From contig NC_088307.1 of the NCBI RefSeq assembly GCF_032854445.1, forward strand, positions 29,914,484 through 29,978,483: DNA of 64,000 bases, read 5' to 3'. Shown in pieces: positions 1-64,000 of the stretch (its first letter is position 1; each line of letters opens with the position of its first letter). The notes below the pieces were generated by a model. That model was given only the letters and a program-made list of their open reading frames with translations. It did not search any database and was not told where the DNA came from. The position numbers were made by a program, and so were the translations under genes. The DNA comes from Liolophura sinensis (lineage: Eukaryota; Mollusca; Polyplacophora; Chitonida; Chitonidae).

Positions 1-11
1 ATAGAGCTCAC

Positions 12-3000
12 CATAAATATGTAATTTGTATCTGGCATCTGACCCCCAGTTTTGAAGAGTTCCATCAGGTCGTAAAACTGAAATAGAGAGCAGACAGTTG
101 TTGTTTTGTGGAAAATGGTCACAGTACACAAAGAAACTGATAAGTCCTCCATGACTATAGCAGTTTACAGACACTAGCCAAAGCTACATGTAGTTAATTG
201 CTTCCTTGAATGCAGTCCTCAATGTGGTTTGGTGGGCATTGCCAATGTCAAAAAACAGCTCCTCAATGTGGTTTGGTGGGAGGTGCTAATGTGAGAAAAA
301 AGCTCCTCAATATGGTTTGGTGGGAGATGCCAATGTGAGCTCCTCAAGGTGGTCTGGAGGAAGTTGTCAATGTGAGAAAACAGCTCCTACATGTGGCTTG
401 GTGGGAGGTGCCAATGTGAGATTATTACAATGTGGCTTGGTGGGAGGTGCCAATGTGAGAAACAGCTCCTTACTGTGGCTTGGTGGGAGGTGCCAATGTG
501 AGAAAACAGCTCCTCAATGTGGCTTGTTGGGAGGTGCCAATGTGAGATTATTACAATGTGGCTTGGTGGGAGGTGCCAATGTGAGAAACAGCTCCTTACT
601 GTGGCTTGGTGGGAGGTGCCAATATGAGAAAACAGCTCCTTAACATGGCTTGGTGGGAGCTGCCAATGTGGGAAAACGGCTCCTCAAGGTGGTTTGGTGG
701 GAGGTGCCAATGTGAGAAAACAGCTCCTTAATGTGGCTCTGTGGGAGTTGCCAATGTAAGAAATCAGCTTCTCCATGTGGCTTGGTGGGAGGTGCCAATG
801 TGAGAAAGCAGCTTTAGCTTTTCTTACAAGCAGTGTTTAGGCCAACTCTGTTCACCATCAATTTTGCGACATTTACCATTGATGCTCAGCTTTAGTATAT
901 CAATAGCACCAGCAGAGCTTACCATCATATGGCTGTCTACTTTTGAAACAAGCATACCTTAGAGAGCACACAAAGAGACATAGCTGCTGTAGAATAAACA
1001 AGTTATGGTTGGTTGCATGTAATTGTGAGATCATTGGCTATTGCCTTGTGAACATGGAATATTGCTTTTTGAGTATAACATTGCTTTGTTTGAGCAGGTT
1101 ATTGTTGCATATCATGTTGTGTGAAATAACATGCAGTGCTCCAGATAAATACATTTTTGAGGCAGTACAGTACTCTTCAACATTTTAGCACAGGGGCACT
1201 GGCTTATACGTTAGGTAACCTGGCTAATCAGATAAAATCATTACATCCCAAATAAGCAATGGGCAAACTATGAATGCTTCACATGTAAGGAAAGTCTATT
1301 CAGCATCTTGGACACACAGTGACCAAGGGCACTTCTGTCTTACTTCTCCATGAATGTCCCCACAAAGTGACCAAGGACACTTCTGTCTTACCTGGCCATG
1401 AGTGTCCCCACACAGAGTGACCCAGGACACTTCTGTCTTACCTATCCATGAATGTCTCCACACACAGTGACCAAGGAGACCTCTGCCTTACTGTCCCCAC
1501 AAATAGTGACCAAAGACACTTCTGTCTTACCTGTCCATGAATGTCCCTACACACAGTGACCAAGGACACTTCTGTCTTACCTGTCCATGAAGGTCCACAC
1601 ACCCAGTGACCAAGGGCACTTCTGCATTACCTGTCCATGAATGTCTCCACAAATAGTGACCAAAGACACTTCTGTCTTACCTGGCCATGAGTGTCCCCAC
1701 ACAGAGTGACCCAGGACACTTCTGTCTTACCTATCCATGAATGTCTCCACACACAGTGACCAAGGAGACCTCTGCCTTACTGTCCCCACAAATAGTGACC
1801 AAAGACACTTCTGTCTTACCTGTCCATGAATGTCCCTACACACAGTGACCAAGGACACTTCTGTCTTACCTGTCCATGAAGGTCCACACACCCAGTGACC
1901 AAGGGCACTTCTGCATTACCTGTCCATGAATGTCTCCACAAATAGTGACCAAAGACACTTCTGTCTTACCTGGCCATGAATGTCCCCACAAATAGTGACC
2001 AAGGACACTTCCGCCTTACAAGTCCATAAATGTCCCCACACACAGTGACCAAGGACACTTCTGTCTTACTTCTCCATGAATGTCCCCACACATAGTGACC
2101 AAGGACACTTCTGTCTTACTTCTCCATGAATGTCCCCACAAATAGTGACCAAGGACACTTCTATCTTACCTGTCCATGAATGTCCCCACAAAGTGACCAA
2201 GGAGACAACTATCTTACCTGTCCATGAATGTCCCTACACACAGTGACCAAGGACACTTCTGTCTTACTTCTCCATGAATGACCCCACAAATAGTGACACA
2301 GGAGACTTCTGTCTTACCTATCCATGAATGTCCCCACACACAGTGACCAAGGACACTTCTGTCTTACTTCTCCATGAATGACCCCACAAATAGTGACACA
2401 GGAGACTTCTGTCTTACCTGTCCATGAATGTCCCCACACACAGTGACCGGGGTGGAAACGGGCTGTACATTAGACTCCTCCAGTAGGAGTTCACACACCA
2501 TATCACATAGTTTCTGTGGACAGAGAAGTACATGTAGCTTTTCAAACGCTTGAATGTGTTATTATATTATTAAAGGCTTTAAATATAGGAAGTTTACAGC
2601 TACAGATCAGTGCTTTATGTCTAAGGTCATATTCATAAAGCTGGGTAATCCGTTCATAAAGAAATATTTTCAAATATCAACACATAATATCATTAAATAA
2701 CTGGGTAAATTCAATATGATAGGCTTGGAAATAATGTCAGTCAATGTTACTGTTTAATGCCCATGCACCATTCAGAAATAAGAACTTGGTGAAGACCCAT
2801 AACTGTGGCTAACGCAGAATGGTTAGGACTTCAACAATGGTTTTGTCATGAATTTGGGGCTGGTGTGCCTTTACCAAGTGGAATATACATGTATGAGGAA
2901 TGTTTCATATGCTGGTTAGCTAAGAGGTGCATGTTAGAGCCACAGTTGACACCTGATTTGGACAAAGCAAAAAACAAGTTTTCCCAATTTAGAAATCAAG

Positions 3001-3912
3001 CATTTTTCGCTTAGAACACTCATCTGTAAAACATGGTGTCCTGAGAGTCTCATGCAGCCTGTAGTTTGTCACAAATATCCACAATGTGGACTGAATCCAT
3101 CAAGACATCAACACATAGATTAGTGATTTATCTGGCATTCTTTTCTCTCTTCTCTATCCCATTGTATCAACTATGTCATATTATGGGAAAGAATAGACTG
3201 ATGACAATGGTGCTGTGTCCAGATAAATCCCTAATCTACGTGATGACAATTTGATGGATTCAGTCAAGATTGTAGATAATTTGGTGTACGCACTGGACAA
3301 CACCAAGAAATGAACATGAGTGTCAACCCGACAGACAAATACTTTATTTCTAAAATGGGAAAAACTTTGTTTCTGACCTTGTCCTTATTACAGTAGAGAC
3401 ACAGTTCTATGGCGGAGCCTGCTGGATCGATACGAAGGCCTGTGTGTATTCCACTGGCTGCCGCTGCGGCTATAATACTCTACCAGACAAGAATAAACAG
3501 GGGAGTTAAAATAGTCACTGGGCCTAGTTATCAGCCTGTGTCCAGTTTTCGTTTACAAACAGTCAAGTACGGAAAGGAAAATTCGTCACTAAAAATATTC
3601 TGCTCTTTTCAACACCCGTGTTAAGCCCGCAATATTGAGATGACAGCGACACGGCAATGGTATACAACAGAAATACTCTCAACGAGAATAACAAATCCAA
3701 AATAAACAAATTACGTTCTTGACAGGAGTTACGGAAGACGAAAAAAAGTGCATGCACAGCACACAAAAAGACATAAACATCACAGTTTTCATATCAGTCG
3801 TATACAATGACAAGCACAACGCTAATTCACCCCACTGTGATACCTTCAAATCATTTTCTGGTAAATATTTGCACTGCTTCGCGATCTCTATCCACTGATC
3901 TACGTCCGCCAT
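12..3912 (-). CDS. PPP6C: Serine/threonine protein phosphatase 6 catalytic subunit, 5' part (exons 1-3; gene continues off left edge)
   Basis: Three coding exons are visible on the minus strand: 3912-3844 (23 codons, ATG at 3912-3910), 2513-2418 (32 codons) and 77-12 (22 codons), all phase 0, with AG acceptors and GT donors (GTATCA, GTAAGA, GTGAGC). The 77 residues include [38 protein letters not shown] and DTNYIFM. This is the N-terminal PPP-family fold and is much closer to PP6 than to PP4 or PP2A (family knowledge). Asp51 and His53 in GDIHG are the first metal ligands of the catalytic site. In animals PP6 acts with SAPS and ankyrin-repeat subunits on substrates such as Aurora A. The remaining two thirds, including GDxVDRG and GNHE, must lie left of position 1. 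Intron 2 (78-2417) is filled by two minisatellites, one derived from exon 2 itself. Confidence 0.95.
210..815. repeat. Minisatellite, ~39-44 bp unit, in PPP6C intron 2
   Basis: About 14 copies of a unit containing TGTGGCTTGGTGGGAGGTGC and CAATGTGAG followed by a variable AAAACAGCTCCT linker. Some copies replace the linker with ATTATTACA and are about 39 bp instead of 44. The short ORF over it is only the repeat read through. Confidence 0.85.
1311..2417. repeat. Minisatellite, ~50 bp unit, derived from the PPP6C exon 2 end and its 5' splice site
   Basis: About 22 units abut the real exon 2 donor at 2417. Read on the minus strand, each unit resembles the last ~33 bases of exon 2 (coding [10 protein letters not shown]) followed by GTAAGACAGAAG and a GTGTCCTT linker. 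The genuine exon end at 2418-2450 is effectively the last repeat unit. Variants change CAG|GTAAG to GAA|GTAAG or lose GT. A block of about 290 bp starting at 1391 is repeated at 1681, showing higher-order duplication. The direction of spread (exon into intron) is inferred from the coding part being conserved across the PPP family. Confidence 0.92.
3089..3268. repeat. Long imperfect inverted repeat, MITE-like, in PPP6C intron 1
   Basis: Arms 3089-3135 and 3219-3268 are reverse complements with a few mismatches, sharing ACTGAATCCATCAA, then TAGATTAG and GATTTATCTGG. An 83-bp centre separates them and has no recognisable coding content. The structure fits a foldback or MITE element, but no target-site duplication was clear. 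Confidence 0.6.
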
Positions 3913-3990
3913 CTTCTCGTTTCCAGATATCAATGTGTGATAGAGTGCGCATGCGTTTACACGATAACCTCAGCCGCGGGAAATGTTCTA
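3913..3990 (-). promoter_or_regulatory. Probable PPP6C core promoter / 5'UTR with NRF1-type site
   Basis: TGCGCATGCG at 3946-3955, 34 bp upstream of the PPP6C ATG, matches the palindromic NRF1 consensus, common in TATA-less housekeeping promoters. CCGCGG lies a little further upstream. The transcription start was not determined; the role is inferred from position and motif only. Confidence 0.45.
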
Positions 3991-4474
3991 TTTGAATGGA
4001 CAGGTGCTCTTATATCTACCCGTAGTTTGGTTGGGTCTTTAATTCGCGGCTCTAGGCGCTGTCTCGGGACATACAGTACTGGTTTGTGCCGAGAAACCAG
4101 ATCAGACCACAGGCAGAGATCACAGCCCCTGTATTTAAAATCATGACTGCACTTTACAATGTGCCATTTGACAGTCGGGACGATCATATTTATGGAACAC
4201 CGTGATTACGTCAGGTCTAAGTTAACACTTGAGTATACATGGGCCAACGTTTTCTTGTTCACCTACATATATGTATATAAGCGGAGGAATGGTGGATGGC
4301 CCCCAGTGATATTTGCTTGGGTACTGTTACAATATTGTTACAAAGTTAACGCGTTTCAGTACAAATTGCCCGTCCTCTACAGCAAGCCGATGTTTATTTT
4401 CGAATCACTACATACATGCATGCCATTATTATTATTTCCTCGTAAATAAATTTTGTTCAAGATTTTGGAATCTA

Positions 4475-4519
4475 AATTTGGTTTTACAACCAAATTAACT
4501 AGTGCAAATAGCACTAGTT
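4475..4519. repeat. Two adjacent perfect 9-bp-stem hairpins
   Basis: AATTTGGTT (4475-4483) pairs with AACCAAATT (4488-4496) around a 4-nt loop. Immediately after it AACTAGTGC (4497-4505) pairs with GCACTAGTT (4511-4519) around AAATA. No T-run follows in either direction. Confidence 0.6.
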
Positions 4520-4844
4520 ACGGCGGATTTATGGAAACATACATACTCAGGTTTAAAGAAAGTTAGAGTTATAAAAATCTTGATATTAATTAATTGTATG
4601 AACCGTCGAAAATGACTTTGTTTCTCGCCTCCCTACAGACCTGATCTTTATTTACCTATAAAATCTCCTAAAACACGTCTCCGCAGTTACCAGAAACACC
4701 TATCTGAAAAGGAGAGAGGCTCCCAGGCCTATATAGGCCTACTGTTGCCGGCCCCTATAGACTCTGCTCTGCTGCTTGTATTATGACATTATCATTCATC
4801 TCTGGATCCAGAACATTTCCCCTGTATACCCTCCCCCCACCCAA

Positions 4845-5115
4845 CCTTCATGGACATGCCCTCCCCATTATGGACATTTCCCAGAATGGGCAATTCCCCC
4901 TATACTCCCCCACCACTTCAATTGGACAATTCCCCCTATGGACCCCACCCTGGACAATTCCCCCTACAGACACTCCCCGTCTATGAACAATTTCTCCTAT
5001 GAACAGATCCCCGCCATGGAGAATTCGCCCAACAGACATTTCCCCTCTATGAACAATTCCCCTCCCTAGGATATTTTCCCCTGTTGGAAATTTCTCCCGT
5101 ATGGACAACCCCACC
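4845..5115. repeat. Diverged block of the 18-bp minisatellite in opposite orientation
   Basis: Repeated GGACAATTCCCCCTAT-like words are the reverse complement of the unit in the main array at 5.9-8.4 kb. Copies are diverged and irregularly spaced. Confidence 0.7.
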
Positions 5116-5230
5116 CAAACTCTGAAGTAGTTTATAATTTCAAATGTTACACAGAACAGTTCATTCCATTCTCTTACAAAAGTTCTCCTACAAACACTGA
5201 GATTGTAGTGACAGTGAGACACATTTGGCA

Positions 5231-5337
5231 CTTCCACTTGACACGTGATATTGGATTAAAAGCGAAGACTGGCTTCATTATCCTCTTCCACTTGACACTT
5301 GATATTGGATTAAAAGCGAAGACTGGCTTCATTATCC
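5231..5337. repeat. Two-copy 54-bp tandem duplication
   Basis: The segment beginning CTTCCACTTGACACGTGATA at 5231 is repeated from 5285 with one clear change, CACGTG to CACTTG. It lies just outside the SINE at 5353-5698. Confidence 0.8.
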
Positions 5338-5352
5338 AGCCACTGCATTAGA

Positions 5353-5698
5353 GTGAGTGAGTGCTTGGCGTTAAACATCGTATTTAACAATTTTTCAGTC
5401 ATATGACAACGAAGGAGTCCTTAGGGTGCATGTACGTGTAATGTGCCTCCTTGTTGCAGGACGGATTTCCACCGCTCTTTTATCTAGTGCTGCTTCACTG
5501 AGACGACTTACCGAAGGCAAGTAATCCGCCCCGCTCGAGCCATTATACTGATACGGGTCCACCACTCCCTGCACCATCCCCTTAATGCTGAACGCCAGTC
5601 GAGGAAGCTACAACTTCCTCTTTTACAGTCTTAGGTGTGACTCGACCCAGGATTTTCCCTGGATCTACCGTTCCCGAAGCGGGCGCTCTAACAACCGT
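5353..5698 (-). mobile_element. Full-length tRNA-derived SINE, family B, with 13-bp target-site duplication
   Basis: The 13-bp word CCACTGCATTAGA flanks it at 5340-5352 and 5699-5711. On the minus strand it starts with a tRNA-like head (GTTAGAGCGCCCGCTTCGGG, then GGTCGAGTCACACC as box B) and ends in CACTCACTCAC. A second, diverged copy in the opposite orientation is at 11.94-12.26 kb. The 60-codon ORF inside is not coding. Non-autonomous; presumably mobilised by a LINE. Confidence 0.85.
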
Positions 5699-5889
5699 CC
5701 ACTGCATTAGACGGTGGCATACCAATTATGAACTTTACCCATATTATGTTATGCAGTTTAATTTTTTGGCCAATTCAGATTTTTTTGCAAAAATGTCACA
5801 CATGGTATAAATAATGGCATACTTTAATCAATGATGTCAAATTAGAACAGAAAAAAACAGGTGTTTATTGCCAGCTTATACATGTGTAT

Positions 5890-8440
5890 TTTAGGGGGAA
5901 TTGTCCAATGGGGAAAATGTTCGTAGGGAGAATTGACCACAGGGGGAATGTCCAGGGGAATTGTTCATAAGACAGAATGTCCACAAGGGGAATGTCAAGA
6001 AGGGAAAATGTCCATATAGGGGGAAATATCCTGTCACGGGAGGGGGGAGGTATGGAGGGAAATGCCTATTTGGGGAAATGTCCACAAAGGGCGAATTGTC
6101 CATGTATGGGGAATTGTAGACATAAGGGGAATTGTCGATGTAGGGGGAAGTGTCTATATAGAGGGAAATGTCCATATGGGGGGATATATGGACACTTCAA
6201 CCGGGGGGGGGGGGGGGGGGGTGGGAATCCACAGTGGGGAATTGTTCATACAGGGGGAATCGTCCATTTTGGGAAAATAGTCCATATAAACGGAATTGTC
6301 AGTATGGGGAGAATTGTCCATATAGAGGGAAAATTGTCCATATACAGAAATTTGTTCATATAGAGAGAATTGTTTATATAGAAGGAATTGCCCGTGTAGG
6401 GGAAATTGCCCATATCGGGATAATTGTCCATATAGACGGAATTGTCCTCATAGGGAGAATTGTCCACATAGGGAGAATTGTCCACATAGGGGGAATTGGC
6501 CACATAGGGAGAATTGTCCACATAGGGAGAATTGTCCACATAGGGGGAATTGCCCACATAGGGAGAATTGTCCACATAGGGGGAATTGTCCACATAGGGA
6601 GAATTGTCCTCATAGGAAGAATTGTCCATATATGGAGAATTGTCCATATATGGAGAATTGTCCATATAGACGGAATTGTTCACATAGGGAGAATTGTCCA
6701 TATATGGAGAATTGTCCATATGTGGAGAATTGTCCATATAGACGGAATTGGCCACATAGGGAGAATTGTCCACATAGGGAGAATTGTCCACATAGGGGGA
6801 ATTGTCCATATGTGGAGAATTGTCCATATAGACGGAATTGGCCACATAGGGAGAATTGTCCACATAGGGAGAATTGTCCACATAGGGGGAATTGCCCACA
6901 TAGGGAGAATTGTCCACACAGGGAGAATTGTCCACACAGGGAGAATTGTCCACACAGGGAGAATTGTCCACACAGGGAGAATTGTCCACATAGGGGGAAT
7001 TGTCCACATAGGGAGAATTGTCCACATAGGGAGAATTGTACACATAGGGAGAATTGTCCACATAGGTAGAATTGTCCACATAGGGAGAATTGTCCACATA
7101 GGGAGAATTGTCCTCATAGGGAGAATTGTCCACGTAGGGAGAATTGTCCTCGTAGGGAGAATTGTCCACATAGGGAGAATTGTCCACATAGGGAGAATTG
7201 TCCTCATAGGGAGAATTGTCCTCATAGGGAGAATTGTCCTCATAGGTAGAATTGTCCACATAGGGAGAATCGTCCACATAGGGAGAATTGTCCACATAGG
7301 GAGAATTGTCCTCATAGGGAGAATTGTCCACGTAGGGAGAATTGTCCTCGTAGGGAGAATTGTCCACATAGGGAGAATTGTCCACATAGGGAGAATTGTC
7401 CTCAGAGGGAGAATTGTCCACATAGGGAGAATTGTCCACATAGGGAGAATTGTCAGTATGGGGAGAATTGTCCATATAGAGGGAATTGTCCACATAGGGA
7501 GAATTGTCTATATAGGGAGAATTTTCCACATAGGGAGAATTGTCCACATAGGGAGAATTGTCCACATAGGGGGAATTGGCCACATAGGGAGAATTGGCCA
7601 CATAGGGAGAATTGTCCACATAGGGGGAATTGGCCACATAGGGAGAATTGTCCACATAGGGGGAATTGTCCACATAGGGAGAATTGTCTATATAGGGAGA
7701 ATTGTCCATATATGGAGAATTGTCCATATGTGGAGAATTGTCCATATAGACGGAATTGTTCACATAGGGAGAATTGTCCACACAGGGAGAATTGTCCACA
7801 CAGGGAGAATTGTCCACATAGGGGGAATTGTCCACATAGGGAGAATTGTCCACATAGGGAGAATTGTCCACATAGGGAGAATTGTCCTCATAGGGAGAAT
7901 TGTCCACATAGGGAGAATTGTCCACATAGGGAGAATTGTCCTCATAGGGAGAATTGTCCACGTAGGGAGAATTGTCCTCGTAGGGAGAATTGTCCACATA
8001 GGGAGAATTGTCCACATAGGGAGAATTGTCCACATAGGGAGAATTGTCCACATAGGGGGAATTGCCCACATAGGGAGAATTGTCCTCATAGGGAGAATTG
8101 TCCACATAGGGAGAATTGTCCACATAGGGAGAATTGTCCGTATAGACGGAATTGTAGACATAAGGGGAATTGTCCATGTCGGTTGAAGTGTCCATATATC
8201 CCCCTATGTGGACAATTCCCCTCTATATGGCCAATTCTGCCTATGTGGACAATTTCCTCTATGTGGGCAATTCCCCCTATGTGGACATTTTTTCCCGTAT
8301 GTGGACAGCCAATGAAAAATTCTCCATATCGAGGGAATTGTCCATATAGGGAGAATTGTCCATATAGGGAGAACTGAGCCTATAGGGAGAATTGACCACA
8401 TACGGGAAAATTGTCCACATAGGGACAGTTATCCACATGC
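5890..8440. repeat. 18-bp minisatellite (GGGAGAATTGTCCACATA), both orientations
   Basis: More than 100 units, mostly in one orientation (5890-8180 and about 8320-8430), with an inverted stretch at about 8196-8300. Because 18 is divisible by three and units lack stops, several frames on both strands stay open (IVHIGR, ENCPHR, YVDNSP, TILPMW); these are not genes. A run of 19 G at 6203-6221 and a perfect 25-bp inverted pair at 6179-6203 and 8180-8204 bracket the main part. Confidence 0.93.
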
Positions 8441-8484
8441 CCCTAGCTGGGCCAGCAAGAGCTTCCTTTATATTTATAAATATG

Positions 8485-8493
<9 letters not shown>

Positions 8494-8550
<57 letters not shown>
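8494..8550. repeat. (GT)n microsatellite
   Basis: Nearly pure GT repeat with one TATG interruption near 8520. Confidence 0.95.
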
Positions 8551-8552
<2 letters not shown>

Positions 8553-8559
8553 CGCACGC

Positions 8560-9270
8560 GCGATAGACGCATGAATATAGATGCACCTGAAATACATATA
8601 ACATCTGCCTACAAGGTTTAACATAGCACTCAAGGCTTTTTACTCCAAAATAAATAAATAATTAATCACTAGACCATGACCAACAGCCTTATTTTTTGTT
8701 GGAAAGTGGTGTGTTCAGTGGGGGGGTGGGAGGCATTCAAGGATTCGTGCGTCTGTCTATCGCACACGTCAGCTGTACTAATCTGTCTATGTGTCTGAGC
8801 AGAGATATCAAACAATAGAATATGCAAAGTACTTTCATACCTGTTAATGAATAACCCGTACATTAGCTCCATGTAAGTATTTATATGAAGTAATTTAACT
8901 ACCTATCAGTTAAGGATATTTAACTCCCCTTACACCCAAATACGTAGACACTGACAAACTTTTACAGCCTTATTTTGGGCATAATTCACTATAATTATTG
9001 TTGGATTTATTTCATGTATTATGATAAGAGGAAATACAAACGGTATTTTAAAACTATAGTTATATGGTTATATCATACATGTATACGTCATTTAATTAAT
9101 GTTTTAAATGTGTAACGTTCTAGGCACATTGGCTGTAAAAGAAAGAAAACATTTTAAACAAATACATTTATATTCTGCAAGACTGCTATTCGATGCAGGT
9201 TTATGTGGGTGATGATACTGCACACGGCTTTACGTCATCACTGCCATTATACAGTAATCTAAATAAATCT
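8560..9270. other. AT-rich intergenic DNA, nothing recognised
   Basis: No supported exon, array or element was seen between the GT repeat and the SINE. The short minus-strand ORF at 8669-8872 has no recognisable motif. Confidence 0.5.
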
Positions 9271-9273
9271 TCA

Positions 9274-9540
9274 GGGCTTCCGTGGCTCAGTCGGTTAGCA
9301 CGCTAGCGCAGCGTAGTGACCCAGAAGCCTCTCACCAATGCGGTCGCTGTGAGTTCAAGACCAGCTTATGCTGGCTTCCTCTCCAGCCGTACGTGGGAAG
9401 GTCTGCAAGCAACCTGCGGATGGTCGTGGGTTTCCCCCGTGCTCTGCCCGGTTTCCACCACCATAATGCTGGCCGCCGTTGCATAAGTGAAATATTCTTG
9501 AGTACGGCGTAAAACGCCGATCAAAAAAAAATATATATAT
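9274..9540 (+). mobile_element. Full-length tRNA-derived SINE, family A
   Basis: The tRNA-like head carries box A TGGCTCAGTCGG (9283-9294) and a box B-like GAGTTCAAGACC (9351-9362). A central conserved domain follows (GGTCGTGGGTTTCCCCCG, then GCTCTGCCCGGTTTCC), then CTTGAGTACGGCGTAAAAC and an A/AT tail. ATCTTC at 9267-9272 and 9539-9544 is a short candidate target-site duplication. The central domain resembles conserved SINE core domains of the Deu/Meta type, but the exact superfamily is not assigned. At least ten further complete or partial copies are in the window. Confidence 0.88.
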
Positions 9541-9959
9541 CTTCTAATGCAAATTCGATTAATTCTTACAGTTATAATACCATATAGCAATTTGTATGGA
9601 TTGTGTTTGGGCGCGCAGACCAAATATCTTATTGCTACATGAATACATTTAGATGTTATATAGGAGCTCTTTACATTATGTGCACTTGTATATTATAGTG
9701 TGTTTATGTTTATACGTCAGGTTCACCGTGTTATGTTCAACTTCTCATTGGTAACGCTGTCATTTGTCGTAAGCCTAGCTTATGTTCCGTCTGCTTTTTG
9801 TGTGTGTGTGTGTGTTGTTAAGTGGTCTTCTCACAGATGGTTTTGGCATTGTTCGAGAAATCTGAACAGCTTTGGTCTGGATCTCGCGTGGCAAGTCCAT
9901 GGGGGGTATTTCTCACCTGTCACCATCATTGATTAAATGTGACAGCTGGTTAGGCGGAA

Positions 9960-10176
9960 GTGGCCCCTGACCTCTGACCTCTGACCCCGCTGGCCATCCG
10001 GATCCGTATATTTGATTGGTCAGCGGTTATTCTCCTATTCACGTGTACATTGATAACAAAGCAGTGTCGTATATCGCCGATTTGGAGCTGCAGGTTTCCG
10101 TTAGAACTTCATCTAAACATTCCTTCTCGTTTCACCGATTTCGTGTGGAAGTCTGGTTCCACGGTGGATAACGCTG
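9960..10176 (+). promoter_or_regulatory. Probable ZMYND19 promoter and 5'UTR
   Basis: Three nuclear-receptor half-sites spaced by one base (TGACCT 9968-9973, TGACCT 9975-9980, TGACCC 9982-9987; DR1 spacing), an inverted CCAAT box (ATTGGT, 10015-10020) and an E-box CACGTG (10040-10045) lie within 210 bp of the ATG. Motifs are directly visible; factor binding and the start site are inferred. Confidence 0.45.
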
Positions 10177-27722
<17,546 letters not shown>

Positions 27723-28395
27723 GCCAGCGAGCTTAAGGGTGCTCTTGTCATGGATGCTGTCTCTTCTACATTTACATATGTATGTGCTGTTTTATTGAAG
27801 CTTTTCCCTTTTCCATGAAGATAGAGGTTATGTTCAGGTGTGATACAACCAGATTCTCTGCAGCGATTCAGCAGTATGTATATGCTGCTGAAAGTCAAAG
27901 TGAGTTTGTGAGAAATGAAACTCTCTGCAGTTTTACTGACATTTTTTACTGAAAGAAATGTTATGAATAAGAAAAAAAATTGCAAAGCAGTGAAAAGTTT
28001 TTTAGTTTTAGTTAGGCATTTTTATAGTTACATAAGACAGCAATTTTTTGGATGTGAGGAAAAATGAAGCACTGCAGCTGATAGCTGTAAAACCGTGGTC
28101 TTGTGTTGCTCAGATTTGTGTTCTGTATCACTTAGGGTTTACAATTTATTCTCCTAGAATGAAGGGGACTTTGTGTGGTGGAGTTAAAAAAAAACCAAAG
28201 CCTATTTACGGAGAAGAAAAATGTGCTCTTTCTGTTAATTGTAGACATGACATTATATGTATAATTGATCAATGTGTCAATTGAAATGATTGACAGTGTA
28301 CCTGTTTTCTGGTCAAAAATTATTGTCAGTATGAAAAACCAACTTATAATGTCAGGTGGGGTGGCATAGGGTGGGAGGAGGTGGGTGGGTTATTA
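27723..28395 (+). other. Proximal 3' flank / likely 3'UTR of ZMYND19
   Basis: There is no further exon after the TAG. No AATAAA is seen soon after the stop; the nearest exact ones found are at 29702-29707 and 29979-29984, with an AATAAG variant near 27965. If a distal signal is used, the 28-bp array would be transcribed in the 3'UTR. Confidence 0.4.
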
Positions 28396-28399
28396 CTTA

Positions 28400-29335
28400 T
28401 CATGACAGGTGTTTTGTCTGAGTCAAAGTAGGTAAGCATTTTTCCAACAGTTGAGGTAAACACGCATTTTTACCGAAGTTGAGAGAGACATGCATTTTTA
28501 CCAGAGTTGAGGTAGGCATGCCTTTTACCAGAATCAAGGTAGGCATGCATTTTTACTGGAGTTGAGGTAGACATGCCTTTTTTTACCGGAGCTGAGGTAG
28601 GCATGCATTTTTACCAGAGTTGAGGTAGACTTGCATTTTTACCAGAGTCGAGGTAGGCATGCATTTTTACCAAAGTCAAGGTAGACATGCCTTTTTACCA
28701 GAGTCGAGGTAGGCATGCATTTTTACCAAAGTCAAGGTAGACATGCCTTTTTACCAGAGTCGAGGTAGGCATGCATTTTTACCAGAGTTGAGGTAGACTT
28801 GCATTTTTACCAGAGTCGAGGTAGGCATGCATTTTTACCAAAGTCAAGGTAGATATGCCTTTTACCAGAGTCGAGGTAGGCATGCATTTTTACCAAAGTC
28901 AAGGTAGACATGCCTTTTTACCAGAGTCGAGGTAGGCATGCATTTTTACCAAAGTCAAGGTAGACATGCCTTTTTACCAGAGTCGAGGTAGGCATGCATT
29001 TTTACCAAAGTCAAGGTAGACATGCCTTTTTGCCAAAGACAAGGTAGGCATGCATTTTTACCAGAGTTGAGGTAGACTTGCATTTTTACCAGAGTCGAGG
29101 TAGGCATGCATTTTTACCAAAGTCAAGGTAGACATGCCTTTTACCAGAGTTGAGGTAGGCATGCATTTTTACCAAAGTCAAGGTAGACATGCCTTTTTAC
29201 CAGAGTCAAGGTAGGCATGCATTTTTACCAAAGTCAAGGTAGGCATGCATTTTTACCAGATTCAGTGTAGGCATGCATTTTTACTAGAGTCGAGGTAGGC
29301 GTGCATTTTTACCAGAGTCAAGGTAGACAATTTCT
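28400..29335. repeat. 28-bp minisatellite, ~33 copies, 3' of ZMYND19
   Basis: The unit is ACCAGAGTCGAGGTAGGCAT then GCATTTTT. A 56-bp dimer alternates with ACCAAAGTCAAGGTAGACAT then GCCTTTTT. Confidence 0.94.
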
Positions 29336-29483
29336 CCCATGATAGACACACACAGCACACCCTTAATGACAGTATACATGCTTCTCTTGTCACATCCATT
29401 TTCTGTGTCCAGTTTTATCTGTATTACAAGTTAATTCCGCTTGCATGAAAAGATATACAGATAGTGCATACTGTGGAATGGAA

Positions 29484-29547
29484 CATCAGCAATTGTCAGC
29501 TCGAGAGAAGTGATGTTCAGCTAGTGCAAAGCTGACAATTCCTGATG
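29484..29547. repeat. Near-perfect 18-bp-stem hairpin downstream of ZMYND19
   Basis: CATCAGCAATTGTCAGCT (29484-29501) pairs with AGCTGACAATTCCTGATG (29530-29547) with one mismatch around a 28-nt loop. It may be a structured 3'UTR element or a small foldback. Confidence 0.6.
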
Positions 29548-30399
29548 TCTCACTGCATCCACCATATGTTTTATTATACCGAGAAAACAGTACCTTTTCA
29601 TTTTGTACTTTAAATCACAGAATTTGTACAGCGATAAGGGTATAACCACTGACTTTACGGACAAGCAGATGCCGGAGAGCTCTCAAAGGGAGATACACTG
29701 GAATAAACACCCATGATCGTTGGATATTAGCACAAGAGCATTATTGCCTTGTGAACATGTGATAGTACTTTGTGAGCATGACGTTGCATTCCTTGGTGCG
29801 CGTGATCGTGGTGCATCCTGTTATCCGGAATATCGTGTGACTGTCTCTCCGGAAACCGAGAATTACCAGATGAGGTACAATAATTATATGTAACAGTATT
29901 GTGGCAGGAAACAAAGACCATCATGGAAGACAATTTGCACAGAGAGAGACTGGTATGTGAGAAAGTTGATCTTTGTTTAATAAATTGCATGACCCATTTG
30001 CATGTTTTATTTTACATGACCTAATTTACTGGTATAAATTGTGACCTAAATTGGTGACTCCACCAGTAATGTGATCTAATTTATGATTTGTGACCTAAAT
30101 AACCAAGTGATGAAGTGTTCCTGCCTTTACTGTTTAATTGTGTATTTGCAAGGTTTGACCTTTTATTTTCAAGGTTTGACCTTTTATTTTCAAGGTTTGA
30201 CCTATTATTCTATTTTAAGAGTGCCATGTTTGGGCCTTTTTTGTTTTTTACAGCAATTTAAAAGCACTAACTGGATGTATTTAGACATTAAAGATGATGT
30301 TGACAAACTTGTGTGGATGTAGATGTAGCCAAGTGCTAGTCACATACACACAAACACACAAACAAACAGTCAGTGTCTGCTACATGTATGGGACAGCCT

Positions 30400-32245
30400 C
30401 CTGCGCTGCAGCTATACATGTACTTGTGTATTTGCATATGTATTTATGTGCTTGTATATGTATTTAGACCTGTAGCGGAGTATTTACATGTGCTCTGACA
30501 TTTGTACATGTCTTATGTAATTGTATTTGAACCTGTATTTGTGCATTCGGTTTTACACGTACTTGTTTATTTGTACATGAGTTTACCTATGTATATGTGC
30601 ACTTGTGTGCTTTCATGTGCACACATGTATTGCTACATTTACTCTTATATCAGTACATTTCCTGATGTATTTGTAAACAAACCCAGTTATGACTCACATA
30701 CACTTCTGTATTTGTGCTTATGCTCATGTATTTTGACATCTGCTTATGGGTATTCACAAGTATCTCTACATTTGCCCATGTACATGTATCTATGTATTTG
30801 TGCATGTGCCTATGTATTTGTACATTTACCCATGTATTTGTGCATGTGTCTATGTATTTGTACATTTACCCATGTATTTGTGCAAGTGTCTATGCATTTG
30901 TACATTTACCCATGTATTTGTACATTTACCCATGTATTCGTACATTTGCCCATGTACATGTATCTATTTATTTGTGCATGTGCCTATGTATTTGTACATT
31001 TACCCATGTATTTGTGCATGTGTCTATGTATTTTTACATTTGCCCATGTATTTGTGCATGTGTTTATGTATTTGTACATTTACCAATGTATTTGTGCATG
31101 TGCCCATGTATTTGTGCATGTGTCCATGTATTTGTACATTTACCCATGTATTTGTGCATCTGTATATGTATTTGTACATTTGCCCATGTATTTGTGCATG
31201 TGTTTATGTATTTGTACATTTACCAATGTATTTGTGCATGTGCCCATGCATTTGTACATTAAGCCATGTATTTGTACATTTGCCCATGTATTTGTGCATG
31301 TGTTTATGTATTTGTACATTTACCCATGTACTTGTACATGTGTCTATGCATTTGTACGTTAAGCCATGTATTTGTACATTTACCCATGTATTTGTACATG
31401 TGTCTATGCATTTGTACATTAAGCCATATATTTGTACATTTGCCCATGTATTTGTGCATGTGTTTATGTATTTGTACATGTACCAATGTATTTGGGCATG
31501 TGCCCATGTATTTGTGCATGTGTCCATGTATTTGTACATTTACCCATGTATTTGTGCATCTGTATATGTATTTTTACATTAAGCCATGTATTTGTACATT
31601 TGCCCATGTATTTGTGCATGTGTCTATGCATTTGTACATTTGCCCATGTATTTGTGTATGTGTTTATGTATTTGTACATTTACCGATGTATTTGTAGATG
31701 TGGCCATATATTTGTGCATGTTTTTGTGTATTTGTACATTAAGCCATGTATTTGTGCGTGTGCCCATATATTTGTGCATGTACCCATGTATTTGTACATG
31801 TGCCCATGTATTTGTGCATGTGTCTATGCATTTGTACATTTATCCATGTATTTGTCTATGTATTTGTACATTTAATGATGTATTTGTACATGTGCCCATG
31901 CATTTGTGCATGTGTCTATGCATTTGTATATTTACCGATGTATTTGTACATTTGCCCATGCATTTGTACATTTACCCATGTATTTGTGCATGTGTTTATG
32001 TATTTGTACATTTACTGATTTATTTGTACATGTGGCCATGTATTTGTGCATGTGTTTATGTATTTGTATATTTACAGATGTATTTGAACATTTGCCCATG
32101 TATTTGTACATTTACCCATGTATTTGTGCATGTGCCCATGTATTTGTGCATGTGTCTATGTATTTGTGCATGTGTCTATGTATTTGTACATTTGGCCATG
32201 TGTTTTTACATTTACTCATGTACATGTATTTGTGCATGTGCAGAA
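30400..32245. repeat. 20-bp minisatellite, ~90 copies, intergenic
   Basis: The unit is CATGTATTTGTACATTTACC, with a GTGCATGTGT variant. All three forward frames are long because the unit has no stop, giving spurious 140-286 codon Cys/Tyr-rich ORFs. A three-copy 21-bp repeat (CAAGGTTTGACCTTTTATTT) lies just before, at about 30150-30205. Confidence 0.94.
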
Positions 32246-32249
32246 AACC

Positions 32250-32915
32250 TGGCTTCCTGCAGACTTTGTACGAATCATCTGTTCACTGGGTGATCATGTT
32301 TTCAAAAGACCTGTCTGTGTTACATACAGATAGGATTAGCGCTTTGAAATGTCTGTGCTTGCAGATGCTCTTGCAGATTTCCAGTCTAGCCTGTTCCTTA
32401 CAAGCATTTCCAGTCTAGCCTGTTCCTTACAAGCATTTATGGAATCTTTTTTCCATATCTGTACTTGACATTTTTGTAGTCATAACTTGTTCGTGCATTT
32501 TACGGGCAATCTTACCAGCAATACGTTTAATTTATCTTATGCTCAGGCTTTATAATTCTTCAGTATTTTAGTCATCTCACACATGTATTTGTGCTGTAGA
32601 GAAGCCTGTATTGGAGGAACTAGTGGTTTCACCATGTTTTCCCATTATTGTAAATGTATTATTTTTTTGGCCGTAGAAATGTTAAGGAAATCCAATTTTG
32701 TCATTTACTGATCTAGTATTAATTTATCTGTATATTTAAGTCTTTGTTTATTTTTGTGCAAATGTTGATGTATAATTTATTTTAGTGATGGAAAATGGTG
32801 ACAAAATTTGTGCTTTCTCTTGCCAGAATACCAGTTTTACAATATCTGTCTCATTGTCATTCTCTGTTTGCTCATCAATGTGTACATGTGGCTCTAATTT
32901 CACCCAGGAAAGATG
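32250..32915. other. Intergenic, nothing recognised
   Basis: Unique-looking AT-rich sequence. A short direct repeat with TTTCCAGTCTAGCCTGTTCC occurs near 32378 and 32407. Confidence 0.45.
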
Positions 32916-32919
32916 GTTT

Positions 32920-33222
32920 GTGGTGTTACAGTATACCATGTGGTGGTACAGTAAACCATGTGGTGGTACAGTATACCGTGTGGTTGTACAGCATACCATG
33001 TGGTTGTACAGCATACCGTGTGGTGGTACAGTAAACCATGTGGTGGTACAGTATACCGTGTGGTGGTACAGCATACTGTGTGGTGGTACAGCATACCGTG
33101 TGGTTGTACAGTATACCGTGTGGCGGTACAGTATACCGTGTGGCGGTACAGCATACCGTGTGGTTGTACAGCATACCGTGTGGTGGTACAGCATACCATG
33201 TGGTGGTACAGCATACACGTAT
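32920..33222. repeat. 20-bp minisatellite, ~15 copies
   Basis: The unit is TGTGGTGGTACAGTATACCG with G/T and A/G variants. Frames on both strands are open but repetitive. Confidence 0.94.
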
Positions 33223-33354
33223 TTATTCCTTTCTCGAGCATTCCATGCATCTTTACATTCCCACTTTAAACGTCTTTAGTTTTAATTGGATTAGCATTTC
33301 ACACTTACTGTTGTTACTGATTTCCCTAACTACACATGGACAGATAATAAAGTG

Positions 33355-33486
33355 GATACCCATTCACAAAGTGGTAAGAATACAGTTTTGGGAACGCCTC
33401 CTCAAAGTGGTAAGAATACAGTTTTGGGAACGCTTACTTTAAGTGGTAAGAGTACAATTCTGGGGACGCCTCCTCTGAGTGGTAAG
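33355..33486. repeat. 36-bp tandem repeat, ~3.5 copies
   Basis: The unit is CAAAGTGGTAAGAATACAGT then TTTGGGAACGCCTCCT. Confidence 0.85.
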
Positions 33487-33489
33487 AAT

Positions 33490-34228
33490 TCCATTATTTA
33501 TTCCATACGCAATGAAATACATTAACACTATGAGGTAGGCCACAAATTACAGCAAAATGATATCTACCCCTTCAACATCCTTATGAGCCTCCAAAGAGTG
33601 GGGGGTAATATTATTCAAGCACAAAAGAATGTTTGCCATAGTTTCCATTAAAACCTGTCATTTTGGTTGAAGAAATTTATCATTTGTAGATGTGATGGAA
33701 GTCAATAAAATAACAGCGAAGCATATGTGTTTTCATGAATGTAAGCTAGTGTAGAAATGTTATTTGTCAAGCCTTACACAACCCTGGTGGTTTATATGCC
33801 ATGTGACTTTTTGATTTGGTGCTTGTAAACAAAACCCAAGGTTTCTGTTAGTCTGCTGTTGAACACATGTAGATTATTACAGAGTGAATAATTTGGCTTG
33901 AGCACTTTAGCCATGTATTTGTTAGTTTTTATTGTGATGTTGTTGTCATTTCGTCCTACTGGATCTACACTGTGTGACTATCCTTCCCTGGCTGAACCAA
34001 AGGATCAGTTCATTTTGGTCATAGTTAATCATGTTTTAACCGCAAAGCTTTTTTGCATAATTTACTAATATATTTCTAATCTTTTTTGATAAATGCTAAT
34101 TTATTTCTGTCCGTTACAAGAACAGCAATCAAGAATAAAAACGATATGTTTCTGTTGAATATAACTCTGTTGTTACGACTTACTTATCTTTGATGTATAG
34201 GTAAGCCATACGTGTGAAAGGTCGTCCG
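33490..34228. other. Intergenic, nothing recognised
   Basis: AT-rich sequence with no supported exon or repeat. Confidence 0.45.
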
Positions 34229-34378
34229 TAGCTTGCCCAAGTATGTCCTCAACTTGCCCAAGGTCGGTGGTTTCCTCCGGATTGGTTCAGTAGCCTCCGC
34301 CAATAGAACTGACCACCATTTGTACATGTACGCCAAAAAACCTTGAGTATGGCGTTATACAATTAATAAATAAATAAA
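34229..34378 (+). mobile_element. Diverged SINE family A-like fragment
   Basis: GGTCGGTGGTTTCCTCCGG, CCTTGAGTATGGCGTTATAC and an AATTAATAAATAAATAAA tail match the domain order of family A, but the central part is heavily diverged. Confidence 0.55.
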
Positions 34379-34429
34379 GTGACTTAACGAGGTTATTCGC
34401 GTCTAGCTTCACTCAGCACTGAGATTAAA

Positions 34430-37080
34430 GCGGACAAAAACCAAAATAACTGTCACTCCATGTGGTATTCACGATTAAAGGTGACACACATTTACAATAA
34501 CTGTCACTCCATGTGGTATACACGATTAAAGGTGACACACATCACAATAAATGTCACTCCATATGGTATACACGATTAAAGGTGACACACATTTACAATA
34601 ACAGTCACTCCATGTGGTATACACGATTAAAGGTGACACACATCACAATAAATGTCACTCCATATGGTATACACGATTAAAGGGGACACATTTACAATAA
34701 CAGTCACTCCATGTGGTATACACGATTAAAGGTGACACATATCACAATAACTGTCAATCTATGTGGTATGCACGATTAAAGGTGACACATATCACAATAA
34801 CTGTCACTCCATGTGGTATACACGACTAAAGGTGACACATATCACAATAACTGTCACTCCATGTGGTATACACGATTAAAGGTGACACATCACAATAACT
34901 GTCACTCCATGTGGTATTCATGATTAAAGGGACACATCACAATAACCGTCACTCCAAGTGGTATTCACGATTAAAGGGGCCACACATCACAATAACAGTC
35001 ACACAATGTGGTATTCACGATTGAAGGGGACACATATCACAATAACCGTCACTCCATGTGGTATACACGATTAAAGGTGACACATACCACAATAACTGTC
35101 ACCCCATGTGGTATACACGATTAAAGGTGACACACATTTACAATAACTGTCACACCATGTGGTATACACGATTAAAGGTGACACACATCACAATAACAGT
35201 CACACAATGTGGTATTCACGATTGAAGGGGACACATATCACAATAACAGTCACTCAATGTGGTATACACGATTAAAGGTGACACACATCACAATAACAGT
35301 CACTCAATGTGGTATTCACGATTGAAGGGGACACATATCACAATAACAGTCACTCAATGTGCTATACACGATTAAAGGTGACACACATCACAATAACAGT
35401 CACTCAATGTGGTATTCACGATTGAAGGGGACACATATCACAATAACAGTCACTCCATGTGGTATACACGATTAAAGGTGACACATACCACAATAACTGT
35501 CACCCCATGTGGTATACACGATTAAAGGTGACACACATTTACAATAACTGTCACACCATGTGGTATACGATTAAAGGGGACACACATCACAACAACAGTC
35601 ACTCCATGTGGTATTCACGATTAAAGGGGACACATATCACAATAACTGTCACACCATGTGGTATACACGATTAAAGGGGACACACATTTACAATAACTGT
35701 CACTCCATGTGGTATACACGATTAAAGGGGACACACATCACAATAACAGTCACTCAATGTGGTATTCACGATTAAAGGGGACACATATCACAATAACCGT
35801 CACTCCATGTGGTATACACGATTAAAGGTGACACATACCACAATAACTGGCACTCCATGTGGTATACACGATTAAAGGTGACACACATTTACAATAACTG
35901 TCACACCATGTGGTATACACGATTAAAGGGGACACACATCACAACAACAGTCACTCCATGTGGTATTCACGATTAAAGGGGACACATATCACAATAACAG
36001 TCACTCCATGTGGTATACACGATTAAAGGGGACACACATTTACAATAACAGTCACTCCATGTGGTATACACGATTAAAGGTGACACATATCACAATAACC
36101 GTCACTCCATGTGGTATGCACGATTAAAGGGGACACATATCACAATAACTGTCACTCCATGTGGTATACACGACTAAAGGTGACACATATCACAATAACT
36201 GTCACTCCATGTGGTATACACGACTAAAGGTGACACATATCACAATAACTGTCATTCCATGTGGTATACACGATTAACGGTGACACACATCACAACAACA
36301 GTCACTCCATGTGGTATACACGATTAAAGGGGACACATATCACAATAACTGTCACTCCATGTGGTATACACGATTAAAGGTGACACACATCACAACAACA
36401 GTCACTCCATGTGGTATACACGACTAAAGGTGACACATATCACAATAACTGTCATTCCATGTGGTATACACGATTAAAGGGGACACACATCACAATAACT
36501 GTCACCCCATATGGTATACACGATTAACGGTGACACACATCACAACAACAGTCACTCCATGTGGTATACACGATAAAAGGTGACACATATCACAATAACT
36601 GTCACTCCATGTGGTATACACGATTAAAGGTGACACACATCACAAAAACTGTCACTCCATGTGGTATACACGATTAAACGTGACACATATCACAATAACT
36701 GTCACTCCATGTGGTATACACGATTGAAGGTGACACACATCACAACAACTGTCACTCCATGTGGTATACACGTTTAAAGGTGATATATCACAATAACAGT
36801 CACTCCATGTGGTATACACGATTAAAGGGGACACACATCACAACAACAGTCACTCCATGTGGTATACACGATTAAAGGGGACACATATCACAACAACAGT
36901 CACTCCATGTGGTATTCACGATTAAAGGGGACACACATTTACAATAACAGTCACTCCATATGGTATACACGATTAAAGGTGACACACATCACAATAACTG
37001 TCACTCCATGTGGTATACACGATTAAAGGGGACACACATCACGACAACACTCCATATGGTACAGGATTAAAGGGGACACA
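34430..37080. repeat. ~50-bp minisatellite, ~52 copies, downstream of the EF-hand gene
   Basis: The unit is AGGTGACACACATCACAATA, ACTGTCACTCCATGTGGTAT and ACACGATTAA. Common variants are AGGGGACACA, TTTACAATAA and TATCACAATAA, arranged in short higher-order blocks. Confidence 0.95.
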
Positions 37081-37133
37081 TTACGGTAACAGAGTCACTT
37101 CATGTCATATTTAGGATTTAATGAAACGCACAG

Positions 37134-37155
37134 AGCAATTTCTCGAGAAATTGCT
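37134..37155. repeat. Perfect 22-bp palindrome
   Basis: AGCAATTTCTC (37134-37144) is followed directly by its reverse complement GAGAAATTGCT. It is in the 3' flank of the EF-hand gene next to the end of the 50-bp array. Confidence 0.6.
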
Positions 37156-37387
37156 TTTCTTTAGGCAAAAGACATAGTAAATCTTCGTCTAGCTCCTCGC
37201 CGAACTCTCTCACGAAGATAATGGCAGAACGACCAAACACATTTATGTAAAATCTGGATTGAACCCAGGCATGATAAAAATTGACTGCTGTCGCTTAGAA
37301 ACGAAAATGATCGCAAGCACCATGTAAAACATCGTGTGAGTGATTTGAAAATATAAGAAAATATAACACCACATCTGGGAGATCATT

Positions 37388-37393
37388 TTTATT
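37388..37393 (-). terminator. Candidate polyadenylation signal of the EF-hand gene
   Basis: AATAAA on the minus strand, about 95 nt after the stop codon of the EF-hand gene; spacing fits a short 3'UTR. Confidence 0.5.
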
Positions 37394-37488
37394 TGGATGT
37401 CTACAAATATATCAGAATACATTATCCGGGGCTGCAGTTTTTGGCATACAGTCCAGGACATGTGTGTAGTGTGTAGGATATACTGTGA

Positions 37489-40400
37489 TTAGCCAGTGCC
37501 GGGAGGAACCTGTATGGTGGCAATCTTGTAGAGAATGTCAAACAACTGGAATGGTGAAAAAACAAAACACCATTAATGATTAATTTAGATTAATTAATGC
37601 TTATTTATTTATTTATTTATTTGGTTGATGTTTTACGCCATACTCAAGAATATGTCACTTATAAGACGGTGGCCAGCATTATGGTGGAAGGAAACCAGAC
37701 AGAGCCCGGGTGAAACCCACGACCATCCGCAGGTTGCTGGCAGACCTTCCCACGTACGGCCGGAGAGGAAGCCAGCATAAGCAGGACTTGAACTCACAGC
37801 GACCGCAAGATTAATTAATGCTATGAGAGACCTTAACTGCTTGAGATCAGAGTAATGAGCCCCCGAGTTTGAATCCAGCCCACCCCCTAGTCTCGGCTTC
37901 TATATTGACTTTTGCCAGGTATATGACGTAGCACAGTTACTAGTCACATGTTCATACTCTTTACAGTATGACTTTAAGCACAAATTACATCAGATATAAT
38001 ATGGATAATAAATGCATTACAATAATGACCAGTAATTGCGGCCAATTCCTCTAGTGATCGACCAGATCAATGTCTGCTTAGAAATAAAGCAATATTTGAT
38101 AATTTCAAACACATTTACAAATAAAATAAAAATACTGAATAAATAAAAGGATTACCAAGCTTAGTGAAAGGTACAACATCTTAAACTGATCAGTTCATTT
38201 ACACCTGTGGCTGGCAATTTCAAAATGAAGTTGAACTTGAGAAATATCTCAGTGGATTGCTGGGGAATATCATCACAGTACTTACCCTTGTGAAGTAATC
38301 CACGAACTCTGCCTGTTTTACAGTGCCATCACCTGTAATGAAAGGTTTGAAAATTGGTGGTTTGTTGAAAACTTAACATTACTTTCAGTGATATTCCGGT
38401 AGGGTAACAACTCTTTGGGCCACTTTGTAGCCGGCCAGATTCTATAACCACATGTACACCATCATGTCGGCCGCCCTCGTATAAGAGAAATATTCTTTAG
38501 TTCGTAGTATAACACCAATCAAATAAATAAATAATGACCACATATATACTTTTCAACAACTTAGGTATATGACAGCTCTGTCGACATTGTGATCAGCAAT
38601 ATTGACTATGAGGTCTTACTTGTGGACCATTCATGCAGAATAGTCCCTGCTAGTTTGCTGCCTAATGGTATTTCCGTCTGCACCACAACGACATCACTAA
38701 AGATAGTCCCACCAGTACTTTATTCCTTACATTGAGTGACAAACAAGGAGGTCAGCATATTTGTCAGTTATACATGTTACGTATGGGTCGGCTTGGAATT
38801 GAATCCGTGACCCCCGGAATAACATAGCGGAGGGTCTGCTTACCTAGAGAAACTTTCAACGGATTGGGTGAGAGAGCGAGTGAAACTGTGCTAAACCAAA
38901 ACATAGAAAACACAACAGGGTCACTCTGCTGCTTGTACGTGTGTAGTAATCTCTTCCATACAAAACACAACAGGGTCACTCTGCTGCTTGTACGTGTGTA
39001 GTAATCTCTTCCATACAAAACACAACAGGGTCACTCTGCTGCTTGTACGCGTGTAGTAATCTCTTCCATACAAAACACAACAGGGTCACTCTGCTGCTTG
39101 TACGTGTGTAGTAATCTCTTCCATACAAAACACAACAGGGTCACTCTGCTGCTTGTACGTGTGTAGTAATCTCTTCCATACAAAACACAACAGGGTCACT
39201 CTGCTGCTTGTACGCGTGTAGTAATCTCTTCCATACAAAACACAACAGGGTCACTCTGCTGCTTGTACGTGTGTAGTAATCTCTTCCATACAAAACACAA
39301 CAGGGTCACTCTGCTGCTTGTACGCGTGTAGTAATCTCTTCCATACAAAACACAACAGGGTCACTCTGCTGCTTGTACGCGTGTAGTAATCTCTTCCATA
39401 CAAAACACAACAGGGTCACTCTGCTGCTTGTACGTGTGTAGTAATCTCTTCCATACAAAACACAACAGGGTCACTCTGCTGCTTGTACGTTGTGAACCAC
39501 TGCTATTTTGTATTGTCAGTTTGAACATACTGATATTTTATATCATCAGGGAACAGAACTCCAGTGTAAATCTACTGTTTCTTGCATCGTCAAGGGACAG
39601 AAATCCAGTGTGAACCTACTACTATTGGTATTGTCAGTGAACAGAATTCCAGTCTTAATCTGCTTCCATTTTGCATCGTCAGGGAACAGAACTCTGGAGT
39701 GATCCTACTGCTGTTTTGCATTGTCAGGGAACAGAGCTCCAGTGGGAATCTACTGCTATTTTGTATTGTTAGTGAACAGAACACCAGTGTGAGTCTACTG
39801 CTATTTTGTGTTGTCCGGGGTCAGAACTCCGGAGCGATTCTACTGCTATTTTTAATCCTCAGGGAACACAACTCCAGTGTGAACCTACTGCTATTTTGTA
39901 TTTTTGAGAACAGAACTCCAGTGTGAACTTTTTCCATTTTGCAACGTCAGGGAACAGAGCTCAGGTGTGAACCCACTGCCAGATTGTATTGTCAGGTAAT
40001 AGAACGCCAGTGTGAACCTATTGCCATTTTGTATTGTTAGAGAACAGAACTCCAGTGGAAATCTAATGCTATTTTGCATTGTCAGGGAACAAAACTCCAG
40101 TGTATATCTACTGCCCTTTTGCATTGTTACGGAAGAGAACTCCAATGTAAATCTACTGCTATTTTGTATTGTTAGGGAACAGAACTCCAGTGTGAATCTA
40201 CTGCTATTTATTATTGTCAGGGAACAAAAGTCCATTGTAAATGTACTGCAAATTTGTTTTGTTTGAGGAAAATGGGAACCGACTGCTATTTTGTATTGTC
40301 AGGCAACAGAACTCCAGTGTGAACCTACTTCCATTTAGTATTGTTAGGGAACAGAACTCCAATGTGAATGTACTGCGATTTTGTATTGTTAGGCAACAGA

Positions 40401-43400
40401 ACTAATGTGCGAACCCAGTGCTATTTTGTACTGTCAGGGAACAGACCTCCAGTGGGAATCTACTGCTATTTTTTATTGTTAGTAACAGAACACCAGTGTG
40501 AGCTTACAGCTATTTTGTATTGTTAGAGAACAGAGCTCCGGTGTGAATGTACTGCTATTTTGCATTGTTAGGCAACAGAACTGCGGTGGGAATTTACTGC
40601 TATTTTGTATTGTTTGAGAACAGATCTCCATTGTGATTGTACTGCCATTTTGTATTGTTAGGGAACAGATCTCCAAAGTGAATCGTATTGCAGCAATCTG
40701 CGGATGGTCATGGGTTTCCCCCGGGCTCTGCCCCGTTTCCACCCACCATAATGCTGGTCGCCGTAGTATAAGAGAAATATTCTTGAGTACGGCGTAAAAC
40801 ACCAATCAAATAAATAAATAAAACCAGTGTGAGTCCACTGCTATTTTGTATTGTTAGCGAACAGAACTCCAGTGTGAGTTTACTGCTATTTTGTATTGTT
40901 GGGGCACTGAACTCAAGTGTGAATCTGCTGTTATTTTGTATTGTCAGAGAACAGAACTCCAGCGGGAACCCACTGCAATTTTGTATTTTAAAAGACCAGA
41001 ACTCCAGTGGAATTCCACTGCAATTTTGTAGTCTAAGGGAACAGAACTCCAATCTGAATGTATTGCTATTTTGCATTGTAATGGAACAGAACTCCAGTGG
41101 GAATCTACTGTTTTTCTGTATTCTTAGGTAACAGAACTCCAGTGTAAATCTACTGCTATGTAATATTGTTAGGGAACAGAACTCCAATGTGAATGTACTG
41201 CGATTTTATATTGCTAGGCAACAGAACTTAGGTGCGAACCCACCGCTATTTTGTATTGTCACGGAACAAAGCTCCAGTGGGAATCTACTGCTATTTTTTA
41301 TTGTTAGTTAACAGAACACCAGTGTGAGCTTACAGCTATTTTGTATTGTTAGGGAACAGAGCTCCGGTGTGAATGTACTGCTATTTTGCATTGTTAAGCA
41401 ACAGAACTGCGGTGGGAATTTACTGCTATTTTGTATTGTTTGAGATCAGATCTCCAGTGTGATTGTACTGCTATTTTGTATTGTTAGTTAACAGAACTCC
41501 AGTGTGAATCTACTGCTATTTTGTATTGTCAGGGAACAAAAGTCCTTTGTACATGTACTGCTATTTTGTATTTTTTGTGGACAGAACTCCAGTGGGAATC
41601 TACTGCTATTTTGTATTGTCAGGGAACAAAAGTCCATTGTAGATGTGCTGCTATTTTGTATTGTTTGAGGACAGATCTCCAGTGTGATTGCACTGCTATT
41701 TTGTATTGTTAGGGAACGGAATTCCAGTGGGAATCTACTGCTCTTTTGTATTCTTAGGGAACAGAATTCCAGTGGAAATCTACTGCTATTTTGTATTGTT
41801 AGGGAACAGAACTGCAGTGGGAATCTACTGCTATTTTGTATTGTGAGGGAACAGAACTCCAGTGGAAATCTACTGCTATTTTGTATTGTTAGGGAACATA
41901 ACTCCAGTGTGAATTTATTGCCATTTTGTATTGTTATGGAACAGATCTCCAGTGTGAATCGTATTACAGCAACCTGCGGGTGGTCGTGGGTTTCCCCCGG
42001 GCTCTACCCCGTTTCCTCCCACCATAATGCTGGCCGCTGTCGTATAAGTGAAGTCCCCCGCTATTTGTATTGTTAGCGAACAGAACTCCAGTGTGAGTTT
42101 ACTGCTATTTTGTATTGTTGGGGAACTGAACTCCAGTGTGAATCTACTGCTATTTTGTATTGTCAGAGAACAGAACTCCAGTGGGAACCCACTGCAATTT
42201 TGTATTGTAAGGGAACAGAACTCCAGTGGGAACCCACTGCAATTTTGTATTTTAAGGGAACAGAACTCCAGTGGAATTCCACTGCAATTTTGTATTGTAA
42301 GGGAACAGAACTCCAGTGGGAACCCACTGCTATTTTGTATTGTTACGGAACAGAACTCCAGTGGGAATATACTGCAATTTTGTATTGTTGGAGAACAGAA
42401 CTCCCGAGTGAACCCACTGCTATTTTGTATTTTTAGGGAATAGAACTCCAGTGTGAATCTACTGGTATTTTGTGTTGTCCGGGGTCAGAACTCCAATGTA
42501 AATCTACTGCTTTTTTGCGTTGTCAGGGAACAGAACTCCAGTGTGATTTTACTGCTATTTTGTATTGTCAGGGAAAAGAACTCCAGTGTACTGCTATTAT
42601 GTATTGTTAGAAAAGAGAACTCCAGTATGAATCTACTGCTAATTGGATTGTCAGGGAACAGAGCTAAGGCGTGAACTTAATAATATTTTGCATCCTCAGA
42701 GAACAGAACTCCGGCAATAGCCTACTGCTATTCTGTATTGTCAGGGAATAGAGCTTCAGTGTGAATCTACTGGTATTTGAATCCTCAGGGAACACAACTC
42801 CAGTATGAATCTATTTCCATTTTGCATCGTCAGGGAACATAACTCCGTCGTGAATATACAACTGTTTGGAACTGTCAGGGAACAGAGCTCCAGTGGGAAT
42901 CTACTACTATTTTGAATCCTCAGGGATCAGAACTCCAGTGTGAGCCTACTGCTATTTTGTATGGTCAGGGAACAGGGCTGAGGCGTAAACCTACTGTTAT
43001 TTTGAATCCTCAGGGGATTGAACTTCCGTGTGAGTCTACTGCTGTTTTGCATCGTCAAGGAACACAACTCAAGTGTGAGGCTACTGCTATTTTGCATGGT
43101 CAGGGGTCAGAACTTTAGTGTAAAACAGCATATATAAGCTTGTTTGGTGTCTAAGTTGTGTTAGTCTAACAGTTTAGTTTACATCAGTTTAACAGTTTAC
43201 AAATAGCTAGCATCTACCAAAGTGAAAATCGTTATATCTGAATGTGACACACCTCCAAAGTGAAAGCACTTAGAGTCTTCGTGCCTAATTTAGAGTGTAG
43301 CTAATATTGGCTTTTTACACAGGGAAAACACTTTCACTGCAAAGCTTGTTCGCGGTTTTACACTCTACTGGTACTTACTGTCAGCGTCTACCCTGGCGAC

Positions 43401-45304
43401 ATAGGCATCCAAGTCGCTGTCCTCGATAAAGCCATCAAAGTTTGTGTCGAAGTCGTAGAAGAGGCCTCTGCCGACCACCTTCAGCTCAGGAACGTCCTTG
43501 TTCCACACGGTCGTGAACTCTGTGCGTGCGATCTTCCTGTCGTCTGCTCGAGAAAAGAATGAAAACAGCAACGTGTACATGTATCTTCCTCGTCAGTTTT
43601 CCGTAAACAAGTATACAATGTGTTTACAACGAACATAAACTTTCTTGACAAACCCTATGAAACTCATTTGAAACTAGCATGCAAGGTCAGAAAAATGACT
43701 CTAAAAAATTCTGAAAATAAAGAATCTTGACCATTCCCTAGAGACTGACCAGACTAAGATGATCTAGAGGTTTGTCTTAGCTTGAAGTTTACTCTTGCCT
43801 TAGCTTCATATCTGCTCTTGCCTAAGCCTGATATTTGTTCTTGTCCTAGCTGGATATCTGCTGTTACCTTAACTTGGTGTTTACACTCGCCCTAACTTGG
43901 TCTTTACTCTTGGCCTAGCTTTATGTTTACTCTCGTCTTATTTTGATGTTAACTCTCGTCCAGACTTGGTGTTTACTCTCGCCCTAGCCTAACCTTTCCT
44001 ATCTTCCTAGCTTGATGTTTACTCTCACCATAGTTTGGTGTTTACTCTTATACTAACTTGGAATTTACTCTCGTCCTAGGCTGGTGTTTACTCTCGCCAT
44101 AGCTTGATGTTTACTCTCGCTATAACTTGATATTTACTCTTACCACAATTGGTGTTCACTTTTGCCAAAATTTGGTGTTTACTCTCGTCCTAGATTGGTG
44201 TTTACTTTGGCCGTAGCTTGGTGTTTGCTCTCGTCCTTTTCGTGTCTTTACTCTCGTTACATATTAATGCTTACTCTTACCATAGTTTGGTGTTTACTCT
44301 CGTCATAGCGGGATATTTCATCTCATCATACCTTGATGTTTCCCATCCTCCTAGCCTGGTCTTTAATCTAGTCTTATATTAATGTTTATCCTCGTCCTGG
44401 CTTGATGTCCACTCTCGTCCTAGCTTGATGTTCGCTCTCGCCATATATTGATGTTTACTCTTGTCCTAGTTTGGTCTTTACTCTAGTCCTATATTAATGT
44501 TTACTCTTGTTCTAGCTTGATCTTTCCTCACTAAATATTATGATTGACCATAACGGTAAGAATGCATTATCACGTGACACATGTATTATCCCAATGAAAT
44601 ACAAACACCCAGTGTTATCATCATGATTACTATGAGACTGTTATCACAAACAAGAGGCTGTCTCTAACCTGGTGTTAAATCTGCTAATCAACATGAATTA
44701 AAAAAAACTATCCAACATAAAAAAAGTTTTAAAAGGCACTAAACAGGTCGGTATGAACGTGAAAATTCTTCATGTTGTTCCAAGGTAATTTTTGGTCTCA
44801 TTGATAATTACAGTGGCATGCAACGTCACATGTCTTTCATACTAATGGTTAAATTCATGCATTCCAAAAGACAAATACACCTTTCAGCCATTTTATTATT
44901 CATTATTGCGTTGTGGCCTAGCATATAATAGTTTCTATAGTCCCGTAGTTAAGGTCTTAGTTACCCTTTCACCTTTGAGGTCACGTGTTCCAGTAAAGCT
45001 CCCGTGTGTCCAGCTTTGGCTTCGTGTTAGGAGATTCGTTACTGTCCCAGCCAAGAGCAAAAGTTTCATCAAACCTGTGTCAGATTTTATCCAAGCATAA
45101 ACTTAACCGCCACCGAATAGTGAACATCCGTGAACTAGAAGTTAAACACCAATCAAGAGAAATAAAAAAATCCTGCTCACGGTTCAGATCATAGATGGTG
45201 AAGAGAGACTCGATGTCGGTTTTGGTCCAGTTGCCGTCATGGTTACTGTCAGCCGTGGCCCATAGCTTTGTGATCACTGCGCGCAGTTTGACAACAAACG
45301 CCAT
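37489..45304 (-). CDS. Small four-EF-hand calcium-binding protein (complete coding region, 4 exons, 130 aa)
   Basis: Exons: 45304-45181 (ATG at 45304-45302), 43543-43379, 38332-38286 and 37545-37489 (TAA). Lengths sum to 393 nt with consistent phases; split codons rebuild His42 and Ser97 inside EF loops 2 and 4, which supports the splicing. Predicted loops: EF1 19-30 (DSNHDGNWTKTD), EF2 39-50 (DLNHDRKIARTE), EF3 74-85 (DTNFDGFIEDSD), EF4 94-105 (DADSDGTVKQAE). EF1 has Trp at loop position 8, and EF1 and EF3 end in Asp rather than Glu. It starts MAFVVKLRAV, has no signal peptide or membrane segment, and ends IQVPPGTG. The layout resembles small sarcoplasmic or calmodulin-like proteins of invertebrates; no specific name is assigned. 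It is likely a cytosolic Ca2+ buffer or sensor (inference). Intron 2 is 5 kb of minisatellite. Confidence 0.9.
37602..37807 (-). mobile_element. 5'-truncated SINE family A with perfect 15-bp target-site duplication (3' flank/intron 3 side of EF-hand gene)
   Basis: AGATTAATTAATGCT flanks the element exactly at 37587-37601 and 37808-37822. The copy keeps the tail, CTTGAGTATGGCGTAAAAC, the central domain and box B region but stops at GCGGTCGC, lacking the box A half of the head. It lies in intron 3 of the EF-hand gene. This is the best-preserved retroposition signature in the window. Confidence 0.9.
38438..38533 (+). mobile_element. SINE family A, 3' fragment (EF-hand gene intron 2)
   Basis: GTCGGCCGCCCTCGTATAAG, GAAATATTCTTTAG and ACACCAATCAAATAAATAAA match the family's 3' part. 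Upstream parts are eroded. Confidence 0.75.
38900..39490. repeat. 55-bp minisatellite, ~11 nearly identical copies (EF-hand gene intron 2)
   Basis: The unit is CACAACAGGGTCACTCTGCT, GCTTGTACGTGTGTAGTAAT and CTCTTCCATACAAAA. Copies differ almost only by a T/C change in TACG(T/C)GTG. Confidence 0.96.
40691..40823 (+). mobile_element. 5'-truncated SINE family A inside the 45-bp array, copy 1
   Basis: Begins GCAATCTGCGGATGGTC and contains the central domain, CTTGAGTACGGCGTAAAAC and the AAATAAATAAATAAA tail. Preceded by the array word AGTGAATCGTATTGCA. Confidence 0.88.
41969..42052 (+). mobile_element. 5'-truncated SINE family A inside the 45-bp array, copy 2 (tail lost)
   Basis: Begins GCAACCTGCGGGTGGTC after AGTGAATCGTATTACA, the same junction as copy 1, and breaks off after GTCGTATAAGTGAAG where array units resume. 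Confidence 0.85.
43760..44525. repeat. Degenerate ~22-23 bp minisatellite (EF-hand gene intron 1)
   Basis: Diverged copies of GTTTACTCTCGTCCTAGCTT plus GAT or GGT, about 33 units. Confidence 0.85.
44905..45168 (+). mobile_element. Diverged tRNA-derived SINE-like repeat (EF-hand gene intron 1)
   Basis: A tRNA-like start (TGTGGCCTAGCA, then GGTCACGTGTTCCAG as a possible box B) is followed by a 3' end GTTAAACACCAATCAAGAGA then AATAAAAAAA, similar to SINE tails elsewhere in the window. It ends about 10 bp from the exon 1 donor. Confidence 0.5.
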
Positions 45305-45929
45305 GTTGTCGGTGGGACCAGTGCTATTAAATACAACCACACAGTATTGTGACAAAGTGAAGCGGAAACAAAACCATTCAATGTACTGCCATAAGCATAA
45401 ATATGTCCCAAAGAATCGTAAAAATTTCCACTTTCCAAAACAAACAACCTTCAAACTTATATCAATAAAAGTATGAACCTTTTACGGGCAATATTGAAAT
45501 CAGATTTAGACTGACACTAGCATTGGTTGGCTGTCCTAATGGCGGGAAAAGCGAGTTATGATGAGAATTGGTCCAGATCAAGACTAACAGGTGGTGACGG
45601 TGGTGTCATAGTCATGCGCATGCGTCGATGTCTACCTTTCGCTTTAAATTACTGCAACCAATAGCAAATTTTGTATGAAAATGTCGAACAACGCCGAGGT
45701 CACTAGGGTCACAGTGATGAGACAGGGAGAGATATCAGAACACAAAGAATACGTCTCAACCTTTCTCTCTAATAATAATTATACACGTGCATTCTCTTTA
45801 TCTTTGAACTATGTACAACATCATTCTAACCAAAACCTGAAACAATTTTATTGATGAATGTTAAAGATGTTGCTTGTCACCACCAATCAAGTGATCGGAC
45901 CATGTAATGGGCCGTCGTTTATTGGTGGT

Positions 45930-48775
45930 ATGCTGGTGGAGTCTGTTACTTGAGAAGCTACTTTACCTGGGTAAGGTCACAGCCAAATCAGTGATTAGAA
46001 AACGTGATCTTACTAATTAGCTAATAGATGCTGTCAGTAGGGAACCCACTTTACCTGACCAAAGCCACAGCCGAATCAATGATTGGAACACGTGATCTTA
46101 CTGATTGGCTGGTAGATTCTGTCACTAGGGAACCCACTTTACCTGACCAAAGCCACAGCCGAATCAGTGAGTGGAACACGTGACCTTACTAACTGGCTGG
46201 TAGATTCTGTCACTAGGGAACCCACTTTACCTGAGCAAAGCCACAGATGAGTCAGTGATTTGAGCACGTGATCTTACTGATTGGCTGGTAGATTCTGTCA
46301 CTAGGGAACCCACTTTACCTGGGCAAAGCCACAGATGAGTCAGTGATTTGAGCAGGTGACCTTACTGATTGGCTGGTAGATTCTGTCACTAGGGAACCCA
46401 CTTTACCTGAGCAAAGTCACAGCTGAATCAGTGATTGGAGCACGTGATCTTACTGATTGGCTGGTAGATTCTGTCACTAGGGAACCCACTTTACCTGAGC
46501 AAAGTCACAGCTGAATCAGTGATTGGAGCAGGTGATCTTACTGATTGGCTGGTAGAGTCTGTCACTAGGGAACCCACTTTACCTGAGCAAAGCCACAGCT
46601 GAATCAGTGATTGGAGCAGGTGATCTTACTGATTGGCTGATAGATTCTGTCACTAGGGAACCCACTTTAACTGGGCAAAGTCACAGCCGAATCAGTGATT
46701 GGAGCACGTGACCTTACTGATTGGCTGGTAGATTCTGTCACTAGGGAACCCACTTTACCTGAGCAAAGTCACAGCTGAATCAGTGATTGGAGCAGGTGAT
46801 CTTACTGATTGGCTGGTAGAGTCTGTCACTAGGGAACCCACTTTACCTGAGCAAAGCCACAGCTGAATCAGTGATTGGAGCACGTGATCTTACTGATTGG
46901 CTGGTAGATTCTGTCACTAGGGAACCCAATTTACCTGGGTAAGGTCACAACTGAATCAGTGATTGGAGCACGTGATCTTACTGATTGGCTGGTAGATTCT
47001 GTCACTAGGGAACCCACTTTAACTGGGCAAAGTCACAGCCGAATCAGTGATTGGAGCAGGTGACCTTACTGATTGGCTGGTAGATTCTGTCACTAGGGAA
47101 CCCACTTTACCTGAGCAAAGTCACAGCTGAATCAGTGATTGGAGCACGTGATCTTACTGATTGGCTGGTAGATTCTGTCACTAGGGAACCCAATTTACCT
47201 GGGTAAGGTCACAACTGAATCAGTGATTGGAGCAGGTGACCTTACTGATTGGCTGGTAGATTCTGTCACTAGGGAACCCACTTTACCTGAGCAAAGTCAC
47301 AGCTGAATCAGTGATTGGAGCACGTGATCTTACTGATTGGCTGGTAGATTCTGTCACTAGGGAACCCAATTTACCTGGGTAAGGTCACAACTGAATCAGT
47401 GATTGGAGCACGTGATCTTACTGATTGGCTGGTAGATTCTGTCACTAGGGAACCCACTTTACCTGGGCAAAGTCACAGCTGAACCAGTGATTGGAGCAGG
47501 TGATCTTACTGATTGGCTGGTAGATTCTGTCACTAGAGAACCCACTTTACCTGGGCAAAGTCACAGCTGAAACAGTGATTGGAGCAGGTGATCTTACTGA
47601 TTGGCTGGTAGATTCTGTCACTAGAGAACCCAATTTACCTGGGCAAAGTCACAGCTGAATCAGTGATTGGAGCACGTGATCTCACTGATTGTCTGGTAGA
47701 TTCTGTCACTAGGAAACCCACTTTACCTGGGTTAGGTCACAACTGAATCACTGATTGGAACACGTGATCTTACTGATTGGCTGGTAGATTCTGTCACTAG
47801 AGAACCCACTTTACCTGAGCAAAGCCACAGCTGCATCAGTGATTGGAGCACGTGACCTTACTGATTGGCTGGTAAATTCTGTCACTAGGGAACCCAATTT
47901 ACCTGGGTAAGGTCACAGCTGAATCAGTGATTGGAGCACGTGATCTTACTGATTGGCTGGTAGATTCTGTCACTAGGAAACCCACTTTACCTGAGCAAAG
48001 TCACAGCCGAATCAGTGATTGGAGCACGTGATCTTACTAATTGGCTGGTAGAGTCTGTCACTAGGGAACCCACTTTACCTGAGCAAAGCCACAGCTGCAT
48101 CAGTGATTGGAGCACGTGACCTTACTGATTGGCTGGTAGATTCTGTCACTAGGAAACCCACTTTACCTGAGCAAAGTCACAGCTGAATCAGTGATTGGAG
48201 CAGGTGATCTTACTGATTGGATGGTAGAGTCTGTCACCAAGGTACCCACTTTACCTTGGTAAAGCCACAACTGAACCAGTGATTGGAGCACATGACCTGA
48301 CTGATTGGCTGGTAGAGTCTGTCACTAGGGAACCCACTTTACCTGAGCAAAGTCTCAGCTGAATCAGTGATTGGAGCACGTGATCTTACTGATTGGCTGG
48401 TAGATTCTGTCACAAGAGAACCCACTTTACCTGGGCAAAGTCAGAGCTGAATCGGTGATAGGAGCACGTGATCTTAGTGATTGGCTGGTAGATTCTGTCA
48501 CTAGGGAACCCACTTTACCTGGGTAAAGTCACAGCTGAATCAGTGATTGGAGCACGTGATCTTACTGATTGGCTGGTAGAATCTGTCACTAGGGAACCCA
48601 CTTTACCTGGGTAAGGTCAAAGCTGAATCAGTGATTGGAGCACGTGATCTTACTGATTGGCTGGTAGATTCTGTCACTAGGGAACCCACTTTACCTGAGG
48701 AAAGTCACAGCTGAATCAGTGATCGGAGCACGTGATCTTACTGATTGGCTGGTAAATTCTGTCTCTAGAAAACTT
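45930..48775. repeat. 88-bp minisatellite, ~32 copies, with CCAAT and E-box words, 5' of the EF-hand coding region
   Basis: The unit contains GATTGGCTGGTAGATTCTGT, CACTAGGGAACCCACTTTAC, CTGAGCAAAGTCACAGCTGA and TCAGTGATTGGAGCACGTGA. Nearly every unit has two ATTGG (inverted CCAAT) words and one CACGTG or CAGGTG E-box. Homogeneous in the middle, decaying at both ends. Confidence 0.95.
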
Positions 48776-49465
48776 GCTTTGGATAAACCACCGGTGATAC
48801 GACCATCTGTTAGGTTTACGTTTGACCGTAGTTTTAGACATGTTTATGAGACATGAATACACTCAAGTGCCCCCTCAAATATTTCATCTGGTGAAGAATA
48901 CAGTTATTCTGGGAAGTATCCGGAGAAGTGTGCGACAAGCTATACTTACGTTTGGCAAATTGCAAAGGGTAAAAAACCCAGAAAGGCGATTATTAAGTAC
49001 TTCATGTTGGCAATCTGCAAATAAATAATTTGGTTGATCACTGGTAATGAAAGACAATTTATTTGTAATGAACGCTTAATTCGTTGATTTACAAGGATCG
49101 AGGGATCCTTTCATCTTTCTCCATAAGGCATGTTAATTTGGACACACGAATGTAGCTAAATGTGTCATTGGGCCGATATGATAGTCTAAACTATAGAAAG
49201 TGTGAGAAATGTATGACTCATCCAAAGACAACTAATTGCTGCGCACATCCATCCGCATGCTTCCTGCTGCAAATATCAAACGTTTTGTTTCTTCTAGACG
49301 CCCTCAAAGCGTGCACATTCCTTTGTTTTATTTTAGTGTCCACTGCACGATATCAAGCTCACTTGAGATCCTATAATTACGAGTTGTTAATCGAGTTTTC
49401 TTCTGCCGCTAAGGGAGTGTCTCCAGCTCACCCCTCACGGTGTGGCGACACAAAACAACTTACCT

Positions 49466-49600
49466 GAGTGTACGTACTCCTGGACGGTTGGAATCCAAAG
49501 AAAGCGGAAGGGACATTTATCTCTTTATTAAACCAACCTTTGCTGACGTCACGATTTCTGGCCTCACCTGATGGAGCGCGCAGGTTCTTACACCCACAAG
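49466..49600 (-). promoter_or_regulatory. Candidate promoter and untranslated first exon of the EF-hand gene
   Basis: On the minus strand a consensus donor (ACTCAG|GTAAGTTG) sits at about 49466, and an acceptor-like TTTAATAG lies just upstream of the ATG exon near 45330. A palindromic CRE (TGACGTCA, 49544-49551) and an A/T-rich TTTAATAAAGAGATAAATG stretch are about 50-85 bp upstream of the donor. If real, the 88-bp array is inside a 5'UTR intron. Inference only. Confidence 0.3.
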
Positions 49601-49609
49601 ACGAAGAGC

Positions 49610-50970
49610 TGGGACATGCATAATATTATGTTAAGCGATGTGAGGATTTGAAATTCACATCCGTTGCTATTGCATTGCTGGCAGTTTATTTTGGGGTTTC
49701 ACTTTGGGAAACTATATGACAATTACTATTCATAACTCTGTTAATCTTGTCATACCGCATGCGAATAGCGGCAAAGGTCAAACATTGGAAAGTTGGGCAT
49801 CGTGGCGTGTGAAAGCACACCTGGACGAGTGTTATCTGTCGTCTTTGGTGTCCACTTATCTGAATCAATGACATGAGAAAACTACTGTGCGCCAGGATCA
49901 TGCACAGAAAATCTCATACTACGCGTTGCTTGAGTCCAAAAAGCGACTAATTATATTTATTTAATTATAGATGGTAACTTTTGGCAAAATTGTGAATTAT
50001 ACTGGATGAATCATTTTTCTGACAAGAGCATTTCGCTTTAGATGGAGATGAGGTCAAAGCTGGTTGACAAACAGGCAATGCGCACCATTTTTACACAGAT
50101 TCATGGCAATAGTTCCAAGGTATTACAAGCTTTTGATCCACATTCCGGGATCATTACCAAGCGACTACCCACTTTATTAAAAAAATGTTTATTTATTTAT
50201 TTATTTGTTTATTTATTTGATTGGTATTTTACGCCGTACTCAATAATTTAACTATGAGTCTTAGTTAGTACACAAATAACTTTTTTTATCAACTGGAATA
50301 AATATCAACTAATGTATTTTCGTCAATTTCGATCTAATACACGATCCACACAGCTATATGTGTTATGCTATAACGTTGTATGGATTGTATATAAAAGATT
50401 ATATATTTTGTTAGCTTTGCAGAGGACATGAATGACCCCGTACGTTAACCAGCCTGAGTTCTGAACACGATCTTTACAATGCTCTTCTCGACAAGGACAG
50501 ATTTAGCGTCATTTGTGACCACCGTCTGAACCAGCTGTGTTTCCTCCCAGTCTATCACCGCAAGATAGGTGACCAGCGGACACGGTATCGTGTGCTATAC
50601 TGGGCAGCACGTCATGAACTCGGAAACGCTCACTGGTGAGCTCAAATTCTGACAAAGTCTCACTTACTGACTGTGGGGATTGAAAGGAATTCATGGGCAT
50701 GGGAAACTCATGTATGAAATAGAGGATCTAAGGTATACTTTATGGCTTTTCTGAAATGGAGATCAAGTGGCTCGCCATATTGCAAAGTGTTTTTTTTGCA
50801 ATAAAGAACGTTTTCAACTCAACTGCTCAAAAACACCCATGAACAGAAACAAATACATATATTTGACATTGTACACAGCTAAGTTAGAGTAATTTTACAC
50901 AGAAAATCTCATAACCTAAAAGATAATCAGTACGGAAAATGGGTCATACTGAGAAGACAGGATAAACCAA
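49610..50970. other. Intergenic; one SINE tail, otherwise nothing recognised
   Basis: 50186-50248 holds a minus-strand family A tail (TTATTTATTTGATTGGTATT then TTACGCCGTACTCAA). The higher-GC stretch at 50400-50700 contains no reading frame I can assign. Confidence 0.5.
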
Positions 50971-50989
50971 GAAAAATGTGGACCAAGCA

Positions 50990-51770
50990 ACAACTTACCT
51001 TTACACCGTACGGCCACAGAGAACATGTCATTATGACGCTGTACGGCCACGGAGAACATGTCATTATGATGCTGTAAGGTTACAGAGAACATGTCATTAT
51101 GACGCTGTACGGCCACAGACAATATGTCATTATGACGCTGTACGGCCAAGGAGAACATGTCATTATGATGCTGTGCGGCCACAGACAACATGTTATTATG
51201 ATGCTGAAAGGTTACAGAGAACATGTCATTATGACGCTGAACAGCCACAGACAACATGTCATTGTGATGCTGTACGGCCACAGACAGTATGTCATTAAGA
51301 CGCTGTGCGGCCACAGAGGACATGTCATTATCACGCTGTACGGCCACAGAAAACATGTCATTATGACGCTGTGCGGCCACAGAGGACATGTCATTATGAC
51401 GCTGAACGGCCAAAGAGAACACGTCATTATGATGCTGTATGGCCACAGACAGTATGTCATTATGGTGCTGTACAGCCAGAGACAACATGTCATTGTGATG
51501 CTGTACGGCCGCAGACAATATGTCATTATGACGCTGTGCGGCCACAGAGGACATGTAATTATGACGCTTTACGGCCACAGACAACAAGTCATTGTGATGC
51601 TGTACGGCCACAGACAGTATGTCATTATGATGCTGTACAGCCACAGACAACATGTCATTATCACGCTGTGCGGCCACAGAGAACATGTCATTATGACGCT
51701 GTGCGGCCACAGACAACATGTCATTATGACGCTGTACGGCCACAGACAACATGTCATTATGATAATTATG
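50990..51770. repeat. 33-bp minisatellite, ~24 copies
   Basis: The unit is CATTATGACGCTGTACGGCC then ACAGACAACATGT. Units of 33 bp without stops give open frames on both strands (up to 278 codons), not genes. Confidence 0.95.
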
Positions 51771-52009
51771 AACATCTTCATTGAGCCATGACGTATTATA
51801 CCATAACTTTCTTCAACTTACTCCTGGATATTTACATACATATTACCGCTAATATGAGCAATTTTATATTATCTTGTAAGATTGTAATATCTTGTCTTTA
51901 AATTTGTCTTCAAAAGCTCACAAACACTCATTCGCGAAGAAATACCCTCATAACTCTCGAACCTTCTAACCGCGGAAGATGCCACTGGTTGATTGATCAG
52001 GATGCTTGT

Positions 52010-52517
52010 CTTTAAAGGAGGAGGAAACAAGAAAACAATGACACTAGGCTGAAAAGAGCACGGCAAAGCTGGCATAAATCGTTCAGCTCATCGCGTCCTC
52101 CATCTTTAACGCCCTGTAATTTTTATGCTGGGGGTGTGTTGCCTCTCAGCCAATGAGAGTCGTTAAATATACCGGCTTGTTCGTGTAAGCTCGGAGCTCA
52201 GGTCCAACATTCCGGCTTCCCGATCGTCAAGTGGAAAACGAATTGTACTGTTCTCTACCTTCTGGGAAGAAAAGTTCTATCGGAAATGTACGAACTGCAC
52301 TTCGGCGATTTCCAAATGCAATTCTCTTCCTAAAACAGAAGGCTTCAGGACTAGTTCTTAGGCAAAATGGAGTCGCCCACAGCGGATTTTGGCGCTGACT
52401 TTATTTATAATTTATCAACTTGAGGTACATATTAGAATTTTTATGGCATGCACCTGCGAGGAAATGCATACTCTTTTCAATGGTATTTGTTTGATATTTA
52501 ACTTTTTCTCCTTTAAT
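52010..52517 (+). mobile_element. MITE-like dispersed repeat, copy 2
   Basis: Starts CTTTAAAGGAGGAGGAAA and ends TTTTTCTCCTTTAATG, an imperfect terminal inverted repeat. Colinear with the 10.9-kb copy (AGCTGGCATAAATCG, GAGAGTCGTTAAA, TACGAACTGCACTTC, AAAATGGAGTCGCCCA) except for small indels. Confidence 0.78.
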
Positions 52518-52534
52518 GCCTTGTTCATACCAGG

Positions 52535-52598
52535 TACGAGTTCAAATGCCCTGTTTCCTCCAAAGTGTAATGCTGGCCGCCAGCCAAATAAATAAATT
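52535..52598 (+). mobile_element. SINE family A-like fragment
   Basis: CCCTGTTTCCTCCAAAG, GTAATGCTGGCCGCCAG and CCAAATAAATAAAT match the central and tail parts with the middle deleted. Confidence 0.6.
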
Positions 52599-53121
52599 CA
52601 AACCCTGCAATGAAGCGGATAGGACCTGGTATCTTAAGGCGGGGAGTCGGCCTCAGTGCAAGAAACTGTGCACCACAAGCAGCGAAACAGACAATGGCTG
52701 TGAGTGACAGCTACTGACACACTAGTAAGGCTACTTCTTTTTTTCAGTTCTGTTTTAATCTTCACCAAACATACACTGAAACGATATATAGGTTAGGTCG
52801 AAAAATTGTAGCCCGCTTTAGTCACATTGAAATATATTGAAATTTTGTAATTGGCATTAGACACTGTGGAGTAGGGAAAATCACTGCACAACAAAAGTAC
52901 CTTTCTGATTCTAAGTCTTGAGCACACAGTTATGCACCAGTCAATTAATTAAATATGCAACAAATGTAACTTTCAACCCCCATACTTCCTCTACGCGAAA
53001 CATGCTAATGATAGCCATTGAACCACATGTGCTCGCAGCCAGGATTTACGCGTGCATTTTGTTTCCGGTTGTTTCCGGTTCAACATATGCACTTTGTCGG
53101 TGGTTAACCCCGTGCATTCTA

Positions 53122-53362
53122 TTTGATTGTTGTTTTACGCCGTACTCAAGAATATTTCACTTATTCGACGGCGGCCAGCATTATGGTGAGTGGAAACCGG
53201 GCAGAGCCCTGGGGAAACCCACGACGACCAGACCTTCCCATGTACGACCGGAGAGGAAGCCAGCATGGTGGGTGACTTGTACTCGCAGCGACCGCATTGG
53301 TGAGAGACTCCTGGGTCATTACGCTGCGCTAGTGCGCTAACCAACTGAGCCACGGAGGCCCC
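53122..53362 (-). mobile_element. Near full-length SINE family A
   Basis: The minus strand begins GGGGCCTCCGTGGCTCAGTT (box A), then GCTGCGAGTACAAGTC (box B region), the central domain GTGGGTTTCCCCAGG, CTTGAGTACGGCGTAAAAC and a short tail. A small deletion precedes the central domain. Confidence 0.88.
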
Positions 53363-53835
53363 GCTTATCTAGGGAGGAAGAGACAGCAGAAGTGATGTCC
53401 CACCCCAGTAGGGGGCGATATTCAAGGGCCCCGAGAAGCTCTGACATTTCACATAAGCGGAAAAGATGAGATGATTTTGGGTGACCCCATGGGGCTGTTC
53501 TAATGTGCTGTTCTAATTTGCCTTTGCATAAAGACGTTCTGGCCTGGTTTGTGCCGGGTGGGAATGAAAGAAAATCAGAGCACATCTTCGTCGAAATGGA
53601 GTCTCTATACATGTCTAGGATGTGAGGAACTGCCGCAGATCTGGTGATGTGGCGTGCATTAGGGAAAATGCATGGGGTGAACTGCATTAGGGAAAATTAG
53701 AGAAGTAGATCGTGCTTTATGTCACCTCTTATTCCTTAGTGCATTCCGGGAAACCCTTGGGTATGAAGCAGCCGTTTTTGTTTGTTATTTGATTTGTATA
53801 ACATGTTCGGCTTTTAGAAGCTGCTTAAATTTTGC

Positions 53836-53898
53836 TTCGCCGTCGTGTAAGTGAAATATTCGTGAGTACCGCGTAAAACACCCAATAAAATCAATCAA
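53836..53898 (+). mobile_element. SINE family A, 3' fragment
   Basis: CGCCGTCGTGTAAGTGAAAT, then ATTCGTGAGTACCGCGTAAA and CACCCAATAAAATCAATCAA. Confidence 0.7.
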
Positions 53899-53959
53899 CT
53901 TCCCTCTTGAAAATCCCTTATCGAAGCGATTTTCGCTAAGACAGCAAAGAGGCAAGACC

Positions 53960-55355
53960 CTGTTGCCTGATTTGGTGTATGGACAGTTGTATGGTCTGGT
54001 TCATCATTTGGCGTGTGAACAGTTGTATGGTCTGGTTCATCATTTGGTGTATGGACAGTTGTATGGCCTGGTTCATCGTTTGGTGTATGGACAGTTGTGT
54101 GGTATGGTTCATCATTTGGTGTATGAACAGTTGTATGGCCTGGTTCATCATTTGGTGTATGAACAGTTGTATGGTCTGGTTCATCATTTGGTGTATGGAC
54201 AGTTGTATGGCCTGGTTCATCGTTTGGTGTATGGACAGTTGTATGGTATGGTTCATCATTTGGTGTATGGACAGTTGTATGGCCTGGTTCATCGTTTGGT
54301 GTATGGACAGTTGTGTGGTATGGTTCATCATTTGGTGTATGAACAGTTGTATGGCCTGGTTCATCGTTTGGTGTATGGACAGTTGTGTGGTATGGTTCAT
54401 CATTTGGTGTATGAACAGTTGTATTGTCTGATTCATCATTTGGTGTATGGACAGTTGTATGGCCTGGTTCATCGTTTGGTGTATGGACAGTTGTGTGGTA
54501 TGGTTCATCATTTGGCGTGTGGAAAGTTGTATTGTCTGGTGTCTTATTTGCTGTATGGACAGTTGTATTGCCCGGTGTCTGATTTGGTGTAAGGACAATT
54601 GTTTGGTCTGGTTCACCATTTGGTGTATGGACAGTTGTATTGTCTGGTGTCTGATTTGGTGTATGGTCAGTTGTATTGTCTTGTGTCTGATTTGGTGTAT
54701 GGACAGTTGTATTGTCTGGTGTCTGATTTGGTGTATGGTCAGTTGTATTGTCTTGTGTCTGATTTGGTGTATGGACAGTTGTATTGTCTGGTGTCTGATT
54801 TGGTGTCTGAACAGTTGTATTGCCTGGTGTCTGATTTAGTATATGGACAGTTGTATTGTCTGGTGTCTGATTTGGTGTATGGACAGTTGTTTGGCCTGGT
54901 TCATCATTTGGTGTATGGACAGTTGTATTGTCTGGTGTCTGATTTGGTGTATGGACAGTTGTATTGTCTGGTGTCTGATTTGGTGTATGGACAGTTGTAT
55001 TGTCTGGTGTCTGATTTGGTGTATGGACAGTTGTATTGTCTGGTGCCTAGCCTGGTGTATGGACAGTTGTATTGCCTGGTGCCTGATTTGGTGTATGGAC
55101 AGTTGTATTGTCTGGTGCCTAGCCTCGTGTATGGACAGTTGTATTGCCTGGTGTCTGAGTTGGTGTATGGACAGTTGTATTGTCTGGTGTCTAGCCTGGT
55201 GTATGGACAGTTGTATTGCCTGGTGCCTGATTTGGTGTATGGACAGTTGTATTGTCTGGTGTCTGATCTGGTGTATGGACAGTTGTATTGTCTCGTGCCT
55301 AGCCTGGTGTATGGACAGTTGTATTGTCTCGTGTCTAGCCTGGTTGTGTGTTCTG
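53960..55355. repeat. 36-bp minisatellite, ~38 copies, two subtypes
   Basis: All units share GTGTATGGACAGTTGTAT. The left part (to about 54540) mostly continues GGCCTGGTTCATCATTTG, the right part TGTCTGGTGTCTGATTTG. Open frames on both strands are read-through of a stop-free 36-bp unit. Confidence 0.95.
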
Positions 55356-55399
55356 TGTATACTTGTGAACTGATGTTTGGTTGTTTTTTTAGGCCTACA

Positions 55400-56280
55400 T
55401 AGTTGTTTATATGGCCACTGTGAACGGACTGACACTGGGGACATCACACATTCTCGTTCTCCGAAAAAGGTCATGCGTGCTATGTTTCTGTTATGAAAAT
55501 TAATTTACAAGCACTTCTATTTCTGTACGTGTAATTTATGTGGAAATATCTGGCTCTCTAGCTATGACAGTCTGTTCAGCAGATAAAGAAATGTGTGACA
55601 TCATTGTGGTTCAGTTTGTTCACATGATCCAAAATGTCCAACCTCACATGTTATTTACATTTTATTGACTGTACAAAAGCGTGAAAAGGTCAGTGACACT
55701 ACATTTGGAAGCAGAAAGAAACAGACTTTCAGATGATTAAAAGTAGTCTGCTGATTTTTTGAAATGTTTTGTCAGTTTTTGTTTCCGTACTCTTCTAGAC
55801 ATGACGCCTCGAGTACCAACTGGCTTTGAAATGGCTATCTTCATTTATACTACAATCTAGGATCGCGGGGATTCCCTCTCTTGCTTGACTTTCGTCTAAT
55901 GTGCTGGGGTAGATTTTAAAACTTTAAAGCACGAAATCAGAAAACTGCTTTTCTTATTGGAAGGCTGAGACAGTACATGACCCATGAGTTGGCATGTACG
56001 TGCACTGCAGCAGAGATTATGCTATGCCTGTGGGACACCTTCGCCTCAATGCAACGTCTACATACATATTTATGTTACACATAAGTGTACCATGCTTCAG
56101 ATATGACTGGGACTTTACCAAGGGTAGGGTGTATCTTGAACATGGCGGTGCAAAACTTGTGCCCTCTGGCGCGAGTTTGATCATGATAAAAACGGTGACG
56201 ATCGTATTAACGCCACTTTCCTATTGTGAATCAGAGATGAAATAGCTAACGTAGCATTGAAATTACAACAGCCATCTTCG
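55400..56280. other. Intergenic, nothing recognised
   Basis: Unique-looking sequence; the 83-codon ORF at 55994-56245 has no recognisable motif. Confidence 0.45.
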
Positions 56281-56289
56281 TGTTATTCG

Positions 56290-56345
56290 CCACAATATGG
56301 CTGAAATATTGCCGATGTGGCGTTAAGCCATAATCATTCATTCTT
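56290..56345 (+). mobile_element. Third SINE type, 3' fragment
   Basis: CACAATATGGCTGAAATATT, then GCCGATGTGGCGTTAAGCC and ATAATCATTCATTC is a recognisable SINE 3' end type distinct from families A and B. Confidence 0.55.
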
Positions 56346-56383
56346 CCTGTTACAGCTTTTAAGTAGGATAATCGGTACCGGTA

Positions 56384-56568
56384 ATCGGTACCGGTTGTGT
56401 CTGTATCAGTTATGTCTGTACCGGGTGTGTCTGTACTGGTTATGTCTGTACCGATTATGTCTGTACCGATTATTTCTGTACCGGTTGTGTCTGTGCCGGT
56501 TATGTCTGTACCGGTTATATTTATATGGGTTGCGTCTGTACTGGTTATGTCTGTTCCGGTTTTATAAG
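56384..56568. repeat. 15-bp minisatellite, ~12 copies
   Basis: The unit is GGTTATGTCTGTACC with single-base variants. Confidence 0.93.
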
Positions 56569-56920
56569 TAATGCTATGAAAGGTAGATCTACCTCAAGAA
56601 ATCGAGTGTCCTACAGATCAGTTCAGTAAATCCATCGATACTAAACTGACGGCCAAAAGAAACTTTACAAAGAGTTCAAATCAATTCTTTTTTTGTCAAA
56701 TCCAAAAACAGGACGACTGAAGTTTAATATATTGAAAAGACCAATGACTTTAGATATTGAAAACCTTGAGTAAGAACGGACAAAGCAGCCCTCAAATCAT
56801 TTTACAAGTGAGCAAACAGAGCAGGGGTAGAAAATAGGCATTCCGTCTTGGTTAACAATGGGCAGAGTATACAAAAAGTTGATTATTTTTAAAATCAGTC
56901 AATATCAAAACCATTCAATA

Positions 56921-57838
56921 TCACGTGTGGCCACCCCATGCTTCAATACATGCAAAAACTCTCCGACGTTTAGAAAAAGTCAGTCGTCTGATGAGATGAT
57001 ATGAGATTCGTTGCCATTCATCTTGGAGAGCGAACGCCAGTTCTTGTCGGTTGACTGCAAGATGTGGCCGTTGTCTTACTCGACGACCCATGATATTCCA
57101 AAGTTGTCCTATGGGGGACATATTTGGGAAACGTGTAGGCCACGGCAAGACGTTGACGTCGTTGGCGTGAAGGAAGTTCTGCACAATTCGAGCTGTATGG
57201 AGTCTGACGTTGTCATGCTGGCACAGGACACCACGTGGCTGCTGTTGAAGGAATGGGAAGACAACAGGGCGTAGAATTTCATCCACGTAACGTTGAGCTG
57301 TTAGGTTCCTGTGGATGAAGATCAGTGGTGTCCGTTCCTCTCCAGAAATCCCACCCTACACCATCAAGCTGCCGCCACCAAACGGTACCACCTCCTGGAC
57401 GCATGGTGCAGCCGTTCGTTCTCCTCTTCGGCGGTAAACTCGCTGTCTGTCATCGGCTCGGAACAGACAGAAGCGGCTTTCATCCTTGAAAACAACACTT
57501 TGCCAATCACGTCGCCGCCAACGGCGTACAATGCGAGCTCATTGCAACCTGTGGCGACGATGTTCGGCCGTCAACAACTGCCCTCTGAATGGTCTCCTGG
57601 ACACGGTCTGCCTACTGACCCGATGACCTAGGACATTGATTGCTGATGACGTCACTGTCAGGAAGCGGTCCAGCAGGTGTAAGGTGCGCAGATGCCCGTC
57701 TTCTCTAGGCGTAGTTACCCTAGGCCTGCCTGTTCTTGGCCTGTCCGATATCTGCCCTGTCTGTCTGTAACGTTGCATCAAGTTTGACACAGTTACACGA
57801 GAGCGGTTTCCACCCACAAATATGCTGACCGCCGTCAA
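56921..57838 (-). pseudogene. Dead Tc1-like (Tc1/mariner) transposase
   Basis: Minus strand. The N-terminal part (57838-57539) carries the helix-turn-helix and GRPR region (QISDRPRTGRPRVTTPR), then HRVSRQTVSRR. A middle part in shifted frames has FKDESRF (first catalytic Asp) and PFGGGSLMV. The C-terminal part (57286-56921) has CQHDNVRLHTA (second Asp), VNVLPWPTRFPNMSPIG and ACIEAWGGHT. The expected tryptophan before GGIS is TAG at 57358-57356, frames shift near 57540, and the third acidic residue is lost (SPIGQLW where the family has SPIEHLW), so it is inactive. Terminal inverted repeats were not found. The very N-terminus is replaced by SINE sequence. Confidence 0.9.
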
Positions 57839-57858
57839 TCAAATAAATAAATAAATCT
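57806..57858 (+). mobile_element. SINE family A fragment at the transposase 5' end
   Basis: CCACCCACAAATATGCTGAC, then CGCCGTCAATCAAATAAATA resembles the family's CCACCATAATGCTGGCCGCC and tail with the middle missing. It supplies the apparent ATG of the transposase ORF. Confidence 0.6.
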
Positions 57859-57859
57859 T

Positions 57860-59800
57860 TTGACGGTCAGTTTAGTTGAAACAAAAAGCTGACGATATTC
57901 TTCTCAGGGACACGTCCAAACCTTTTGATTTCGTTAAGGCCGTTTATATTTGTATGTACATACATCATTTGCCCAATATCCTATTGGTTCTGTAATTTCA
58001 AAATATGTCAAGAAGATAGACAGAGACATGGACAGAGATGTTTTCATGACACGACTGCTTTCAATTTCAGAAAGACTTCCAGCGCTTGTCGTAGTGATGT
58101 GAAGACCAAAAATTAACATCATAGTGTCTTTAAGTACCTCTCAATTATTTCTGAAATGATGTTACAGAAATACTAAGCCGCGCACAAGAAATCTGAGACC
58201 GTGGTGTCATATTAACCACAAGTCTTAATTTTCATGCTCATATTATACATATGTTTGTATGTTCCAGTTGATGCATTTCACATGGTTTGGTTTAAACACG
58301 TAACATATAAACCGTGGGGATGATCGCCCCTTATGGCGTTCTCTTCTGATGTCGGTAACACCTTCCAGATTTTGCTCATCTTTAATCCAGAAGATAGACG
58401 CGACTGATATGAAGGGTTATTTTACACATCACTGCCATTGCTTCTGAGGTAGCTCCCCAATTGGCTGTTGGCAGTCTTATTTTGGCAAACAGGTCAATTA
58501 TTTATGGATCAAAGCTTTGGGGAATCCTTCACTGACATGACCGCAGGGCTTACAGGTCGTAACACTCAGATAAATCCGTCGTGTATTAATAGAGTAAGAA
58601 ACGCAGATTTAAATTACCTTCAAAGTAGGATACATGTACGTATTGTATCCCAGTTTCAACCCACACAGGCGGATTGTCTGAGGGTTTGTTTGGATAACAC
58701 TGCGCCGTACGGCCGGGATCTGGAAAAGCTCTAATTTTCCAAATTATTCCTTACCTGGAGAAGGAAGAACTACCTCAGTTACATTTCGTTGCGTTGCCAC
58801 GGTTGTGTTCACGTAGCGCTACGTATCCCTAATATGTGTCAAAGAAAGAAAAGACTTCCTCACTGTGGAAACGAAACGCACTCTCCTTGCGGAGGTGGTA
58901 TTACAGCTCATTAAAGTTTTTGTTAGGAGAATTCTCAAGGGATCGCGCTCTCCGTAGCATTTCTTACTTTTGAATTCAGCGCCACTGCCCTGAGAGTATC
59001 TCAGCCAATGAAACAGCGGCAAGTAGCACAATGGAGCTAATCATTACTAGAACGTATGTTCTCACATCACGGGAAATATTAAGGGTCTGGGTACAGGACT
59101 AGTTCACCTTCTCTTTGTGACGTACTTTTATCCCATTTCCCAAGGAAGGTCACGTTGCTCTGGTTATCACTTTTTGTCAGGACCCGAGGACTGGATTCAT
59201 AGCACCCTGATGTTGGGGAGCTACCGAGGGAATTTTGTGATTTACAGGGAGGTTGGATATCAACCATTCGACAGTCTGCCTTGGTGTACAACAGCATTGT
59301 TAAACGCCGCCACCCGTGTTATCTTTCACCTGAGGAAATGGCGAGGAACTGTGAATTTAGCTGTTTCTGGGGATTGAAACTTGCCACGGAGTCTTTGTTT
59401 TTGTGTTTGGAGTGTGTCTGCTGTAATTTCCGTTAGAACTTGTCAGTGCTTGTTGATGTTTACATTAGCTTGTATATTGCATATACGTTGTACTGTTTAT
59501 ATTAGATGGTTCAATAACATGTATTCAATTTGTTTAAGTATGTTCGGGTTTCTTTGTTGGATTTTGTGTGAGAGCTGTCGCTGTCTTGGAATTGAAACAA
59601 GTCATTTCTCTGTAGTTTATTTTCTACCGAGCCGTAAAAGTGGCATGGTTAGAAAAAAAAAATTAAATAGATAAGACAACCATGCTAACGAGATAACTGA
59701 CCAATAGAAATGCACTAGTATGTTGTGCGCACGACTTATTAAAAAACCTAACTGAAACTTTAAAGGGTGTGTTGTAATTTTTTTTATTTGCATTGTTTTC
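57860..59800. other. Intergenic, no gene recognised
   Basis: Short ORFs (58468-58734 and 59117-59377 plus, 59079-59297 minus) lack motifs, splice context or repeat character. Nothing could be supported. Confidence 0.45.
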
Positions 59801-59814
59801 TAACCATGTTACTT

Positions 59815-60305
59815 ACGGCTCCGTATTTCCCTCTCCGAACTTGATACTTTTACATATCGGGGGCTTGTTCCGTATTTTCCTCTCCGAACGTGATACTTTT
59901 ACATATCGGGGGTTTGTTCCGTATTTTCCTCTCCAAACTTGATACCTTTACATATCGGGGGCTTATTCCGTATTTTCCTCTCCGAACGTGATACTTTTAC
60001 ATATCGGGGGCTTGTTCCGTATTTTCCTCTCCCAACTTGATACCTTTACATATCGGGGTCTTGTTCCGCATTTTCTTCTCCGAACTTGATACTTTTACTC
60101 ATCGGGGGCTTGTTTTGTATTTCCCTTTCCGAACTTGATACCTTTACATATTGGGGCTTGTTTTGTATTTTCCTTTCCGAACTTGATACCTTTACATATT
60201 AAGGGCTTGTTGTGTATTTCCCTTTCCGAACTTGATACCTTTACATATCGGGGGCTTATTCCGTATTTTCCTCTTCGAACTTGATACCTTTACATATTGG
60301 GGGAT
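59815..60305. repeat. ~49-bp minisatellite, ~10 copies
   Basis: The unit is TTCCGTATTTTCCTCTCCGA, ACTTGATACCTTTACATATC and GGGGGCTTG. It reads into the 3' end of a minus-strand ORF at 60192-60581. Confidence 0.92.
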
Positions 60306-60309
60306 TGTC

Positions 60310-61112
60310 CGGGAAATACAATCTGCTTGTGACCCCTTATTTTCAGCTTCAGTAATGCTGTTTTCTATTTTCTGATCTTGATTCACATTTGATAAAACTG
60401 TTTTATGTACGCTCTTTGTACAATACATTGTGTTATTCTGAGTAGGTTGATGCAGATTCCTAACTAGCGGAGATTTGTTTCTAAGCTGTGTGAATAGGGA
60501 AGGCTGAATTAAGGCCGATGGCTTGTTTTTAATGCTACCAAAACTATTAATATCATTGATATTGAAAGAAAAGCCTCTCACCCGAGATTATATTTAGGTG
60601 GCCTAGATGGCGTAAAGAGCGTTCAGTCCCATGACCGTCTGTGAATTATCCCGCAGCACAAAGGAATGCGGATGTGAGAAAAGTAAAATGAAATGAAGTA
60701 TGATTTCTGATTTCTGATCAAACTTAGCAGGTATTATTGTTCCGAGATGAGATTTCAGAGGTTTATATTCATTTCCAAAGAAAATGCCAGGTGTACACAA
60801 TGGAAGAAAATACTGCAATCTATATGTAGTGTTTGAATTTATTGACATAGCATTATATCATGCCACACAACTCGCGAACACTGCAGTGGGATCGAACAGG
60901 CACTGGTCATCTGGAGAGTAAAGGAATAAACAGTTGTTATCGGAATCAGAATCATCTTTGCTTAAGAAACTTAGAGGACACGTTATCCAGGGATCTGTGA
61001 AGAGAAGTGGAAATGTTGTTTCTACGAAATGAGAGGTAATAGCGTTGGCACACACCAAGTGAAGGTTGCTATTGTCAATAACCTGATTAGTGTTCAAAGC
61101 CTGATTAGCCAA
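60310..61112 (-). pseudogene. Unrecognised minus-strand ORF remnants (three consecutive frames)
   Basis: Three short ORFs follow each other on one strand: 61112-60858 (84 aa, with LSKDDSDSDNNCLFLYSP), 60848-60603 (81 aa) and 60581-60192 (129 aa, with SALIQPSLFTQLRNKSPLVR). Their proximity and amino-acid make-up suggest an eroded coding sequence, perhaps part of the same element as the Gag-like ORF at 62 kb. No domain is recognised and chance ORFs are not excluded. Confidence 0.25.
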
Positions 61113-61955
61113 AGATAGCTAGCGTAGGTTATTGGCCGCACACAGGTACATGAAACAGAAATGTAAAAGAACACGCGCAAAAACTGAAAACCTTGAAAGT
61201 TGGTTTAGATTTAAATATTCTATGTCGCTTGAAGTTTAAGGACGGTGGTTGAGGATCACGGGTTTTTTTTTAACGTAGAACCCGAGCCCTTAGTCAGCTC
61301 TTGCATGTTGTCTTGGGAGCAACGAACAGTATTATCCTTTTACAGTGGAGAAGAAAATAAGCACTGCCATTCGCCATCTGGACTGATCGCATGCTTTTAC
61401 AGCATGGTCGCAGCCAGGATTGGTTGAGAAAATAAACTCTTACCTATGGGGCAGGAGTAGTTGTTATCCCCAACAGCTGATTTACATCTACTCCTAAACT
61501 CGTCAACAGCTGGAATTCACATGGTAACCATTCCACAGAGAAAGAGAAGAAAACAAGGAAATTATCACACAATGATTCATACATGAAGTAATCACGCATG
61601 AAGTCAGCCAAGTGAACATGCAATGACTTGAACAAATAATCATGCACGCAGTCATTCAAAAAAGTACAGCTACTCAAAGAAATAATTTCCCTTGGTCTCA
61701 GTCAACTAATCATGCAATCACTCAAAGAAATAAACACGAATGTCAGACAAATAATCAAGCTATCACTCAAAGAATTAATCATGCGTTCTAGTCGGATTTA
61801 AATCATGCAATATTTGAATCAAACAAGACTTTCCTCATACACGTAATTTACCATTTAATATTTTCTTCATGAATCCGAGTCACGAGTTCAAGAGTGGTAT
61901 AGCACGCTCGTGACACGGTGTTTATTGGTGTTGTAGCCACCATGGAAATTGATTG

Positions 61956-62488
61956 TCATGTTCCTCTTGTGACTGACTTAGTGTTTTCTGTAGTTTTGCC
62001 TGCTGCACTGTGCTTCATTGTTGGACAGACTTTATCTGACTGGGACCCTTTACTCTCCCTACAAACATGGGCTAACTTACAGCCTGGACTAGTGCAGCCC
62101 CTTTCGTTAAAATTATTGCAAATTTCCGCCCCCTGAAACCATATCCTTACCCTGTCGTGATTCTCAGCGGTAGATTTATCCCTGAAGTGTATATTTTGAT
62201 AATTCATTCCAGAATCACTTTTTGCGAACAATCATAGGTTGCATGGGACATCTGTCTACTTATATCGTACGCATGAACTTACAGACCACCAAATAGTGTT
62301 GTGAACAGCTTGTTGTCTCTAACTGACCAATCAACCTTAATATTACAACATAGCAGTGAGGCAGCTTTAGCTGAAAAAGCCTTACGATACTCGTAAAAAG
62401 TAGTGCCGCCAAACTTCGTGGCCATTTCGATAACATCACGTGAATACACATCTAGTTCGTTCATTCTGAACGGATAAGCTTCACACAT
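61956..62488 (-). pseudogene. Broken retroelement Gag-like ORF with zinc knuckle
   Basis: The first part (62488-62279, 69 aa) includes DVIEMATKFGGTTFYEYRKA and IKVDWSVRDNKLFTTLFGG, then a stop. The second part (62231-61956, another frame) includes ICNNFNERGCTSPGCKLAHV followed by C, a C-x7-C-x4-C-x4-H-x-C cluster. Phrases of this kind occur in structural ORFs of DIRS/tyrosine-recombinase-type retroelements of aquatic invertebrates (family impression, not searched). The frame change makes it non-functional as written. No LTR, RT or recombinase domain was found in the window. Confidence 0.5.
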
Positions 62489-62499
62489 AATAATTTTGT

Positions 62500-63690
62500 A
62501 AATTGTGAAAGCCTGAATAAATTCTTCTAATGATAAGTTACGTGTAGTCTAGGGTAATTTTTCATCTGAAAAGATTCACCGTTGCTAGTTACCATTACGC
62601 GACATTGGTCAAGTTCGGACACGAGTAGTGTACAATGTGACAAAGGAATGTTTATCAGACATACTTTCTTAAGGATAAACCACGATAGTCTATGGGCTAA
62701 TCAGTTGTCTGGCTGGATTGGAAATAATTGAATCCCATTGTACTGTGCGATAGATGGAACTCCACAGTGTCATCGGTTCCAAGTTATATATATTCTCTCT
62801 GTAGCTAACACTCTACCAAACTGTGGCATAAAAACATGTTTATCATCTACAAGGGCCCTGTACGCATGTGTACCGGTGCGCTGATATCCACAGAGCTCCG
62901 TAACTCCTGGCACATGAAACTCTCTCTCAACGCTGGTGCACCCAAAACCCTCTTGCTGGTGCATGGGGCCCTCCCAGCCAGGAGTAGCCTGTGGTACGGC
63001 TGCACTCAGGAGTCGCTCCACTCAAACTTGCGGTGCATGCACTGCCGGACTGCGCTGCCCTCGTTTCGAGGACGGGCGTCTGCTGGGCGGGCGGGCAAGC
63101 CGAGCCTCCCCGGTTTGCTGGGTTTTGTTAAATCCCGAGTGTGGGATGTTGAAATGCACTTGCCGACGTTACTCCCTCAACTGCTTCAGAATCAATTTTG
63201 CAAGGTCTGTTCTTTCGCTTCTGTCATCAGTAACGGTGTTACACCATGGTCAGGTTTGGTTGACACCACATCATGCTTGGAATGGAGTCGATAGACCTGC
63301 TGCGGCTCGAACGCTTAAATGGTCCTCGGTACATGATAGACTGAATGGTCCTCGGTACATGATAGATTGATTTCCAAACGAAAATTGGAACACAACTTCA
63401 CCACTGTTAATTCGTCCTAGGTTAAGTTCCAAATAAATCAACATCGTGACCAACAAATCAAGTTATAATTAGCTTGCTGTTGACTGTTAAACCATTACAC
63501 GCGCTGTGATGTGCACAGTGCGCGTGAGGAAACCCTGCATTTTGGATACTACAGATTTCACTCAATCAGCAAATTTCTATATATTTATTCTCTTCCTCAA
63601 GTTGGTGAGCTGATTTTGTTGTGCAGAGGTATGTGTAAGTTACACACTGCAAAAAAGAAAATCCGCTTTTAGCCGCCATTATATGTTTAC
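62500..63690. other. Unassigned; GC-rich stretch near 62.95-63.2 kb
   Basis: 62950-63200 is clearly more GC-rich than its surroundings, with long overlapping ORFs on both strands (62836-63294 plus, 63021-62770 minus) that match nothing recognised. A 26-bp tandem pair (AATGGTCCTCGGTACATGAT core) lies at about 63317-63368. It might be part of the neighbouring retroelement. Confidence 0.35.
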
Positions 63691-63704
63691 AAGTGCGTGT
63701 CCAG

Positions 63705-63893
63705 ATGTCAGAATACATGGAGACTGCACTTTCACCTGCAAAGAAGAATAAGTATATGCAGGTGGCCGGAACGACATTCGCTATTCCGACGATAATGTTA
63801 CGCTTCTGCAGGTCACCGACTCAAAACCTAGTAAAGGGCTTGTCACGCGACAGTAGAGACCTATTCAAGTTGGCATCAAGCCTGGTTTATTCA
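63705..63893 (+). CDS. Possible first coding exon of a gene running off the right edge
   Basis: An ATG at 63705 opens 63 codons (MSEYMETALSPAKKNKYMQV start, with FAIPTIMLRFCRSPTQNL) ending at a GTAAGT donor at 63894. A second ATG with a GTACG donor follows at about 63919. The reading frame is rich in ordinary codons and has no repeat character, but the protein is not recognised. Confidence 0.25.
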
Positions 63894-64000
63894 GTAAGTT
63901 AGTGTCACGAGCTCTAGCATGGCATCGTCCTCCAGGTACGATTTTTTACGACTTTGGATTACTTTACCAAAGTGGCAAAGTACGCTTAGCCACGATGTCA

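What the first reader, a model, noticed from the sequence alone, without database searches (positions are those of the whole stretch)
1311..2513. A minisatellite made from the catalytic-motif exon end and 5' splice site of PPP6C
The ~50-bp unit is not random intron sequence. On the coding strand it repeats the end of exon 2, the part encoding [10 protein letters not shown] with metal-ligand Asp and His, and the GTAAGA donor, about 22 times directly downstream of the real exon end. The intron therefore contains about 22 decoy donors, several with intact CAG|GTAAG, next to one of the most conserved motifs in the gene. Only the exon side is constrained by protein function, so the array must have grown from exon into intron. 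This raises the questions of how the true donor is chosen, whether units are ever exonised (50-bp units would shift the frame), and whether the array tunes PP6 output or stays matched to the exon by gene conversion.
Basis: partly seen in the sequence, partly recalled or inferred. Interest (0 to 1): 0.85.

Follow-up and report, generated by a model that had tools for sequence, protein, structure and literature searches.

The report
Repeated exon end in chiton PPP6C
In a chiton phosphatase gene the end of one exon and its splice site have been copied about 22 times into the next intron; this kind of repeat is already known from amphioxus, but it looks common in this mollusc's genes and gives a natural test of how cells choose between identical splice sites.

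Summary
On the minus strand the last 30 nt of PPP6C exon 2 ([10 protein letters not shown]) plus the first 20 nt of intron 2 recur in 22 units after the real copy (array 1312-2448). The exon part of the consensus of the 50-bp copies equals the exon exactly. Nine of 22 copied donors share the real donor's 9-mer, CAG|GTAAGA. Use of any of the 22 would give a stop codon 17-20 codons past the normal exon end.

The genome is the published chiton assembly (Liolophura japonica); the gene looks intact. Such arrays are known as "mirages" in amphioxus, and a human CBS VNTR sits at an exon-intron boundary, so this is a new member of a known kind.

New here: of 186 exon loci sampled from three gene families in this genome, 10 carry a tandem array that copies their own exon edge with its splice site (7 donor, 3 acceptor). 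PPP6C exon 4 has another. Arrays are not enriched at exon edges, so random seeding by a minisatellite-rich genome suffices. The real donor is probably chosen by exon definition: published human minigenes with two identical donors used only the upstream one. No RNA was available, so decoy use and any effect on PP6 output are untested.

The parts
3844..3912 (-). PPP6C coding exon 1, [23 protein letters not shown], donor AAG|GTATCA
2418..2513 (-). PPP6C exon 2, ends [10 protein letters not shown], phase 0
2412..2420 (-). authentic donor CAG|GTAAGA of exon 2
1312..2448 (-). donor mirage: 23 complete units (first = real exon end + donor) and a 12-nt remnant; unit = 30 nt exon 2 end + 20 nt intron 2 start
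2248..2447 (-). units 1-2 and 3-4, a 100-bp higher-order pair, 1 difference in 100; includes the real exon end
1422..1949 (-). units 11-15 (1711-1949) and 17-21 (1422-1660), identical over 239 nt: recent block duplication inside the array
1491..2367 (-). decoy donors of units 2-20; nine of the 22 decoys share the real 9-mer (+1 positions 2217, 2169, 1969, 1869, 1819, 1680, 1580, 1530, 1391)
216..813 (.). second minisatellite in intron 2 (44-bp unit), no exon sequence noticed by eye
12..77 (-). PPP6C exon 3, [22 protein letters not shown], acceptor CAG at 78-80

Best explanation
A mirage-type minisatellite. A tandem duplication that straddled the exon 2 donor of chiton PPP6C (30 nt of exon plus 20 nt of intron) expanded into intron 2 by further tandem duplication. 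The copy joined to the exon is kept by selection on the protein; the other 22 drift as intron. They are tolerated because the spliceosome pairs the exon 2 acceptor with the nearest donor across the exon, which is the real one; slips give a premature stop and are presumably removed by nonsense-mediated decay. Shown: anatomy, exon origin, lack of coding constraint in the copies, stop codons, higher-order duplications that include the exon end, and the same anatomy in other genes. Inferred: which donor is used, NMD, and neutrality.
For: Exon part of the consensus of the eighteen 50-bp copies equals the exon. Copies show no sign of coding constraint: divergence from their consensus is 49/540 in the exon part and 21/360 in the intron part, codon positions 22, 9 and 18 of 180. 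Higher-order repeats, U1-U2/U3-U4 1/100 and U11-15/U17-21 0/239. All 22 decoys give a stop. PPP6C otherwise intact: ten coding exons to TTPYFL-stop. Same anatomy in 10 of 186 exon loci and at PPP6C exon 4. Array coverage falls towards exons (20/292 positions at +160 nt, 9/292 at the match edge, 1/292 at -60), as expected if arrays start anywhere and are purged from coding sequence. Amphioxus Adh3 and globin RT-PCR suggest normal splicing despite mirages. Human minigenes with two identical CAG/guaagu donors and 365-nt introns used the upstream donor exclusively; introns 1 and 2 here are 1,330 and 2,340 nt.
Against: No RNA from this animal was examined. The minigene precedent has two donors, not 23, in transfected cells. 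In the same paper most unmatched human alternative 5' splice-site events prefer the downstream donor, and with matched strength the upstream preference is 60% overall. Second codon positions vary less than first and third in the copies (9 against 22 and 18), which I cannot explain by neutrality alone. Only one haplotype was seen.
Confidence: 0.85

Rival explanations
1. Regulatory rheostat: the decoys bind U1 and a fraction of transcripts splice at them, giving premature-stop mRNA, so repeat number tunes PP6 output, as reported for the human CBS 31-bp VNTR.
For: Nine of 22 decoys have the real 9-mer and all 22 give a stop. A review states that more CBS repeats go with lower CBS activity (passage; the primary paper by Lievers 2001 was seen only as a reference).
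Against: Copy composition looks unselected. The same structure occurs in Ral-, Rab-, PPEF- and CCT-like genes with no common theme. Amphioxus work reports regular splicing.
Confidence: 0.1
2. Concerted evolution: the exon end and array are kept matched by ongoing gene conversion, and the array may even rewrite the exon.
For: U1-U2 and U3-U4 differ at 1 of 100 positions and U1 and U3 share a variant intron part.
Against: No decline of identity with distance from the exon (Spearman 0.09, p 0.68). One duplication explains the U1-U4 pattern as well.
Confidence: 0.2
3. Selection has weakened the decoys nearest the exon to protect the real donor.
For: In PPP6C the first three decoys are weaker (-4.5, -9.4, -4.5 against -11.0 kcal/mol); the first RAL-like and first CCT-like (L167) decoys are weaker too.
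Against: In L022, L089, L159 and L170 the first decoy has the same 9-mer as the real site, and in L082 it is as strong.
Confidence: 0.08
4. Assembly artefact of repeated reads.
For: The 239-nt block U11-15/U17-21 is identical; no second copy of the locus was found to check.
Against: HiFi-based assembly; most neighbouring units differ by several bases; different arrays follow their own exons elsewhere in the genome.
Confidence: 0.03

Closest known systems
Amphioxus mirage minisatellites (Adh3, globins BflGb6/9, troponin C, PGBD5); PMC3087553 and PMC3902484, passages seen
   Same: Tandem arrays whose unit spans an exon-intron boundary, donor or acceptor, with AG/GT signals in many units and concerted evolution inside the cluster.
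   Different: Different phylum and genes; here 23 units at one donor. Length instability between haplotypes, somatic instability and RT-PCR evidence exist for amphioxus and are untested here.
Human CBS 31-bp VNTR, exon 13/intron 13 (PMC2630376, PMC5188458, passages)
   Same: c.1444_1467+7 repeated 16-21 times, so 24 nt of exon and 7 nt of intron per unit; arithmetic from the name.
   Different: Polymorphic and associated with CBS activity. In the chiton neither polymorphism nor effect was tested. An isolated example so far as I know (recalled).
Internal tandem repeats at exon-intron boundaries of primate-specific paralogs (PMC2812944, passages)
   Same: Minisatellite-scale repeats at boundaries, proposed to make new introns.
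   Different: Mostly expansions that change the transcript; here the exon boundary appears unchanged.
Intron gain by tandem duplication of AG/GT segments (PMC4974935, listing only; discussed in PMC3087553)
   Same: Duplication of a segment carrying splice signals.
   Different: No new intron is created here; an existing donor is multiplied.

Membership tests
Mirage minisatellite (amphioxus definition) | Tandem repeat unit spans an exon-intron boundary | tested here: met
   30 nt exon 2 + 20 nt intron 2 in each full unit
Mirage minisatellite (amphioxus definition) | Splice signal repeated in many units | tested here: met
   22 of 22 copies keep GTAAG or GTAAT; 9 share the real 9-mer
Mirage minisatellite (amphioxus definition) | Units homogenised inside the cluster | tested here: met
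   U11-15 = U17-21 over 239 nt; U1-U2/U3-U4 1 of 100
Mirage minisatellite (amphioxus definition) | Does not disturb regular splicing | not testable with these tools
   No RNA data; only open reading frame across the authentic junctions
Mirage minisatellite (amphioxus definition) | Copy number unstable between alleles or cells | tested here: inconclusive
   A DNA search of the assembly returned only this locus, so no second haplotype
CBS-type functional VNTR | Repeat number correlates with gene activity | not testable with these tools
   Needs population and expression data
PPP6C orthologue | Intact PPP-family catalytic subunit with PP6-type C-terminus | tested here: met
   303-aa product, Metallophos E 8.3e-45; best 3D-structure relatives shown are PP2A-C. 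That RTTTPYFL marks PP6 rather than PP2A/PP4 is recalled, not searched

The most novel reading that the evidence does not exclude
In this chiton, and perhaps other minisatellite-rich molluscs, mirages are a pervasive layer of gene structure: about one conserved exon in twenty carries an array of copies of its own splice site, so repeat-number change at thousands of introns continually alters the load of decoy splice sites, makes alleles that differ in unproductive splicing (a rheostat for genes such as PPP6C), and supplies raw material for new introns.
Probability: 0.12. Interest if true: 0.85.

Novelty: new member of a known kind. Interest (0 to 1): 0.5.

Why it matters
The array is a natural experiment on splice-site choice: 23 donors in a row, nine decoys with the same core sequence as the real one, and only the first making a working protein. 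If mirages sit at roughly 5% of conserved exons, as the sample suggests, one RNA-seq data set from this animal would test exon definition against donor strength and proximity over very many identical-site contests. It would also show whether minisatellite turnover feeds unproductive splicing and intron gain outside amphioxus. My literature searches (open-access library only) showed no report of mirages in a chiton or other mollusc.

Tried and rejected
Amphioxus as the source was my first guess, because of mirages. GFP search: no match, but it rang in none of the control genomes either, so it is uninformative. Molluscan haemocyanin (8 matches), an ancestral-looking mollusc mitochondrial gene order read by eye and exact scaffold lengths settled the chiton.

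Similarity gradient away from the exon: none. Weakening of the nearest decoys as a general rule: not supported. Enrichment of arrays at exon edges: not seen; coverage is lower there. Donor bias, 7 against 3: p 0.34.

Of 18 flagged loci (14 of 146; 4 of 40) I accepted 10. L168 is marginal: its units hold the acceptor AG and only about 5 exon nt. L045, L100 and L120 only abut an exon. L035, L037, L067 and L098 are short or unrelated repeats. Classification was by eye (L035 from the scan output alone).

The 64-kb window was not fully annotated: ten chosen ORFs were scanned, and the 430 ORFs pooled were not used further. A search of the phage collection with exon 2 gave nothing, as expected.

Full report
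What is there. The window's first 4 kb hold the 5' part of PPP6C on the minus strand: exon 1 (3912-3844), exon 2 (2513-2418) and exon 3 (77-12), with introns of 1,330 and 2,340 nt. From the last 30 nt of exon 2 a 50-bp unit repeats through the donor into intron 2, to 1312. There are 23 complete units including the real exon end (19 of 50 bp, 2 of 48, 2 of 39) and a 12-nt remnant. The match to the exon is far beyond chance (18 windows at 24 or more of 30, against none in 50 shuffles), and the preceding 30 nt of the exon are not repeated (best 16 of 30).

Which organism and gene. The window lies at C13:29914484-29978483 of an assembly of 609,464,459 bases in 632 contigs. The Liolophura japonica paper gives 609,495,693 bases, 632 scaffolds, longest 96,433,062, N50 37,343,639 and scaffolds 10-13 of 28,395,274, 27,489,247, 25,057,479 and 19,479,325 (passages). 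Contigs C1, C9, C2, C3, C4 and C5 have exactly those lengths. Total length differs by 31,234 bases, which I did not explain. The rest of PPP6C is present outside the window down to TTPYFL-stop, ten coding exons in all as I splice them by eye. The 303-aa product is a Metallophos protein (E 8.3e-45).

Direction of growth. The exon part of the consensus of the eighteen 50-bp copies equals the exon exactly, while single copies differ. Relative to that consensus the exon-derived part has diverged at 49 of 540 positions and the intron-derived part at 21 of 360; codon positions 1, 2 and 3 differ 22, 9 and 18 times of 180. So the copies show no clear coding constraint, and the exon is best taken as the ancestral copy. 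Position 2 is lower than the others, which I leave unexplained. Higher-order structure shows repeated block duplication: U11-15 equals U17-21 over 239 nt, and U1-U2 differs from U3-U4 at 1 of 100 positions. The second pair includes the real exon end, so the coding exon took part in a recent event. There is no overall decline of identity with distance (Spearman 0.09, p 0.68, n 22).

Splice consequences. All 22 copies keep GTAAG or GTAAT. Nine have the real 9-mer CAG|GTAAGA and the same computed U1 pairing energy, -11.0 kcal/mol. The first three decoys are weaker (-4.5, -9.4, -4.5); the first of equal strength is unit 5, 200 nt downstream. Use of a decoy adds a length that is a multiple of three in 7 of 22 cases, but all 22 hypothetical mRNAs have a stop 17-20 codons past the normal exon end. 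Decoy use would therefore be unproductive.

Is it alone? I sampled exon loci in the same genome: all 16 listed matches of PF00149, 130 of 150 listed matches of PF00071 (the list itself covers 150 of 371 candidates) and 40 of 50 of PF00118. A scan for tandem arrays or self-matches crossing a match edge flagged 14 of 146 and 4 of 40. By eye, 10 of 186 loci carry tandem copies of their own exon edge with its splice site (95% interval 2.6-9.7%, which treats loci as independent). Donor side: L022 (PPEF-like, GNHEDHIMNLR), L046 (Ral-like), L082 and L089 (Rab-like), L159, L167 and L170 (CCT-like). Acceptor side: L139 and L147 (Rab-like) and L018 (PP2A-like, degenerate, about 76% identical). By family: 2 of 16, 5 of 130, 3 of 40. 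L159 and L167 lie within 2 kb of each other and probably in one gene, so the loci are not fully independent. Gene labels come from recalled motifs. Each donor array has at least one decoy with the real 9-mer. PPP6C exon 4, outside the sample, has an older 20-bp donor array, 13.6 copies at 71%.

Why so many. Nearly half of the window (31,202 of 64,000 bases) and 7.6% of the first 46 loci (11,587 of 153,006) are tandem arrays by TRF. Around 292 match edges of the first 146 loci, array coverage is 20/292 at +160 nt, 9/292 at the edge and 1/292 at -60. Edges are thus not hot spots. Arrays seem to be seeded anywhere and lost where they break coding sequence; a duplication that straddles an exon edge survives because one copy still joins the exon. 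Match edges are HMM edges, not proven exon ends, so the count may be low.

How the real donor is probably chosen. In human alternative-site data, 5' splice sites of near-equal strength in long introns prefer the upstream donor, and minigenes with two identical CAG/guaagu donors and 365-nt introns used the upstream one exclusively (PMC9225289; abstract and first part of the Results). The same paper finds a downstream preference before matching for strength and in short introns. PPP6C introns 1 and 2 are long, so exon definition predicts the authentic donor. This is inference; no RNA was available.

What is known. Amphioxus mirages are the same kind of object (PMC3087553 passages; PMC3902484 passage): boundary-spanning minisatellites in Adh3, globins, troponin C and PGBD5, at both boundaries, with regular splicing reported for Adh3 and globins. 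I recall that the Adh3 work is by Canestro and colleagues; a look-up under the DOI I tried failed. The human CBS 31-bp VNTR is the nearest single-gene case. Earthworm metallothionein and abalone TSSK1-like introns carry minisatellites, but the passages I saw do not describe copied exon ends. I found no report for chitons in my searches of an open-access library, which does not prove absence.

Verdict. The addition is its apparent frequency in a chiton genome and its use as a ready-made test of splice-site choice.

Noticed in passing
L054, G000:C13:29913877-29914143 (outside the window): PPP6C exon 4 has a second, older donor array: about 20-bp unit containing GCCAA|GTAAGT, 13.6 copies at 71%.
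   Followed up: partly
L054, PPP6C exon 7/8 junction, about G000:C13:29911450 and 29910160: The intron begins ATATCCTTT and ends TCCTTAACTCCCCTGTAC; it looks like a U12-type AT-AC intron (motif recalled), and that junction restores AFCDLVWS.
   Followed up: no
G000:C99 (108,685 bases) and C632 (15,209 bases): C99 has seven COX1 copies about 15.5 kb apart, a concatemer of the mitochondrial genome; C632 holds one copy. Probably an assembly artefact.
   Followed up: no
window 56924-57838, minus strand: DDE_3 and HTH_32 matches (2e-06 and 1.5e-06, both just under the curated cut-offs): remnant of a Tc1/mariner-like transposase.
   Followed up: no
window 1-64000: 31,202 of 64,000 bases lie in TRF arrays, far more than the 0.08% that the genome paper lists as simple and other repeats.
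   Followed up: partly
L139, oriented positions 1-280: Acceptor array whose units read CCAG|GTAACA: an acceptor and a donor-like sequence at the same point, resembling recursive-splicing sites.
   Followed up: no
L022, about 1.0-1.35 kb downstream of the PPEF-like exon: Further blocks with the exon-end donor motif far down the same intron, as if the array had been split or copied.
   Followed up: no
L170 (CCT-like): 109-bp unit made of about 100 nt of exon and 8 nt of intron, 98% identical copies: nearly a tandem exon duplication with no acceptor.
   Followed up: no
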